DNA of 64,000 nt from Rhodothermales bacterium (GTDB lineage: Bacteria; Bacteroidota; Rhodothermia; Rhodothermales; UBA10348): positions 62,001-126,000 of the forward strand of contig JANJTM010000025.1 of the NCBI GenBank assembly GCA_024711125.1, given 5' to 3'. Shown one piece after another: positions 1-64,000 of this stretch; the first letter of the stretch is position 1, and every line of letters starts with the position of its first letter. The position numbers and the translations under genes are program-made. The notes beneath the pieces are model-generated. The model did not search any database. It saw nothing but the letters and a program-made list of their open reading frames with translations, and was not told the origin of the DNA.

Positions 1-2
1 GT

Positions 3-161
3 CGCCTGTTGCGTGACAACAAGTTCACCATTGACGGCGCACGCAAGGCGCTGCGCGAAGTGGACGACCTTCCCATCCAGCTGACGGAAGAGCGCGACCT
101 CAGGGAGCTGCGGGAATTCCTGGTGCACCTGCGGGACCGCATCCGGGAGGCGGGCGGCTGA
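3..161 (+). CDS. MerR-family transcriptional regulator, C-terminal end (partial)
   Basis: Only the last 52 codons lie in the window; the gene runs off the left edge. The visible peptide begins RLLRDNKFTIDGARKALRE and ends LREFLVHLRDRIREAGG. The block F/Y-T-I-x-G-A-R-x-x-L-R-E is typical of the second half of the MerR winged-helix DNA-binding domain, here followed by a short helix. The fragment therefore looks like the end of a compact MerR-like regulator without a large effector domain. The converging small gene at 210-500 ends 48 nt downstream. The target is unknown. The family call rests on one motif, so confidence is moderate. Confidence 0.6.
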   Translation, partial: RLLRDNKFTIDGARKALREVDDLPIQLTEERDLRELREFLVHLRDRIREAGG

Positions 162-209
162 GGTCGCCCGGGTGTATCGCCGTCGATACACGTCCGGCGC
201 GTGCGCGGG

Positions 210-500
210 TCACGCGAAATCATCCAGCAGGATATCCGAGAAGGTCGAGAAGATCGAGTTCTTGCGCAGGTACTCGATCGGGATCACGCGCGCGGCGGCG
301 GACGTCTCGGGCTGCAGCAGTCGCTCGAGGGGAGCCCAGGAGGGTGCGGCATCGACCATGGCGTGCGGTTCCGGCCTGGAATCGACGAAACGAAGCGGCA
401 CCCAATCCGGGCCGACGGTGCGCGGTTCGGCGAGTTGGTGCAGGGTCTGCCACCGGTGCGTGGCAGGCTGGAGGGGGAGTATGCGGGCCGGGGATGCCAT
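210..500 (-). CDS. hypothetical protein, 96 residues
   Basis: Small gene on the minus strand whose third codon positions are overwhelmingly G or C, matching confident genes nearby, so it is probably real. I place the start at ATG 500 (MASPARILPLQ); an in-frame TTG lies upstream at 533. The product has no signal peptide or membrane segment. It is rich in Pro, Arg and Trp and ends in FSTFSDILLDDFA. I do not recognise a family. It points away from the tRNA-Pro gene and converges on the MerR fragment. No obvious Shine-Dalgarno sequence precedes the ATG. Confidence 0.55.
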   Translation of the reverse strand: MASPARILPLQPATHRWQTLHQLAEPRTVGPDWVPLRFVDSRPEPHAMVDAAPSWAPLERLLQPETSAAARVIPIEYLRKNSIFSTFSDILLDDFA

Positions 501-648
501 GACTCGAGGGACTCGACAGGTGCTTATCCCCAATGTTGCGAAGCCCGTGCCGACCGAAATGTGGAGCCGGATTCATGGGCCTGCCGTCGAGCCGCGCCGG
601 ATCGTGGTTATATTGATCGTCTCGACCGCCCACGCGGCGGACGGGTTT

Positions 649-722
649 CGGGACGTAGCGCAGCCCGGTAGCGCACTTGCATGGGGTGCAAGGGGTCGTG
701 GGTTCAAATCCCGCCGTCCCGA
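649..722 (+). tRNA. tRNA-Pro (anticodon GGG)
   Basis: A full cloverleaf can be folded. The acceptor stem is CGGGACG with CGTCCCG, and the D arm begins TAGCGCAGCCCGGTAGCGCA. The anticodon stem CTTGC/GCAAG encloses loop ATGGGGT, giving anticodon GGG. The T arm contains GGTTCAAATCC. The discriminator is A722, as expected for proline, and CCA is not encoded (next bases CTG). It decodes CCC and, by wobble, CCT. A TATATT at 609-614 is a plausible -10 box, leaving a short 5' leader; I see no convincing -35. Confidence 0.95.
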
Positions 723-726
723 CTGG

Positions 727-778
727 CGAGGTCGGTGCTCCTGTCGAAACGACGGGCAGTCACCGACCTCGTTTGTTT
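727..778 (+). terminator. rho-independent terminator of tRNA-Pro
   Basis: CGAGGTCGGTG (727-737) pairs perfectly with CACCGACCTCG (761-771) and is followed at once by TTTGTTT. It lies 4 nt after the tRNA 3' end, so it most likely ends the tRNA transcript. Confidence 0.85.
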
Positions 779-839
779 ACTGGCGGGATTAACGAGCCGC
801 GCGGCGATGTTATGGCCGCCGAGGCCCGGATGATCGAGT

Positions 840-857
840 AAATCCCGCCGTCCCGAC
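840..857 (+). repeat. 18-bp direct copy of the tRNA-Pro 3' end
   Basis: AAATCCCGCCGTCCCGAC at 840-857 is identical to 706-723, which covers the end of the T arm, the 3' acceptor strand and the discriminator of tRNA-Pro. The two copies are 134 bp apart. A copy of a tRNA 3' end downstream of the intact gene is the arrangement left by tRNA-targeted integration (attL/attR). No integrase or cargo gene lies between them, so this would be a remnant at most. Confidence 0.7.
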
Positions 858-863
858 GGAAAA

Positions 864-918
864 AGCCTGATTTCAGGCTGGTGAGGGCATCTGGTGGTAC
901 TCCGCCGGATGCCCTTTC
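864..918 (+). terminator. two adjacent hairpins, second terminator-like
   Basis: AGCCTG/CAGGCT forms a small hairpin at 864-879. GGGCATCTGG (885-894) pairs with CCGGATGCCC (905-914) with one G-T wobble and is followed by TTTCTC. The second has the form of an intrinsic terminator with a weak T tract. Either may back up the tRNA terminator or insulate the downstream gene. Confidence 0.45.
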
Positions 919-1110
919 TCATGGGAGCGAACCTGAGACACTCGGCACTGCTCCCCACGAGCTCCCCGATTCCATGTGTGGAATGGAGCCAGGGCCGCGG
1001 GACGCCGCTGTCACCCGCTCACGGGTCTTGTCGGACTGTTCACGCTGGCCGATGTGCAAATGAACCCGGCCCTCGCTACTGTATGATGGGTAGTGTCGGA
1101 GGGTTCGACA

Positions 1111-2601
1111 GTGGGATCGTCGAAGTACAGATCGGTGGGCGTGATCACCGCAGTGGTGCTGGTGACGGTCTGGCCGGCCGCGAAGGCGACTTCCGCCCAG
1201 CCTGTTCGTCTCGTCGCCGACTCGAGCACACGCGAACACACCTTCGGGCTCCAGATCGCGATCCACGCCGGTGAACTGCTCATCGGGTCGCCCGGCGACT
1301 CGTTCGTCAACAATCGATCCGGGGCCGTCGAAGTCTTCGTCCGTGATGGGGGCGGTTGGGTGCGGAAGCAGTACGTGCGTCCCGCCGCGAGCGCACAGCA
1401 ATTCGGGCAGACGTTTGCCCTGGCGGGTGACCGACTCGTGGTGAGAAGCTACCCGCGCTGGATTCACACGTTTCGAAAGGTGGACGGGTTCTGGGCGCGT
1501 GAGTCCGTGATCGAGATTCCGGACTCGCTTGGCCTGATCGCCGCAAGGATCTTTCCGGTCGATTCAACCATCGTCGTGCAGATGTACAGGGCGTCGAATT
1601 CGCCCAACGTGAGCGCGTTCTACGGCCTGCTGGTATACTCACCGGTTGAAGCAGGATGGGAGCTGCAGCAGCTGATCCTGCCGGACGCCGCCGGGATGTT
1701 CGGCGCGGCGCTGTGCCTGTCGCGCGATCTCCTGGTCGTGGGCGACTACCGGGACCCGGGGATCGGCAACGGCAAGGGCGTAGTGTACACGTTTCGCCGG
1801 GACGCAGGACAATGGCAACGAGTGCAGAAGTTCGCTCCGCACGACCTGACCGACTCCGACCAGTTCGGCCGGCTGATCGCCTGTTTCGATGACCGCCTGG
1901 TCATAAACTCCTCTTCCCGGGGCAAGACGTACACGTTCGAGCGGGAAGGGGACCAGTTCGTGGAGGCAGACACGATCGTGGTACCGCACTCGCAGTTCTT
2001 CACGGGGCTGCATGGCCTGGGAGATACGCTGGCCGTCGCCGGGTACCGGCAGTACGGCGAGTTGGAGGGTCGACCGCTGGAACAATCGCCGGTGTATTTC
2101 TACCGCCGCTCCGGGCTGAGTTGGGTGATGATTGACTCCTTGATCAGTCCGGTGCCGCTGAGCCCTGGTGAACGCGACGACGGTGCCTTCGGCTGGGCCA
2201 TGGTCCAGGGGGACGGCGTGTTCGCGGTTTCCGCGCCGTATCGCGACCGTTTCGATCCCTATCTGGACGAGATGGGGGAGGTCTTTGTCTGGCCGACCGA
2301 GTGGCCCGTCGGCATGGCGGCAATGCCTCGTACATGGGAGGCGCACATACAGCCGACCGTCTATCCGAATCCGTTTGGTGACTCCTTGACCGTGGGAACT
2401 ACACTCTCGACCCCGGCCCACGTGACCATTTCCATGTTCGACATGCTGGGCCGGCAGTTGTGCAAGAGGGACATCGGGATTCAGCCCGCCGGACGGTCAG
2501 CGACGAGGCTGGACGGTAGCGGGCTGTCACCTGGAGTCTATGTTGTCCGCGTGGCCACAGGGGATCATGTACAGGCGCGCAGCGTCGTGCGTCTCGATTA
2601 G
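1111..2601 (+). CDS. secreted FG-GAP beta-propeller protein with T9SS type A sorting domain
   Basis: The start is GTG 1111, because GGAGG ends 8 nt upstream of it; a further in-frame GTG lies at 1093. Residues 1-30 form a signal peptide (KYRS, hydrophobic VITAVVLVTVW, then AKATSAQ). The body holds repeated blades of about 50-60 residues, each with a phrase such as LAGDRLVV or FDDRLVI followed by an aromatic strand (VYTFRRDAGQW, TYTFEREGDQF), as in FG-GAP-type propellers. The last 80 residues (PTVYPNPFGDSL, then FDMLGRQL, then GLSPGVYVVRV) are a classical type IX secretion type A sorting domain. By family knowledge this domain is cleaved on export and the protein is released or anchored at the cell surface. 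Ligand and role are unknown. It stands alone, convergent with the peptidase gene downstream. Confidence 0.88.
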   Translation: MGSSKYRSVGVITAVVLVTVWPAAKATSAQPVRLVADSSTREHTFGLQIAIHAGELLIGSPGDSFVNNRSGAVEVFVRDGGGWVRKQYVRPAASAQQFGQTFALAGDRLVVRSYPRWIHTFRKVDGFWARESVIEIPDSLGLIAARIFPVDSTIVVQMYRASNSPNVSAFYGLLVYSPVEAGWELQQLILPDAAGMFGAALCLSRDLLVVGDYRDPGIGNGKGVVYTFRRDAGQWQRVQKFAPHDLTDSDQFGRLIACFDDRLVINSSSRGKTYTFEREGDQFVEADTIVVPHSQFFTGLHGLGDTLAVAGYRQYGELEGRPLEQSPVYFYRRSGLSWVMIDSLISPVPLSPGERDDGAFGWAMVQGDGVFAVSAPYRDRFDPYLDEMGEVFVWPTEWPVGMAAMPRTWEAHIQPTVYPNPFGDSLTVGTTLSTPAHVTISMFDMLGRQLCKRDIGIQPAGRSATRLDGSGLSPGVYVVRVATGDHVQARSVVRLD

Positions 2602-2670
2602 GGTCACCTGACGAGGCGCCACCAGTCACGTCCCGGCGGTCTCCGACAGGGTGGGTAGGATAGCCCTCGA

Positions 2671-4911
2671 TTACCGCGCAACTCCGCCCGGCCGCAGATT
2701 CTCCAGCAGGTACCGGGTCAGCAGATTGCGCAGGTGCAGCGTGGTCCCGGGGCCCTCGTAGATGCCGTGCGACCGGTTCGGGTAGGCGAACATCTCGAAC
2801 TGTTTGCCCTCGGCGATGAGGCGGTTGATGAGCCGTTCCGATCCCTGGTAATGGACGTTGTCGTCGCCGGTACCGTGTACGAGCAGGAGTTTGCCCTTCA
2901 GTCCGGCCGCGTACGTGATGGGCGAGCCGCCGCGGTAGCCTTCCGGATTGGACTGCGGAAGGCCCATGTAGCGCTCCTGGTAGATCGTGTCGTAGAGGGT
3001 CTGGTCCGGTACCGGTGCGACCGACATGCCGACGTGGTACTTGTCGGGGTGCCGGAAGAGCATGTTCAGCGTCATCGACCCGCCGCCTGACCAGCCCCAG
3101 ATTCCGACGCGGGAGGCGTCGATCCACGGCCAGGTCGAGATGACGTCCAGGGCGGCGGCCTGGTCAACGGAGGCGAGGGTTCCGATCTCGCCGTAGATGC
3201 TCTTGCGCCAGGCACGATTCCGCGGACCGGGGGTGCCTCGATTATCGATGGAAATGACCACGTAGCCCTGCTCGGCGACCAGGTAATGCCAGAGCTGCTC
3301 GGCGCCGCCCCAGCGGTTCTGCACGGTCTGGCCCCAGGGTTCTCCGTAGACGTAGAAGAAGACCGGGTAGCGGAGCGATGCGTCGAAATGGGTCGGCTTG
3401 ACGACCCATCCGTCCAGGGTGACTCCTTCGGCGGTCTCGAGCTGGAAGAACTCCGTCTTCCGGAGTTTCAGGGCATCGACGGTTGCCTGCAGCCGGGCGT
3501 TGTCGACCAGCGTCCGGACAACGCGGTGATCGGGAAGCGAAACCAGGTCGATGACGGGGACGCGGTCGGCCGACTCGTAGGTGTGGATGGCCCACCGCGC
3601 GTCGGCCGAGATCTGGTACTCGTGCCAGCCCGGCTGGGACGCAGGGGAGAGGCGCTCCGGCGAGGCCCCGCCGCGAAGGGGAACACGGTAGAGGTACCTG
3701 TCGGTCGGAAGATCGAGCGATCCGATGAAGTAGAGCCAGCCGCCCTTCGTGTCGATCTTCGCCACGCTGACGATGTCGTAGTCCCCGCTGGTCACGTCCG
3801 TGAGCTTGCCGGTGGCACGGTCAGCCAGGTGGACGTGCCGATAGCCGCTCTGCTCGGACACCCACGTGAACGTGCGGCCGCCGTCGAGCCACAACAGATC
3901 GTCCACGGCGTCCAGCCACGCGTCGTCCCGATCCACCAGGACGGTACGGGTCGTGCCGGTGTCTGCGTCGGCGAGCAGGACCGTGTTCACCTGCTGCAGC
4001 CGATCCATGTGCTGGATCAGTATCTCGTCGGAATCCGCCGCCCAGTCCATGCGGGCCATGTAGTGCTCCTGGGCGTCGTGGTCGTCCCGGACCCAGACGG
4101 TCTGCCCTCCGTCGGCGGGCACGATGCCGATGCGCACGGTGGAGTTGTCGGTTCCCGTCTTGGGGTACTGGAGCGGAATGGTGAAGCTGTAGAGCGAGTC
4201 GGTGTTGTTGATCATCAGGAATTCGCCCACCGCCGCGGCGTCGAGCTGCCAGTAGGCGATGCGCTTGCCGTCCGGGCTCCAGCGGAAGCCGTGCCGGTTG
4301 TGGAATTCCTCCTCGTAGACCCAGTCGAACGTGCCGTTGATGAGGGTCTCCGTCCCGTCGTGGGTGAGGGCGGTGACCGAGTGGTCGGCGAGCTGCTCCA
4401 CGTAGAGGTTGTGTTCGCTCACGTAGGCCACCCGATCGCCCTGCGGAGAGAAGGTGGCGAACATCAGCGTGGTCGCGGGGAAATTCCGCCCGATCTGTTC
4501 CAGGGAGCCGGAATCGCGGTCAAGCACCCAGTAGTCGCCCCGGGTGTTGTAGCGCCACACGCGCCGCGTGTTGGTGAACACCAGGAGCTTGCGGCTGTCG
4601 GCCGACCAGGCGTAGTCGGCCACGGACAGGGACTCCGTAGCGCCGGGCGGCGTCAACTCCGAGGCGGAAACGAGCACGTCCGATCGCCCGCTTGCCGGGT
4701 CGTACCGCACGATCGAGGCGCCGCCGGGACCGCGCTCGAGCAGCGTATACCCGCTTCCGTCTTCCAGCCAGCGCGCGGGGCCGAATCGGTCCGCGTCGAA
4801 GTCGGCAGTGCCGAAGATGCGCTCGACGGACAGGTTCGGGGTCGTCTGGGCGACCGAAACGGTCGCGGTCAGGAGCAGGAAGGCGACGAGCAGGGAAACG
4901 CGGCGAAGCAT
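2671..4911 (-). CDS. dipeptidyl peptidase IV (S9B family), secreted
   Basis: The start is ATG 4911, which gives a clean signal peptide (MLRRVSLLVAFLLLTATVSVAQ); an upstream in-frame TTG at 4968 is less likely. The 746-residue product matches the DPP-IV size. An N-terminal eight-bladed propeller domain carries DWVYEEEFHNRHGFRWSPDG, whose double Glu binds the substrate amino terminus. The C-terminal alpha/beta hydrolase domain has the nucleophile in GWSGGGS (about residue 607), the Asp in HGTGDDNVH (about 684) and the His in NRSHGIY (about 713). Function in this family: release of N-terminal Xaa-Pro dipeptides from exported or imported peptides in the periplasm. It is divergent from the M24 Xaa-Pro peptidase, with 106 bp between the two starts, suggesting a shared role in use of proline-rich peptides. 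Confidence 0.95.
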   Translation of the reverse strand: MLRRVSLLVAFLLLTATVSVAQTTPNLSVERIFGTADFDADRFGPARWLEDGSGYTLLERGPGGASIVRYDPASGRSDVLVSASELTPPGATESLSVADYAWSADSRKLLVFTNTRRVWRYNTRGDYWVLDRDSGSLEQIGRNFPATTLMFATFSPQGDRVAYVSEHNLYVEQLADHSVTALTHDGTETLINGTFDWVYEEEFHNRHGFRWSPDGKRIAYWQLDAAAVGEFLMINNTDSLYSFTIPLQYPKTGTDNSTVRIGIVPADGGQTVWVRDDHDAQEHYMARMDWAADSDEILIQHMDRLQQVNTVLLADADTGTTRTVLVDRDDAWLDAVDDLLWLDGGRTFTWVSEQSGYRHVHLADRATGKLTDVTSGDYDIVSVAKIDTKGGWLYFIGSLDLPTDRYLYRVPLRGGASPERLSPASQPGWHEYQISADARWAIHTYESADRVPVIDLVSLPDHRVVRTLVDNARLQATVDALKLRKTEFFQLETAEGVTLDGWVVKPTHFDASLRYPVFFYVYGEPWGQTVQNRWGGAEQLWHYLVAEQGYVVISIDNRGTPGPRNRAWRKSIYGEIGTLASVDQAAALDVISTWPWIDASRVGIWGWSGGGSMTLNMLFRHPDKYHVGMSVAPVPDQTLYDTIYQERYMGLPQSNPEGYRGGSPITYAAGLKGKLLLVHGTGDDNVHYQGSERLINRLIAEGKQFEMFAYPNRSHGIYEGPGTTLHLRNLLTRYLLENLRPGGVAR

Positions 4912-5017
4912 GGCGAGGGGGGGGCCGGTGTCGGGGATTCGGCGGGCGGAAAGCCTCGGGGCCGTCAAGGTACGCAGCCACGTGGAGTATTATCGGGTCG
5001 AACACACCGCGTGCCCC

Positions 5018-6499
5018 ATGTCCGTTTCCCTCGTTCGCCGTTTGCTGGCGGTTTCCTGGATATTCGGTTCCCTCTTCTGTGCCCCGACGCCCACTGCCGC
5101 CCAGGGCCGGATCGTCCCCGTTCCCCCCGCGGAATACGCGGAGCGGCGGGACTCGCTGGCCGCCCGTATCGGGCCGGGGGCCGTGTTCGCCTTCGGGGCG
5201 GTCGAGCCGATCCTGTCGAAGCATGGGTTCGACCAGTTGCCGTCGTTCCAGTACCTGACCGGGTTCATGGAGCCGGATGCGGCGCTGCTCCTCGAGAGCG
5301 ACGGGACGCGGGCCCGCACGACGCTGTTCACGGCGCCGTACCCGATCCGCAAGCAGTTCTACGAGGGCTTCGCCGAGGACCACGGGGCGCTCGCGCGACG
5401 CACCGGCATGCGCGTCCGGGACCTTTCCGAGTTTCGGGCCGCCGTGGACTCGCTCGTGGCGGCGGGCGTGGCACTCCACGAGGTGCGCGACGTGCGCTCG
5501 AACGACGTGGTCCGGCGCGATACCCTGACGCGTGGGGCGGTGTTCGTGGCCGACCTGGAATCCAGGCACCCGGGGTTGGCGGTGGGCGACGCCTACCGCG
5601 CCGTCTGGCAGCTTCGCGCCCGGAAGAGCGGGGCCGAGGCGAGTCTCGTGCGCGCCGCGATCGCGGTCACCGATTCGGCGCACGTGGCGGCGATGCGGAT
5701 GATCCGCCCCGGCGTGCACGAGTACGAGGTGCAGTCGGTGATCGAGAGCACGTTCCGCCGGCTCGGAGCCGACGGCCTCTCCTTCGGCTCGATCGTGGGA
5801 TCCGGGAAGAACTCGACGATCCTCCACTACCGGGCCGGGGATCGCGAAATGCGCGACGGGGAAGTGGTGGTGATGGACATCGGGGCGCAGTGGGACGGCT
5901 ACGACGCCGACATCACGCGCACGGTGCCCGTCTCCGGCCGGTTCTCGGCGGAATCACGCGCCATCTACGAGCTGGTCCTCGCTGCGCAGAAGGCGGCGGA
6001 GGCGACGGTCGCGCCCGGGCGATCTTCTTCCGAAGCGACCGCGGCGGCGGTGAGGGTTCGCCTCGAGGGCCTCGCGCGGCTGGGCCTGATCGAGCACCCG
6101 GATTCCACGTACGACCCCTTGTGGGAGGCCGACTGCGTGCGCTCGCCCGGGTCGTGCCTGCAGGGCTCGCTCTTCATGATCCACGGGATAGGGCACGGCA
6201 TCGGGCTCGAAGTGCATGACGCCGCGGCCTACGGCATCGCGGGCCGGTATGCGGAAGGCGACCACTTCACGATCGAGCCGGGCCTTTACATCAACGCCGA
6301 CGCGCTCGCCATGCTGCCCGACACGCCGAAGAACCGGCGATTCCTGCGCGCCGTGCAGGATACCGCACGTCGTTACCACGGCATCGGTGTGCGCATCGAG
6401 GACGACTACGAGGTGACGGCGACCGGAGTGAAAAGACTGAGCACGGCGCCCCGGGAAGTTGGGGAGATCGAAGCGGTACTGAGCGAACGCGGATACTGA
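5018..6499 (+). CDS. M24B-family Xaa-Pro aminopeptidase, secreted
   Basis: ATG 5018 begins a signal peptide (MSVSLVRRLLAVSWIFGSLFC, ending near PTAAQG). An N-terminal creatinase-like domain (SFQYLTGFMEPDAALLLES) is followed by a pita-bread catalytic domain. The five metal ligands are all visible: the two Asp in MDIGAQWDGYDADITRT (first near residue 287), His in HGIGHGIGLEVHD, Glu in TIEPGLYI, and Glu in RIEDDYEVT. The 493-residue length fits the family. The predicted reaction removes an N-terminal residue preceding proline, using Mn2+ or a similar metal. It complements the divergent DPP-IV, and proline iminopeptidase also occurs at 21.8 kb. The Cys in the leader (SLFCAP) could alternatively be a lipobox. 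Confidence 0.93.
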   Translation: MSVSLVRRLLAVSWIFGSLFCAPTPTAAQGRIVPVPPAEYAERRDSLAARIGPGAVFAFGAVEPILSKHGFDQLPSFQYLTGFMEPDAALLLESDGTRARTTLFTAPYPIRKQFYEGFAEDHGALARRTGMRVRDLSEFRAAVDSLVAAGVALHEVRDVRSNDVVRRDTLTRGAVFVADLESRHPGLAVGDAYRAVWQLRARKSGAEASLVRAAIAVTDSAHVAAMRMIRPGVHEYEVQSVIESTFRRLGADGLSFGSIVGSGKNSTILHYRAGDREMRDGEVVVMDIGAQWDGYDADITRTVPVSGRFSAESRAIYELVLAAQKAAEATVAPGRSSSEATAAAVRVRLEGLARLGLIEHPDSTYDPLWEADCVRSPGSCLQGSLFMIHGIGHGIGLEVHDAAAYGIAGRYAEGDHFTIEPGLYINADALAMLPDTPKNRRFLRAVQDTARRYHGIGVRIEDDYEVTATGVKRLSTAPREVGEIEAVLSERGY

Positions 6500-6708
6500 T
6501 CTGCGGGGAACGGCCGACACGACGCACCACGTCCGCGTGTGCCACGTTCAAGGAGCGGTGCGACAAAAGCGCCGGTCTTCGGCAGAGTATGCACTACGCC
6601 GGGAATGGGATGAAGCCGGGTGATCGCGTCGAATGCGACGTGTATCCTGATGCGGCACCATGCCGACCGCACATGCGTCCGTCGTAACGGCCGGTAGACT
6701 CGACTCCC

Positions 6709-8136
6709 ATGGCCTCTCGCACGCCGCTGCTCCTTCGCGGCCTGACCGGGGACCCCGCCGAAGGGCACGTGATCCTCACGCACCGGGAGGTGTTCGGGCG
6801 CAGACTGTACGCGAACAGCCTGATTCGTGCGGGCCTGGCCATAGTGTTCGTGGTCGGCGCGTTCGTCGCGCACGAGGCAGACCTGATCGACCCGCGGAGG
6901 GTACGCAGTCTCGTCGTGCTCGGACTCTTCATGGCGGCCTATGACCTGCCGCTCTTCCTGGTCGGCCGGCGTTTTCGTGAGCCGGAAGCGTCCGCGAACG
7001 CGTCCGACCGCCTGCGGTATGTCATGGCCGCGGCCATCATCGCCGATTTCTTCGTACTCGCCTTGATGGTGAACGTGATGGGCGGTGCGCGCAGCCCGTA
7101 CATGGCCTTTTACCTTCCGCACGTGGCCATGAGTTCGGTGCTCCTGTACCGGCGCGATGCGGTCTTCTTCACCGCGCTGGCGATACTCCTCGTGGTCATC
7201 CAGGTCGTGCTGGAAACGACGGGTCTTCGCGCGCCGACGTTTCCGCTGCTCGGCGAAGAGCAGTTTCCCCCGATGCGCGCCCGGACGGCCTTCGAGATCG
7301 TGGGCGTGTACGCCTCGCTGTTGGTCCTGACCGCGGTGCTCCTGGTTTCGGTCGTGGATCGGCTTCGAAGCCGTGAGCGGGATCTGCGGATCGCCAACGA
7401 AAGGCTCGACCGCCTGTCCAGGCTGAGACGGGACTTCCTCGACATCGCCGTGCACGATATGCGATCGCCCGTCGGCGCCTCGCTGATGCTCCTGAACAAC
7501 CTCGGCGAAGGCCTGGCCGGCCCTCTACAGCCTGTGCAGCAGGACTGGGTAGACCGGAGCCGACTTCGCTTGGAGCGGTTGCTGACGCTGCTGCACGATA
7601 TCGAGACCCTGGGTGACCTGGAGTCGGACGATCCCGCGTCCACGGCGATTCCGGTCTCCATGCAGACGATCGTCGAGCAGATCCTGGACGATTATGGCGA
7701 CCAGGCGCAGGCCGCCGGACTGCACCTCACGATCCGTCCCCACGCACGCCACTCGGAGGTCATGGGGGTGCCGCGACTCCTTCACGAGGCGGTGGCCAAC
7801 CTGGTCACGAACGCCATCCGCCACGCTGCCGGAAGCGGCGCCGTGTTCCTGTCCACCGAGCGGATCGTGAAGAACGGTCGGCCCTGGATCCGGACCTCGG
7901 TGTCCGATCACGGGCCCGGGATTCCCGAGGAGGGGCGCGAGGGGCTCTTCGCCGCGTTCTCGGGGCCCGCCCGGACCATCGGCAGGGACGGGACCCGGGG
8001 GACCGGCCTCGGTCTCTCGATCGTGCGCAGGGTGGTGGAAGCCCATGGCGGCGAAGTCGGCCTGGAGAGCCGACCCGGCCGGGGCTGCACGTTCTTCCTG
8101 GACTTGCCGGCGCTCGAACCCTCAGGAGAGTCGTGA
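6709..8136 (+). CDS. membrane-bound sensor histidine kinase
   Basis: 475 residues. The N-terminal 210 or so residues hold about six hydrophobic segments (for example AGLAIVFVVGAFVA, VLGLFMAAYDLPLFL, FVLALMVNVM, FFTALAILLVVIQVVL, VGVYASLLVLTAVLLVSVV) and no recognisable ligand-binding domain. A short coiled linker leads to the HisKA domain, with the phosphoacceptor His near residue 249 in DIAVHDMRSPVG. The ATPase domain shows the N box (HEAVANLVTNAIRHA), G1 (DHGPGIPEEG) and G2 (GTGLGLSIVRRVVEAHGG). The signal is unknown. The gene converges on a lone receiver gene and overlaps it by 15 bp tail to tail, so the two are natural partner candidates. Confidence 0.93.
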   Translation: MASRTPLLLRGLTGDPAEGHVILTHREVFGRRLYANSLIRAGLAIVFVVGAFVAHEADLIDPRRVRSLVVLGLFMAAYDLPLFLVGRRFREPEASANASDRLRYVMAAAIIADFFVLALMVNVMGGARSPYMAFYLPHVAMSSVLLYRRDAVFFTALAILLVVIQVVLETTGLRAPTFPLLGEEQFPPMRARTAFEIVGVYASLLVLTAVLLVSVVDRLRSRERDLRIANERLDRLSRLRRDFLDIAVHDMRSPVGASLMLLNNLGEGLAGPLQPVQQDWVDRSRLRLERLLTLLHDIETLGDLESDDPASTAIPVSMQTIVEQILDDYGDQAQAAGLHLTIRPHARHSEVMGVPRLLHEAVANLVTNAIRHAAGSGAVFLSTERIVKNGRPWIRTSVSDHGPGIPEEGREGLFAAFSGPARTIGRDGTRGTGLGLSIVRRVVEAHGGEVGLESRPGRGCTFFLDLPALEPSGES

Positions 8137-8496
8137 CCGCAGGAGCGCAAGCAGCGTCTCGCCCTTCACGGGTTTCTGGAGGACCGCGGCAATCCCGAGT
8201 TCGGTGTACTCCTTCGATTGCGCCAGTACTTCTCCGAGCGATGACAGCAGGAGGATCGGCACCGTCTCCCGCGCCGCGCGGAGTTCCCGGATCAGGTTGA
8301 TGCCCGCGTCCACTTCCTCCATCATGAGATCGACGAGGACAAGGTCGGGGCGTTCACGCCGGAACGCGCGAAGCCCTTCTTCGCCGGAAGAGGCTCGAAT
8401 CACGCGAAATCCGCCCGATTCGAGGATGGTCGTGACGGCTTCCTGGAAGTCCGGATCATCCTCGACGTAGAGGACGGTATGGATCATCTTCTCCAT
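8122..8496 (-). CDS. single-domain response regulator (receiver only)
   Basis: 124 residues covering just one CheY-like receiver. The acidic pocket is E12-D13-D14, the phosphoacceptor is D56 in VLVDLMMEE, the switch Ser is S85 and the conserved Lys is K108 in LQKPV. There is no output domain, so it would act by protein contact or as a phosphorelay intermediate. It is the last gene of the minus-strand hyp-hox operon, 9 nt after the maturation protease, and its 3' end overlaps the converging histidine kinase gene by 15 bp. The start is ATG 8496; an internal ATG at 8487 is also possible. Confidence 0.93.
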   Translation of the reverse strand: MEKMIHTVLYVEDDPDFQEAVTTILESGGFRVIRASSGEEGLRAFRRERPDLVLVDLMMEEVDAGINLIRELRAARETVPILLLSSLGEVLAQSKEYTELGIAAVLQKPVKGETLLALLRSRLS

Positions 8497-8505
8497 GGCG
8501 ATGGC

Positions 8506-9003
8506 TCACGTCTGGATGATTGCGGAGGTCTCGTCCGCGCGTGCGGTCTCGCAGAACGAGGCGATGTAGGCTTCGGCGGCCTCGAGATTCCGTAGTGCGC
8601 GTGCGTCCAGGAACTCTCCGAACCCGTCGAAGGAATAGCCCCTGATGGCCAGCGAGATGCCGACCGGCCGGGCACCGTAGAGTTGCAGGGCAAGCCCCAG
8701 CACGCCGCGAGGCTCGAGGGAGTGCGTCGTGAACCCGGCCGAATCGACGACCGGCGCCAACCGGCTCACCGTGAACGGCTCCGGTCCCGTCAGCGACGCA
8801 TCGGCGAAGACGACCACCGGATGGCGCGCGACGAGCGCGGCATGCTCCACGGCCAACTGGTAGGCCGACTCCAGCGTCAGCGATTCGAATCCGCGCGACC
8901 GAAGCCGTTCGACCAGGGCCGGACCCAGGCCGTCGTCGAGGCGACCCGGGTTGCCGAAGCCGATCAGCAGGATTCCACGCTCGTTCGTCGACGGGTCCGG
9001 CAT
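8506..9003 (-). CDS. hoxW: hydrogenase maturation protease (HoxW/HyaD-like)
   Basis: 165 residues. The N terminus has the family signature LIGFGNPGRLDDGLGPALVERL, where the Asp/Glu side chains read the nickel in the immature large subunit. FADASLTG in the middle corresponds to the second conserved acidic segment. By family knowledge this endopeptidase removes the C-terminal extension of the large subunit after Ni insertion. Its substrate is almost certainly HoxH, encoded 6 nt upstream, which still carries about two dozen residues after its last Cys ligand. The start is ATG 9003. Confidence 0.9.
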   Translation of the reverse strand: MPDPSTNERGILLIGFGNPGRLDDGLGPALVERLRSRGFESLTLESAYQLAVEHAALVARHPVVVFADASLTGPEPFTVSRLAPVVDSAGFTTHSLEPRGVLGLALQLYGARPVGISLAIRGYSFDGFGEFLDARALRNLEAAEAYIASFCETARADETSAIIQT

Positions 9004-9009
9004 GGCACG

Positions 9010-10461
9010 TCAGCAGGAGTTCTTGATCCGTCGGTCGACCGTTCGGCCCTCGTGGTCGAACAGCTCCACGACCAGGGGCATTCGGCCGATCGCGTGCGTC
9101 GCGCAGCTCAGGCAAGGATCGTACGCGCGGATGACGACTTCCACCGCGTTCATCATGCCTTCCGTGATGACGGGTTGCCCACCCATTACCCTGCGCGCGA
9201 CATCCGTTACGGCGCGGTTCATCGGCTCGTTGTTCGAGGTCGTCGAAACGATCAGGTTGCACAGGGTCACCTGGTCGTCCTCGTTCACCCGGTAGTGGTG
9301 GAACAGCGTTCCCCTGGGCGCCTCGATGACCCCGACACCCTCGCGCGCGCGGGGTCCGGTCACGCAGAGGTCGTCACCCTGCAGATCGGGGTCGTGCAGC
9401 AGTTCTCCGATCTTCTCGATGGCATGCAGCGCCTCGATCATCCGTGCCCAGTGGTAGGCCATGGAGAAGTGGACGGGACGTCCGTTACCCAGTGCCATGA
9501 ATTCACGACGTGCGGCTTCGGCCTCCGGGGTATCGATATACGTACACGCGTTGATGCGGGCCAGCGGACCAACCCGGTACCACCCGGTATCCGGTCCCAG
9601 CGAGCGGAGGAACGGGAACTTCATGTAGGACCACGGTCGCACCCCCTCGACGATGTGGTCCAGGTAGCGGTCGTTGTCGATCTGGTCGAAGAGCAGTCGT
9701 CCGTCCGGATCGATCGCCCGGAGCTTTCCGTCGTACAGGTCAAGCGCTCCGTCATCGCGGACGATGCAGAGGAAATTCGAGTCGAAACTTCCAAACTCGG
9801 ACAGTTCGGCAAGGTGGTCCAGGGTGTATCGGCGCGCGAGGGACAACGCGTCGCGGGACCATCGCAGCATGTGGTCGTAGCCATCCAGGAGCTCGTCCCG
9901 TTCCGCGGTCGTGACGTTCTTGTTGACGCCTCCGGGGATGGCCCCGGTCCCGTGGATCTTCTTTCCCGCGGTGATCCGGATGATCTCCTGGCCGTACTTC
10001 CGCATCAGGATACCCTGGCGCGCGAGTTCGGGGTGTTTCATCGCCACCCCGATCACGTTGCGCGTCGCGGGTTCGGCATCGAAGCCGAAGAGCAGGTCCG
10101 GGGACGCAAGGTGGAAGAAATGGAGGGCGTGGGACTGGAAGAACTGGCCATGGTGCATGAGGCGGCGCACCTTTTCGGCCGTGGGGGTCAGCGTCCTTCC
10201 TCCGACCATGGGGTCGACCGCCTTGGCGGCGCACAGGTGGTGGCTCACCGGGCAGATGCCGCACAGGCGCTGCACCGCGACGGGCATCTCCCAGAAGGGA
10301 CGCCCCTGGATGAATCGCTCGAAGCCCCTGAATTCCACGATATGGAGCCGGGCCTCACGGACCTGACCCGCTTCGTCGAGATGGATCGTGACCTTGCCAT
10401 GGCCCTCGACGCGGGTGACGGGCTCGATGACGATCCGTGTGGATGCCTGGTCGGTGGCCAC
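9010..10461 (-). CDS. hoxH: NAD-linked [NiFe] hydrogenase large subunit HoxH
   Basis: 483 residues, from GTG 10461 (GAGG in the region after the hoxY stop fits as a ribosome-binding site). The two Ni-Fe binding motifs are intact: RLCGICPVSHH near the N terminus and DPCLSCATHAIGRMP near the C terminus. The active-site phrase IEPVTRVEGHGKVTIH opens the protein. The extension after the last motif (ending RRIKNSC) is the piece the maturation protease should remove. The motif variants and the hoxFUY neighbours place it in the group 3 bidirectional, cytoplasmic NAD(P)-linked hydrogenases. It catalyses reversible H2 oxidation or proton reduction together with HoxY. Confidence 0.95.
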   Translation of the reverse strand: MATDQASTRIVIEPVTRVEGHGKVTIHLDEAGQVREARLHIVEFRGFERFIQGRPFWEMPVAVQRLCGICPVSHHLCAAKAVDPMVGGRTLTPTAEKVRRLMHHGQFFQSHALHFFHLASPDLLFGFDAEPATRNVIGVAMKHPELARQGILMRKYGQEIIRITAGKKIHGTGAIPGGVNKNVTTAERDELLDGYDHMLRWSRDALSLARRYTLDHLAELSEFGSFDSNFLCIVRDDGALDLYDGKLRAIDPDGRLLFDQIDNDRYLDHIVEGVRPWSYMKFPFLRSLGPDTGWYRVGPLARINACTYIDTPEAEAARREFMALGNGRPVHFSMAYHWARMIEALHAIEKIGELLHDPDLQGDDLCVTGPRAREGVGVIEAPRGTLFHHYRVNEDDQVTLCNLIVSTTSNNEPMNRAVTDVARRVMGGQPVITEGMMNAVEVVIRAYDPCLSCATHAIGRMPLVVELFDHEGRTVDRRIKNSC

Positions 10462-10470
10462 GGAAGTACC

Positions 10471-11016
10471 TCAATCGTACTTGATCAGTTCGTACGGCAG
10501 GTCGGCCTGGCGCCCTTCGAGAAGCGCCACCAACGCCTGCCAGATGGTCTCGGCTGAAGGGGGGCAGCCGGGAAGGAAGTACTCGATCCGCACCACTTCG
10601 TGACATGGATACACCTTGTCGAGGAGGAGCGGAAGCTCCGGGTGGTTCGGGATCAGGCCCGACGGGTTCTGAACCGAAGGCCCGTCTCGGTACGCTTCCA
10701 GGAGGCACTGCTCGAGCGGGATGTTGTTGCGCAGGGCGGGAATGCCGCCCATGGTGGCGCAGTCGCCCAACGCGATGAGCACGTTGCAGTTGCGCCGGAA
10801 TTCCCGCAGTGTTTCGACGTTTTCTTCGTTGCAGCATCCACCCTCGATGATGCCGATATCACAGCGCCGGGAGATGTGCTTGATGTCGTCGATGGGGGAC
10901 CGGTCGAACTCGACCAGGTCGGCCAGCGCGAGGAAGCGCTCGTCGATGTCGAGGATCGACATGTGACATCCGAAGCAGCCGGCGAGCGACGTGGTGGCGA
11001 TGCGTTTCCTGGTCAT
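10471..11016 (-). CDS. hoxY: NAD-linked hydrogenase small subunit HoxY
   Basis: 181 residues with no Tat signal, so the enzyme is cytoplasmic. The proximal [4Fe-4S] ligands are visible as CFGCHMS near the N terminus, IALGDCATMGG in the middle and FLPGCPPSAETIW near the end. This short form with one cubane is typical of HoxY. It passes electrons between the HoxH active site and the HoxFU diaphorase. Its ATG overlaps the hoxU stop by 4 nt, indicating coupled translation. Confidence 0.95.
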   Translation of the reverse strand: MTRKRIATTSLAGCFGCHMSILDIDERFLALADLVEFDRSPIDDIKHISRRCDIGIIEGGCCNEENVETLREFRRNCNVLIALGDCATMGGIPALRNNIPLEQCLLEAYRDGPSVQNPSGLIPNHPELPLLLDKVYPCHEVVRIEYFLPGCPPSAETIWQALVALLEGRQADLPYELIKYD

Positions 11017-11720
11017 GGGCTGTTCCGTTCGATGTCCGAGCCTATGGGCTCAAGGTCGTACAGGCGGTCGCCGACCGGCACCCTGAATCCTTCCCGCTTG
11101 CGAAGCAGCGCTCCGACGGGACACGCATCCAGCGAAAGGTCGGTGAGGTCCACCTCCGTGTCGCGCAGCCGGACTCTCGCGTTGACGCCGATGCGCTTGG
11201 CGGTGCCGCGGCCCAGGAAACCGAACACGTTCTTGCCGTCGAGATCCTTCGACGTGCGGATGCATCGCGCGCACTGGATGCATCGGTTCCGGTCGAGTAT
11301 GATGTCGGGGTGCGAGGCGTCGATATCACGAGCCTGGAAGAAGTACGGAGCCCTGGGTGCGGTCACTCCCAGCCGGTAGGCGAGCGCCTGCAGCTCGCAA
11401 TTGCCGCTCTTCTCGCAGAGCATGCAGAAGTGGTTGCCCTCGACGAACAGCATCTCGACGAGGGTCCGGCGGTAGGCTCGCAACTCCTCCGTGTCATTCT
11501 CGACGACCGAACCGGGCACGGCGGGTTGCGTGCACGCCGCGCACGGGCGGTCGTTCATCCGAACCGTGCAGATCCTGCACGCACCCCAGGGAACCAACCC
11601 GGGCTTGTGACAGAGGCGCGGGACGTAGATGCCGCCGGCCTCGGCCGCCTCCAGGATGGACTGCCCGGCCGTCGCGACGACGCTTCGGCCGTCCATGAGA
11701 AAGGTGAAAGTGTCAGGCAT
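11013..11720 (-). CDS. hoxU: diaphorase iron-sulfur subunit HoxU
   Basis: 235 residues from ATG 11720. This is a NuoG N-terminal-like electron relay. The [2Fe-2S] ligands lie in RLCHKPGLVPWGACRICTV with a following CAAC. A His/Cys cubane site is HFCMLCEKSGNC. A further ferredoxin-like site is CIQCARCIRT with a distal CPVGAL. It connects HoxF (FMN, NAD) to HoxY. The gene starts inside the end of hoxF (8-nt overlap) and overlaps hoxY by 4 nt. Confidence 0.94.
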   Translation of the reverse strand: MPDTFTFLMDGRSVVATAGQSILEAAEAGGIYVPRLCHKPGLVPWGACRICTVRMNDRPCAACTQPAVPGSVVENDTEELRAYRRTLVEMLFVEGNHFCMLCEKSGNCELQALAYRLGVTAPRAPYFFQARDIDASHPDIILDRNRCIQCARCIRTSKDLDGKNVFGFLGRGTAKRIGVNARVRLRDTEVDLTDLSLDACPVGALLRKREGFRVPVGDRLYDLEPIGSDIERNSP

Positions 11721-13572
11721 GATATCCCTGTTCGACGTGCTCTCCCCTCGAAGTTCGGCCGGATAGCCGCTCCGCTTCGGCGACGGCCCTCGGCAGGTCG
11801 AACGAGCGCCGATAGGCGTCCGGATGATCGTCGACCGGCGCATAGAGCTCGGGAAAACGTTCCATCGAGGTGAGCACCGGGTTGCAGGCCGTGGAGCCCA
11901 GGCCGCAGCGGCTCGTGGTTTTCATGGTGCGGGCCGTACGCCGAAGTTCCTCGATATCTGATGCCTCGGCCCGGCCGGCCCGAAGACGCTCGAGATAGCG
12001 GAGGATCAGTTGGGTCCCTACCCGGCACGGCGTACAGTACCCGCAGCTCTCGTCGGCGAAGAACTCGGCGAACGCGTAGACGACCGACAGCAGGTCCCGG
12101 TCGGGTCCGAAGACGATCATCGAACCGCCGGTGGGCAGGTCGTTGAAACAGATTCGGCGATGGAAGTCCGTCGGGCCGACCAGGCTTCCGCTCGGACCGC
12201 CGACCTGTACGGCCCGTGCGTCCTCGGCACCGCACATCTCCAGCATCGTGTGGAGGGTGATTCCGAACGCAACCTCGTAAATGCCCGGTTTCAGGCAGTC
12301 GCCCGAGATGGAAAGCACCTTGGTTCCGGCGCTCTCCGGCGTGCCGTACTCGTTGAAGGCCGCCGCCCCCTCTTCGAGGATCTTGGCGATGCAGCAGTAG
12401 GTCTCGACGTTGTTGACCGAGGTAGGGCAGCCGAGGAATCCGTGTTCGGCGGGGAACGGGGGCCTGTTGAGCGGTTCTCCGGCTCTTCCTTCGCAGGAAC
12501 GGATGAGCGCGGTCTCCTCGCCGCAGACGTAGGCTCCGGCGCCCATCTGTATCCGGATATCGAAATGGAATCCGGGTCTGCCCACGATGTCGCGTCCGAG
12601 CAGTCCGTCGGATCGTCGCTGGGCCAGTACGGCCTCGAGGTAGGCGCGCAGATACTGGTATTCCGCCCTGAGGTACACGATGCCCTCCTGCGCGCCGATG
12701 GCGTATCCGGCCACCGTCATCCCGGAGAATACGCGGTCAGGGCGTTCGGTCAGGATGACCCGGTCCTTGAACGTGCCCGGTTCGCCTTCGTCGGCATTGC
12801 AGATGACGAACTTGCGTTCCCCCAGGGATGCGCGTGTGAACTCCCATTTCATTCCGGTCGGAAATCCCGCGCCTCCCCGCCCGCGCAGGCGCGCCGCCTT
12901 CACCTGGCGGATGACTTCCGCGGGGCTCACGCGCGTGGCCCGCCGGATCGCCTGTCCACGGCTTACCGGGCTGAAGATCAGGGGACCCGGATGCATCAGG
13001 TTGTTCTTTACCATCGACCGGACGAGCGGGTGGGCGTTGTTGCCGTCCCCCAGGAGGGTCACCAGTTTCTTCGGGTCCCTGTGCGAACGAAGGGCTTCGA
13101 CGATACGGTGGACCTTGTCGGTGCTCAGTTCCGTCACCGGGACGTCGTTGACCAGCGCGGCCGGAGCCTGGTCCGAAAGTCCGATGCTTGCCGTCGTCGT
13201 GAGCGTGATCCCGTCGGCACTGGTCCTGCCGACCTCGACGCCGACCGCTTCCCTGAAGGCCGAAAGCACGCGCTCGAACCCGCGCATGCGGTCGGGAACG
13301 TCGTCGCACACGCGGATGACGATGTCGCCCCAGGGCTCCTCCGACAGGAAGGAATAGAACGACACGAATCCTTCGACTTCCACGCGGGGGATACCCATGA
13401 CCTCCGCGACCAGCGACTGTGCGCCCGGCGATACGCAGCGGTGCCGCTCCTGGATATCCCTGAGCACGTGCATGAGCGACGTACGCTCATTTCCGTGGCG
13501 GTCGATCGTCTCGACGACCTCTTCCAGGGTGGGGTCCACCGACGGCGAACGGGATTCGGAGGTGGCGGTCAT
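11713..13572 (-). CDS. hoxF: diaphorase flavoprotein HoxF with fused, Cys-poor NuoE-like domain
   Basis: 619 residues from ATG 13572, which overlaps the hypB stop by 4 nt. Residues 1 to about 150 form a NuoE/HoxE-like thioredoxin-fold domain. In it only one Cys of the usual four is apparent (IRVCDDVPD), and the second pair reads SIGLSDQAPA, with Ser where Cys is usual. From about 190 onward is a NuoF-like flavoprotein: FMN and NAD motifs RGRGGAGFPTGMKW and NADEGEPGTFKDR, then GAGAYVCGEETAL, and the C-terminal [4Fe-4S] site SCGYCTPCR with a later Cys near RCGLGSTACNP. It oxidises or reduces NAD(H). No separate hoxE is present. Confidence 0.94.
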   Translation of the reverse strand: MTATSESRSPSVDPTLEEVVETIDRHGNERTSLMHVLRDIQERHRCVSPGAQSLVAEVMGIPRVEVEGFVSFYSFLSEEPWGDIVIRVCDDVPDRMRGFERVLSAFREAVGVEVGRTSADGITLTTTASIGLSDQAPAALVNDVPVTELSTDKVHRIVEALRSHRDPKKLVTLLGDGNNAHPLVRSMVKNNLMHPGPLIFSPVSRGQAIRRATRVSPAEVIRQVKAARLRGRGGAGFPTGMKWEFTRASLGERKFVICNADEGEPGTFKDRVILTERPDRVFSGMTVAGYAIGAQEGIVYLRAEYQYLRAYLEAVLAQRRSDGLLGRDIVGRPGFHFDIRIQMGAGAYVCGEETALIRSCEGRAGEPLNRPPFPAEHGFLGCPTSVNNVETYCCIAKILEEGAAAFNEYGTPESAGTKVLSISGDCLKPGIYEVAFGITLHTMLEMCGAEDARAVQVGGPSGSLVGPTDFHRRICFNDLPTGGSMIVFGPDRDLLSVVYAFAEFFADESCGYCTPCRVGTQLILRYLERLRAGRAEASDIEELRRTARTMKTTSRCGLGSTACNPVLTSMERFPELYAPVDDHPDAYRRSFDLPRAVAEAERLSGRTSRGEHVEQGYHA

Positions 13573-14246
13573 GAGCGTGCCTCCTCGAGCGGGTCCTCGA
13601 CCCGGACGACAAGCCGGGTCACCCAATCCAGCCAGGCGTCGAAGCCTGCGCCCGTCGCGACCGAACCCTCGATGCACGGCACGTCGTCCCGGATGGCCGC
13701 GAGGTCGGCGCGAAACCGGGCCGGGCGGAACGGTACGTACGGAAGGAGGTCGGTCTTGTTGAGCAGGAGCAGGTCGGCGGCCAGGACGATGTAGGGGTGT
13801 TTCGCCGGCTTGTCGTCGCCCTCGGTCACGCTGAACATGCCCACCGTGGCATCCTGCCCGAGATCCCAGCTCACGGGGCAGATGAGATTGCCCACGTTCT
13901 CGATGACGAGGAGGTCGATGACCTCCAGGTCGAGCCGGGAAAGACCCTCCTGCACCTGGTGGGCCTCCAGGTGGCAGCCCCTGCCGGTATTGATCTGTGC
14001 GACATGGGGCGTATGCGCCGCGATGCGTTCGGCGTCGCGCGTCGTGGCCAGGTCACCCGTGAGCACGCCGACGACGAGGCCGGCGGGCAGCGACGCCAGC
14101 GTGCGCTCGAGCCACGCCGTCTTGCCGCAACCCGGCGCGCCGATCAGGTTGAAGGACCGCACTCCGTGTTCGTGCAGCAGGGCCCGGTTGACGGCCGCGA
14201 TGCGGTCGTTGACTTTCTGCACGTTTTCGACGACCTCTATCCGCAT
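13569..14246 (-). CDS. hypB: hydrogenase nickel-insertion GTPase HypB
   Basis: 225 residues from ATG 14246, 4 nt after hypA ends. The P-loop is GAPGCGKTAWLE. The metal-binding segment is TGRGCHLEAHQV, and the GTPase specificity motif is LLNKTDLLPY. The His-rich stretch or CxxCGC motif that many HypB proteins carry at the N terminus for nickel storage is absent; the protein begins directly with the core helix MRIEVVENVQKVNDRI. Nickel would come through HypA. GTP hydrolysis drives nickel delivery to the HoxH precursor. Confidence 0.95.
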   Translation of the reverse strand: MRIEVVENVQKVNDRIAAVNRALLHEHGVRSFNLIGAPGCGKTAWLERTLASLPAGLVVGVLTGDLATTRDAERIAAHTPHVAQINTGRGCHLEAHQVQEGLSRLDLEVIDLLVIENVGNLICPVSWDLGQDATVGMFSVTEGDDKPAKHPYIVLAADLLLLNKTDLLPYVPFRPARFRADLAAIRDDVPCIEGSVATGAGFDAWLDWVTRLVVRVEDPLEEARS

Positions 14247-14250
14247 GGGT

Positions 14251-14625
14251 TTACCCGTTCTGTTGATCTGCCCGTTCTTCATCGGGGGGTCCGGTCTCCA
14301 GCGAAACGAGCACGATGCCCCAGCCCTCGAGGACTTCGGGGCGCGTGTGGCTGCAATGGGGGCACGAAAGCTGGGCCTGGTGCGGCGGCGCGTATTCCCG
14401 ATCGCATGCGCGGCATCGCAGCCGTACCGGGACGTGCCGGATGTCCAGGGCGCTGCCCTGCAGCCGGGGAATCGATGCGAGCGAGTCCCACGCGATGCGA
14501 AGCACGGCCGGATCCAGGTGCTCCAGCGTGCCGACGTCGAGGGATGCACGCCGCAGGACAAGGGACTGCGGCAGGTGCTGCAGCACCTGGTCCCGAAGCG
14601 CGCTCGCGATGCTGAGTTCGTGCAT
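14251..14625 (-). CDS. hypA: hydrogenase nickel chaperone HypA
   Basis: 124 residues from ATG 14625, whose first base overlaps the hypE stop. It begins MHELSIASAL; the N-terminal Met-His-Glu supplies the nickel site. A zinc-binding domain follows with CRACDREY and CPHCSH, the usual two CxxC pairs. It works with HypB to insert Ni into HoxH. The size is normal for the family. Confidence 0.95.
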   Translation of the reverse strand: MHELSIASALRDQVLQHLPQSLVLRRASLDVGTLEHLDPAVLRIAWDSLASIPRLQGSALDIRHVPVRLRCRACDREYAPPHQAQLSCPHCSHTRPEVLEGWGIVLVSLETGPPDEERADQQNG

Positions 14626-15698
14626 CAGCAGATCCTCGGAAGCTCTTCCCCGTACGGTTTCTGGATGACACGGCGTCCGCCCACCACGGTAACCATTTCG
14701 CACATGCCGTCCCTCGTCCCGCCGACGGACCCGATCTCGGATGCAAGGCTTCCGAGCGGATGGGAGCGCAGGGCCCTCAGGGCGGCATCGGCTGCACCCG
14801 CCCGCACCACGGCCACGAACTTGCCTTCGTTCGCCACGTCGAGGGGATCCAGGCCCAGCATTTCGGCCGCATACGCCGTTCCGGGCCGAATGGGGATGCA
14901 GGTCTCGTCGATCGTCAGCCGGTATCCGGTGATATCGGCAAGGTCGGCCAGGACTCCGGCCAGGCCTCCCCGCGTCGCATCGCGCAGGAACACCACGTCG
15001 TTCGCGCAGGCGTCGAGCAACTCCGAGACCAGGCCCGCCAGGGGAGCGACGTCGCTTCGGAGCCCGCTCTCCATGCCGAAGGCGTTCTCCCGCTGGAGCA
15101 TGACGGCGAGACCGTGGTCGGCGACGGTCCCGGACACGAGAACCCGATCGCCCGGAACGATCCGGTGTACGCCGAGGTCGGCGTCGGGCCGGAGGATTCC
15201 GACCCCGGAGGACTGGACGTACAGCCGATCGGCCTGACCGCGCGCCACCACCTTGGTGTCTCCCGTGACGATGCGCACACCGGCCTCGGCCGCGGCTTCA
15301 GCCATGGAATCGACTACCCTGCGCAAGACGTCCAGCTCCAGGCCTTCCTCGAGGATGAGCCCGACCGACAGATATCTCGGCGTCGCTCCGCACACCGCGA
15401 GGTCATTGACCGTTCCGCAGACCGCAAGGCGGCCGATATCGCCACCCGGGAAGAACAGCGGCTGAACGACGTAAGAATCGGTCGTGAACGCCATCCGTCC
15501 TGCCGGTACGTCGAATACGGCGGCGTCGTCCAGGGTGTCGAGCAGGGGATTGGACAGCCTCGGGCGGATTATCCCCTCGATGAGTTCGGCCGTGAGTTGA
15601 CCCCCGCCGCCATGCGCCATCACGACGCGCCGTCGGTGCGGAACGGACGTCCGCTCCCAACCCGATCCATTCGAGAGTACAGGAGTAACCGGTTTCAT
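14625..15698 (-). CDS. hypE: carbamoyl dehydratase HypE
   Basis: 357 residues, in the AIR synthase/PurM fold. It carries the AHGGGG motif near the N terminus, DDAAVF and TTDSYVV. The C terminus is PRIC, whose terminal Cys accepts a carbamoyl group from HypF and is dehydrated to a thiocyanate, the cyanide donor for the Fe(CN)2CO centre. The start overlaps the hypD stop by 4 nt. Residues before about 27 (MKPVTPVLSNGSGWERTSV) are slightly longer than in many homologues. Confidence 0.95.
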   Translation of the reverse strand: MKPVTPVLSNGSGWERTSVPHRRRVVMAHGGGGQLTAELIEGIIRPRLSNPLLDTLDDAAVFDVPAGRMAFTTDSYVVQPLFFPGGDIGRLAVCGTVNDLAVCGATPRYLSVGLILEEGLELDVLRRVVDSMAEAAAEAGVRIVTGDTKVVARGQADRLYVQSSGVGILRPDADLGVHRIVPGDRVLVSGTVADHGLAVMLQRENAFGMESGLRSDVAPLAGLVSELLDACANDVVFLRDATRGGLAGVLADLADITGYRLTIDETCIPIRPGTAYAAEMLGLDPLDVANEGKFVAVVRAGAADAALRALRSHPLGSLASEIGSVGGTRDGMCEMVTVVGGRRVIQKPYGEELPRIC

Positions 15699-16888
15699 GC
15701 CGGGGCGCCCTCCTTGGCCGGGGTCGTCGCGGCGGCGGGAACGATGGGTTCCGTGTGCCGGCGTTCATCGGGGTTCCGACGGAATTCGTGACGCCGGTAC
15801 CGGAAAAACGCCTGGCAGGAGCCTTCGGAACTCACCATGCACGGACCCACGGGATAGACGGGAGTGCAGGCTCGACCGAACAGTGGGCAGTCCGACGGGA
15901 TGCAGCGCCCGGTGATGACCTCCGCGCAGCGGCACCCGGGAGGCTCCCGGTCGGCCCCCGGCGTCACGCGGTGGCGGTCGAACGCGTCGAAATCGCGATA
16001 CGCGTCCCGGATGTCGAGGCCGCTGTCCGGGATCTCGCCCAGGGCCCTCCAGCAGGCGTCACCCGGCTCGAATACTTCGTGCATCAGGGCCTGCGCGATC
16101 CGGTTGCCTGCGTCGGTGACGGCCTCGACGTACCGGTTGACCAGGTCGGCCCGTCCGCACGCCACCTGTTCAGCGAGGTTCAGGATTCCATCCATGATCT
16201 GCGCGGCCGTGAATCCGGAGATGGCGCACGGCGTGCGGAACGACTCGACGATCCCGAGGAAGGCCGTGCTGCCGATGATCACGGCTACATGCCCCGGACA
16301 GAGAAATCCGTCGATCCGGACCGACGAGTCCGCGAGCAGGGCGATCATGGCCGGCAGGACCCGCTTGTGCTGCGCGAGTACGGTGAAATTCCGGACGCCC
16401 TCCCGGCGGGCCGCAAGGATCGCGGCTGCCGTCGCGGGTGCCGTGGTTTCGAACCCCACGGCTGCGAATACGACTTCGCGCTCCGGGTGCCGTCGGGCGA
16501 TATCGAGCGCTTCCAGCGAACTGGTGACCACGCGTACGTCGGCACCCTCGGACCTGGCGACCTCCAGCGAGCCACCGGCCCCGGCGACGCGCAGCATGTC
16601 TCCGTATGTCGCGATGACGATGGAGGGCCGCCGTCCGAGGTCCACGAGCGCGTCGATGTACCGCTGCGCCGTGACACAGACGGGGCACCCCGGCCCGGAT
16701 ACCAGCCGGACGGAACCGGGCATGAGCGAATGCACCCCGCTGCGGCACGCGTTGACCGTGTGGGTACCGCAGATTTCCATGAACTGCACCGGACGGCCGA
16801 TGTCGTTCGCCAGGCGGTCGAGACAGGACGCCTGGTGCGCCATCGCCGTTCGGGACCGCTGCACGTGCAACTCGTGGGCGGCGCTCAT
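15695..16888 (-). CDS. hypD: Fe(CN)2CO assembly scaffold HypD
   Basis: 397 residues from ATG 16888, overlapping the hypC stop by 4 nt. Conserved motifs are FMEICGTHT (catalytic Cys), LVSGPGCPVCVT, FAAVGFETTAPATA and GFLCPGHVAVIIGS. The C-terminal Cys-rich segment (PPGCRCAEVITGRCIPSDCPLFG, split here by its Cys pattern C-x-C, C-x4-C) binds a [4Fe-4S] cluster. It pairs with HypC to assemble the iron-ligand group. The last 25 residues after YRRHEF are Pro/Ala-rich and poorly conserved. Confidence 0.95.
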   Translation of the reverse strand: MSAAHELHVQRSRTAMAHQASCLDRLANDIGRPVQFMEICGTHTVNACRSGVHSLMPGSVRLVSGPGCPVCVTAQRYIDALVDLGRRPSIVIATYGDMLRVAGAGGSLEVARSEGADVRVVTSSLEALDIARRHPEREVVFAAVGFETTAPATAAAILAARREGVRNFTVLAQHKRVLPAMIALLADSSVRIDGFLCPGHVAVIIGSTAFLGIVESFRTPCAISGFTAAQIMDGILNLAEQVACGRADLVNRYVEAVTDAGNRIAQALMHEVFEPGDACWRALGEIPDSGLDIRDAYRDFDAFDRHRVTPGADREPPGCRCAEVITGRCIPSDCPLFGRACTPVYPVGPCMVSSEGSCQAFFRYRRHEFRRNPDERRHTEPIVPAAATTPAKEGAPA

Positions 16889-17127
16889 GGAGTGCCTCCC
16901 GGTTCGGAGTCGGGCGGCGTGCCGCCCGCTTCGAACAGCATCCAGATCTCCATGGCGTCGTCGGCGCTGACCTGCCGGATCGCGAACCCCGCGTGTACCA
17001 GGACCCAATCGCCCATCCCGGCCTCCGGCGTCATGAGGAGGCTGGTGCGCATGCGCGTTTCGCCCAAGCGGACCCAGGCGTCCGTGCCCTGGCGGGTTTC
17101 GATCCGAGCCGGAAGCGCGAGACACAT
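16885..17127 (-). CDS. hypC: hydrogenase assembly chaperone HypC
   Basis: 80 residues beginning MCLALPARIE; Cys2 is the residue that holds iron and contacts HypD and immature HoxH. An OB-like fold follows (VRLGETRMRTSLLMT, GDWVLVHAGFAI). The C terminus is Gly/Pro-rich. The start shares a base with the hypF stop (TAATG) and the stop overlaps hypD by 4 nt, so it sits tightly inside the operon. Confidence 0.95.
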   Translation of the reverse strand: MCLALPARIETRQGTDAWVRLGETRMRTSLLMTPEAGMGDWVLVHAGFAIRQVSADDAMEIWMLFEAGGTPPDSEPGGTP

Positions 17128-19487
17128 TACCGGTTCTCCGAAAAGGCGATGCGTGCGGCAGCGACGGCCGCCTGGCCGAGTGCGATGCCGCCGTCGTTGG
17201 GTGGGACCCGGTGATGAGTGATCACCCTGAGACCCGCGGCGCACGCGGCGCGCTGCGTGAGCCGGGTGAGCAACGCGTTGCAGAACACACCGCCGGTCAG
17301 GCCGACGGTGTCCAGGCCGAACCCTGCTGCGACCCGGCCGGATGCGCGGGCCAGCCCGTCTGCCATCGCGTCGTGGAACAGCCACGCCAGGTCGCAGGTC
17401 GGGACGTTTCCGGCCAGTCCTTCGAGCAGCGTGTACAGAAGCGGCCGCGTGTCCAGCACGCCGCACTCGAGCGGAACAAGTCCCGCCCCCGAAGGTCGGC
17501 GGTAGGAACGACCGGCGGCAGCTTCGAGCAGCAGTCCCGACATCGCCTCGTAGTGATTCCATTCGCACAGGCCGAGCAGGGAGGCGGCGGCGTCAAAGAG
17601 GCGCCCCATGCCGGTACTCGGAGGGCAGTTCAGGTCCGCGTCCAGCAGGCCGAGAACCGTCGCTCGCACTCGGGGGTCGGGAAGGGCCCCGGCCAGGGCC
17701 GGATGGTCGGCGGCTGCAGACATTCCGAGCGCGTCCGTCATCCAGGCGGCGGCGCAGCGCCCGGTCGTTCGCGCGGCGGCGTCGCCTCCCGGCATGCGCA
17801 GGGGTCGCAGGTGGGCGGCACGTTCGAAGGCGAAGGCATTCCCCACGAGAAGTTCGCCTCCCCAGGCCGAACCGTCGGATCCGTACCCGACACCGTCGCA
17901 CACGACGCCGACGATGCGTTCCGTGCGACCATGCTCGGCGAGAAGCGACGCGAGATGCGCATGGTGGTGCTGGACTTCGACCAGCGGAATTCCGTGTTCC
18001 CCGGCCAGACGGGCACCGACCCGGCGACTGAGGTACCGAGGATGCGCATCGACGGCCACCCACTGCGGAGCGAGGTCGAACAGGCGGCAGAGGTCCCGGG
18101 CGGTGGACAGGCAGCGCTCCATCGCCAGCGGGTGCGACAGGTCGCCGACGTGCTGGCCGAGGATGGCTTCTCCGTCGCGGGCCAGCGCGATCACGTTCTT
18201 GAGGTCGGCTCCCATGCACAGTCCGGGTACCGGCGCTCGGGGAAGCAGGGCGATCGGCGCCGGCACGAAACCGCGGGCCCGCCGCACGGGAATCGGACCC
18301 GTGGCGCCGTCGATGAAGACGGAATCGTCGACCGCGCGCTCGATGGGTCGGTCGTGCGTCAGCATGGCGTCGGCCACGTCGCACAACAGCGCCGCGGCCT
18401 CGCCATCGTCCTTCAGGAGCGGCTCGTCGGCGAGGTTCGCGCTGGTCATGACCATCGGGCGGGGGAACGCCCGGGCCAGCAAGTGCTGAATCGGCGTATT
18501 CGGAAGCATGACGCCGAGTCGATCCAGCCCGCCGGCGACGTTCGGAGCCGGAGGCTCCATGCCCGTTTCGATGCTCCGCCCGATAACGATGGGGGAGGCC
18601 GGCGACACGAGCAGCGATTCGGCGTCGACAGAAAGGCAAACGATCGATCTCGCCATCTCCAGGTCCCGGACCATGACGGCGAGAGGCTTGTGCTCCCGAC
18701 GCTTGCGTTCGCGCAGCCGTGCGACCGCTTCCCGACTGCACGCATCCGTCACCAGGTGAAAACCGCCGATACCCTTCACCAGGAGGATATCGCCGCGATC
18801 CAGCACGCGTGCGGCCTCGAGGAACGGATCGCCTTCCACGCGGAGGCCTTCGGCGACCAGAACGGGCTGCGGTCCGCAATCGGGGCAGTTGACCGGCTGC
18901 GCATGGAATCGCCGATCTTTCGGATCGGCGTATTCGGTCCGGCAACGTGGACAGAGGGCAAAACCCGCCATCGTGGTCTGCGCTCGATCGTAGGGGAGGT
19001 CCCGCACGATGGAATAGCGGGGGCCACAGTCGGTGCAGTTGATCAGACCGTGCCGGAAACGCCGGTTGGACGGGTCGAGAAGTTCCTCGAGGCAGGCGTC
19101 GCAGACGGCAACGTCGACGGTGACGCGCCCCGTGCCGACGTGCCGGGTGTCGGAATCGGTGATGACGAACGTGTCGGGCAGTAATCCCGGCACGGGACCG
19201 TGCGCGGCGTGCAGGTGATCGATCCGCGCCATCGGCGGCCCGCCTTCACGGAGGACGTCGATGAGCTCGGCGACGCGTCGCGCGGGACCGGCGGCCTCGA
19301 TGCGCACCCCGGACGAGACGTTGCGCACCGTTCCCCGCAATCCGAGTGCGCAGGCCTCGCGGTACACGTACGGTCGAAATCCGACCCCCTGGACCTGTCC
19401 GGCCACATCGATCCGAACGTACGCTTCCGCGTTCGGATGGGAGCCGACGGCGGCATCCCTTGCCGCCGGAGCGGGTGCACGGGACAT
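17127..19487 (-). CDS. hypF: carbamoyltransferase HypF
   Basis: 786 residues from ATG 19487; GTG 19499 is an alternative four codons upstream. Neither has a clear Shine-Dalgarno sequence. Domains in order: acylphosphatase (about 20-110, GQVQGVGFRPYVYREA), two zinc fingers (about 125-200, CDACLEELLDP, CTDCGPRYSI, CPRCRTEY and CPDCG), a YrdC/Sua5 carbamoyl-adenylate domain (about 205-400, with KRREHKPLAVMVRD) and a Kae1-like transferase domain (about 405-786, HHHAHLASLLAEHG and GLTGGVFCNALL). It makes carbamoyl-AMP from carbamoyl phosphate and loads the HypE Cys. It is the first gene of the hyp-hox operon, so its upstream region should hold the operon promoter. Confidence 0.95.
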   Translation of the reverse strand: MSRAPAPAARDAAVGSHPNAEAYVRIDVAGQVQGVGFRPYVYREACALGLRGTVRNVSSGVRIEAAGPARRVAELIDVLREGGPPMARIDHLHAAHGPVPGLLPDTFVITDSDTRHVGTGRVTVDVAVCDACLEELLDPSNRRFRHGLINCTDCGPRYSIVRDLPYDRAQTTMAGFALCPRCRTEYADPKDRRFHAQPVNCPDCGPQPVLVAEGLRVEGDPFLEAARVLDRGDILLVKGIGGFHLVTDACSREAVARLRERKRREHKPLAVMVRDLEMARSIVCLSVDAESLLVSPASPIVIGRSIETGMEPPAPNVAGGLDRLGVMLPNTPIQHLLARAFPRPMVMTSANLADEPLLKDDGEAAALLCDVADAMLTHDRPIERAVDDSVFIDGATGPIPVRRARGFVPAPIALLPRAPVPGLCMGADLKNVIALARDGEAILGQHVGDLSHPLAMERCLSTARDLCRLFDLAPQWVAVDAHPRYLSRRVGARLAGEHGIPLVEVQHHHAHLASLLAEHGRTERIVGVVCDGVGYGSDGSAWGGELLVGNAFAFERAAHLRPLRMPGGDAAARTTGRCAAAWMTDALGMSAAADHPALAGALPDPRVRATVLGLLDADLNCPPSTGMGRLFDAAASLLGLCEWNHYEAMSGLLLEAAAGRSYRRPSGAGLVPLECGVLDTRPLLYTLLEGLAGNVPTCDLAWLFHDAMADGLARASGRVAAGFGLDTVGLTGGVFCNALLTRLTQRAACAAGLRVITHHRVPPNDGGIALGQAAVAAARIAFSENR

Positions 19488-19795
19488 GCGCAGCGACACG
19501 ATCGGTTTCGCGGCGACAATGTCCGTCCCTGCCGTCCCCGGACGTGTAGTCTTTGCGCGGCGCCGATGCGTCGCGTCGCGCTAGATCGGGCGTAGTGGAG
19601 TACCGGAGTGGGGCCGAATTTCGTCGCAGGCGAAGGTTCGCGGGCGGTCGATCGCGTGGGGGAATCTCCGGTAACCCACAGGCATTGCGGACCGTCGTGT
19701 TCAGGAGGACGGACCCTGTCGGAACGGTCCGATCCGGTGCGGTTGATTGTCACCTACACTACACCGCCGGTACGATACCGGGCGCGTTCGAAACG
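19488..19795. other. intergenic region upstream of hypF and the small PEP-CTERM-like gene
   Basis: About 308 bp between two divergent genes. It should hold the promoter of the 11-kb hyp-hox operon on the minus strand and one for the small plus-strand gene. I see no convincing paired -35/-10 boxes on either strand. There is no tRNA-like fold or long open frame with the local codon bias. No clear CRP/FNR-type palindrome was found by eye. Confidence 0.4.
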
Positions 19796-19930
19796 ATGAC
19801 CGCATCTTCGCTCCACCACATCGGCTTTCACCTCCCGGAACCGAGCACGATCGCTCTCGTGGTGCTCCTTGCTGCGGCAGGCGCCGCGGTATACTGGTTC
19901 GGTCGAGCGAGCGCTGGGCGCCGGGCGTAG
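19796..19930 (+). CDS. 44-residue protein consisting mostly of a PEP-CTERM-like sorting tail
   Basis: ATG 19796 to TAG 19930. After 13 residues (MTASSLHHIGFHL) the peptide reads PEPSTIALVVLLAAAGAA, then VYWFGRASAGRRA. A Pro-Glu-Pro motif, a hydrophobic span of about 18 residues and a terminal Arg cluster are the three parts of a PEP-CTERM exosortase signal. Here there is no mature domain in front of them. It could be a genuine small membrane protein, the end of a decayed PEP-CTERM gene, or a chance match. Third-position GC is less extreme than in neighbours and no Shine-Dalgarno sequence is evident. No exosortase is in the window. Confidence 0.45.
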   Translation: MTASSLHHIGFHLPEPSTIALVVLLAAAGAAVYWFGRASAGRRA

Positions 19931-19949
19931 CCGGCCCGGCAGCGCGGGC

Positions 19950-20894
19950 TCACCCCAGGCCGAGGCGATTCCATCGTTCGGCGAGGAGCGCCCGGTATCG
20001 TTCCCGTCCGGCTTCCGAGAGGAAAGCGCGATCGAGCAGGCGGTCCCATGTGGGGCGGGCCTCGACGAGGTCGGCGAGGACCCGCGCAATGGCGCGCTCG
20101 GTGAGCCCGAGCCGTTCGCGGGCGAAGTACTCGAGGAAATGCTCCCTTCGCAGCTTCGACTTCTTGCCGGCAAGCGGCAGCGCGAGTTCCTCGGACGCGT
20201 TCCGCAGCGCGATGGACGAGTTGACGAGGTCGTAGGCGGGGGAGAGGCGGCGCGTGCCGTCCCGCTCGGTGAGGATCGAGAAGTTCTTCAGGTGCATGTC
20301 CTCGTTGCCGGTCAGGAAGGCGACGAGCGTGAGGCGCAGGAGCACGACCTTCTCGACGACCGGAAACGTGCAGTAGCGGTCCACGACGCCCGCGACCTGC
20401 TCCATGCTGGCGTCGTACTTGGTTTCGCGGTCCAGGCCGAGAAGCTGCGCGAAGTCCTCGACGGCGAGGCGCTCGTCGCGTCCGACGCGGTCGAAGCGCT
20501 GGATGAAGTAACAGGGCGCGTCATCGCGCGTGTAGAGGAGGCCGTGCAGCGGAGTGCGCAACCCGGCCGCAGCCGCCATGCGCATGGTGACGTCCTCGTT
20601 GGCCGGCACCTCGGGGTACTGCGGGTTCTCGGGCTTGAGCAGGAAACGCCCGCCGGTGGTGACGAGTTCGAAGCGGCCCTCGGATGCGCGCAGCACGGCG
20701 CTCACCTTGGGCTGCACGCCTCCGACCGACATCTTGTCGGAGCGGGCCGCGGCTTCGTGTCGCAGCTCTTCGCTCGTGAACGGCAGGGGGGCGAGGGAGG
20801 CCAGGCGCGGCGACAGGCGGCGCAATCCGGCGGCCGAGTAGCGCGTCTCGCCCTCGGCGAGCGGCTCGTAGGTTATCGGGCAGCGGCGGTTCAC
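19950..20894 (-). CDS. hipT: HipT-like serine/threonine kinase toxin
   Basis: 314 residues, shorter than full HipA because the N-terminal subdomain is encoded separately upstream. The Gly-rich loop reads SDKMSVGGVQPK, with Ser56 where HipA/HipT proteins autophosphorylate; the second Ser of the Ser-x-Ser motif known in HipT is Gly58 here. The catalytic loop is GNEDMHLKNFS and the metal-binding motif is AYDLVNS. HipA-family kinases phosphorylate aminoacyl-tRNA synthetases (GltX, or TrpS for the HipT studied in E. coli) and arrest growth; the target here is unknown. The start overlaps the hipS stop by 4 nt. Confidence 0.9.
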   Translation of the reverse strand: MNRRCPITYEPLAEGETRYSAAGLRRLSPRLASLAPLPFTSEELRHEAAARSDKMSVGGVQPKVSAVLRASEGRFELVTTGGRFLLKPENPQYPEVPANEDVTMRMAAAAGLRTPLHGLLYTRDDAPCYFIQRFDRVGRDERLAVEDFAQLLGLDRETKYDASMEQVAGVVDRYCTFPVVEKVVLLRLTLVAFLTGNEDMHLKNFSILTERDGTRRLSPAYDLVNSSIALRNASEELALPLAGKKSKLRREHFLEYFARERLGLTERAIARVLADLVEARPTWDRLLDRAFLSEAGRERYRALLAERWNRLGLG

Positions 20895-21226
20895 GGGCTC
20901 CCTCCGGCGGACGTGCGCACGGTGACCGCTCCGACCGTGTCGGCGCCCACGGCCAGGAGTTGGCCCATCCGGTCCCGACGATCGAGCTTCGCCGAACGCA
21001 GCAGGGCCTCGAGTTGCCAGCCCTCGGGCAGCAGTCCGTCGAAGAACGCCGGGAAGCGATCGTACTCGAACGGTTCGGGCCTCAGCGGCATCGTGAGGGA
21101 CACCGGCGGGCCGTCGTATCCGTCCGCGTAGGCAAACCGGTACGTCCCGCCGGGCAGCTCGTCGAGTCGACCCGCCAGGCGGCCCGAGACGAAGACGTCG
21201 GCGCTTCGGGAGGGTGCCGCGGTCAT
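20891..21226 (-). CDS. hipS: HipS-like small subunit (HipA N-subdomain 1)
   Basis: 111 residues from ATG 21226. It corresponds to the N-terminal subdomain of HipA: VFVSGRLAGRLDELPGG, then SLTMPLRPEPF and FFDGLLPEGWQLEALLRSAKLDR-type phrases, ending MGQLLAVGADTVGAVTV. In tripartite HipBST systems this separated domain is the antitoxin that neutralises HipT. It overlaps hipB and hipT by 4 nt each, so the three products are likely made in linked amounts. Confidence 0.88.
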   Translation of the reverse strand: MTAAPSRSADVFVSGRLAGRLDELPGGTYRFAYADGYDGPPVSLTMPLRPEPFEYDRFPAFFDGLLPEGWQLEALLRSAKLDRRDRMGQLLAVGADTVGAVTVRTSAGGSP

Positions 21227-21456
21227 CGCCGGGCGCTCCCTTCGAGTTCGGCCATCAGCGGGCTCTCGAAGCGCATCGACACGTTGAGCACCTCCAGGAG
21301 ACGCGTCACCGTGGACAGGCGCACGGTCGGCTTGTCGTGCTCCACGTCGTAGATGGCCGTCTGGCCTACGGCCGCGAGGTCCGACAGTTCGCGTCGCGAG
21401 AGACCGGCGCGCTCGCGGTGGAAGCGGACTACGGTTCCGAGGGTCGGAGCAGTCAT
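21223..21456 (-). CDS. hipB: HipB-like HTH repressor
   Basis: 77 residues from ATG 21456. Cro/C1-type helix-turn-helix: VVRFHRERAGLSRRELSDLAAVGQTAIYDVEHDKPTVRLSTVTRLLEVL. It is the first gene of the operon, as expected for the DNA-binding component that represses hipBST. An inverted repeat starts 7 bp before its start codon and two related sites lie further upstream. An upstream TTG-type start at 21552 would add residues unlike any HTH leader, so ATG 21456 is preferred. Confidence 0.9.
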   Translation of the reverse strand: MTAPTLGTVVRFHRERAGLSRRELSDLAAVGQTAIYDVEHDKPTVRLSTVTRLLEVLNVSMRFESPLMAELEGSARR

Positions 21457-21462
21457 GGGAGT

Positions 21463-21480
21463 TTGCCGCCGGGGCGGTAA
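21463..21480. promoter_or_regulatory. candidate HipB operator, proximal site
   Basis: TTGCCG, 6-bp spacer CCGGGG, CGGTAA. This matches the distal perfect dyad (21607-21624) except for one base in the right arm. It lies just upstream of the hipB start. Confidence 0.55.
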
Positions 21481-21538
21481 AGGGTACGTCCAGGAGGGTA
21501 GGAATCGGTCGGAATGTACGTCGCAGCGCCAATAATGA

Positions 21539-21551
21539 TGCCATCGCGGCA
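21539..21551. promoter_or_regulatory. candidate HipB operator, middle half-related site
   Basis: TGCC, 5-bp spacer ATCGC, GGCA, followed by a run of A. The right arm CGGCAA is shared with the distal site, while the left arm is weaker, so this may be a half-site. Confidence 0.35.
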
Positions 21552-21606
21552 AAAAGGGGCATACATACGGTGCCGGCAGTCTGACCGGGACACGGTGCGG
21601 CCCGAC

Positions 21607-21624
21607 TTGCCGGTATCACGGCAA
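21607..21624. promoter_or_regulatory. candidate HipB operator, distal perfect dyad
   Basis: TTGCCG, 6-bp spacer GTATCA, CGGCAA: a perfect inverted repeat. With the two other sites it brackets the presumptive hipBST promoter in the 302-bp region shared with the divergent pip gene. A TATATT at 21729-21734 could be the pip -10 box. Confidence 0.55.
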
Positions 21625-21758
21625 AACCCGCACTGCGGTCGCGATTTCCACGGAACGAATGCCTCGCGCAGGCTCGGATTGCCGTCCTGACGGAACATGC
21701 GACCCCGCCGGGAAACGGCGGCGCCGACTATATTCCACGAACCGGCAACCCCAGACAA

Positions 21759-22721
21759 ATGGCGAACGAGCATTTCTACCCGGAGATCGAGCCCTACACG
21801 CACGGCACGCTCGCCGTGAGCGACCTGCACACCCTCTACTGGGAGCAGTGCGGCAATCCGGAGGGCGAGCCGATCCTGTTCCTGCACGGCGGACCCGGGG
21901 CGGCGTGCTCGACGAACGACCGGCGCTTCTTCGATCCGGAGTTTTTCCGCATCGTGCTCTTCGACCAGCGGGGGTGCGGACGTTCGACGCCGGTCGGGGA
22001 GCTGGAAGACAACTCGATCGACGCGATCGTGGCCGACATCGAGCGGCTTCGCGAGATGCTGGGCATCGAGACCTGGCACGTGTTCGGCGGAAGCTGGGGC
22101 TCGACGCTCAGCCTGTATTACGCGCAGGAGCACCCCGACCGGTGCCGCACGCTGACGTTGCGCGGGATCTGGCTGCTGACGACGCCGGAACTCGACTGGT
22201 GGCTCTACGGCATCCGCAATATCCAGCCGGAACTCTGGAACGCGTTCGCGGGGCACGTTCCGGAGGAGGAGCGTGGCGACCTGCTGGAGGCGTACTGGCA
22301 GCGCATGAACAGCGAGGACCGGGAGGTGGCGTTCGCCGCGGCCCGGCAGTGGAGCCTGTACGAAGGGGCCTGCTGCACACTGTACCCGAGTCCGGAATTC
22401 CTGTCCTGGTTCGAGAATCCGGGCATCGCGTGGAGCATGGCGCGTCTTGAAGCGCACTACTTCCGCAACGTGCGCTTCGAGCCGGACGACCTGCTGCTGC
22501 GGCGGGTGGACCGCATCCGCCACATCCCGGCCTTCATCGTGCACGGACGGTACGACATCGTGTGCCCGATCAAGGCGGCGGTCGACCTGAAGGAGGCCTG
22601 GCCGGAAGCCGACCTCGTGGTGGTGCCCGACGCCGGGCACTCGTCGCACGAGCCGGGCATCACGAAGGAGCTGGTGGCGGCGACGCGGCGCATCGTGGCG
22701 ACGGGGAGGCCGCATCGTTAG
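21759..22721 (+). CDS. pip: proline iminopeptidase (S33 family)
   Basis: 320 residues, cytoplasmic (no signal peptide). The alpha/beta hydrolase landmarks are all present: oxyanion loop FLHGGPGAACS, DQRGCGRSTP, nucleophile elbow GGSWGSTLSL, the Asp in VHGRYDIVCP and the His in DAGHSSHEPG. The family removes N-terminal proline from peptides. This would finish digestion of proline-containing peptides begun by the DPP-IV and M24 peptidases encoded at 2.7-6.5 kb. The start is ATG 21759. It is divergent from hipBST. Confidence 0.95.
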   Translation: MANEHFYPEIEPYTHGTLAVSDLHTLYWEQCGNPEGEPILFLHGGPGAACSTNDRRFFDPEFFRIVLFDQRGCGRSTPVGELEDNSIDAIVADIERLREMLGIETWHVFGGSWGSTLSLYYAQEHPDRCRTLTLRGIWLLTTPELDWWLYGIRNIQPELWNAFAGHVPEEERGDLLEAYWQRMNSEDREVAFAAARQWSLYEGACCTLYPSPEFLSWFENPGIAWSMARLEAHYFRNVRFEPDDLLLRRVDRIRHIPAFIVHGRYDIVCPIKAAVDLKEAWPEADLVVVPDAGHSSHEPGITKELVAATRRIVATGRPHR

Positions 22722-23129
22722 CGCGTACGTCCTTGTCGGCGTGCGGGGATATGTGCTGCATGGGGGATCCACACTCCGGGTCCGACCGGACCTGACGGCT
22801 ATGCTCCTCTCCAGCCGGGGAAGACCGGATTTTGGCCCGCGAAATGGAATAGGGGGGCGATATTCCACTTCCGCCCTCCAAAAACGGCGTCGGAAGTGGA
22901 AATAGGGTGTGGTATTCCACTTCCGCCCTCCGAAAACGGCGTCGGAAGTGGAAATAGGGTGTGGTATTCCACTGCAGCCTCCCACGCCGAGCCGTACCTG
23001 AGTGGGTACCCAATTTCTGAAGTCTCCCCGGATCGCTTAAGTCCGGCCCTTCCGCCGGCCGATGAATGGGGGCGGGGGCGACGAAGTATTCACGGATCGC
23101 GCCCCGCATGAACAATCGGGGCAACGACG
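22722..23129. other. intergenic region with repeats
   Basis: 408 bp without a credible gene between pip and the Sel1-like gene. The middle carries the 52-bp tandem palindromic repeats annotated separately, and just upstream (22843-22870) a degenerate related segment. I see no RNA gene in the remainder. Confidence 0.5.
22861..22972. repeat. tandem 52-bp repeats, each a long palindrome
   Basis: Two nearly identical 52-bp units (22861-22912 and 22913-22964), differing by one base (TCCAAAAAC versus TCCGAAAAC), plus the first 8-9 bp of a third at 22965. In each unit TTCCACTTCCG pairs perfectly with CGGAAGTGGAA across a 17-bp loop, so a transcript would fold into consecutive hairpins. The upstream segment GAAATGGAATAGGGGGG resembles a worn copy. 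The arrangement recalls REP-type palindromic elements. Confidence 0.8.
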
Positions 23130-23765
23130 ATGCAATACCCGAAGCTGACGGCGATGCTCTTGGCGCTTGCCGTCGCGATGGCCGAATATGTCGTGATTCC
23201 GCACGGAATCGTGGGCCACCTACTCGACGCACCCCGGTACGTCGGGTGGTACCTGGAGTGGAAGCGAGAGCAGAATGAGTGGGACGCGGTGTTGGAGCGG
23301 TCCGCCCGGCACGAGCCCGAGGCCATGTACGAGGTGGCCATGGCGATGGAAAACGGCTTCTACGGCAGGTACGCCATGATCCGGGTGAGTGGCCAGAGCC
23401 GTGAGCTGATCCGCGAAGCCGCCGCCGGGGGGTACGTACCGGCACGGATCCGGGTCTGGCAGACCGACGGCGGCACCGCAGAGGAATTGCACGCGATGCT
23501 GATCGAGAGCGGGCATTCGGGGTGGGAAGAGGCGACCCTAGCCCAAACCACCGTCGAATGGCGCGAAACGGCACTGCGGGACTGCTATGCGCCGTTGTAC
23601 GACCGCGAGAAGGTGTACGACACGGTGTACGGCCACGGCAGACGGCGACCTGGGCAGAGCGTCGACAGCGCCCTGGAGGTGTATCGGCTGGATGACGGGC
23701 CGCTGGTGAAGGCCGAATCGCTGTTCGTGCAGAAGTGCGGGTTCAGCCCGTGGCCGGCCGGGTAG
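23130..23765 (+). CDS. Sel1-like protein with N-terminal membrane anchor
   Basis: 211 residues. Residues 1-30 (MQYPKLTAMLLALAVAMAEYVVI) form a signal peptide or anchor helix. A stretch around 58-105 (EPEAMYEVAMAMENGF, then SRELIREAAAGGYVPARIRVW) has the alternating small and aromatic pattern of one or two Sel1-like alpha/alpha repeats. The remainder has no recognisable domain and contains three Cys. Sel1-like repeats mediate protein contacts; no specific partner is indicated. The gene stands alone after the palindromic repeats. Confidence 0.65.
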   Translation: MQYPKLTAMLLALAVAMAEYVVIPHGIVGHLLDAPRYVGWYLEWKREQNEWDAVLERSARHEPEAMYEVAMAMENGFYGRYAMIRVSGQSRELIREAAAGGYVPARIRVWQTDGGTAEELHAMLIESGHSGWEEATLAQTTVEWRETALRDCYAPLYDREKVYDTVYGHGRRRPGQSVDSALEVYRLDDGPLVKAESLFVQKCGFSPWPAG

Positions 23766-24027
23766 GGGTCGCGTCGACGATCAATGGAGCCTGCAACCGG
23801 GGCGGCCGGGCAGCGCCGGCGCTCCGAATTGGCTGAACCCTCACGATCGCCGGGGATCCCGGGCTGATCGGTCGGGCTTCAACAAGTCTATGCCCGCCGG
23901 GCGCCATTACGCGGCGCACGGCACCAGGACGGCTCATTCGTGTGTGTGGGTCCCCCTGACGGCTGATGGGGCGGCGCGGGCCGAAAGGCCGCGACCGCAG
24001 GATCGCACCACTCCACTTTCCGTACGA

Positions 24028-25692
24028 ATGAACCGTTCTTTCGAGGGGCTCGGACTCGAGTCCCCTGTCGTCGCCACGCTCGTCGAGCGCGGCTATTCCG
24101 AGCCTACGCCCATCCAGGCGGCGCTCATCCCCGTACTTCTCGACGGTCGCGACGCCATCGGCCAGGCGCCGACGGGCACCGGAAAGACGGCGGCCTTCTC
24201 GCTTCCGATCGTGCAGCGCGTGACCCCGGGCGCGGGCCCCGTGCAGGCGCTCGTGCTGGCTCCCACGCGCGAACTCGCGATCCAGGTGGCCGACACGATG
24301 TTTGCCTACGGCCGTTCGTCGGGCCTGCGCGTCCTGCCCATCTTCGGCGGGCAGGCGTACAATCGCCAGATGAGCCGGCTGCGCACGGGCGTCGATGTCG
24401 TGGTCGGAACACCCGGCCGCCTGCTCGACCTGAGCCGGCAGGGCGCGCTGGACCTCTCATCGGTCGCTACCGTCGTACTCGACGAGGCCGACGAGATGCT
24501 GTCGATGGGGTTCATCGAGGATATCGAGGCGATTCTCGACCTCACGCCCGAGTCGCGCCAGACGGTGCTGATGTCGGCGACGATGCCGGCGCCCATCCGC
24601 AGGCTCGCCACGAAGTACCTGCGCGACGCCGTGTCGTGTGCCGTGGAAGCCGATCGGGCGAAGCCGGTCGTGCGCGAAAGGGCGTTTCTCGTCAACCACC
24701 AGGACAAGGTGGCGGCGATCACCCGGCTCTTCGAGGCCGAGGAAGTGGCCTGCGCGCTGATTTTCGCGAAGACGCGCGCCGGTACCGAGGACCTCGCGGC
24801 CGACCTGGTCGCGCGCGGCATCGCCGCCGAGGCGCTTCACGGCAACCTGTCGCAGGACGCGCGCAGTCGTATCGTGCAGCGCCTGCGGGACGGCGGCATC
24901 AAGGTACTGGTCGGAACCGACGTCGCGGCGCGTGGGCTGGACATCGACGGCATCACGCACGTGGTCAACTTCGAGTTGCCCGCAGACCCCGAGGTCTACG
25001 TGCACCGGATCGGACGCACGGCGCGGGCCGGGCGAGGGGGAGACGCCATCACGCTGTACGCACCGAACGAGACGGGCAAGGTGCGCCGGATCGAGGGATT
25101 TCTCGGGCGGAGGCTCGAGGTGGGCGAATTGCCGACGGTCGAGGCAATCGAGGCGGCGCGCACCCGGATACTCCTCGACAGGGTGGGCGTATGGATCGCG
25201 CGCGGACGCTGCAACGGCGAGCGCGATATCGTGCGGGGCCTGGTCGAAGAGGGTGGAGACGCGGTGGAGATCGCGGCCGCGGCGCTGCGGCTGGCCCGCC
25301 AGGCCGAGTTCCGGCGCCCGGTCGAGGCGATTTCGCCGGTCGTCGACCGGCGCGCGAAGCGGGACAACCGCCGAGAGCGCGCGGCGGACGAGCCGCGCAG
25401 GGCGAAGACACCCGCATCGGGGTTCCGCTCCGAATCGCCGGCCGCATTCGAGCGGCAGGAGGGCATGGTCGCCATGGCGCTCAGCGCGGGTCGCAACAAG
25501 GGTGTCAAGGTCAACCAGGTCGTATCGACACTTGCCCGACACGGCGGACTCGCCGCCGACGCGATCGGCCGCATCTGGATCGAGGATCGGCGAACCGTCG
25601 TCGCGGTGCGGGAGTCGGAGGTCGCGAGGCTGCTCGGCAAGACGGGCGAGCTGCGCGTGGGCTCGCTGCGGCTGGACGTGGACCTGGCCTGA
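24028..25692 (+). CDS. DEAD-box RNA helicase with DbpA-type RNA-binding domain
   Basis: 554 residues from ATG 24028 (MNRSFEGLGLESPV); the open frame extends upstream but lacks helicase sequence. Motifs: Q motif EPTPIQAALIP, Walker [21 protein letters not shown] in VLDEADEMLS, SAT in LMSATMP, and [14 protein letters not shown] basic linker (RRAKRDNRRERAADEPRRAKT) leads to a C-terminal domain of about 75 residues (MVAMALSAGRNKGVKVNQVV, IWIEDRRTVVAV) that matches the DbpA RNA-binding fold. Such DeaD/CsdA-like enzymes remodel ribosomal or mRNA structure, often at low temperature. Confidence 0.93.
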   Translation: MNRSFEGLGLESPVVATLVERGYSEPTPIQAALIPVLLDGRDAIGQAPTGTGKTAAFSLPIVQRVTPGAGPVQALVLAPTRELAIQVADTMFAYGRSSGLRVLPIFGGQAYNRQMSRLRTGVDVVVGTPGRLLDLSRQGALDLSSVATVVLDEADEMLSMGFIEDIEAILDLTPESRQTVLMSATMPAPIRRLATKYLRDAVSCAVEADRAKPVVRERAFLVNHQDKVAAITRLFEAEEVACALIFAKTRAGTEDLAADLVARGIAAEALHGNLSQDARSRIVQRLRDGGIKVLVGTDVAARGLDIDGITHVVNFELPADPEVYVHRIGRTARAGRGGDAITLYAPNETGKVRRIEGFLGRRLEVGELPTVEAIEAARTRILLDRVGVWIARGRCNGERDIVRGLVEEGGDAVEIAAAALRLARQAEFRRPVEAISPVVDRRAKRDNRRERAADEPRRAKTPASGFRSESPAAFERQEGMVAMALSAGRNKGVKVNQVVSTLARHGGLAADAIGRIWIEDRRTVVAVRESEVARLLGKTGELRVGSLRLDVDLA

Positions 25693-25739
25693 TCGCCCCG
25701 GGGTCCCTCGACTGCAGATCGCGGGATCGGTACGCCGGC

Positions 25740-27377
25740 TCAGCGTACCGCGTACAGGCGCACGAGCTGCATCGCGACGGTGCCGGGGGGGAGTCGCAGG
25801 TGACGACCCTGGTGCGTCTGGTCGCCGTTGAGCCGTCGGCCCGGTACCCACGCCCCGTCGACATATCGGCCCTCCTCGGCGCGATCGATGAAGGCACGAC
25901 CGGCCGCGGCGTCGAGCGGCTCGAACGTGATGGTCACCCCGCTTCCGACGACGAGGAAGGTGTCGTCCGAAAGCGCGAGGGCCAATCCGCCGTGCGTTTC
26001 CGGAGCCTGGGCTTCGCGCGGCGTCCAGGGATCCACGAAGGACACCCGGAACAGGTAGTCACCCAGGACGAATTCCTGGGGCGACTCGTCGAACGACTCG
26101 TCGTACGCCACGGGCGGGCGAAAGCCGGCAATCCGCGGCCCGGTTCCCTGGCGTTCGGTGACCAGTCCTTCGATGGAGGCCAGGGCTTCATACGCCGCCG
26201 CCAGGAGAGCGTCCGAAGGAAGGTCCTCGATGGAGAAGGGGCTGAACCCGATGGCGTCGAGCGCCCCGAACGCGAAGAGCGCATCGGCGACCGCGGTCGA
26301 CGAACCGGCATAGCCCGCCTCGGGAACGAAGAAGGGCTGCCGCGGAAGGTCGTACGCCCGGGCCCATTCGACGAAGTTCGGGAAGTAGATGTCGGGCGCC
26401 AGGAAGTCGATCGAAGGCGCGGCCGTCTTCCACAGGTCGACGAGGTGCGGGAGCGGGCCGGCCGACGGATATTCTCCCGGCTTTCGCCCTGGACGGACCA
26501 GGGCAGCGTTGACGAACATGGGCAGCGGGAGCCTCTCCTTTCCCGCAGCAGCAACCCGCTCGACGTAGCCCGCGAAGTGCCAGGCCATGAAGAGTTCCTC
26601 GGCCCGCTCGTCGGTTCCGAACACCTCCGGCCACGTGCCGTGGGTCCGGTTACCCATTGCAGCCCATGCGGTCGCGAGTGCCGGATGAAGAGGTGGGCCA
26701 GGTGCGGAAAGCCTGTCCAGGAGCGCATGCGGTACCGGCGACCACCACGCCGACTCGGCGGCGGGCGAACGGTCCCGGGCCTCCGGGATCATTCCGACCT
26801 CGTTCTCGACCTGGACCATGAGGACGGTGTGCCGCTCCGCGTCGACGCTAGCCAGGTGCCGCATCAAGGCGGCGAATGCGCGCGCGTCGGCCTCGACGTT
26901 CTCGGGGGCGAAGGGCGTAAGGATGTCGAGCGGCGATCCGTCCGACGTGCGGGCCCTCGGAAAACGTGCCGGGTCGCGTTTGACCCACGACGGCGCATAC
27001 GTCGACATGCTGTTCTTCCAGCTTCCGAACCAGAGCAGGACGAGCCGCAGGTCGTGGCGCCGGGCTCCCGCAAGCAGCGTATCGACCGTCGAGAAATCGA
27101 ACGCGGCCTCGACCGGCTCGACGAGTTCCCAGTAGACGGGCGCCAGCACGGTATTCAGCCCTGCAGCGCGCAGCCGCGGCCAGATGGGTGCCAGCGTGGC
27201 GGGATCGGAGGCGGTCGAGTTGCCCAGTTCCCCCGCGAGCAGCAGGAAGGGCCTCCCATCGGCGTGGAGCTGCACGGTCTCGCCGCGCGTCACGAGCCGA
27301 GGCACGGCGGTCTGCGCCGAGGCCTGCAGGGCCGGGATGCAGAGGAGGGTCAGTAGCGCGGCGATCCGGGTATTCAT
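25740..27377 (-). CDS. secreted beta-galactosidase-like glycoside hydrolase (DUF5597 type)
   Basis: 545 residues from ATG 27377, which overlaps the upstream permease stop by 4 nt. Signal peptide MNTRIAALLTLLCIPALQASAQ. A TIM-barrel domain like GH35/GH42 follows: LLLAGELGNSTASD, NTVLAPVYWELVEP, proposed acid/base Glu in VQVENEVG (about residue 193) and nucleophile Glu in FFVPEAGYAG (about 351). The C-terminal part is a beta-sandwich domain like DUF5597. It probably removes terminal beta-galactosyl or related sugars in the periplasm. The substrate cannot be told from the sequence. Confidence 0.85.
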   Translation of the reverse strand: MNTRIAALLTLLCIPALQASAQTAVPRLVTRGETVQLHADGRPFLLLAGELGNSTASDPATLAPIWPRLRAAGLNTVLAPVYWELVEPVEAAFDFSTVDTLLAGARRHDLRLVLLWFGSWKNSMSTYAPSWVKRDPARFPRARTSDGSPLDILTPFAPENVEADARAFAALMRHLASVDAERHTVLMVQVENEVGMIPEARDRSPAAESAWWSPVPHALLDRLSAPGPPLHPALATAWAAMGNRTHGTWPEVFGTDERAEELFMAWHFAGYVERVAAAGKERLPLPMFVNAALVRPGRKPGEYPSAGPLPHLVDLWKTAAPSIDFLAPDIYFPNFVEWARAYDLPRQPFFVPEAGYAGSSTAVADALFAFGALDAIGFSPFSIEDLPSDALLAAAYEALASIEGLVTERQGTGPRIAGFRPPVAYDESFDESPQEFVLGDYLFRVSFVDPWTPREAQAPETHGGLALALSDDTFLVVGSGVTITFEPLDAAAGRAFIDRAEEGRYVDGAWVPGRRLNGDQTHQGRHLRLPPGTVAMQLVRLYAVR

Positions 27378-28483
27378 GCCGCCGGCGGGGAGGGCGTCTC
27401 GTTGCGGGCCGCGATCTGCCGTGCCGTCGGCGGTAACGAGTCGGCAAACGCCACGCCGTACTGGTCCCAGACGGCCAGGAACAGCGCCACGACGATCGGG
27501 CCGAGGATGAAGCCGACCATGCCGAAGACATAGATGCCCCCTATGGTACCGAGCAGTACCAGCAGGTCGGGCATCTCGGTGTCCTTTCCGACCAGCCGAG
27601 GACGAAGGAAGTTGTCGACCGTGCCGACGACGAGTCCGCACCAGAGGGCCAGCGCGATGGCCGATCCGGTCGAGCCGATGAGCCAGAGGTAGATGACGGC
27701 CGGGATCCAGACGAGGGCGCCGCCCACGGCCGGGATGACCGAGAGCACGATCATGACGGTAGTCCAGAACGCCCATCCCGGCACGCCCAGCGCCAGGAAC
27801 GCAAGCCCCGACATCACGCCCTGGAGGATGGCGATGATGACCGAGCCCTTCAGTACGGCGCGGGACACCGACATGAAGCGACCGACGAGGTCCTGCTCGG
27901 CTTCGTTGGACAGCGGAATGAAATACAGGATCCGGTCGAGGATGCGGTCGCCGTCGATGAGAAAGAAGTAGACGGCGTACAGCATGACGAACGCGAGGAG
28001 GAAGAACCGCGCCGTGCCCTCGGAGAAACCCACGGCCTGGTCGGCCAGGAACGCGCCGATGGTCGAGGCGAACTCGGCCGCCTTGCCCAGCAATTCCTCG
28101 CTGCTCGGAAGCAGGTCCTCGCTCAGGGGAATCCGTGAGAGCAGCTCGTCCAGGAATCCCGGGTGCGCGAGTTGCTGTTCGATCCACGGTCGTGCGCCCG
28201 CGCTGATCGACAGGGCCTGGGAAACGACGATTCCCAGGAATGCCGAGGCGGGTACCGCGACCACCACCACGATGAGCAGGAGGGTGGTTACGGCGGCGAG
28301 GCGGATTCGGCCGCGGAATAGCGTCGTGAGGCGGTCGTGCCAGGGCTTCGTGAGCCCGGTCACGATCGCCGCCAGGAGGAGGGCTACGAGGAAGCTGCGG
28401 ATGATGAGCAGGAACGCGATCGAGATCGCGAATACCAGCAGAAGGAGGAACGCCCTGCGGAAGCGTTCGTCGGGAGGGTTCAC
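27374..28483 (-). CDS. AI-2E/PerM-family transporter
   Basis: 369 residues with about seven to eight hydrophobic segments, first FLLLLVFAISIAFLLIIRSFLVALLLAAIV. The family phrases VIPAVGGALVWIPAVIYLW and DNFLRPRLVGKDTEMPDLLVLLGTIGGIYVFGMVGFILGPIVVALF are clear. Members export or exchange small molecules, and some act as Na+/H+ antiporters or AI-2 exporters; the substrate is unresolved. The stop overlaps the start of the glycoside hydrolase gene, so the two are co-translated. Confidence 0.9.
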   Translation of the reverse strand: MNPPDERFRRAFLLLLVFAISIAFLLIIRSFLVALLLAAIVTGLTKPWHDRLTTLFRGRIRLAAVTTLLLIVVVVAVPASAFLGIVVSQALSISAGARPWIEQQLAHPGFLDELLSRIPLSEDLLPSSEELLGKAAEFASTIGAFLADQAVGFSEGTARFFLLAFVMLYAVYFFLIDGDRILDRILYFIPLSNEAEQDLVGRFMSVSRAVLKGSVIIAILQGVMSGLAFLALGVPGWAFWTTVMIVLSVIPAVGGALVWIPAVIYLWLIGSTGSAIALALWCGLVVGTVDNFLRPRLVGKDTEMPDLLVLLGTIGGIYVFGMVGFILGPIVVALFLAVWDQYGVAFADSLPPTARQIAARNETPSPPAA

Positions 28484-28561
28484 GGTGGTACGCGTTGGTC
28501 GGGTCGCAATAAAGGGCGCGCGCGGCGACCGCGCAATGCGACACGCCGACGGCCGCGTCGA

Positions 28562-29779
28562 TCAGCGTGGAAGGAGGACGAACGATCGGGCCGATCGCCG
28601 AGCGCCCGAGTCGATGACCAGGAAGTGGAGGCCCGCGGCGAATCCGTCCAGATCGATCTCGAACGAGCCCGGTTGCAGGGGGACGGCGAGCAGCGTACGT
28701 CCAAGAACGTCGATGATGCGCGCGGCGGGCTCCCGCGCAGCAAGGCAGGACGGCTCGACGCGCACGCGAAGCGCCGCCGGGACGCTTTCCAGTTCGAGAC
28801 ACGTTTCGGCAGCGGGGCGCGGAGCGGGACGCGAGTCCAGAACGAGCCCGTACTGCCGGGCCAGGAAGGCTTCCAGCACCGAGGCGGTGGCCAACGCGAG
28901 GCTGCGGATATTCGCCGGCGTGTCGCGGAGCCCGGGGCCCGGGGCCTCGATCTGCACGGCGTCCACCGTGCCCCCGTCCCTCGACCCGTGGCGCTGCGTG
29001 ATGTATCCGCCCGTGAAATAGGCCTCTCCGGGACCCGGAAACGGGTCCTGCGCCGACGGCACCGCGGGTATGCCGCGGTCGGCGAAGAGCGTTCCCATCG
29101 CGTCGGGGCCGCGAACGAGCGCCGCGAGGCCGCCCGTGCGTTCGGCGAGGGCTCGGAGGCTTGACCGGCCGTAGAGCGAGTTCAGCCCGTCGGGGGTGCG
29201 GCTCAGGTCGATGGCCGACAGGAGGATACCGAGTTCGAGCCGACGTATCGGGTGCCCGTGCCCGTGCAGGTCGATCAGCAGCCCGCGTCCGTACCGGGCC
29301 TCGACATCGGCCCGGGCTTCCTCCACGGCCGCGTGGAATGCAGCCCAGGCCGATTCGGCGTGAGGATCCCCGTCGGCCGCCTCGACGATTTCGCGGTTGG
29401 CGTCGAGCTTGCGGCGGGCCAGGAGGTTGATCACGAGGTATGGACGCCGGCCGGTCGCCCGCTCGAACGCGTCGGCGGTTTCGCGCGCCCATTCCTGGGT
29501 TCCGCCGTCATTGCCGAGGATACAGGCGTCGCAGGAGCGATCGGCGAGGCTGTCGGGTGCCAGGTGGCCCCCATGGGGCGACGTCAGGATGATCGGAAGC
29601 CCGCCCTTTTCGGCCAGTACGAAGGGGTGCGGCGGGCCGAGCGGTTGGGCGAGGCCGTCGCCGGCCGACGCGGCGAGCGCCCACAGGACGGCGAGGGCCG
29701 CTCGCGCGTACCACGCCCGTGGGTCCGCAGCCGTCCGGACCGGACGGGCGGAAGCGCCGTGGATGGGCCGCGGGTTCAT
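28562..29779 (-). CDS. N-formylglutamate amidohydrolase-like protein with T9SS-like tail
   Basis: 405 residues from ATG 29779, overlapping the SUI1 gene stop by 4 nt. A long, Arg-containing leader ends in the hydrophobic ALAVLWALAASAGDGLAQ, a signal peptide. The domain at about 55-320 has SPHGGHLAPDSLADR, NLLARRKLDANRE and LLIDLHGHGHPIRR, matching the metal-binding motifs of the N-formylglutamate amidohydrolase fold. Residues 330-405 (ARIIDVLGRTL, FAAGLHFLVI, ARSFVLLPR) look like a T9SS type A sorting domain, though the usual PNP phrase is missing. It probably acts as a secreted amidase; the substrate is unknown. Confidence 0.7.
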   Translation of the reverse strand: MNPRPIHGASARPVRTAADPRAWYARAALAVLWALAASAGDGLAQPLGPPHPFVLAEKGGLPIILTSPHGGHLAPDSLADRSCDACILGNDGGTQEWARETADAFERATGRRPYLVINLLARRKLDANREIVEAADGDPHAESAWAAFHAAVEEARADVEARYGRGLLIDLHGHGHPIRRLELGILLSAIDLSRTPDGLNSLYGRSSLRALAERTGGLAALVRGPDAMGTLFADRGIPAVPSAQDPFPGPGEAYFTGGYITQRHGSRDGGTVDAVQIEAPGPGLRDTPANIRSLALATASVLEAFLARQYGLVLDSRPAPRPAAETCLELESVPAALRVRVEPSCLAAREPAARIIDVLGRTLLAVPLQPGSFEIDLDGFAAGLHFLVIDSGARRSARSFVLLPR

Positions 29780-30129
29780 CCCCCCGACCGCTTGACGTCC
29801 CAGCCGAACTTCAGCAGTTCGGCGACGATCCTGTCGCGGTGGTCGCCCTGGATCTCGATGACGCCGTCCTTGACGGTACCGCCCGAGCCGCACTTCTTCT
29901 TGAGTTCGCTCCCGAGCTTCTCCAGCGCGTCGCCGCGAAGCGGGACCCCCGTGACCACCGTCACGCCCGCGCCCTTCCGCCCCGAGGTCTCCCGGCCGAC
30001 GCGCACCTTGCCCGAACCGGGAGGCGCATCACGCTGCGTGCAGCCACCCTTGTGCCAGGGTTTGCCGCAGTTCGGGCAGATGCGGCCCGATTCGGTGGAA
30101 TAGACGAGCGAACCGAGGTTCCGACCCAT
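29776..30129 (-). CDS. SUI1/YciH-family translation initiation factor
   Basis: 117 residues from ATG 30129 (MGRNLGSLVYSTE). A zinc-finger-like segment (RICPNCGKPWHKGGC) precedes the SUI1 domain: KVRVGRETSGRKGAGVTVVTGVP, LGSELKKKCGSGGTVKDGVIEIQGDHRDRI, LLKFGWDVKRSGG. Bacterial members are thought to influence start-codon selection, by analogy with eIF1, but the role is not well settled. It lies 62 nt after the RhlE-type helicase and overlaps the amidohydrolase gene. Confidence 0.93.
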   Translation of the reverse strand: MGRNLGSLVYSTESGRICPNCGKPWHKGGCTQRDAPPGSGKVRVGRETSGRKGAGVTVVTGVPLRGDALEKLGSELKKKCGSGGTVKDGVIEIQGDHRDRIVAELLKFGWDVKRSGG

Positions 30130-30191
30130 GGCGCGGGGAAGGGTGAACCCCGGGCGAACGCCGGGCCGGTGGCCCGGGTTCGCCCGCAGGT

Positions 30192-31430
30192 TCAACGGCG
30201 GCGACCCCGCGGCTGTCCGGAGCGCGGCGCCGAGGTGGCAGGAGCCGCGGACGGGGCCGAGCGGACGGATCCGGCGTGCATGCGCGCGATGCGGTCGTCG
30301 TGGAACGCGTGTTCCGCGTGGATCTCGACGGCGCGGCGGATCGTCTTCTCGATGTCCCTCAGGAACGGCACTTCCTCGGCGTCGCAGAACGAGAGGGCGA
30401 TGCCGTCGGCCCCGGCGCGTGCCGTGCGGCCGATGCGGTGCACGTAGCTCTCGGGGATGTTCGGAAGGTCGAAGTTGATGACGTGGCTGACGTCGTCGAT
30501 GTCGATGCCGCGCGAGGCGATGTCGGTCGCGACGAGCGCACGCAGGCTGCCGGCCTTGAAGTCCTCGAGCGCCCGCTGGCGGGCATTCTGCGACTTGTTG
30601 CCGTGGATCGCGTCCGACGGCACGCCCTGCTGCGCGAGGTACTTGGCGACGCGGTTGGCCCCGCTCTTCGTGCGGGTGAACACGATCGCGCGATCCAGCG
30701 AGGGATCGCGGAAGAGGTCGTTCAGGAGTTCGCGCTTGTCGTCCTTCCGAACGAACAGGACGCGCTGCTCGACGCGGTCGGCCGTCGTCGCGGCCGGACG
30801 CACCTCGATGCGCCGGGCATCGGTGAGGATCTGCTCGGCGAGGTGGGTGATCGCCGGTGGCATGGTGGCCGAGAAGAACAGGGTCTGCCGCTGCGAGGGC
30901 AGCTTGGCCACGACCTTGCGTACGTCGTGAATGAAGCCCATGTCGAGCATGCGGTCGGCCTCGTCCAGCACGAAGATCTCGATCCTGTCGAGCGAGATGA
31001 AGCCCTGGCCCATGAGGTCTAGCAGGCGGCCCGGGGTGGCGACGAGGGTTTCGACGCCGCGGCGCACGGCCTGGACCTGTCCATGCTGGCTCACGCCGCC
31101 GAAGATGACGGTGTGGTGCTGGCGCATGTGGCGCCCGTAGGTCGAGAACGACTCGCCGATCTGGATGGCCAGCTCGCGGGTCGGCGTGAGGATCAGGGCG
31201 CGGGGTTTGCCCGGAAGGGGCCGGGCCGTCGACTCGCCGAGCCGCTGGAGCATCGGGAGGGTAAAGGCAGCGGTCTTTCCGGTGCCGGTCTGGGCGATGC
31301 CCAGGACGTCGCGGGCCTTGAGGACGAACGGAATCGCCTGGGCCTGGTTGGGGGTGGGGGTGGAGTAGCCTTCGGCCGACACGGCGCGAAGGAGGGGCTC
31401 CGAAAGCCCCAGATCGGAAAACGTACTCAA
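30192..31430 (-). CDS. RhlE-type DEAD-box RNA helicase
   Basis: 412 residues. Motifs: [18 protein letters not shown] motif [52 protein letters not shown], and [10 protein letters not shown]. The C-terminal tail after the core is short and basic ([12 protein letters not shown]), typical of RhlE. It unwinds RNA duplexes in ribosome assembly or RNA decay. It is the second DEAD-box gene in the window and lacks the DbpA domain of the first. The start is ATG 31430. Confidence 0.93.
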
Positions 31431-31718
31431 GTAAGCGGGAGTGTGGGCCCGCAGTGCCGGGAGGACGGCGCGTCGTTGCGACGTGGAAAACCGGCGGCGC
31501 GGGTGGGAGAGAGGGAACCGTGAGGGCGCGCAGCCGACGGAAGAATGCAGGGTACCCGGGACCTGGCGATCAGAAAACTACCTGGCGCCTACGCGCGGTC
31601 CGTGGGTTCGGGGCCATGATGGGCCGGCTCGATGAATGCGCCGATCGGCTTCCTGTTCCCGCAGTGAGACTGGCGCGATTTCTGCGGAAGGACTCCGGGT
31701 ATCCTATCGACCTACCCT

Positions 31719-33029
31719 GTGACTCTGAACGTTTCCGGACTGGTACGCCGCCACGGCGGTGCCGTGGGTTCGCTCGTCGACCAGGGACTGGTCAGCCTGT
31801 CGAGTTTCGTCACGATTTTTCTCTTCGCGCGGGACCTCGACCCGGAGCACTTCGGCCTGGTGGCGCTCGTGCTGACCGGCGCCCAGATGATCATGGCGCT
31901 CCAGGGCGCCATGGTCGGGGAAGTGCACAACGTCCTGGTCCCCGTTCGGCCGGAACGGGCGAGAGCCACGCTGACCGGTTCGCTGGCGGTCATGCTCATG
32001 GGGCTGGCGGGGGTATTCGCGGTCGTGGGAATCCTCGTCGGCGCGCTGCTCGCGCTGTTCGCTCCCGCTTCGGAATGGAGTACGTTGCCGTTGGCGCTGG
32101 TGGCGATGGCGGTGCCGTGGATGGTCCAGGACGGTGCGCGCCGGATGCTGTACACCGAGCGTCGCATGCCGCTGATCTTTGCGACCGACCTGGTCGCGTA
32201 CGGATTGATGGCCTTCGGTGCCGTGGCCATGACGGTCGGATGGCTGCCCATGACGTTTTCCTCCGCCGTCCTGGTCGTCTTCCTCTCGACCGGTATCGGC
32301 GCGGTGGTGGCTCTCGTCTCGCTGTGGGTATCGGGGGCTCGTATCGTGCTGGGCGAGGTGGGTCCCGATGCCCGCGAAACCTGGTCTATGGCACGCTACC
32401 TGCTCGGCGGCGAGGCGGTCCGTGCCCTGCAGGGCAACGTCACGACGTGGATCGTGGCGGGAGTCGCCGGTCTTCCGGCGATGGGCGCGTACCGGGCCGC
32501 CGTTCAGCTCGTCAACGCACTCAACCCGCTGCAGCAGGCGGTGTCGCTCTGGTGGCCCTCCCTCTCGGCATCCTATTGGGCCCGGCATGGCGGTGCGGCG
32601 TATCGCCGTTGGTATACCGACCGGGCGGTACGCCTCGTGCTCGGTTTCGCGGCTCTCGCCGGGCTGATCGCCGGGGCATCCGAGCCGCTGCTTGAGCTGG
32701 CGTACGGGGCACGCTACGCGGCCTTTCCCATGACGACGCTCGTCATCGTCTCGGCCCTCGGCCGGGTCTTCGTCGTTGCGCGGAACGTCGCGCACATCGG
32801 GCTGGTGTCGGGACACCTGCCCAAGATCGTCGCCGTCGATTCCATGCTGGAGGCCGTGCTGCTCGCGATCGTGGGTATCCCCCTCATCCTGTGGAACGGA
32901 ACCGTCGGCGCCGCCGTGTTCCACGCGATGGCCCCGCTGGTGCTGGGACTGTACGCCTGCGCCTGGTTCACGAAGCTCGACGGGCCCCGGCCGGTGACCG
33001 GCCTGCGGCTGGCGGCGGTGAAGAGCTAA
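31719..33029 (+). CDS. polysaccharide flippase (Wzx-like, MOP superfamily)
   Basis: 436 residues from GTG 31719. About a dozen transmembrane helices are present (GSLVDQGLVSLSSFVTIFLFA, LVALVLTGAQMIMALQG, LMGLAGVFAVVGILVGALLALF, and others). SLVDQGLVSLSSF at the start is a common Wzx opening. It should move a lipid-linked oligosaccharide across the inner membrane. It is the first gene of an eight-gene plus-strand sugar cluster; the next gene starts 31 nt downstream. The 288 bp before it are the likely promoter region, with no clear boxes seen. Confidence 0.85.
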   Translation: MTLNVSGLVRRHGGAVGSLVDQGLVSLSSFVTIFLFARDLDPEHFGLVALVLTGAQMIMALQGAMVGEVHNVLVPVRPERARATLTGSLAVMLMGLAGVFAVVGILVGALLALFAPASEWSTLPLALVAMAVPWMVQDGARRMLYTERRMPLIFATDLVAYGLMAFGAVAMTVGWLPMTFSSAVLVVFLSTGIGAVVALVSLWVSGARIVLGEVGPDARETWSMARYLLGGEAVRALQGNVTTWIVAGVAGLPAMGAYRAAVQLVNALNPLQQAVSLWWPSLSASYWARHGGAAYRRWYTDRAVRLVLGFAALAGLIAGASEPLLELAYGARYAAFPMTTLVIVSALGRVFVVARNVAHIGLVSGHLPKIVAVDSMLEAVLLAIVGIPLILWNGTVGAAVFHAMAPLVLGLYACAWFTKLDGPRPVTGLRLAAVKS

Positions 33030-33060
33030 AGCGGAGAGCGGTGGGGCCGATCCCGTCGGT

Positions 33061-34053
33061 ATGGATCGCAGCCCTCTCCGGATGCCCGAATACCGTCCCT
33101 TCGTCCGCGTCGTCGTGGTCACCTACAGCGGACGCCGGTTCATCGAGCCGTGCGTCGCGTCGTTGGTGAACACCCCGTACCCCGCGATGCGCGTCCTCGT
33201 GGTGGACAACGGATCCACGTACGACGCTTCCGCGGTGGTTCGTGCGCGTTTCGCGGGCGTCGACGTCGAGGCGCTGTCGACGAACGCGGGGTTCACGGGG
33301 GGAGCCAACGCGGGTATCCGCCGGGCGATGGCCGAGCGTGCCCGGTACATCGCCGTGTTCAACGACGATACCGAGATTCGCGACCCGAGGTGGCTGGACG
33401 AGGCCGTCGATCGACTGGAGGCGGACCGTCGGCTGGCCGCGATCGGATTCCGGATGATCGAGTCGGCGGACGATCCGACGGTGCCGGACGACCCGACCCT
33501 GACGTACACCGACTTTCTCAACGGATTCGCGCTCGTTTACCGGGCCGACGCGCTCGCGAAGGTAGGGCTGTACGACGAAACGTACTTCGTCTACTACGAC
33601 GAGACCGACCTCCAGGCAAGGCTCCTTCGGGCCGGCTATACGCTGGGGGCGCTGGATACACCCATCTTCCACCTGGGCGAAGGGACCACGGGCGCAAGCG
33701 AACGGGGCGCCTTCCTGGAAATGCGCAATTCGATCCGGTACAGCATCAAGCACCGCAGTTCGGTGCGGACGGTCGCCCGGATCCTGCGCATCCTCGACGT
33801 GGCCTGCAGCCCCCGCAGCCTGTTCGCCATTCCCGGAAACCACGGCGATGCCCGCATGCGGGGCGACAGCCGGCTGTGGAGCAATTTCCTGCTTCTCGTC
33901 CGTGCCATCGCGTGGAACGTCGCCCATCTGGCGGAGACGACGCGGACGGCACGCAAGGAGCGTCAAAGGGCACGTGCGGCCGTCGATGCCCCGTACCGAC
34001 CCCCTCGCCACCGAAAGCCCCGCGCACGCAACCGATTCACGAACGTCCGATGA
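33061..34053 (+). CDS. family 2 glycosyltransferase
   Basis: 330 residues. GT-A fold: VRVVVVTYSGRRFIEPCVASL, LVVDNGSTYD, NAGFTGGANAGIRRA, and a DxD-like AVFNDDTEIRDP. A later YDETYFVYYDETDLQARL is typical of rhamnosyltransferase-like WbbL relatives. The C terminus is basic (RKERQRARAAVDAPYRPPRHRKPRARN). It adds a sugar to the growing lipid-linked chain; donor and acceptor are unknown. An internal start at Met8 is possible. The stop overlaps the next start by 4 nt. Confidence 0.9.
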   Translation: MDRSPLRMPEYRPFVRVVVVTYSGRRFIEPCVASLVNTPYPAMRVLVVDNGSTYDASAVVRARFAGVDVEALSTNAGFTGGANAGIRRAMAERARYIAVFNDDTEIRDPRWLDEAVDRLEADRRLAAIGFRMIESADDPTVPDDPTLTYTDFLNGFALVYRADALAKVGLYDETYFVYYDETDLQARLLRAGYTLGALDTPIFHLGEGTTGASERGAFLEMRNSIRYSIKHRSSVRTVARILRILDVACSPRSLFAIPGNHGDARMRGDSRLWSNFLLLVRAIAWNVAHLAETTRTARKERQRARAAVDAPYRPPRHRKPRARNRFTNVR

Positions 34054-35171
34054 TCGCAACCGAATCCGCAACCGCCGCAGACGTCGTGCGGGGCGACCTC
34101 GCACAGATGGCCGCCGCACTCCGCCCGGAACTCGACCTCCTGGCCGGGAAACGGCTGCTGGTGACCGGTGGAGCGGGTTTCCTCGGGTATTACCTGGTAC
34201 AGCTTCCGTTGTACCACAACGAGCACGGCACGCCCGACCGCAGGATCCACGTGGAAGTCTGGGACAACTACCGGCGCGGCGTTCCGGCTTGGCTGGAGGT
34301 GCTGCAGGACCGGCTGACCCTACGCCGTCACGACGTCACCGAGGCGCTGCCCGAAACGATGCCGAGGTTCGACTACGTGGTGCACGCGGCCGGAATCGCC
34401 TCGCCGCCGTTCTACCGGCGGTATCCGCTCGAGACCATCGATGCCAACGTCGGCGGGCTGCGGGCCCTGCTGGATTGGGCCGGAAGGCGCGCCGACTCGG
34501 GAGACCCCATCGACGGGCTGCTCTACTTTTCCACCAGCGAGATCTACGGAAATCCTACGCCCGACGCGATTCCGACCCCGGAAACGTATCGAGGGCTGGT
34601 GAGCTGTACGGGGCCGCGCGCCTGTTACGACGAGTCGAAGCGCATGGGCGAGACGCTCTGCGTGACCTTCGCCGACCGGTATGGCGTGCCGGTCCGGACC
34701 GCGCGTCCGTTCAACAACTACGGCCCGGGCCTGAAGATCAGCGACCGCCGCGTGCTCCCCGACTTCGCGAGGGACGTGTTGGCCGGGCGGGATATCGAGC
34801 TCTTGTCGGACGGCGCTCCGACGCGCACGTTCTGCTACGTGGCCGACGCCGTCGTCGGCTATTTCAAGATTCTCACCGTCGGCCGCTCCGGCGAGGCCTA
34901 CAACATCGGCGTCGAAACGCCGGAGATCTCCATGGCTGACTTCGCGGATCGGGTCGCGGAAACCGGCCGGGAGTTGTTCGGCTATGCCGGGCGGGTTCGG
35001 CGGGGAACGGCGCAGGAAGCCGAATACCTGACCGACAACCCGATGCGGCGGTGTCCGGATATCAGCAAGGCGCGCAGAGAGTTGCGATACGAACCCGAAG
35101 TGACGCTGGAAGACGGCCTGCGCCGGTCGCTGCTCTGGTACGCGGGAAATCCCGTCGCGGAGGACGCATGA
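34050..35171 (+). CDS. NAD-dependent epimerase/dehydratase, UDP-glucuronate decarboxylase-like
   Basis: 373 residues from ATG 34050. The extended SDR signature is complete: LLVTGGAGFLGYYLVQ, catalytic Ser in YFSTSEIYGNP and Tyr-Lys in CYDESKRMGE. GPRACYDESKRMGETL and RPFNNYGPGLKISDRRVLPDF closely resemble UXS-type UDP-glucuronate decarboxylases. The next gene encodes a UDP-sugar 6-dehydrogenase, so a route UDP-glucose to UDP-glucuronate to UDP-xylose is plausible. A role as the 4,6-dehydratase for a CDP-sugar cannot be excluded, because an RfbF-like gene lies downstream. Confidence 0.85.
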   Translation: MIATESATAADVVRGDLAQMAAALRPELDLLAGKRLLVTGGAGFLGYYLVQLPLYHNEHGTPDRRIHVEVWDNYRRGVPAWLEVLQDRLTLRRHDVTEALPETMPRFDYVVHAAGIASPPFYRRYPLETIDANVGGLRALLDWAGRRADSGDPIDGLLYFSTSEIYGNPTPDAIPTPETYRGLVSCTGPRACYDESKRMGETLCVTFADRYGVPVRTARPFNNYGPGLKISDRRVLPDFARDVLAGRDIELLSDGAPTRTFCYVADAVVGYFKILTVGRSGEAYNIGVETPEISMADFADRVAETGRELFGYAGRVRRGTAQEAEYLTDNPMRRCPDISKARRELRYEPEVTLEDGLRRSLLWYAGNPVAEDA

Positions 35172-36502
35172 AACGCATCAGCGTGATCGGTGCGGGGTAC
35201 GTCGGCCTGGTCTCGGGTGCGGGCCTTGCGCACGTCGGACACGACGTGACCTGCGTGGACGTAGATCCGGCTCGCGTGGCCGCGATCGCTTCGGGCCGGC
35301 CTCCGTTCTTCGAGGAAGGGCTGCCCGAACTGCTCGCGGGCGTGCTGGCCGCGGGACGGTTCCGGGCCACGACCGACCTTGCGTCCGCCGTCCGGGAATC
35401 GGATTTCACCATGCTTGCGGTGGGCACCCCGTTCGACGGCAGCCGCATCGACCTGTCGTCCGTCATCGCTGCCGCCGAGGAGGTGGGCCACGCCCTGCGG
35501 ACGAAGACGGGCCGGCACGTGGTGATCGTCAAGAGCACCGTCGTACCGGGAACGACCGATCAGACGGTCCGCACCGTCCTGGAGCGGGCCTCGGGCCGCG
35601 TCGTGGGTCCGGACCTCGGACTCGCCATGAACCCCGAGTTTCTCTCGGAAGGCTCGGCCGTCGAGGACTTCCTGCGGCCGGATCGCATCGTGGTGGGCGC
35701 CGGCGACGAGTCGACCTCGCGCGAGGTCGCGGCGCTCTACGCCGCGTTCGGCGGAGTGCCGGTCCTGGCGGTAAACAACACCACCGCCGAAATGATCAAG
35801 TACGCGTCGAACGCCGTGCTGGCGACCCTCATCTCGTTCGCCAACGAACTGGGCAATCTCTGTCAGACGCTCGGTGGCGTGGACATGGCCGACGTCTCGC
35901 GCGGCGTTTCGCTGGCCGGCTACTTCCGGCCGGAGGGCTCGACCGAACCGGTGCCGATCACGGCGTTCCTGAGGGCCGGGTGCGGATTCGGCGGGTCGTG
36001 CCTGCCCAAGGACGTCCGGGCACTGGTCAGACACGGCCGCGACGCCGGGGAGCCGATGCGCCTGCTTTCGGCCGTGATGGAGGTCAACGACGATCAACCC
36101 GAACGCGTCATCGCGCTGCTCCAACGGCATTTCCGCCCCCTTTCCGGGGTGGAGGTGGCCGTTCTCGGGCTGTCCTTCAAACCCGGAACCGACGATATCC
36201 GCGAATCGCCGGCCGTGCCGGTGCTTCGACGCCTGGCAGACGAGGGTGCGAAAGTGCGGGCCTACGACCCGCTCGCCAGCGGCGCGATGGCCGCGCGGCT
36301 GCCCGGCCTCGGGCTGCGGTTTGCCGATTCGCTCGATGCCGCGATCGACGGCGCACAGGCCGTGGTGGTGCTGACGGCATGGGACGAGTTCCGGCGGCTT
36401 CCGGCGCTGGCCTGCGCGACGGATCGTCCCCCGGTCCTCGTCGACGGACGGCGCCTCATCGACCGTTCGAGCTACGGGACCTACGAGGGCATCGGGTGCT
36501 GA
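35168..36502 (+). CDS. UDP-glucose/GDP-mannose-family 6-dehydrogenase
   Basis: 444 residues from ATG 35168. NAD site SVIGAGYVGLVSGAGLAHVGHDV; TPFDGSRIDLS; VKSTVVPGTTD; MNPEFLSEGSAVEDF; catalytic Cys278 in GCGFGGSCLPKD; LGLSFKPGTDDIRESPA near the C-terminal domain. Two successive NAD-dependent oxidations convert the C6 alcohol of a nucleotide sugar, most likely UDP-glucose, to a carboxylate. It is translationally coupled to the preceding decarboxylase-like gene, which would use its product. Confidence 0.93.
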   Translation: MKRISVIGAGYVGLVSGAGLAHVGHDVTCVDVDPARVAAIASGRPPFFEEGLPELLAGVLAAGRFRATTDLASAVRESDFTMLAVGTPFDGSRIDLSSVIAAAEEVGHALRTKTGRHVVIVKSTVVPGTTDQTVRTVLERASGRVVGPDLGLAMNPEFLSEGSAVEDFLRPDRIVVGAGDESTSREVAALYAAFGGVPVLAVNNTTAEMIKYASNAVLATLISFANELGNLCQTLGGVDMADVSRGVSLAGYFRPEGSTEPVPITAFLRAGCGFGGSCLPKDVRALVRHGRDAGEPMRLLSAVMEVNDDQPERVIALLQRHFRPLSGVEVAVLGLSFKPGTDDIRESPAVPVLRRLADEGAKVRAYDPLASGAMAARLPGLGLRFADSLDAAIDGAQAVVVLTAWDEFRRLPALACATDRPPVLVDGRRLIDRSSYGTYEGIGC

Positions 36503-36503
36503 C

Positions 36504-37079
36504 ATGCGCATGACTCCTCTCTCCATAGACGGCGCCTGGATTCTCGAGCCCGATTGGCGCGAAGACGCGCGCGGCCGCTTCGGACGCCTGTTCTGCGTCG
36601 AGACGCTCGCGGCGAAGGGGATCGATCCCACGATCCGCCAGGTGAACTCGGGCCGGTCGCTGCGCGCGGGCACGGTGCGCGGCATCCACTGGCAGGTCGC
36701 TCCACACGACGAGACGAAGATCGTTCGCTGCACGGCGGGCCGGGCGTTCGACGTCGTGGTGGATCTCCGGCCGCATTCGGCCACGCGCCGGCGATGGACC
36801 TCGGTCGAGCTGTCGCCCGACGACGGGAGCGCGCTCGTGATTCCGCCCGGATGCGGTCACGCGTGGCAGGCGCTCACGGACGGCGCCGAGATACAGTACA
36901 CCACGTCGCGCGACTATGCACCGCTATCGGCCCGGGGGGCTCGCTGGGACGACCCCGCCCTGGCGGTAGCCTGGCCGTTGCCGGTCACCGAACTCTCCGA
37001 CGCAGACCGCGCCTGGCCGCCGATATCGGCGACGGGGCCGCGGATCCCCTTGGACCGAAACCCGGGAATCCCGTCATGA
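36504..37079 (+). CDS. RmlC-like dTDP-4-dehydrorhamnose 3,5-epimerase family protein
   Basis: 191 residues. Cupin fold with the RmlC active-site residues: His in RGIHWQVAP, Lys in DETKIVRC, VVVDLRPHSAT, IPPGCGHAWQAL and Tyr in SRDYAPLSARGARWDDPALAVAWP. Family members epimerise 4-keto sugar nucleotides at C3, C5 or both. No RmlA, RmlB or RmlD partner is in the window, so the substrate is more likely the 4-keto intermediate made within this cluster than dTDP-rhamnose. It begins 1 nt after the dehydrogenase stop. Confidence 0.9.
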   Translation: MRMTPLSIDGAWILEPDWREDARGRFGRLFCVETLAAKGIDPTIRQVNSGRSLRAGTVRGIHWQVAPHDETKIVRCTAGRAFDVVVDLRPHSATRRRWTSVELSPDDGSALVIPPGCGHAWQALTDGAEIQYTTSRDYAPLSARGARWDDPALAVAWPLPVTELSDADRAWPPISATGPRIPLDRNPGIPS

Positions 37080-38440
37080 TCCTGGTGGACAAGGCGCTCG
37101 AACGGCGGGAGGCCGAGGGTAGGCCGATCCGGGTGGCGCTCGTGGGTGCCGGGACCATGGGCGTGGGCGTCGCCGCGCAGCTCCTGACGCCGTTGCCGGG
37201 GCTTCGCCTCGTCGTGGTGGCCAGCCGCGATGCCCGACGCGGTCGCGCGTCGTGGGCCGGAAGAGCGAGGGAGGCCGTCATCGCGACCTCGAGGTCCGCG
37301 CTGGAACGCGCGATTGCGGCCGGGCGACCCGCCGTCGTCGAGGAGGCGGGTATCGCGTGCGAAGCCGACGGGGTCGACGTGGTGCTCGAAGCCACGGGAG
37401 AGCCGGAATACGCGGCGCACCTGGTCCTCCGGGCCATCGCATCGGGCAAACAGGTCGTACTGATGAACGCCGAGCTGGATGCCACGGTCGGGGCCGAGCT
37501 GAAAGCGAGAGCCGATGCCGCCGGCGTGGTCTACACGAACGTGGACGGGGACGAGCCGGGCGTGGCCATGAACCTCGTGCGGTTCGTCCGCTCGATCGGA
37601 TACCGGCCGCTCGCGGCCGGCAACATCAAGGGTTTCATGGACCGGCACCGCACGCCGGATACCCAGCGCGCCTTCGCCGAGCAGGTAGGACAGCGGCCTT
37701 CGATGATCACGTCGTTCGCCGACGGGACGAAGCTCTCGCTGGAAACGGCTCTCGTGGCCAACGCGACCGGCTTCTCGATCCTCGAGCCCGGGATGCGGGG
37801 CCCGGTGTGCGACCACGTGAACGACGCCGTCGGCCACTTCAGCGCCGACGAGCTGCTGGCCGCGGGCGGGGTCGTCGATTACGTACTCGGGGCGAAGCCG
37901 GGGACGGGCGCGTTCGTGATCGGCTGGAACGACGATCCGGTCAAGCGCAACCTCATGCGCTACTTCAAGATGGGGGACGGGCCGCTCTACGTGTTCCATA
38001 CGCCGTTCCACCTTCCGCACCTGGAGGTCGCGATCACCGTGGCCCGCGCCGCGCTCTTCGGCGATGCCGCGGTGGCCCCGCTCGGCGCGCCGACGGTCGA
38101 CGTGGTGGCCTACGCCAAGAGGGACCTGGCGGTCGGCGATCGCCTCGACGGCATCGGAGGCTTCGCCGCCTACGGTGTGAGCCGAACGATGGCCGACAGC
38201 CTTGCGGGACATTTCCTGCCCATGGGTCTCAGCGAAGGGTGCCGGGTGGTGCGGCCGGTACGGGCCGACGAGCCGATTCCGCTCGTGGCGGTAAGACGCC
38301 CGCCCGGCCGCCTCGTCGACGAGCTTCGGGCTGCGCTCGAGCAGCGGTTCTTCGGAAGGCCGACGACCGGTCGCGACCGGAACGCGGTCGCCGGGCGCCC
38401 GGCCGCGATCCCGACCCGAAACGGCGAGGTCACGCCATGA
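37076..38440 (+). CDS. NAD(P)-binding oxidoreductase with SAF domain
   Basis: 454 residues from ATG 37076, overlapping the previous stop by 4 nt. Residues 15-160 form a Rossmann domain like homoserine dehydrogenase (VALVGAGTMGVGVAAQL, VVLEATGEPEYAAHLVLRAIASGKQVVLMNAELDATVG). A catalytic middle part (AGNIKGFMDRHRTPD, MITSFADGTKLSLETALVANATG) is followed by a C-terminal SAF domain (VVAYAKRDLAVGDRLDGIGGFAAYG). Such proteins recur in sugar-nucleotide clusters, but I know of no firmly assigned reaction. Here it probably reduces or rearranges a sugar intermediate. Confidence 0.75.
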   Translation: MILVDKALERREAEGRPIRVALVGAGTMGVGVAAQLLTPLPGLRLVVVASRDARRGRASWAGRAREAVIATSRSALERAIAAGRPAVVEEAGIACEADGVDVVLEATGEPEYAAHLVLRAIASGKQVVLMNAELDATVGAELKARADAAGVVYTNVDGDEPGVAMNLVRFVRSIGYRPLAAGNIKGFMDRHRTPDTQRAFAEQVGQRPSMITSFADGTKLSLETALVANATGFSILEPGMRGPVCDHVNDAVGHFSADELLAAGGVVDYVLGAKPGTGAFVIGWNDDPVKRNLMRYFKMGDGPLYVFHTPFHLPHLEVAITVARAALFGDAAVAPLGAPTVDVVAYAKRDLAVGDRLDGIGGFAAYGVSRTMADSLAGHFLPMGLSEGCRVVRPVRADEPIPLVAVRRPPGRLVDELRAALEQRFFGRPTTGRDRNAVAGRPAAIPTRNGEVTP

Positions 38441-39255
38441 AAGTGGTCCTCTTCTGCGGCGGCATGGGCATGCGGATGCGCGAGTATTCGGAATCCGTGC
38501 CCAAACCCATGGTCCCGGTGGGGCGCCGGCCCATCCTGTGGCACCTGATGCAGTACTACGCGTCGTACGGCCACACGGACTTCGTTCTGTGCACCGGGTG
38601 GAGGGGGGAGGTCATCCGGGAGTATTTCCGATCGATGGAGCGGGTCGACGGACGGCGAACCCGGCTGGCGCGCGAGCACCCGGACTGGCGCGTTGAATTC
38701 GTGGATTCGGGCGTGAACGCCAGCGTGGGCGAGCGGCTGCGTGCCGCCCGGACCCACCTGGAGGGAGAGGACCGCTTCCTCGCGAACTACGCGGACGGCC
38801 TTTCCGACGTACCGATGGACGACGTGATCCGATTCGCGGAGGAAGGAAGGTTCACGGCCGCCTTCGTCGCCGTGCGGCCGTCGCAGTCGTTCCACGTGGT
38901 TTCGGCGGCGCAGGACGGTCGCGTCACGTCGATCCACCCGGTATCGGCCGGTGACCAACGGATCAACGGGGGCTTCTTCGTACTGCGGCGCGCAATCTTC
39001 GACGTGCTGGACGAGGGCGAGGACCTGGTCGAGGCCCCATTCGCCCGGCTCATCGACACGGGAGGTCTCGGCGCGTACCGGTACGACGGCTTCTGGGCCT
39101 GCATGGATACGTACAAGGAGAAACAGCGGCTGGACGAAATCCACGCGTCCGGCAGGATTCCCTGGATGCGGGAGGGACCGCACCGGGTCGCGCACGACCG
39201 CCCGGCGATACGATCGCGAACCCGTCGCCTCCCCGAAGCCGGTGTACCGTCATGA
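38437..39255 (+). CDS. glucose-1-phosphate cytidylyltransferase-like (RfbF family)
   Basis: 272 residues from ATG 38437. Nucleotidyltransferase signature VVLFCGGMGMRMREYSESVPKPMVPVGRRPILWHLMQYY, where RfbF enzymes have the same G-G-x-G-T/M-R and P-K-P pattern. Other matches are TGWRGEVIREYF, FLANYADGLSDVP, HPVSAGDQRINGGFFVL and FWACMDTYKEKQRLDEI. It should make CDP-glucose or a related CDP-sugar. A dedicated CDP-glucose 4,6-dehydratase (RfbG) is not seen nearby. It overlaps both neighbours by 4 nt. Confidence 0.88.
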   Translation: MKVVLFCGGMGMRMREYSESVPKPMVPVGRRPILWHLMQYYASYGHTDFVLCTGWRGEVIREYFRSMERVDGRRTRLAREHPDWRVEFVDSGVNASVGERLRAARTHLEGEDRFLANYADGLSDVPMDDVIRFAEEGRFTAAFVAVRPSQSFHVVSAAQDGRVTSIHPVSAGDQRINGGFFVLRRAIFDVLDEGEDLVEAPFARLIDTGGLGAYRYDGFWACMDTYKEKQRLDEIHASGRIPWMREGPHRVAHDRPAIRSRTRRLPEAGVPS

Positions 39256-39893
39256 TCGCGAGGGGGCTTTCGGACGTCCGATCCGTGCTCTGCCTGGGCG
39301 CCCACGCCGACGACATCGAGATCGGCTGCGGAGCGACGCTGTTGCGCCTGGGTCGGGAGGCTCCCTCCGCGTGCGTCACGTGGGTGGTTTTCGGCGCCGA
39401 CGTCGAGCGGGCGCGTGAAGCCGAAGCCTCGGCCCGTGCGTTCCTCGGGACGGGGTCCCGGCACTCCGTGCGCGTGCTCGGGTTTCCGGACCGGTTCTTT
39501 CCGACCCGCTGGGAGTCGATCAAGGGCGTTTTCGATGCCCTGCGAGCAGAAGTCGAGCCCGACCTCGTGTTGACCCATCGAACGGACGACAGCCACCAGG
39601 ATCACAGGGTTCTTGCCGAACTCACGTGGAATACGTGGCGCAATCACTGGATCCTCGAATACGAGATCCCGAAATACGAAGGCGACCTCGGCCGACCCAA
39701 CGTATACGTTCCGGTCTCGTCGGCCGATGTCGAGCGGAAGATCTCGATTCTTGCCACGGCCTTCCCGTCGCAGGCCGACAAGCCCTGGTTCCGCCCGGAG
39801 ACCTTCCGCGGACTCGCTGCGGTGCGGGGGCTCGAATGCCGCGCGGCCGAGGGGTTCGCCGAGGCGTTCCACGCGCGCAAGACCGTGGTCTGA
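39252..39893 (+). CDS. PIG-L family deacetylase
   Basis: 213 residues from ATG 39252. Zinc-site motif GAHADDIEIGCGAT (the AHxDD motif) and the downstream His in THRTDDSHQDHR are both present. The family removes acetyl groups from N-acetylated sugars, such as GlcNAc-PI or bacillithiol precursors. In this cluster it most likely deacetylates an amino sugar, or acts on a sugar-nucleotide intermediate. It is the last gene of the sugar operon and converges on the serine hydrolase gene 12 nt away. Confidence 0.9.
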   Translation: MIARGLSDVRSVLCLGAHADDIEIGCGATLLRLGREAPSACVTWVVFGADVERAREAEASARAFLGTGSRHSVRVLGFPDRFFPTRWESIKGVFDALRAEVEPDLVLTHRTDDSHQDHRVLAELTWNTWRNHWILEYEIPKYEGDLGRPNVYVPVSSADVERKISILATAFPSQADKPWFRPETFRGLAAVRGLECRAAEGFAEAFHARKTVV

Positions 39894-39905
39894 CGCCGGG
39901 GGGCG

Positions 39906-41450
39906 TCAGTCGCGACGCCGCATCTCGAGTTCGTGGAACCAGAGGTCGTCGTTGGGCACGTCGAGCTTCATCTCGACGACCTTCCCGACCGGATCCAGCA
40001 CGAACTGGGCCGTGCCCTTTCCGAACCACGCCAGCTCCTTGCGCCAGCGGATGATCCACGTGTCGAGGTGCAGGTGCTCGAGGTCGGCGACCAGGTCCGG
40101 GTTCGGCAGCAGGCTGAGTACCAGTCTACCGTTCGCCTCGGTCACGGTCGCGTCGCCGTACATCGGTCCTCCGTAGGTGCCCGTGTAGGCCGACAGCGGG
40201 AGGGAGGGACGAGTGCCCGGGATTCTCGCGTCTTCGGCCGCATCCTGCCGGGCATGGAACTCCTCCCGCGAGCGGAGGAATCCGGGAAGGGCTTCACCCG
40301 CCCAGTCGCGCTCCGGTCGGCCGAGGTATGCGTCGAGCACGCGGTTGACCAGCGGGCCCGCGATGTCGGTCATCCCGTTGGTGAGCACGACCACGCCGAG
40401 GTCCTCCTCGGGCACGAGCGCGACCTGCGAATACATGCCGTCGTAACCGCCGCCGTGGCTCAGCACGAGGCGGCCGTCGAGGTCGCGGATCGACCAGCCG
40501 AGGCCGTAACCACGGAATTTCGTCGCGATGACGCCGTCGAGATACCCGCCCGGAAGGCCGAAGGGATTGTGCACCGTCCACATCTGCCGCTGCGCGGCCG
40601 CGCTGAACAGCCGCACGCCGTCCTTCTCGCCGCCGTTCAGCTGGGCGATGAGCCATTGCGACATGTCGTGCACGCTCGAGATGATGCCGCCGGCGGCCCC
40701 CATGGCGTCCCAGTTGTACCACTCGATGGGAAGGTTGGACCCACGTTCGATCTTGTGCGGCGTGGCGACGTTTTCGCGCCCGGCGAGATCGCTCACGCTC
40801 GTGACCGACCGCGTCATGCCGAGAGGCGCGAAGAAGCGGTCCTCGATCACGTCGTGCCAGCCCTTTCCGCCCACGACGCGCAGGACCTCGCCCGCGGCGA
40901 CGAACGATACGTTGGAATACCCGTACCCGGCGCGGAAGGGGTAAGCCTGCGGCAGGTGCCGGATGCGGCGCACGATGTCCTCGGCCGTGTACGGCGTGCC
41001 GTACCAGAGCAGGTCGCCCGAAAACGTGCCCAATCCCACGCGGTGCGAAAGCAGGTCCCGGATTCGAGTGTCCTGCGTCACGTACTCGTCGTAGAGCCGG
41101 AACCACGGCAGGTGGTCCACTACGCGGTCGTCCCAGGACAGCCGGCCTTCGTCCACGAGCTGCGCGAGCGCGGCCGCGGTGAAGGCCTTCGAGTTGGAAG
41201 CGATGGCGTACAGGGTGTGTTCGTCCACGGGCTCCGGGGTGCCGTCACGACGCACGCCGTACCCCTTCTCGAACACGATTCGCCCGTCCTTCACGATGGC
41301 GATCGAGAAGCCGGGAACCGGCCATTCGCTCTTCGCCCGTGCGAAATAGGCATCCAGGGCGGCGGGATCGGCCGTCTGACGGGCGGCGGCCGGAGGGAGG
41401 ACGGAGCAGAAGGCGAACAGTGCGGCGGCAAACAGGCGGGGTGCGGTCAT
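39906..41450 (-). CDS. serine hydrolase, beta-lactamase class C/penicillin-binding-like, with DUF3471-type tail
   Basis: 514 residues. Signal peptide MTAPRLFAAALFAFCSVLPPAAAR. Catalytic Ser-Lys in IASNSKAFTAAAL (SxxK), Tyr in GYSNVSF (YxN) and a third motif around LSHGGGYDGMYS (HxG). The last 130 residues form a lipocalin-like domain (LSAYTGTYGGPMYG, KVVEMKLDVPNDDLWFHE). Members hydrolyse D-amino-acid peptides or esters rather than beta-lactams in most cases; the substrate here is not predictable. It is periplasmic and transcribed alone. Confidence 0.9.
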   Translation of the reverse strand: MTAPRLFAAALFAFCSVLPPAAARQTADPAALDAYFARAKSEWPVPGFSIAIVKDGRIVFEKGYGVRRDGTPEPVDEHTLYAIASNSKAFTAAALAQLVDEGRLSWDDRVVDHLPWFRLYDEYVTQDTRIRDLLSHRVGLGTFSGDLLWYGTPYTAEDIVRRIRHLPQAYPFRAGYGYSNVSFVAAGEVLRVVGGKGWHDVIEDRFFAPLGMTRSVTSVSDLAGRENVATPHKIERGSNLPIEWYNWDAMGAAGGIISSVHDMSQWLIAQLNGGEKDGVRLFSAAAQRQMWTVHNPFGLPGGYLDGVIATKFRGYGLGWSIRDLDGRLVLSHGGGYDGMYSQVALVPEEDLGVVVLTNGMTDIAGPLVNRVLDAYLGRPERDWAGEALPGFLRSREEFHARQDAAEDARIPGTRPSLPLSAYTGTYGGPMYGDATVTEANGRLVLSLLPNPDLVADLEHLHLDTWIIRWRKELAWFGKGTAQFVLDPVGKVVEMKLDVPNDDLWFHELEMRRRD

Positions 41451-41656
41451 GATCGTGGAGGGAAAGCTCTGAAGGAGTATACCCCGAAACCGGGAGTCGT
41501 CAGCGCACGAATTCGTCGCGGGAGGTTTGAACGGCGGCTCGAGCCTGCCGATACGTACGGTTTCCGGCGCTCCCCTCCGCCGGGCCCGTCGGATGTTCTT
41601 GCCAGCGAGCGCCGCCCGCGAAGATGTTGCGCGGGCGCGTGCCCACGGAGGTGATC

Positions 41657-41965
41657 ATGGGGGAAGTTCTGCTGTATCTGAGTCTTGTCGCGGTACTCGT
41701 CCTGCCCGACCTGCTGTCGCCCTACCTCAGGGCTCGGTATGCGTGGCAGGACCTCAAGTACAAGGAGGAGTTGGAGCGACGCTTCGACCGGTTGCTGCAC
41801 CGCGCCGGCCTGTCACCCTACACGCACCGAAGGTCGCCGGCAGCCGAAGCCGTTCGTCGCCGTCGGGAGCCCAAGGTCTGGAATCGTCCCCTCGACGGCG
41901 TGGATCGAAGCGACGGGATCGACTCGATCGCGCCCCCGACGTCCGATCGGAAGCGCCGGGCGTGA
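41657..41965 (+). CDS. small membrane protein with cytoplasmic charged tail
   Basis: 102 residues. ATG 41657 is preceded by an unusually strong ribosome-binding site, GGAGGTGATC, ending right at the start. It has one N-terminal transmembrane helix (GEVLLYLSLVAVLVLPDLL), then an amphipathic charged region (KYKEELERRFDRLLHRAG) and a basic, Pro-rich tail. I do not recognise a family. It sits alone between the serine hydrolase and the EamA exporter. Confidence 0.6.
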   Translation: MGEVLLYLSLVAVLVLPDLLSPYLRARYAWQDLKYKEELERRFDRLLHRAGLSPYTHRRSPAAEAVRRRREPKVWNRPLDGVDRSDGIDSIAPPTSDRKRRA

Positions 41966-42000
41966 CCCGCCGAGCGCCGCTGCCGACGCGGGTTCGCCCT

Positions 42001-42945
42001 TTACCGGGGCGCGGTGGGCGGAAGCGGGACCGGGGCCGCGCGACGGCGGATCCGCCGCATGAGGACGAGCCCGGTGAGAATGAGCGCGCCACCGAGGATC
42101 TGCGCCGGGAAAATGCGCTCGTCGAGGAAGACCCACGACGAAAGCACCGCCACGAAAGGCGTGAGGTTGCTGAAGACCGCGGTGTGGGCAGGGCCGATGC
42201 GGCGCACCGACGCGTTCCAGACGGCGACGCCCAGCCCGGTCGAGAAGGCGCCGGAGAACACGATCCCGATCCACATGGGCACGGAAACCCGGCTCCATTC
42301 GACGTCGGCGGCATACGGGGCGCCGAGGGCGGCCATGAAGGGGAGGGCGATCGCGACGCTCAGGAAGGTGAATCCGAACACGGGGAGTTCGTTGACCAGG
42401 GGGCGCGACGAGGTGGTGTACCCGCCCCAGAGCATGGCCGCAAAGAGCACCACGAGATTGCCGACCAGCACTTCCGTGCCGAAGGACACTTCGGCCGAGC
42501 CGGCGAGAACCACCGACACGGTACCGGAAAACGCCACCAGCAGGGCGAGCCACGCCGCGCGCGGAATGCGCTCGTATCCCAGCAGCGAACTGAATACGGC
42601 GGTCCACACGGGGGAGGACGCCATGATGAGGGCGGCCGATCCGGCGAGCGTGCGGTCGAGGCCGACGATGAAAGCCGCCTGGTAGAAGAAGTACCCGAGG
42701 AGCGAGACGAGAACTACGCGGGCCGGGCGACGACGGAACGCGGTGCGCAGTCCCGCTTCTCCGCGGGTGCGCATGTACCGGTACACGCCTCCGAGCGCCA
42801 GGGCCGAGAAACCCATTCGTACCGCGTTGAGCACGTGCGGATGCATGACCCCGAGCGCCGCCTTCACGATGACGTAGTTGACCCCCCATACGACGATCAC
42901 GAGGACCATCAGCACATCGTGCCGCCAGTGATGCGTATCGCTCAC
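42001..42945 (-). CDS. EamA-family transporter (drug/metabolite exporter)
   Basis: 314 residues from GTG 42945, which overlaps the MFS gene stop in the sequence GTGA. About ten transmembrane helices in two EamA halves (MVLVIVVWGVNYVIVKAALGV, ALIMASSPVWTAVFSSLLGYERI, and FSNLTPFVAVLSSWVFLDERIFPAQILGGALILTGLVLM in the second). It probably exports amino acids, nucleosides or similar metabolites. It is co-translated with the MFS pump upstream. Confidence 0.88.
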   Translation of the reverse strand: MSDTHHWRHDVLMVLVIVVWGVNYVIVKAALGVMHPHVLNAVRMGFSALALGGVYRYMRTRGEAGLRTAFRRRPARVVLVSLLGYFFYQAAFIVGLDRTLAGSAALIMASSPVWTAVFSSLLGYERIPRAAWLALLVAFSGTVSVVLAGSAEVSFGTEVLVGNLVVLFAAMLWGGYTTSSRPLVNELPVFGFTFLSVAIALPFMAALGAPYAADVEWSRVSVPMWIGIVFSGAFSTGLGVAVWNASVRRIGPAHTAVFSNLTPFVAVLSSWVFLDERIFPAQILGGALILTGLVLMRRIRRRAAPVPLPPTAPR

Positions 42946-44438
42946 TCGGGTGTAGGGGCAGACCGGTCCTGCGCGCGGCGAAGCGGCAGTTCGGGAATGA
43001 ACAGGGTGACGATCCAGGCGCAGGCGACGAGAATCGATACCCCGAGGAAAATGCGACGCATCGCCAGCGCGAACGCCTCTCGAAGGATCTCGGGCGGCGC
43101 GCTTTCCGGAGCGGCGGCCGCGAGCGTGGCGCCGAGAATCGCTCCCATCGCCGCCGCGCCTACGGCACCCCCGATCTGGCGAAAGAACTGGCTCGCGCTG
43201 GTCGCCTGGCCGATCTCGCGCACGTCGACCGAGTTCTGCACCGCGAGCGGGTAGAGCGGAAGGGTGGGGCCGACTCCGATGCCGCACAACAGCATGTACA
43301 TGACCACGCGGCCGTAGGCGATGTCTGCGGGCATCGAGGCGAGGAGAAGCGCCCCTGCGAACAGCAGCAGGCCGCCGCCGAGCATGAAACGCCGATAGTG
43401 CCCGATCCGCGAGACCCATTGTCCGGCGACGGTGGCGCCGGCCACGACTCCGAGCGAAAGGGGTATCAGGCTGATTCCTGCGCTGGTCGACGAGACACCC
43501 ACGACGTTGACGATGAACAGGGGCAGGAAGACGATGAGCCCGAGGAACGCCGCTCCCAGGAGAAAGAGGGCTCCCACCGAGCGCGAGAAGACCGGGTTCC
43601 GGAACAGATCCAGGTTCAGGATCGGGTTTTCGGAGACGAGGCTGCGCCGGACGAACGTCACGAGTCCGACCACGCTGGCCGCCGCAAGACCGAGCGTCAC
43701 GGGATCGTCCCACGGTATGCTGCGGCGGTCGAGCTGCAGCAGGAGGACGAGCGGAACCAGGCCGACCAACAGCAACGCCGCCGACCCCAGGTCCAGCGGG
43801 CGCCGTGGCCCCAGGGGGGGAAGAAGGGGCATGCGGCGAACGATGAACGACATGGCCGTGAGGCCGATGGGCAGGTTCACGAGGAATACCCACCGCCAGC
43901 CGGCCACGCCCGGCACGAGGGCGTCTCCGTGATCGGCCAGGAGACCGCCCACGAGGGGACCGAGCACGCTAGAAATCCCGAATACGGCCCCGACGAGCCC
44001 CTGGTACCGGCCACGTTCGGCCGGGGGAAAGAGGTCGGCAATGACGATGAACGGCAGCGCGAAGAGACCCGCTCCGCCGATGCCCTGTATCGCGCGGAAC
44101 AGGATCAGCTGGTTCATTCCGTCGCCGACTAGCGGCAGGGGACCGAACAGCCCGGCGATTCCGCAGAGGAACGACCCGACCAGGAAGAGGGATACGGCCC
44201 ACAGCTGCACGGTTCTCCGCGCGATCATGTCGGCCAGTTTTCCGTAGATCGGAACCATCGCCGTGGACGCGAGGAGGTAGACGGTCGCGACCCACGAGTA
44301 CCGCTCCACGCCCGCGAGATCGTCCACGATTCGGGGCAGGGCCGTGGCCACGATGGTCTGATCGAGCGCGCCCAGGAAGAGCGCGATGAGCACTCCCAGC
44401 AGGGTGTACCGGACGGCGGGGTCTCTGAGGCCAGGCAT
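42942..44438 (-). CDS. MFS drug exporter, DHA2 (EmrB/QacA) family
   Basis: 498 residues with about 14 transmembrane helices. DHA2 landmarks: GALDQTIVATALPRIVDDLAG in helix 1, YGKLADMIARRTV in the first loop, and GPLVGGLLADH, motif C of antiporters. Members expel toxic organic compounds in exchange for protons. No adaptor (EmrA) or TolC-like gene is adjacent. The gene is divergent from the secreted propeller protein at 44584. Confidence 0.92.
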   Translation of the reverse strand: MPGLRDPAVRYTLLGVLIALFLGALDQTIVATALPRIVDDLAGVERYSWVATVYLLASTAMVPIYGKLADMIARRTVQLWAVSLFLVGSFLCGIAGLFGPLPLVGDGMNQLILFRAIQGIGGAGLFALPFIVIADLFPPAERGRYQGLVGAVFGISSVLGPLVGGLLADHGDALVPGVAGWRWVFLVNLPIGLTAMSFIVRRMPLLPPLGPRRPLDLGSAALLLVGLVPLVLLLQLDRRSIPWDDPVTLGLAAASVVGLVTFVRRSLVSENPILNLDLFRNPVFSRSVGALFLLGAAFLGLIVFLPLFIVNVVGVSSTSAGISLIPLSLGVVAGATVAGQWVSRIGHYRRFMLGGGLLLFAGALLLASMPADIAYGRVVMYMLLCGIGVGPTLPLYPLAVQNSVDVREIGQATSASQFFRQIGGAVGAAAMGAILGATLAAAAPESAPPEILREAFALAMRRIFLGVSILVACAWIVTLFIPELPLRRAQDRSAPTPE

Positions 44439-44583
44439 CTGCGGTCGGTTCGGAACCGGCGAAACCTACGAACTCGGAAGCCGGGTTCCGTCGGCCGGGT
44501 CCCGGGTCCCGGAATCTCCTGCAACAAACGACGGCCGTCGGAAGTTTGCCGCCGCACCCCCAACCAACCTTCACGGAGATCTC

Positions 44584-46929
44584 ATGGAACGGACGCTTCG
44601 TTGCGCCCTGGCGTTGGCCTTTGGCCTGCTCGCCGCTGACGGCGCCCTCGGACAGGCATTCGGCGGCGCGGTTGCCCTCAGCGGCGACCAGGTACTCGCC
44701 GGTTCGGTTGCCAATACGTCGACACCGGGCGAAATCAAGGTCTTCACACGCCTGGCCGACGGGCAATGGGCCGAGTCGCAATCGTTGTCCGCGTCCGACG
44801 CGGCGAACGGGGATCGGTTCGGACGCGCGCTCGCAGCGCAGGGAGACCTCGCGATCGCAGGCGCCACGGCGGCCGACGGGAATCGCGGCGCGGCGTACGT
44901 TCTCGCGCGCTCGGGTGACGGCGCGTGGCGACAGGTTCAGAAGCTGCAGCCGTCCGACGTGGCAGACGGCGACAATTTCGGTCGATCGGTAGCGCTGGAC
45001 GGCAACCTCCTGCTGGTTTCGACGGCCGGGCGGAACGAAGGACGCGGTGCCGTCGCCGTCTTCACCCGGGAAGATGCGGGCCGATTCGGCTTCAAGGGCT
45101 GGCTGGCGGTCGACACGCTGGCAGCCCAGTCGCTGTTCGGTCTGTCTGTCGCGTTGTCCGATGGGCTTGCGGCCGTTTCGGCACCCGGTTCGGGCGCGGT
45201 CTTCGTTTACACGGTCGGAGAGGACGGCACATGGTCGCCGGAAGGCGCGCTGCGTGAGCCCTCGGGCGCGGAGGGCACCAATTTCGGCGCCGCGCTGGCC
45301 GTCCGTGACGGCCTCGTCTACGTCGGCGCACCGACCTTCGACGAGAATCGCGGCGCCGTCCAGGTGTTCGGGCGGACTCCGGAAGGGTGGCAGCCGGTCG
45401 GCCGTCTCCAGCCCTTCGACGGGGAGATGGCCGCCTTCGGCGCCCATCTTGCGTTCGTCGGCGACGAACTCTGGGTCACCGGGGCCATCGCCGCCGGGTT
45501 CAGCGGAGGGGTCTACCGCTACCTTCGGGATGCGGACGGCACGCCCACCGGCGTGCTGCGCTTCGCGTCGGCGCAGTCTGCCGGGGGACGGCAGTTCGGA
45601 ATGGCGGTGGCGGGTGTGGACGGGCGCGTCGTCGCCGGGGCCCCGGGGGATGCGCGAGGTATCGGCGCCGTGGAGATCTACGAGGGCAATGGGCACGGCC
45701 TCGAGCAGGTCGCGCTGTTCGAGGGGGAAGGGCCCAAGCGTCGGGAGTCGATCACGGGAGCGAAGACCCGCTGCACCGACGGCAAGGCCGGCGACTTCTC
45801 GTGCAAGGGCTACGACATGCTCTCTTTCGTCTCGATCGCGGATCTCGGGGGGGGGCGCTCCACGAACCTCAACGACATCTGGGGCTGGACCGACCCCGAA
45901 ACCGGACGGGAATGGGCCCTCGTGGGCCGCACCGACGGCACATCGTTCGTCGACGTGACCGACCCGTCGAATCCGTTCGTGGCGGGTGATCTGCCGCTGA
46001 CACCGGGCGCGCAGCCGGCGGCATGGCGGGACATCAAGGTGTACAAGGATCACGCGTTCATCGTCTCGGACGGCGCGGGTCAGCACGGAATGCAGGTGTT
46101 CGACCTGCGCAGGCTCCGTGACGTCCGGCAGGGGCGGGTGCAGTTCGAACCCACGGCCCTCTACACGCGCATCGCGAGCGCCCACAACGTCGTGATCAAC
46201 GAGGAAACGGGTTTCGCGTACACCGTCGGTAACTCGATGGGCGGCGAGACCTGCGGCGGAGGATACCATATCATCGACGTTCGCGACCCCGCCAACCCGA
46301 CGATGGCCGGCTGCTGGGGCCACGCCGGGACCGGAAACGCGGGCACGGGATATTCGCACGACGCGCAGTGCGTGATCTACCGCGGCCCCGATCCCGATCA
46401 CCAGGGCAAGGAAATCTGCCTCGGCTCGAACGAAACCGCGATCTCGATCGCCGACCTTACCGACAAGGCCAACCCGAAGCCCATCGCCGTCGCCCAGTAC
46501 CCGAACGTAGCGTATACGCACCAGGGTTGGCTGACCGAGGATCAACGGTACTTCTACGTCAACGACGAGTTGGACGAGTCGAGCGGGAAGACCGACCGGA
46601 CGCGGACCCTCGTGTGGGACGTGACCGACCTCGACGAGCCCGAACTGGTGAAGGAATTCAAGGGATCGACGCCGGCCATCGACCACAATCTCTACGTCAA
46701 GGGAGACCTGATGTACCAGTCGAACTATTCGGCCGGTCTGCGCGTGATCGACATTTCCGATCCCGCCAATCCGGTCGAAGTGGGCTGGTTCGACGTCAAC
46801 CCGCTGGGTGACGCCACGGAGTTCACCGGCTCCTGGAGCAACTATCCCTATTTCGGCAGCGGAACGATCATCGTCACCTCCATCGAGCTTGGCCTGTTCG
46901 TGGTGAAGAAGCAGGACCTCGATATCTGA
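44584..46929 (+). CDS. secreted FG-GAP propeller plus LVIVD/choice-of-anchor-B protein
   Basis: 781 residues from ATG 44584, with CGGAG 9 nt upstream. Signal peptide MERTLRCALALAFGLLAADGALGQ. Residues 25-390 are FG-GAP-like blades (AFGGAVALSGDQVLAGS, RFGRALAAQGDLAIAGA, NFGRSVALDGNLLLVS). Residues 400-781 are the choice-of-anchor-B module with LVIVD-type repeats: DLGGGRSTNLNDIWGWTDPET, FVDVTDPSNPFVAG, YHIIDVRDPANPTMAGC, RVIDISDPANPVEVGWFD. In other bacteria this module is followed by various surface anchors; here it ends with FVVKKQDLDI and no T9SS or lipid anchor. It is probably released. Confidence 0.88.
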   Translation: MERTLRCALALAFGLLAADGALGQAFGGAVALSGDQVLAGSVANTSTPGEIKVFTRLADGQWAESQSLSASDAANGDRFGRALAAQGDLAIAGATAADGNRGAAYVLARSGDGAWRQVQKLQPSDVADGDNFGRSVALDGNLLLVSTAGRNEGRGAVAVFTREDAGRFGFKGWLAVDTLAAQSLFGLSVALSDGLAAVSAPGSGAVFVYTVGEDGTWSPEGALREPSGAEGTNFGAALAVRDGLVYVGAPTFDENRGAVQVFGRTPEGWQPVGRLQPFDGEMAAFGAHLAFVGDELWVTGAIAAGFSGGVYRYLRDADGTPTGVLRFASAQSAGGRQFGMAVAGVDGRVVAGAPGDARGIGAVEIYEGNGHGLEQVALFEGEGPKRRESITGAKTRCTDGKAGDFSCKGYDMLSFVSIADLGGGRSTNLNDIWGWTDPETGREWALVGRTDGTSFVDVTDPSNPFVAGDLPLTPGAQPAAWRDIKVYKDHAFIVSDGAGQHGMQVFDLRRLRDVRQGRVQFEPTALYTRIASAHNVVINEETGFAYTVGNSMGGETCGGGYHIIDVRDPANPTMAGCWGHAGTGNAGTGYSHDAQCVIYRGPDPDHQGKEICLGSNETAISIADLTDKANPKPIAVAQYPNVAYTHQGWLTEDQRYFYVNDELDESSGKTDRTRTLVWDVTDLDEPELVKEFKGSTPAIDHNLYVKGDLMYQSNYSAGLRVIDISDPANPVEVGWFDVNPLGDATEFTGSWSNYPYFGSGTIIVTSIELGLFVVKKQDLDI

Positions 46930-46950
46930 ACGCTCCGGGCCCTGATCCGG

Positions 46951-46998
46951 GCCAGCTCCCGTCCGGCCACAGGGTCCGGTGGCCGGGCGGGAGCTGGG
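46951..46998 (+). terminator. long GC-rich hairpin after the choice-of-anchor-B gene
   Basis: CCAGCTCCCGTCCGGCCAC pairs with GTGGCCGGGCGGGAGCTGG across a short loop, with one wobble. No T tract follows, so it may be a factor-assisted terminator or an mRNA-stabilising 3' structure. Confidence 0.5.
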
Positions 46999-47026
46999 CG
47001 TGTGCGCGGGGATCTTAACCCCGGGG

Positions 47027-47068
47027 GCATGGCTGTCGATACCGGGGGAAACCCCTCGACCGCCATGC
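47027..47068. ncRNA. nested stem-loop of unknown role
   Basis: GCATGGC/GCCATGC forms the outer stem, TCGA/TCGA the middle, and GGGG-gaaa-CCCC the inner stem with a GAAA-type loop. All three arms are perfectly paired. Expression and function are unknown; it lies about 190 bp before the rodZ-like gene. Confidence 0.35.
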
Positions 47069-47256
47069 GTCCATCCCTGGGCCTCTCCCTTCGAATCCTG
47101 CCCATGCGTCCGCGGTGGACGCGCCTCGCGTACCTCTGCGGTGAGCAGGACGAGTGGTGGACCGGACTGGCCTGGTACCGCTGAGCCTTCCGGCGACTCG
47201 CATGCCGGAGGGCGGGATCGTACATTACCGGCTCTCAGAAGTCATGTCATGGGCCC

Positions 47257-51750
<4,494 letters not shown>

Positions 51751-51753
51751 CCC

Positions 51754-54045
51754 ATGGCCACCGTTCGAACCCGCGGATCCCTGAAGCGCCGCGGACGCGC
51801 CCCGCGTCTCGACGGCGCAGCCGCGTCCCTCGCCGCTTCCGCCCGCCGTCGCGCTGCACTTCGGAAGATCGCCCTGTTCCTGGGCCTGGTGGTCCTGGCC
51901 GTGCTCGCCTTCGGTCGCTCCGAGGGGGTGTCGGTATCCATCCAGGAGGGAGAGGTCTGGCGGCAGGAAGACGTCAGCGCCCCGTTCGATTTCGCCATCC
52001 GCAAGCCGGACGACGTCCTTCGCGCCGAACGACAGGCAATCCGGGACCTCACGCCCCCCGTCTTCCGCGCGGTGCCCGACGTGCGCGTGAGAAGCGAAGA
52101 GCGCCGGGACAGCCTGCGCGCGCGCCTGACCCGAGCGCTTCGCCTGGCGGCGGCCGGGGCCCCGGCCCGGTCCGTCGATTCGGCGCGCGCCGGTGGGGGG
52201 CTTCCGCTGTCGGCGCGGCAGTGGGAGCTGCTGCAGGAATCCTTCGGTCGGGCCCAGGGTGAGGACGCGGCGCGCCTGGATGCCCGTATCGTCCAGTCGG
52301 CCTACCTCGTCGCGCTGCGACTCGAGGAATCGGGGGTACTGGATGTGCCCATCGATACCGTCCGGGCCCGGTCGATCGTGGTCCGCAACGACGACGCGCG
52401 AAGCGAACACGTCCTGGCGACCTCGGCCGTGCGAGGCCAGGACCAGGTGTTCCGGGAAGCGCGCGAAGCGCTCCTCGCCGAATTCGGTTCGCGTCCGGAT
52501 ACGGTGGCCATGGGCACCGCCGTGGTCGGCCTGCTGCTGGAGCCTTCGCTCCGATACGATCCCCGGGCGACGGCCGACGCCGTACGATCGGCCATGCAGG
52601 GGCTCTCCCCGTCGGAGGGTGCCGTACGGGAGAACGAAGTCATCGTTCGCGAAGGCGACGTGGTAACCGCCGAGATCCTGCGCAAGCTGCGGTCTCTCGA
52701 GGCGGAAGAGAGCGAGCGTCGGGGTGACCGATTCGGACTTGCCGCCCTCGCCGGGCGATTTCTTCTCACGCTCGCGGTCTTCCTCGTCTTCTTCCTGTAT
52801 CTCTACCTGCTGCGGCGCCCGTTGTACGACGACAACCGGATGGTTTTCCTGATGTCCATCCTGTTCGCCGCGGTGATAGGGCTCTACGCGGTGGCGGTGC
52901 GGTTTCCTTCCGTCGACATGTACGTCGTGCCCGTCACGATCGTGGCGTTGCTGCTGACGGTCATCTTCGATTCGCGGGTGGCGATCTTCGGCCTGCTGAC
53001 GCTGGCCCTCCTCGGCGGGCTATACCGCGGAATGGATTTCACGTTCGCGCTGGGCACGCTGTTCGGGGGCAGCCTCGGCGTGTTCAGCGTTCGCGACATT
53101 CGAAACCGCGGGCAGTTCTTCCTGTCGGCCGGACTGGTCTTTCTCGGTTATGCGACCGTGATCGCCGGTGCCTGGCTCGTCGAGGCGTCCTCGACCGAGC
53201 GGTTTCTTTCGGACCTCCTGTTCGCGGGAATCTCGGCGATCCTGCTGCTGCTGGCCTATCCGCTCCTGTGGGTATTCGAAAGGACATTCGACCTGACGAC
53301 CGACCTGACCCTGCTGGAGCTGTCCGATACCAATCGTCCGCTTCTCAAGGAACTGTCCCTGCGCGCACCGGGCACGTTCAACCACGTGCTCCAGGTGGCG
53401 AACCTCGCCGAGGCCGGGGCGTCGGCGATCGGAGCGAACGCGCTGCTTGCCCGGGTCGGCGCGCTGTACCACGACATCGGCAAGATGGTCAAGCCGGAGT
53501 ATTTCGTGGAGAACCAGCGCCTGGCGGCGAATCCCCACGACCAGCTCAAGCCGCACATGAGCGCCCTCATCATCGCGAGCCACGTCAAGGAGGGACTCGA
53601 ACTGGGGCGTCAGTACGGGTTGCCGAAGCGGGTACTCGATTTCATCCCGATGCATCACGGCACCACCCGCATCGAGTACTTCTACCGTCGGGCAAAGGAA
53701 CAGGAGGCGTCCGGAGAGGCGCCGACCCAGGACAGCGAGTTCCGCTATCCCGGGCCCCGGCCGGATTCGAAGGAAACGGCAATCCTGATGCTGGCCGACT
53801 CGATCGAGGCCGCAAGCCGCACCCTGCGTTCGCCCAACCACAAGCGGCTGGAGGCGCTCATCGACTCGATGATCGACGCACGCCTGTCAGACGGGCAGTT
53901 GGACGAGGCCGACCTTACGCTGCGTGACCTGCACACGATCAAGGAAACGTTCCTTTCCATCCTGCTGGGGATCTACCACGTTCGCGTGAGCTACCCCGAC
54001 ACCGAGCCCGACGCCGATTCGGAAGCGGCTCCGGAAGACGCCTGA
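51754..54045 (+). CDS. 7TM HD-domain phosphodiesterase (PgpH-like, c-di-AMP)
   Basis: 763 residues. Basic N terminus, one membrane helix (KIALFLGLVVLAVLAFG), a periplasmic 7TMR-HDED domain (about 60-325), seven transmembrane helices (about 330-520), then a cytoplasmic HD domain. It carries FNHVLQVANLAEAGA, the YHDIGKMVKPEYF metal motif near residue 573, IIASHVKEG, and MHHGTTRIEYFY. PgpH-type enzymes hydrolyse c-di-AMP. It starts 3 nt after the symporter stop, and ATG 51754 is the natural start. Confidence 0.92.
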   Translation: MATVRTRGSLKRRGRAPRLDGAAASLAASARRRAALRKIALFLGLVVLAVLAFGRSEGVSVSIQEGEVWRQEDVSAPFDFAIRKPDDVLRAERQAIRDLTPPVFRAVPDVRVRSEERRDSLRARLTRALRLAAAGAPARSVDSARAGGGLPLSARQWELLQESFGRAQGEDAARLDARIVQSAYLVALRLEESGVLDVPIDTVRARSIVVRNDDARSEHVLATSAVRGQDQVFREAREALLAEFGSRPDTVAMGTAVVGLLLEPSLRYDPRATADAVRSAMQGLSPSEGAVRENEVIVREGDVVTAEILRKLRSLEAEESERRGDRFGLAALAGRFLLTLAVFLVFFLYLYLLRRPLYDDNRMVFLMSILFAAVIGLYAVAVRFPSVDMYVVPVTIVALLLTVIFDSRVAIFGLLTLALLGGLYRGMDFTFALGTLFGGSLGVFSVRDIRNRGQFFLSAGLVFLGYATVIAGAWLVEASSTERFLSDLLFAGISAILLLLAYPLLWVFERTFDLTTDLTLLELSDTNRPLLKELSLRAPGTFNHVLQVANLAEAGASAIGANALLARVGALYHDIGKMVKPEYFVENQRLAANPHDQLKPHMSALIIASHVKEGLELGRQYGLPKRVLDFIPMHHGTTRIEYFYRRAKEQEASGEAPTQDSEFRYPGPRPDSKETAILMLADSIEAASRTLRSPNHKRLEALIDSMIDARLSDGQLDEADLTLRDLHTIKETFLSILLGIYHVRVSYPDTEPDADSEAAPEDA

Positions 54046-54051
54046 CCAGGA

Positions 54052-54972
54052 TCAGCGCGGAAGCAGCAAACGTACGCGCTCGAGTTCGGTCGGAGCGACG
54101 GCCGGGTGAACCGGGTGGTGTATCGGCGCCGAGCCCAGGTGCGCCCGCGCCCGGCGTGCGGCACTGATCGAATACAGAAACACGTCGCATTGCCGAACGA
54201 GCGTACCGATCCTCGCGTCGGCGTCGTCCATGACGGTGGCGATGAGCTGTCCGCCGAAGCCCGTCACCGTGCGCAGTTGTCGACTCAGCGGCCCCACGGC
54301 GTCCTGGTAGCGGACGGCCAACAGTACCGCCTGGTGTTCGAAGAGCCTCGCCGCGGCGGCGCACGCGTCGACCGACAGGGCGACCTGGACTCCGATCACG
54401 TCGGCGCGGGGGAGCCGCTCGATGACGTCCCGCACGCAGTGGAGCGGCGTGAGTGCGTATTCGACCCCGGTCAGCGACCCGGCCTGGACCAGGGTGGCCG
54501 GCTCGACGCTGCGCCCGAATGCCCGGGAGCACTCGGCGGCGAGATACTCCGCCGCCTCGGTGTATTCGTCCACGAACACGATGCGGGTATCCGTATCCTC
54601 GGCCGACTCCAGTTCGAGCTGCTCTTCGAAGAGGTACGAAATCTCCTCTTCGTCGAGTCCCAGCGAAACCAGGCGACGCAGGGCTTCCTGCACCACGGCC
54701 GCACCGGACTCGAGGCGTTCGCTCCGGGGGAGTTCCGCGGTCTCTGCAACCCGGTAGGCAGAGCCGCCGTGGGCGACGATGACCCCGGCGTCGGCGAGCG
54801 CGGCGTAGGCCTTGCGAACCGTGTGGAACGAAACGCCCACCTGGTCGGCAAGCCGGCGCGTGGACGGCATGGACTCCCCGGGCTTGAGGCGTCCGCTGGC
54901 GACGAGGTAGCGGATCTGCTCCTGCAGCTGGTCGTGGAGCGAGCGGGGATCGTTGCGGTTGAGGACGATCAT
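54052..54972 (-). CDS. GntR-family regulator with unrecognised effector domain
   Basis: 306 residues. N-terminal GntR winged helix: DPRSLHDQLQEQIRYLVASGRLKPGESMPSTRRLADQVGVSFHTVRKAYAALADAGVIVAHGGSAYRV. The remaining 230 residues do not match FadR/VanR, UTRA or MocR aminotransferase types by eye; they have alternating alpha/beta character (RIVFVDEYTEAAEYLAAECSRAFG, ADVIGVQVALSVDACAAAARLF, VFLYSISAARRARA). Its start overlaps the preceding membrane-protein gene by 4 nt in the pruA operon, so it may respond to a metabolite of that pathway. It ends 7 nt from the converging PgpH-like gene. Confidence 0.85.
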   Translation of the reverse strand: MIVLNRNDPRSLHDQLQEQIRYLVASGRLKPGESMPSTRRLADQVGVSFHTVRKAYAALADAGVIVAHGGSAYRVAETAELPRSERLESGAAVVQEALRRLVSLGLDEEEISYLFEEQLELESAEDTDTRIVFVDEYTEAAEYLAAECSRAFGRSVEPATLVQAGSLTGVEYALTPLHCVRDVIERLPRADVIGVQVALSVDACAAAARLFEHQAVLLAVRYQDAVGPLSRQLRTVTGFGGQLIATVMDDADARIGTLVRQCDVFLYSISAARRARAHLGSAPIHHPVHPAVAPTELERVRLLLPR

Positions 54973-55469
54973 CGGGCCGCACCGGGGCCTGTCGGGTGCG
55001 ATTCGAGCCGCGCCCGCACCTCGAAACCGTGCATCGAGCGGGCTTCTTCGAGCCGTCGCACCAGGGAGTCGGGTTCAGGAAAGTCCGAGGCGGACAGTCG
55101 GACCGTGTCGAGCCCCAGCGTGACCAGGATCCGGTCACCGTCGCGCCGAACGTCGAGTACCGACGCTCCGGGTCCGGCGGGGCGCCCGATCGCCACCTCC
55201 CAGGACGAACGAACGGTCACCGAGGACCCGACTATGCGTACCTCGACGACCGTTCCGCGAAGCGTCTGCCGCGCCCAGAACCAGGCAACCGCCGCAGCCG
55301 CCGGGGTGGACGCGAGGAGGAACGGCAGGGGATCGCGGCCGCCCAACATCATCACCGATGCCGCAATCATGAGCGGCAGCATGCAGACGGCCAGGGGCCT
55401 GCCGATGGCCAGGCCCGCCAGCACCGTAGCCGAAACCTCGGGATAGCGCGAGCTTCGGAACCGGTGCAC
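54969..55469 (-). CDS. membrane protein with PH-like beta domain
   Basis: 166 residues. Two transmembrane helices (AVCMLPLMIAASVMML and PLPFLLASTPAAAAVAWFWA) precede a beta-rich cytoplasmic domain (RGTVVEVRIVGSSVTVRSSWEVAIG, VLDVRRDGDRILVTLGLDTVRLSASDFPE), reminiscent of bacterial PH domains. Function unknown. It lies between pruA (1 nt upstream) and the GntR gene (4-nt overlap), so all three share one transcript. Confidence 0.65.
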   Translation of the reverse strand: MHRFRSSRYPEVSATVLAGLAIGRPLAVCMLPLMIAASVMMLGGRDPLPFLLASTPAAAAVAWFWARQTLRGTVVEVRIVGSSVTVRSSWEVAIGRPAGPGASVLDVRRDGDRILVTLGLDTVRLSASDFPEPDSLVRRLEEARSMHGFEVRARLESHPTGPGAAR

Positions 55470-55470
55470 G

Positions 55471-57102
55471 TCAGTCGGGCTGCATGAAGGGATAGGCGAA
55501 ATGATGCGGGGGCGTGAAGTTCTCCTTGATCGAACGTGCCGATACCCAGCGGACCAGGTTCAGGAACGAACCCGCCTTGTCGTTCGTGCCCGAGGCGCGC
55601 GCGCCGCCGAACGGCTGCTGCCCCACGACGGCACCCGTGGGCTTGTCGTTGATATAGAAGTTGCCGGCGTTGTCGGCGAGGCGATCGGCCGTGTGTACGA
55701 TGGCCGCGCGGTCCTGGGCGAATACCGCCCCCGTCAACGCATAGGGCGACGTGCGGTCGAGCAGGTCGAGGGTTTCCTCGTACTTCGCGTCGTCGTATAC
55801 GTACACCGTGACGACCGGTCCGAAGATCTCCTCGCACATGGTCTGCGACGAGGGGTCGGTCGTGAGCAGCACCGTGGGTTCGATGTAGAACCCTTCGGAG
55901 GCATCGTAGCCCCCGCCGTAGACGACCGAGACCGCCGGATTGGCCTTCGCGCGGTCGATGTAGCCGGTGATGGACTCGAATGCCGCCTGGTCGATGACGG
56001 CGTTCATGAAGTTCGTGAAGTCCTCGACCGGACCCATGCGGACCTGCGAGAGCTGGTCCACCATCAGGTCACGGATCTCCGGCCATTTCGACTTCGGCGC
56101 GTAGACCCGCGACGCCGCCGAGCACTTCTGACCCTGGTACTCGAAACCGCCGCGCACGATGGCGGTCGCCACGGCCTTCGTGTCGCAGCTCGGGTGGGCG
56201 AGGATGAAGTCCTTGCCGCCCGTTTCGCCGACGATCCGGGGGTAGGAGCGGTACCCCGGAAGGTTCGACGCGATGGTCGACCACATGGTCTGGAACGTGC
56301 CCGTTCCGCCCGTGAAATGGAGGCCGGAGAAGTGCGGAGACGCGAAGACGTGCTTGCCCACCTGCGATCCGCGCCCGGGGATCATGTTGATGACTCCCGG
56401 CGGCAGGCCGGCTTCCTCGAGGAGCCGATAGAACCAGTAGGCCGAGAGCAGGGAGGAGGTGGCCGGCTTCCAGACCACCGTATTGCCCATCAGGGCCGGC
56501 GCCGTCGGCAGGTTGCCCTGGATCGAACTGAAGTTGAACGGGGTGACGGCGAATACGAAGCCTTCGAGGGGGCGGTACTGCAGCCGGTTCCAGACCGCGG
56601 GTGACGAGTTGGGCTGATCCGCGTAGATCTGCTCCATGAACGCCACGTTGAACCGGAAGAAATCGACCATCTCGCATGCGGAGTCGATTTCGGCCTGGTA
56701 GGCGTTCTTGCTTTGTCCGAGCATGGTCGACGCGTTGATGCGGTCGCGCCACGGTCCGGCGAGCAGTTCTGCCGCCTTCAGGAAGATCGCGGCGCGATCC
56801 TGCCAGTGCATCGCCGCCCAGGCGCGACGGGCGTCGACCGCAGCCCGGATCGAGTCCTTGATGTCCTCCTCGCGCACGAGGTGGGCCGTGCCCAGCTCCC
56901 GCGCGTGTTCGTGCGGGGCGCGCACGCTGAACGTGGACCCGGTAAGCACCGCCCGTCCGCCGACGAACGCAGGGATCTCGACGTGCTCCGCGCGCATGCG
57001 CGCCAGTTCCGCTTGGAGGGAAGACCGCTCGGGCGTTCCCGGGGCGTACGAACGGACCGGTTCGTTTATCGGAGGGGGGACGTGGGCGATCAGGTTGTTC
57101 AT
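55471..57102 (-). CDS. pruA: L-glutamate gamma-semialdehyde (1-pyrroline-5-carboxylate) dehydrogenase
   Basis: 543 residues from ATG 57102. ALDH superfamily, RocA/PruA group: FAVTPFNFSSIQGNLPTAPALMGNTVVWKPAT, LHFTGGTGTFQTMW, catalytic Glu in IVGETGGKDF, and catalytic Cys in FEYQGQKCSAASRVY. It also has EEIFGPVVTVYVYDD and PTGAVVGQQPFGGARASGTNDKAG. It oxidises the proline-degradation intermediate to glutamate with NAD+. This fits the proline-peptide peptidases elsewhere in the window. No proline dehydrogenase is seen here. Confidence 0.95.
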   Translation of the reverse strand: MNNLIAHVPPPINEPVRSYAPGTPERSSLQAELARMRAEHVEIPAFVGGRAVLTGSTFSVRAPHEHARELGTAHLVREEDIKDSIRAAVDARRAWAAMHWQDRAAIFLKAAELLAGPWRDRINASTMLGQSKNAYQAEIDSACEMVDFFRFNVAFMEQIYADQPNSSPAVWNRLQYRPLEGFVFAVTPFNFSSIQGNLPTAPALMGNTVVWKPATSSLLSAYWFYRLLEEAGLPPGVINMIPGRGSQVGKHVFASPHFSGLHFTGGTGTFQTMWSTIASNLPGYRSYPRIVGETGGKDFILAHPSCDTKAVATAIVRGGFEYQGQKCSAASRVYAPKSKWPEIRDLMVDQLSQVRMGPVEDFTNFMNAVIDQAAFESITGYIDRAKANPAVSVVYGGGYDASEGFYIEPTVLLTTDPSSQTMCEEIFGPVVTVYVYDDAKYEETLDLLDRTSPYALTGAVFAQDRAAIVHTADRLADNAGNFYINDKPTGAVVGQQPFGGARASGTNDKAGSFLNLVRWVSARSIKENFTPPHHFAYPFMQPD

Positions 57103-57449
57103 GGCTCGTCGACGGCGAATGGATGACCCAACTTCGGGTGCGAGGGCCATGCACGCATTGCGTTCGACAAAAGTTCGCCGCGGGAAGCGGCAGGAATTTC
57201 CGTGTCGAGCGACGGCCTTTCCTGATCCCACGCTGCTCGCATGGCCGCGGTCGACGGGTTATGAACCGCGAAATCGGGTCGATACGAGGGATTGGAAGCA
57301 GTCCTGGGTACCCGGAACGGCCGTCGACGGCCACTCCAGCGCTCGGGCACGCTTCTGGTTGAGCGGTGGTCCGGGTCGAATCGCCCAGGCGAGGAGACCG
57401 ACCGATCCCCGATCGGCCGCTTGAATACGCGACAAACCGAGAAGTCGTA
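57103..57449. other. intergenic region between pruA and the giant repeat gene
   Basis: 347 bp between two divergent genes; it should hold promoters for both. I see no convincing -35/-10 pairs, no strong palindromes and no RNA gene. GAGAAG a few bases before ATG 57450 may serve as the ribosome-binding site of the giant gene. Confidence 0.4.
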
Positions 57450-60400
57450 ATGAATCCCTCCAACGGCAGGATCGAATCCGATCCCCAGGAATCCCGCGGC
57501 GGACCGCCCCTGGCGGCCTCCGACGGCACTGATGCCTCCCGCCTCGCCGCGGCAAAGGAAGCGGCGAAGAAGAAACTGCTCCGCATGGTCGTCCAACAGG
57601 CGACCGAGGAGCTCGGTGACGCCGACGCCATCGTCGAGCAGGCCTTCTCCGAGGGCCTGGTCAGCGAGACGCTGATCGAAGGGCTCCGGCAGAGCGTCCG
57701 CGCGCGCATGACTGCACGCCTGGTTCGCCAGGTCGCCGAGACGGACGGCCAGGTGCTGGCCGCCGAGGCGGCTGCCGCCATGGCCGAGGCGCCGGAAATC
57801 CGTTCGGCGGTCGAGTCGGTCGAGCGCAGGCTCGCCGGCGCCATCGCCGCCAAGGCCCTCGAAGGCATGGAGGACGAAGCGGTCGTGGCCGAGCGCATCG
57901 CCGAGGAGATCGCCCGGGCCAACGAGGCCGCGGTCGGGGCGCTGGCCGACGACGTGCGCGGCATGGTGATGCAGACCATCACCGACCGTGCCTGGGCGTC
58001 GGCCGTGGATCCGGAAGAATTGGTGCGGCTGGCCGAGGGTCGGGTCAATCCGGACGATCCGACGATCGCCGAAGCCACCGGGATCCTCGCGGAACGCGCG
58101 GCCGAGGCCGCGGCAGCGACCGCATTGGATGCGGTCAAGCAGCGTATCGCGGACTCCATCGCCACCACCGTGCAATCGGACGAGTTCGTCGAATCGACCG
58201 TGTCGCGGGTCGAGATCGATCCGGAAGTCGTCGGGCGAGCGACCGAACGCATTCGCGCGACGGCCGTCGCCGAAGTCACGGATCGGGTCAGGTCGTCGCT
58301 GGACGCCGAGTCCATGGCGGCGGACCTGGTACCGGCTGCGGTCGCGCAGATCGAATCGGGCGTGATGGAGAAGGTCGTTGCGCAGGTGCGCGAGAGCGGC
58401 GTGGAAGCCCGCGTGGCCGAGGCCGTGCACGCTGCCACGATCGAGGCCGTGCGCAGTCGAGTCCTGGAATCGCTCGAGGCGTCTGCCGTTGCGACCGACA
58501 TGGTACCCGAAACGGTTTCGGTCATCGAGTCCACGGTGCTTGCGCTCGTAACCGACGCCATCCGTGAGTCTTCGATCATCGAACGCGTCACCGAGCAGGT
58601 GAAGGAGACGGTGTGTGACCGCATCACCGACGCCGTCTTCGACGCGGAAACGCTCATGCAGCGTGTCGAAGCACGCCTTGCCGACGAGCCGTCCCGCCTG
58701 CAGCATGCCGCCGAGCGCGCGCGCGCCGAGTTTGCCGTCCAATTGACCGAAGACCTCATCGCGGCGGTCACCGCAGACGAGGCGATCGACTCGCTGACCG
58801 ACCAGGCCGTCGCCGAAGTCCGGGTCCAGGTGGCGCAGGACGTCTCCAGGCGCGTGCTGGCAACGAGCGCAGACGAACTGGCCGCCGGCGCCGTCGCTCA
58901 TTTCGACGCTGACAGCGAACAGGTGCTCGCTTCGGTCGGCCTTGCCCGCCTCGAGTTGCTCCGCCATATCGCATCGCGGGCCGAGTCCTCGCTGGAGGAC
59001 GCGGATGGAGCCGCCCGGCAGGCGCTCGCCTCCTTCGACTTCAACGCCAAGGTCGTTTCGGCGGCTGCGGACGCCCTTCGGACGGAGGTGATCGCCTCGG
59101 TGGCTCACCAGGTCGCGGCCGATATCGCGACCGAGGGTGTGCACGCGTCGGACGACCGGGTCATCGGCGTCATCGACGCCGGCCGAGCGGGCCTCTCAGC
59201 GGCACTGTACGATCGCATCCTCGCCGCAGTCACCGACGCCGAGGCGACCGACATGCTGCGCAGGTCGGTAGTCTCCGATCCCGCCGTGGCCGATCTCGTG
59301 GAAGCGGCTCGCGCCGACGCCTGGAAGACCTTGTCCTCGCGCGTCGCATCCAGGCTGCTTTCCGCGTCGTCGGAAGAGCTGGCCGGCGCTGCCGCGGAAC
59401 AGGTCGAGGCCGAAGCGTCCCTCATCGAGGCGTCGTCCGAGGCGCTGCGTCTGCGGGTACTCGAGCGGGTAGCCGACCGCGCGGTCGCGTCGCTGTCCGA
59501 CGCTGACCAGGCTGCCGAGGCGTCTGCCGCGTTCGTTCCGGCCGACGCGAAGGTGATCACCGACGCCGCCGCCGCCCTGCGCGGCAGGCTCACGGCCCAG
59601 GTCGCGGAGCGCGTACTCGCGGAACTCGAGGCCGAAGGCATTCCGACCGACGATCCCCGCATGGAGGCCGCGACGCAGTCCGTGCGTACGCTGGTCTCCG
59701 GGTTCCTCTACGCCCAGGCCATGAAGGTGGCCTCGAGCGCCAAGGAGCGCGACCGCGTGGCGCGCGAGGTGGCCCGCGAGGTCCACGAGCTGCTGCTCAC
59801 CGATACCCTGGAGGCTCTTGCCGGGCGCACGGCCGAAGAACTGGCCGCCGAAGCGCACGGACGCATCGAATCGCTCGATCCGCTGATCGCGGAGGCGAAG
59901 AATCGGCTGGCGGATCGGATTACCGCCGAGCTGGCTGCGTCGGCCCGTCAGGCCGTTTCGGCCGACGGCATCGATCTGTCGCATCCGGCGGTGCGGGAAT
60001 CCGTGGCCCACATCGAGCGCGAGGCCCTGGAGTCGATCCGGGAGCGAGCGCTGGAGAGCGTGCGGGGTTCGGACGCCCGCGGGCAAGTGGCGTCGCAGGT
60101 TGCTGCGGCCGTGCACGAGATCGTGACCTCGGATGCGCTGAAGGCGATCCTGGCACGCAACCCGATAGAAATGGCGCAGGCCGTGGCCGCGCAGATCTCG
60201 GGCGACGAGCCGGTCATCGGCCAGGCCGTCGAATCGGTCCTCGCCTCGCTGCAGGCAGACATCGCGCGGTCGGCCGAGCGGCGTCTCGTCGACGAGGTCG
60301 GGACGCACGACGCGGCGCGAGCCATCGTGGAAGCGGGATCCGGTCCCGTGACCGAGTTCATCCAGGCCGTCGCCGACTCGCTGCGTTCGATCGCGGCCGA

Positions 60401-63119
60401 CCGCGCGGTCGAAAGCGTCACGTCGCAGGCCGTGGTCGAGGAACTGGCGCTCGCCGGTTCGCACCTGCTGCACGAACGACTCGTCCTTCGGATCGCCGAG
60501 AAGACGGCCGCCGAGACCCCGGACAGCCTTGCGTCCGAAGCGGATCGCATCGTTGCCGCCTCCCCGGCGGCATCGGAGGCTGCCGAGCTGCTGCATGCCC
60601 GCCTCGTCGAGCGCATCGCGACCGACGCCCTCGGGCAATTGGGCAGCGTCGCCGCCGCGTCGGAGAAGGCGAGGATCGTCGCCGAAAGCGAACGGGAGAC
60701 GCTGGAGGATGCCGTGAATACGCTGCACGATTTCCTCGCGGCCCGCGTGGGAGAGGAGGTCACCCGCCGTATCCGCTCCACCGACGGACTGGCCGAAGCG
60801 GCCGCGTCCTTCGTCGATCCCGACGATCCGGCGGTGGGCAAGGCGGCAGACGAAGTCGCCCGCGATCTGGGACGCCTGGTGGCGCTCCGTGCCGTGGAAC
60901 GCGTCACCGACTCGTCCACCCGCGAAGAACTCGTAGCCGAGGCCGACGCGGCCTGCGCCGCGGAGCTCTCGACGGCCGTGGAAGACGGCGAGAAGCGGTT
61001 GATGGACCGTTTGGTCGGCCGCATCGCGCAGCGCTTCACCGACGCCGGTGATACGGCCCGGCGCGCGCTCGAGCGACTGGGCTCGGACCACGCACCGCTG
61101 ATCGCGGCGCAGGAGGTGCTCAAGGAGCTGGTTCTCGAGGATCTCTCCCGCAAGGCCACGCTCCTGCTGCTCGACGCCGCGCAGGCGGCAGATCGTGCGT
61201 TCTCGCGCATCGATCTGGACGACCCTCGTTTCGCGAGGGCCCAGGAGGCGCTGCGTCAGCGCATCGTGGAAGCGGTGGCCGAACGGTCGCTGACGGCCCT
61301 CGAGGATCATGAGGCGGCTGCCGGCATGGTGCGCGCCCGGATCCACGACGATCACGAGAACGTGGTGGGTACCGCGGCGCTGGTCCGCGACATGCTGCTC
61401 GACGACATCGCACGCCGCTCCGAGGCGTCGCTCGCCGACACCCGTACGGTGGCCCGCCTGTCGCGGCAGCGTGTACCCGAGGAGAGCCTGAACCTGGCCT
61501 CCGCACAGAACGCCCTGCGCGACATGCTGCTCGACGACGTCGTTCGCCTGACGACGAAGGCCTTCGAGGATGCCGAATCGGTCGCCGAGCAGGCGGCCGG
61601 TCGAGTGGACCCCGAAGGAGACGTGTTGCTGCGCGCACGATCGGCCTTCAAGGAACGCATCCTCATGAACGTGCTGGGCGAAGCCATCCGGGAAATCTCG
61701 GGTGCGTTCGGAAGCGGTCGCGTGGACGCGCAGCAGGCGGTCTTCCAGCAGGCCATGCACGCCATGGCAAGGCAGGCGTCCCCGGGACCCGATCGCTCGC
61801 CGGCGCCGCCCACGCGCGCTGCGGCCGAGGAACCGGTCCCTTTCGTTTCGGCGCCTGAGGCCGGCGGTACACCGTCGGGCGCCGAGCATCCGGACGCGGC
61901 ACCCTCGCCCGCATCCGGGAACCGTACCGCTCCGTCGGCTCCGGCTCCGCAGGACGCCTGGGTTCGTCTCAGCGATTTCGACGCCGCCGTTTCCGAGGCG
62001 CGGCCTGAAGGCCCGGTCGAGACGGGAGCCGCGTCGTGGATCGACGAGGGCCCGGGGATCCCCGAACCTCCGGTCATCGTGACGGAGTTCGTGGAACACG
62101 AATTCGACGCCGAAGAAACCGAAGACGACGATACGTTCGATTTCGGTTGGGCCGGATCGGCCGCCGACGGCGACGGCTCTACCCGGTCGGTCGAGGTCGG
62201 TACCGTCCCCATCGATTTCCTGCCGGGCGACGCCATGGGCGACGGACTCTACTTCGAGGACGAGGCCGAGCTCGGCACCGCGGCCGACGACGGTGCGCTT
62301 CCGACGTACGTCTATGGTTTCACCCAGGCCGACGGGACCGGGATGCCGGCCGCGGTCGAAGGGCAGTCGATGGATCCGGACTTCGGACTGCGATTCGTCA
62401 CGGTGCGCTCGGTTCGGGCCATCGTCTCGGCCGTGCCGGCAGAGGACTTCTCGCCGGAAGCGTTGCGCGAGCGGTCGAAGGACACCGCCTGGTTGCGGGA
62501 GCGCATAAGGACGCATGCCCGGGTACTGGACGCGTTCAAGACCACGACCACGGTCGTACCGCTCCGCTTCGGTGCCGTGTTCGAGAACGAGGCCGACGTC
62601 GCCGCGATGCTCGAAGGACGTCACGACGAGCTGTCCGCTTCCGTCGATCGGCTGCGCGGAAAGATGGAATGGGGTGTGCGCGCGGTGCGCAACCTGGACC
62701 GTTTGCGCTCGCGCATCCTCGAAGGCGAGCGCGCGGTCGACGAATCGCTCGGATCGCTTTCGAGCGGGGTCGCCCAGTTCGTGAGGGACGAGTTGTCCCG
62801 CGCCGCCGACCTCGGGTCGGATGCGCTCGCCGATACGATCACCCGGCACTGCCTCTCGCGCGCAGACGAACACCTTCGCCGGTGGGCTGCCGATGCCGTG
62901 GAAAAGGCGATCGTTCCCGGCAAGGCAGACGTCATCCTGAACCGGGCGTACCTGGTGGACCAGGCGACCGTGTCTGCCTTCCGCGACGAGATTGCCCGCC
63001 TCTCGGCCGAGTTCGGCTCCCTCGGGATCACGTTCGAGCTGACGGGTCCGTGGCCCGCCTTCCACTTCAGCGGAATAGACGACAGCGATCTGGCCGGAAC
63101 CGTTCCGGCCCAAGGATAG
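57450..63119 (+). CDS. giant alpha-helical repeat protein with C-terminal GvpL/GvpF domain
   Basis: 1889 residues from ATG 57450; an upstream in-frame start at 57366 would add non-repetitive sequence. There is no signal peptide. Residues about 20-1415 are Ala/Glu/Asp/Arg/Val-rich and almost free of Cys, Trp and aromatics. They form degenerate helical repeats of the type L-x-D-A-x-x-A-x-x-A, D-D/P-x, A-x-x-A-L-R-x-x-I-x-x-x-V-A. Residues about 1430-1610 are a Pro- then Asp/Glu-rich linker. Residues 1617-1889 match the GvpL/GvpF gas-vesicle fold: YVYGFTQADG, VPLRFGAVFENEADVAAML, KMEWGVRAV, NRAYLVDQATVSAFRDEIARLS, ITFELTGPWPAFHF. GvpF/L proteins contact the GvpA shell during vesicle assembly. 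No GvpA or other gvp gene is in the window, so the partner is unknown. Confidence 0.85.
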   Translation: MNPSNGRIESDPQESRGGPPLAASDGTDASRLAAAKEAAKKKLLRMVVQQATEELGDADAIVEQAFSEGLVSETLIEGLRQSVRARMTARLVRQVAETDGQVLAAEAAAAMAEAPEIRSAVESVERRLAGAIAAKALEGMEDEAVVAERIAEEIARANEAAVGALADDVRGMVMQTITDRAWASAVDPEELVRLAEGRVNPDDPTIAEATGILAERAAEAAAATALDAVKQRIADSIATTVQSDEFVESTVSRVEIDPEVVGRATERIRATAVAEVTDRVRSSLDAESMAADLVPAAVAQIESGVMEKVVAQVRESGVEARVAEAVHAATIEAVRSRVLESLEASAVATDMVPETVSVIESTVLALVTDAIRESSIIERVTEQVKETVCDRITDAVFDAETLMQRVEARLADEPSRLQHAAERARAEFAVQLTEDLIAAVTADEAIDSLTDQAVAEVRVQVAQDVSRRVLATSADELAAGAVAHFDADSEQVLASVGLARLELLRHIASRAESSLEDADGAARQALASFDFNAKVVSAAADALRTEVIASVAHQVAADIATEGVHASDDRVIGVIDAGRAGLSAALYDRILAAVTDAEATDMLRRSVVSDPAVADLVEAARADAWKTLSSRVASRLLSASSEELAGAAAEQVEAEASLIEASSEALRLRVLERVADRAVASLSDADQAAEASAAFVPADAKVITDAAAALRGRLTAQVAERVLAELEAEGIPTDDPRMEAATQSVRTLVSGFLYAQAMKVASSAKERDRVAREVAREVHELLLTDTLEALAGRTAEELAAEAHGRIESLDPLIAEAKNRLADRITAELAASARQAVSADGIDLSHPAVRESVAHIEREALESIRERALESVRGSDARGQVASQVAAAVHEIVTSDALKAILARNPIEMAQAVAAQISGDEPVIGQAVESVLASLQADIARSAERRLVDEVGTHDAARAIVEAGSGPVTEFIQAVADSLRSIAADRAVESVTSQAVVEELALAGSHLLHERLVLRIAEKTAAETPDSLASEADRIVAASPAASEAAELLHARLVERIATDALGQLGSVAAASEKARIVAESERETLEDAVNTLHDFLAARVGEEVTRRIRSTDGLAEAAASFVDPDDPAVGKAADEVARDLGRLVALRAVERVTDSSTREELVAEADAACAAELSTAVEDGEKRLMDRLVGRIAQRFTDAGDTARRALERLGSDHAPLIAAQEVLKELVLEDLSRKATLLLLDAAQAADRAFSRIDLDDPRFARAQEALRQRIVEAVAERSLTALEDHEAAAGMVRARIHDDHENVVGTAALVRDMLLDDIARRSEASLADTRTVARLSRQRVPEESLNLASAQNALRDMLLDDVVRLTTKAFEDAESVAEQAAGRVDPEGDVLLRARSAFKERILMNVLGEAIREISGAFGSGRVDAQQAVFQQAMHAMARQASPGPDRSPAPPTRAAAEEPVPFVSAPEAGGTPSGAEHPDAAPSPASGNRTAPSAPAPQDAWVRLSDFDAAVSEARPEGPVETGAASWIDEGPGIPEPPVIVTEFVEHEFDAEETEDDDTFDFGWAGSAADGDGSTRSVEVGTVPIDFLPGDAMGDGLYFEDEAELGTAADDGALPTYVYGFTQADGTGMPAAVEGQSMDPDFGLRFVTVRSVRAIVSAVPAEDFSPEALRERSKDTAWLRERIRTHARVLDAFKTTTTVVPLRFGAVFENEADVAAMLEGRHDELSASVDRLRGKMEWGVRAVRNLDRLRSRILEGERAVDESLGSLSSGVAQFVRDELSRAADLGSDALADTITRHCLSRADEHLRRWAADAVEKAIVPGKADVILNRAYLVDQATVSAFRDEIARLSAEFGSLGITFELTGPWPAFHFSGIDDSDLAGTVPAQG
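61164..61691 (+). repeat. four tandem 44-residue (132-bp) coding repeats
   Basis: The clearest part of the repeat region encodes four consecutive 44-residue units at residues 1239-1282, 1283-1326, 1327-1370 and 1371-1414, without gaps. Shared pattern: L-x-D/E-x-x-x-x-A at positions 2-9, R-I/V near 15-16, D/E-x near 18-20, A-x-x-A/x-L/V/F-R/K at 26-31, and I/L-x-x-x-V/I-A/V at 34-39. Units elsewhere (for example the one starting SLEDADGAARQ) keep the same length, while others have insertions. Confidence 0.8.
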
Positions 63120-63144
63120 CCGTTCATACGGCTTCTCGGGGAAG

Positions 63145-63184
63145 CGCCCTCCGGGTCCGTTGGATCCGGGGGGCGTTTTCTTTG
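63145..63184 (+). terminator. rho-independent terminator of the giant repeat gene
   Basis: CGCCCTCCGG (63145-63154) pairs with CCGGGGGGCG (63166-63175) with one G-T wobble, followed by TTTTCTTT. It lies 26 nt after the stop codon, so the giant gene is probably the last gene of its transcript. Confidence 0.88.
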
Positions 63185-63216
63185 TACGCCCTTCGCTTCA
63201 CCGTCCCCCTGGTCCC

Positions 63217-64000
63217 GTGCGATTCCTGGTTCTCGAGCGATTTCTCGCGGCGCGCTACCTCGCCGGGGCGCAGGGGCGTCCGGAAGGTCGGCGATTCCTG
63301 CGTTTCGTGACGGTGGTCTCGATCGCCGGGGTGGCCGTCGGGGTCGCATCGCTGGTACTCGCGCTCGCCATCGTCCGGGGATTCAGCGGAGAGATCGAGC
63401 GAAAGCTGGTCGGGTTCGGTGCCCACGTCCAGGTGGAGAGCCTGCGGGACGCGCCGCTGGACGACTCGGAAGCCCTGCGCGCATCGCTCGAGCAGCGCGC
63501 CGACGTGATCGACGTGGCCCCCGTGGTCCAGGACTTCACGCTGCTCCGCCGTTCGTCCCGGCATATCGAGGGCGTCTCGATCTGGGGTGCGGAACGCGTC
63601 CCGGATTTCGTCGGAGCCAACCTGTCGGCCGGCACGGCCACGCTTGCACCCGCGGCGGACCGTCTCGACGGGATCGTGCTGGGGGCCGCCCTCGCGCGGG
63701 ACCTCGGCGCGTCGCCCGGGGACCGGCTCACGGCGTTTTCTCCGCGCTCCGATGGACGTACCCCCGGTTCCGTATCGGCCCGCTCGTTTCGCGTGGAGGG
63801 GATCTTCGAAACCGATCTTGCCGATTTCGATGCGCTCTACGCGTTCGTGTCGATCGACGCGGCGAGGGGACTGTTCGGCGTGGGGCCCGACCAGGCGACC
63901 CGCCTCGACGTTCGCATCGTCGACCCGTCCGCGGCCGAACCGGTCGCCCGGGACATCGAAGAATCGTTCGGTTTCCCGGTCATGGCAAGGTCCATCTACG
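63217..64000 (+). CDS. LolC/LolE-type ABC transporter permease (partial, runs off the right edge)
   Basis: GTG 63217 opens a frame that continues to the end of the window (261 codons). It begins RFLVLERFLAARYLAGAQGRPEGRRFLRFVTVVSIAGVAVGVASLVLALAIVRGFSGEIERKLVGFGAHVQVE, the standard opening of lipoprotein-releasing permeases: a short cytoplasmic arm, first transmembrane helix, then a MacB-type periplasmic domain (IDVAPVVQDFTLLRRSS, VLGAALARDLGASPGDRL). The FtsX-like membrane part would lie beyond the edge. Partners LolD and LolE are expected downstream. It helps extract lipoproteins from the inner membrane. Confidence 0.85.
   Translation, partial: MRFLVLERFLAARYLAGAQGRPEGRRFLRFVTVVSIAGVAVGVASLVLALAIVRGFSGEIERKLVGFGAHVQVESLRDAPLDDSEALRASLEQRADVIDVAPVVQDFTLLRRSSRHIEGVSIWGAERVPDFVGANLSAGTATLAPAADRLDGIVLGAALARDLGASPGDRLTAFSPRSDGRTPGSVSARSFRVEGIFETDLADFDALYAFVSIDAARGLFGVGPDQATRLDVRIVDPSAAEPVARDIEESFGFPVMARSIY

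Follow-up and report, generated by a model that had tools for sequence, protein, structure and literature searches.

The window, a stretch of 64,000 nucleotides from a Rhodothermales bacterium, carries an operon of eight genes, all on the plus strand, at 31719-39893. Four-base overlaps occur at five of the seven gene junctions, one junction has a 1-base gap and the flippase/GT2 junction has a 31-base gap. A sequence-only reading had described a surface-sugar cluster with an odd enzyme set here, and the genes that it named and their coordinates were all confirmed.

The first gene (31719..33029, start codon GTG) encodes a Wzx-like flippase (PF01943 Polysacc_synt, 30 bits against a cut-off of 28.2), which likely exports the lipid-linked glycan. 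It is followed by a GT2 glycosyltransferase (33061..34053; PF00535, E 2.1e-17) that matched nine NCBIfam models and reached the cut-off of none. The third gene (34050..35171) encodes a UXS-like SDR with Epimerase/GDP_Man_Dehyd Pfam matches and hits to the PDB UXS entries 2b69/4gll (E ~4e-46). An NDP-glucose 6-dehydrogenase (UGD) is encoded at 35168..36502 (PF03721/00984/03720; TIGR03026 411.6 bits, cut-off 189.8). The fifth gene (36504..37079) encodes an RmlC-like 4-keto-sugar 3(,5)-epimerase (PF00908, E 4.3e-51, 173.4 bits) and the sixth (37076..38440) a DLO1-type oxidoreductase, here also called the SAF protein, with NAD_binding_3, DRL_cat and SAF domains (PF21135, E 5e-48). An RfbF-like sugar-1-phosphate nucleotidyltransferase of subtype II (38437..39255; PF00483; PDB 1tzf, E 9.4e-43) and a PIG-L/LmbE hydrolase (39252..39893; PF02585, E 1.8e-16, 61.3 bits against a cut-off of 28.2), a probable de-N-acetylase, complete the operon.

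No RfbG, RmlB or RmlD is present among the eight genes, as the sequence-only reading had observed. It had allowed that such genes elsewhere in the genome might complete a known pathway. RmlB and RmlD were found elsewhere, but alongside an RmlA and an RmlC of their own, all four above the NCBI cut-offs (that RmlC scored 214.7 with TIGR01221). The operon is not accounted for by this complete RmlABCD set, which lies apart from it. RfbG was not found: compared with an RfbG protein, the top-scoring SDR loci of the genome were 24-27% identical, at 55 bits or less. A further UGD gene is also present in the genome, as is an SDR with 34% identity to the UXS-like one.

Families and residues of the enzymes

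In the window DLO1 protein PF03447, PF21135 and PF08666 all exceeded their cut-offs, giving the NAD-binding, DRL_cat and SAF make-up common to DXR-II (DRL) and DLO1. The best PDB match was 3upl (E 2.5e-72, 247.6 bits), with 3upy also matched. By sequence the protein is a homologue of DXR-II (1-deoxyxylulose-5-phosphate reductoisomerase-like) and not of RmlD. At DXR-II position 229 Leu, Ile or Val marks DLO1, Thr marks DXR-II and Pro, Ser or Ala marks DLO2 (PMC3847144). The window has Leu220 in this column, and Thr was found there in the NGR234 homologue (L179), which was taken as the listed DXR-II. DXR-II anchors DXP through Lys191, Lys193 and Thr229 (PMC3847144). The corresponding window residues are Asn183, Lys185 and Leu220, so a single anchor is kept and the protein does not have the identity of a typical DXR-II. 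Among the 88 DLO1 homologues of the survey below the K191 column is Asn in 87 and the T229 column is Ile, Leu or Val in all 88. Lys185 and Lys219, which DXR-II has too, are kept in 88/88. One would expect such a pattern if DLO1 carried out a related reaction with a different substrate. The genome carries DXR-I (471.8 bits, cut-off 315.7) and four DLOs tested earlier failed to complement a DXR-defective mutant (PMC3847144), both of which speak against DLO1 standing in for DXR in this genome. Unlike DXR-II, it is partnered by sugar-nucleotide enzymes.

The best PDB matches of the UXS-like SDR were UDP-glucuronate decarboxylases (E 4.3e-46). UDP-apiose/UDP-xylose synthase (UAXS, 6h0p) matched at 52.4 bits, compared to 161 bits for UXS. 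Alignment to 2b69 placed the Ser-Glu of TSE, the YxxxK and the Arg of TRxF, residues with roles in UXS, in the window protein. The TSE, GPRACYxxxK and TRxF positions were kept in 20/20 aligned SDR homologues from UGD+UXS loci. The window SDR differs from UAXS in having Ser before the catalytic Glu, where UAXS has Cys. The catalytic-type Cys of UGD was present in 22/22 aligned homologues.

The window RmlC-like protein has His62 and Tyr132 at the catalytic positions and belongs to the PF00908 epimerases, but it scored 130.7 with TIGR01221, below the RmlC cut-off of 155.75. The catalytic His and Tyr were present in 84/84 aligned RmlC homologues, and in 20/20 of those aligned from the 21 UGD+UXS loci. 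Co-adaptation of RmlC active-site residues to the 4-keto source had no clean support and the exceptions track lineage. The RfbF-like protein scored 189.3 with TIGR02623, below the RfbF cut-off of 300.25; three further subtype-II members scored 208-225. Subtype II is tied to PIG-L. The two subtype-I members tested from UGD+UXS loci (L057 and L081) scored 438 and 422 (cut-off 300) with no RfbG within 9 kb, which argues that CDP-glucose feeds the UGD+UXS branch. In PIG-L the HxDD and HxxDH ligand positions were present in 11/11 aligned homologues.

DLO1 loci in other genomes

Eighty-eight loci were selected solely by similarity to the SAF protein. RmlC lay within 11 kb of DLO1 in 85/88 and an RfbF-like gene in 76/88. 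The SAF protein, RmlC and the RfbF-like gene are a conserved module. The sequence-only reading had placed the SAF protein outside any standard route, a view that the survey does not support, as the protein is a DXR-II homologue and belongs to this module. It had also suggested a survey of clusters keeping the epimerase, the SAF protein, RfbF and PIG-L together; the first three recur as above, and PIG-L was found in 12 loci.

The 4-keto source was a GalE-like SDR in 39 loci, RfbG in 19 and UGD with a UXS-like SDR in 21 (window included), and none was found in nine. One of the three was thus present in 79/88 loci, and two kinds within 9 kb in 0/88. These three interchangeable 4-keto modules beside RmlC and DLO1 are observed directly, as are gene content, families and residue conservation. 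The earlier suggestion that the cupin epimerase receives a 4-keto intermediate from the UXS-like enzyme is in line with this interchange. On the best DLO1 tree parsimony gave at least eight source switches, although the strongly supported branches by themselves require only 3 to 5 per kind. The best PDB match of the GalE-like SDR was 6vo6, which we take to be Cj1427, and a gene for L-2-hydroxyglutarate oxidase (598/299 bits) was present in 24/39 GalE-like SDR loci compared to 0/49 others. The GalE-like SDR is therefore probably a C4 dehydrogenase.

The order SDR-UGD-RmlC-DLO1 was retained in 19/21 UGD+UXS loci, sometimes with a single nucleotidyltransferase gene inserted between RmlC and DLO1; the position of that gene varies from locus to locus. 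Seven loci in six phyla, the window included, have the exact window gene order. Recurrence in many distant genomes means that the gene set is not due to chance. It is not unique to the window and is widespread. RmlC and DLO1 formed a lone pair in two loci (L084 and L148).

Proposed pathway and alternatives

Because UGD+UXS fills the slot taken elsewhere by RfbG or the GalE-like SDR, the probable role of the UXS-like SDR is to supply RmlC and the SAF protein with a 4-keto pentose. UDP-xylose, to which the sequence-only reading had pointed, is unlikely as the end product, since a second UGD and a similar SDR are in the genome and RmlC and the SAF protein would have no job.

We tentatively propose, with slightly less than even confidence, that the operon serves to build and export a glycan containing a branched sugar with a contracted ring, of the apiose/streptose type. 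The reactions, nucleotide, stereochemistry and any PIG-L role in this route are as we infer them. The RfbF-like enzyme would activate glucose-1-phosphate, with CDP the most likely carrier and UDP possible. UGD would oxidise C6 to give glucuronic acid. The UXS-like SDR would oxidise C4 of NDP-glucuronic acid and remove C6 as CO2, leaving a 4-keto pentose, and the RmlC-like enzyme would epimerise next to the ketone. DLO1 would then act as DXR does on DXP, by C2-C3 retro-aldol cleavage, C2-C4 re-aldol and NAD(P)H reduction of the aldehyde. The product would be an NDP-3-C-(hydroxymethyl)tetrofuranose, of apiose type, for use by the GT2 and the flippase.

UAXS likewise takes NDP-glucuronic acid through C4 oxidation, decarboxylation and a C2-C3 retro-aldol contraction with reduction, and the authors of that mechanism foresee similar chemistry for streptose (PMC5324594). 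All of these steps are in one SDR in UAXS, whereas the window would divide them between the UXS-like SDR, an RmlC-like step and an unrelated DXR-II-type protein. The functional likeness to UAXS hinges on DLO1.

Several points on the operon and its relatives count against this proposal. In the UXS branch RmlC would have little work if C2-C3 is cleaved, as the pentose has no C5 stereocentre and cleavage destroys the geometry at C3, whereas the conserved catalytic His and Tyr suggest that RmlC is active. PIG-L is left unexplained by the route. To our knowledge no branched furanose has been reported in the HEP polysaccharide of Anabaena. The HEP island, which makes this polysaccharide, was the sole DLO1 cluster found with genetic data (PMC4390870). 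Its genes alr2825-alr2831 include a Glc-1-P cytidylyltransferase, an epimerase/dehydratase, rfbC and an NAD(P) oxidoreductase (PMC4390870). In L128 these have the same order and equal numbers of genes between them, for which reason alr2831 was taken as DLO1. Unlike the window, L128 belongs to the GalE-like SDR branch and no UGD+UXS pair or PIG-L was seen near its DLO1.

DLO1 could instead be a plain C4-ketoreductase in place of RmlD, which we consider unlikely though worth serious weight. CDP- (or UDP-) L-sugars would then result, namely a 6-deoxy-L-hexose in RfbG loci, an L-hexose where the GalE-like SDR is the source and, for the window, a pentopyranose of L-lyxose-like or ribose-like form. 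RmlC would have a role in all three branches, and the NAD-binding domain of DLO1 is common to homoserine dehydrogenases, which only reduce. Against this, the closest solved DLO1 relative is a reductoisomerase, and the sugar-nucleotide C4-reductases known to us are SDRs. The product of RfbG loci would be L-rhamnose-like, which bacteria usually make in dTDP form and for which the window genome already has its RmlABCD set. In favour of the plain reductase, the sequence of CDP-4-keto-6-deoxyglucose, RmlC-like 3,5-epimerase and C4-reductase is proven in the CDP-6-deoxy-L-altrose pathway of C. jejuni HS:41 (PMC12369002). That pathway differs from the window in its 4,6-dehydratase front end, in a C4-reductase that the source does not describe as a SAF protein and in a flavin mutase that follows (PMC12369002).

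It is improbable that two routes share the operon, with UGD and the UXS-like SDR making UDP-xylose and the RfbF-like enzyme, RmlC, DLO1 and PIG-L acting on a different sugar, made from a 4-keto precursor that other loci of the genome provide. The wholly retained UXS residues are in its favour, and the lone RmlC-DLO1 pairs imply that a precursor can be supplied from elsewhere. However, UGD+UXS never lay within 9 kb of RfbG or the GalE-like SDR and was directly upstream of RmlC-DLO1 in 19/21 loci; the second UGD, the similar SDR and the failure to find RfbG among the genome's SDR loci also speak against it. Very improbable is a DLO1 that acts on a sugar phosphate like DXR-II, with the RfbF-like enzyme then making a CDP-branched polyol, much as IspD follows DXR: its homology and the nucleotidyltransferase gene directly after it would suit this, but two of three DXP anchors are changed, the substrates of RmlC and RfbG are nucleotide sugars and the place of the nucleotidyltransferase gene is not constant between loci.

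Relation to streptose and DHHS

The ring-contraction proposal can be extended, more speculatively still, to RmlC-linked DLO1 proteins as a group. They may be ring-contractases of nucleotide sugars, performing a DXR-type step on three 4-keto substrates that differ only at C6 (CH3 from RfbG, CH2OH from the C4 dehydrogenase, H from UGD+UXS) and giving dihydrostreptose-, dihydrohydroxystreptose- and apiose-type sugars in many phyla. The window would be the apiose-type case, with two proteins of different make-up doing the work of plant UDP-apiose synthase. Bacterial apiose-type chemistry would then have been reached with an isoprenoid-type reductoisomerase and sugar-nucleotide enzymes.

The two named producers of such sugars are Coxiella burnetii, for dihydrohydroxystreptose (DHHS), and Streptomyces griseus, for streptose, each branched furanose being described as the product of a single organism (PMC9095892). 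Their pathways resemble the window in having a nucleotidyltransferase, a 4-keto sugar and an RmlC-type epimerase before ring contraction, but they are proposed as dTDP-linked hexoses (PMC9095892), whereas the window sugar is probably CDP-linked and its UGD+UXS front end would give a C5 chain. This front end also sets the operon apart from these pathways, in which an RmlB-like enzyme or a C4 oxidase would provide a 4-keto hexose. The rearrangement step is described as still lacking an assigned enzyme, and an RmlD paralogue is preferred as the ring-contracting enzyme (PMC9095892), which counts against DLO1. The proposal gives the DLO1 family a testable function and that literature a candidate for ring contraction. 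If it is true, it points to the missing step in branched-sugar synthesis, a relative of an isoprenoid-pathway enzyme rearranges the carbon skeleton and branched furanoses occur commonly on the surfaces of cyanobacteria, Rhodothermota, Planctomycetota and other groups. By our own count, made by strain for DLO1 as a whole and not for its RmlC-linked subgroup, C. burnetii and S. griseus each figure in the list of 36 DLO1 strains that PMC3847144 gives for 1,489 proteomes. With relatedness ignored, the naive chance of both producers being on this list is ~6e-4.

A DLO1-type protein within a sugar operon

The sugar genes of the window lie on the plus strand at 31719-39893 in the order flippase, GT2, UXS-like SDR, UGD, RmlC-like, SAF protein, RfbF-like and PIG-L. 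The junctions comprise five four-base overlaps, one gap of a single base and one gap of 31 bases, and because of these overlaps and short gaps the eight genes were read as one operon. A scan for promoters and terminators gave nothing exceeding chance. RfbF and RmlC are loose names here, with scores of 189 against a family cut-off of 300 and 131 against 156, respectively.

The SAF protein (37076-38440) contains a DRL_cat domain. Among solved structures it matches Brucella DXR-II best (3upl, E 2.5e-72; profile E 3.3e-101). The DRL_cat family has been split three ways into DXR-II, DLO1 and DLO2, of which the last two are given as without known function in the available parts of PMC3847144. The window protein was classed as DLO1 because its Leu220 agrees with the position-229 rule in those parts of the paper. 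Position 229 is Ile, Leu or Val in all 88 homologues. The column of DXR-II Lys191 holds Asn in 87 of 88, and that of Lys193 holds Lys in all 88. Asp189 and Arg192 are invariant across the 88 homologues; among 17 other family members compared, Arg192 was found in none and Asp189 in four. No description of DLO1 as a sugar-nucleotide enzyme, or of clusters of this kind, was found in searches of an open-access library.

Other DRL_cat genes were seen in different settings. Loci L060-L063, from genomes of the same order, carry a second subgroup with the same position-229 residues as DLO1. RmlC or RfbF-like neighbors were looked for in these loci and none were found. In L060 and L062, the pair whose surroundings were inspected, the second-subgroup gene adjoins glycosyltransferase genes. 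Two plasmid genes have DXR-II-type residues. One (L180, 5962-12135) has as neighbors genes for sugar transporters and for a TPP-dependent dehydrogenase complex, lpdA among them; the other (L182, 4767-7987) has an FGGY kinase, an MFS transporter and lpdA. These two neighborhoods suggest that the family is also put to the catabolism of branched polyols.

Conserved partners and the supply of 4-keto sugar

The search profile was built from the window DLO1 and five relatives. The 88 loci, picked by DLO1 alone, were the 80 best named of at least 549 relatives, seven from relatives, and the window; 87 are distinct, L055 and L104 being the same locus. Taking the 80 best leans the sample to close relatives, and its phyla are uneven with many cyanobacteria. 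In this sample of the 80 best named relatives and eight further loci, RmlC lay within 11 kb of DLO1 in 85/88 loci and an RfbF-like gene in 76/88. The possible 4-keto source within 9 kb was a GalE-like SDR in 39 loci, RfbG in 19 and UGD with a UXS-like SDR in 21, with none in nine. No locus held two sources within 9 kb; an 11 kb limit gives one two-module locus, L080, where a GalE-like SDR on the opposite strand and more than 9 kb off adjoins a second RfbF-like gene. Six source-less loci (L054, L090, L094, L096, L105 and L129) come from contigs only 3 to 11 kb long, and the source may therefore sit past the contig end. L084, L092 and L148 have RmlC-DLO1 or RfbF-RmlC-DLO1 with no recognized source nearby. 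Both the conserved module and the 4-keto supply are well supported. The order SDR-UGD-RmlC-DLO1-CYT-PIGL, where CYT is the RfbF-like nucleotidyltransferase, was found in seven of 12 PIG-L loci including the window.

Some arrangements were unusual. In L084 (9416-11290) and L148 (9455-11314) RmlC and DLO1 form a lone two-gene unit amid unrelated genes, which suggests that the two make up the core of the module. On a Persicobacter plasmid (L156, 7813-11263) RfbG, two RmlC-like genes and DLO1 are consecutive.

RfbG is a 4-keto source by definition, and the RfbG of one locus tested scored 506.8 against the TIGR02622 cut-off of 278.45. The best solved relative of the GalE-like SDR is 6vo6, which we take to be Cj1427, a C4 dehydrogenase whose NADH is presumably recycled with alpha-ketoglutarate to give L-2-hydroxyglutarate. 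An L-2-hydroxyglutarate oxidase gene was present in 24/39 GalE-like loci compared to 0/49 others, in keeping with a C4 dehydrogenase of the Cj1427 type. UXS residues are kept in 20/20 aligned homologues of the UXS-like SDR from UGD + UXS loci, the SDR of L076 being on the opposite strand and not aligned. Two RfbF-like genes tested from UGD + UXS loci with no RfbG nearby scored above the RfbF cut-off (438 and 422 bits). This suggests that the UGD + UXS branch starts from CDP-glucose. The nucleotide of the window is less sure because its CYT, of subtype II (at least 45% identity to the window protein, a limit set after seeing the data), scores under the cut-off, as do three other subtype II proteins tested. 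PIG-L was present in 11/11 subtype II loci compared to 1/77 others (Fisher 4e-13, with the subtype defined post hoc and the loci related).

The DLO1 tree, a rapid reconstruction of 103 rows from which L054 and L070 were omitted, places the window on a long branch. Parsimony on this tree required at least eight switches among the three sources, and strongly supported branches alone forced three to five switches per source kind. The clade that holds the window (SH-aLRT 99) has 12 rows: nine UGD + UXS, one RfbG, one GalE-like and one source-less. It includes rows from Planctomycetota, Myxococcota, Chloroflexota, Acidobacteriota, Nitrospirota, Krumholzibacteriota and an archaeon.

RmlC alignment columns were compared with the source and matched to residues of Coxiella CBU1838. 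Column 117, taken by assumption as Met123, is Phe in 34/39 GalE-like, 17/18 RfbG and 11/20 UGD + UXS loci. Column 50 is Ser52 by numbering, a residue that contacts ligand in the sugar site according to the available text of PMC9095892. It is Ser in 51/57 GalE-like and RfbG loci compared to 1/20 UGD + UXS loci (Fisher 6e-12, the column being chosen after scanning 191). The exceptions track lineage: L057 (UGD + UXS) has Ser like its Rhodothermales kin, and the RfbG locus L100 has Gly and the GalE-like locus L110 has Ala, as in the PIG-L clade. Supported branches of the RmlC tree leave only three independent pairs for comparing source and residue. Column 50 was not counted as support for co-adaptation because the exceptions follow lineage, the pairs are too few and the column is post hoc.

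In Anabaena PCC 7120 the heterocyst envelope polysaccharide is made via the HEP island, alr2825-alr2841, and the accessible text of PMC4390870 lists alr2825 as a Glc-1-P cytidylyltransferase, alr2827 as an epimerase/dehydratase, alr2830 as rfbC and alr2831 as an NAD(P) oxidoreductase. These four genes have the order and spacing seen in L128. By this likeness the GalE-like DLO1 module very probably serves a surface polysaccharide.

Ring contraction and C4 reduction

In the DXR reaction a ketone stands beside a carbinol; a retro-aldol and then an aldol step displace one carbon from the chain, and reduction of the aldehyde so formed follows. A 4-keto sugar presents this same layout at C4, C3 and C2. 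For UDP-apiose synthase the retro-aldol route is backed by isotope work, and its authors propose the same for streptose (PMC5324594, in the part available). The DLO1 step may be a ring contraction of this kind or a plain C4 reduction; the sequence fits both.

Ring contraction is tentatively preferred. That the pentose branch has an RmlC at all mildly favors plain C4 reduction. Contraction is favored by the homology of DLO1 to a reductoisomerase, by its changed anchoring positions and by the redundancy that a second L-rhamnose-like route would bring. A further point for contraction is that both known branched-sugar producers, Coxiella burnetii and Streptomyces griseus, appear in the DLO1 list of PMC3847144 (naive chance 5.8e-4, 36 strains, the RmlC-linked subgroup being one of at least two with DLO1 position-229 residues, as L060-L063 illustrate). 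For dihydrohydroxystreptose in Coxiella, the available text of PMC9095892 has the rearrangement yet to be assigned and the enzymes of the two remaining steps still to identify; its authors prefer an RmlD paralogue as the rearranging enzyme. The Coxiella DLO1, NP_820815, is not named in the accessible portions of the literature on the cbu1831-1838 region. CBU1839 is an aldehyde dehydrogenase. StrU, which we assume to be the S. griseus DLO1, was not used as evidence, and nothing useful was found in the open-access literature on StrU, StrQ and StrX.

The rest of the genome

The genome of the window, from a Rhodothermales bacterium, is 3.79 Mb in 81 contigs. A complete dTDP-rhamnose set is encoded elsewhere in it (score/cut-off: RmlA 492.7/360.65, RmlB 437.3/365.1, RmlC 214.7/155.75, RmlD 238.9/224.05). 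RfbG was looked for in this genome and not found. Completion of the cluster by RmlABCD or RfbG from elsewhere in the genome, the outcome that could have overturned the sequence-only reading, was rejected. PF21135 had the SAF protein as its sole match in the genome. DLO1 as the DXR of the genome was also rejected, DXR-I being present (471.8/315.7).

A second UGD was found, along with another SDR of 34% identity to the UXS-like SDR of the window. A second glycan locus of this genome (L178, 3329-8891) comprises another UXS-like SDR (34% identity to that of the window), an ORF of 824 aa and a flippase that by eye is similar to the window flippase at its N-terminus. At 44386-46929 the window has an 847-aa ORF with repeated segments, by eye like secreted choice-of-anchor-type proteins. 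The DLO1 of G083, a genome of the same order, is identical to that of Salinivenus iranica (Rhodothermota).
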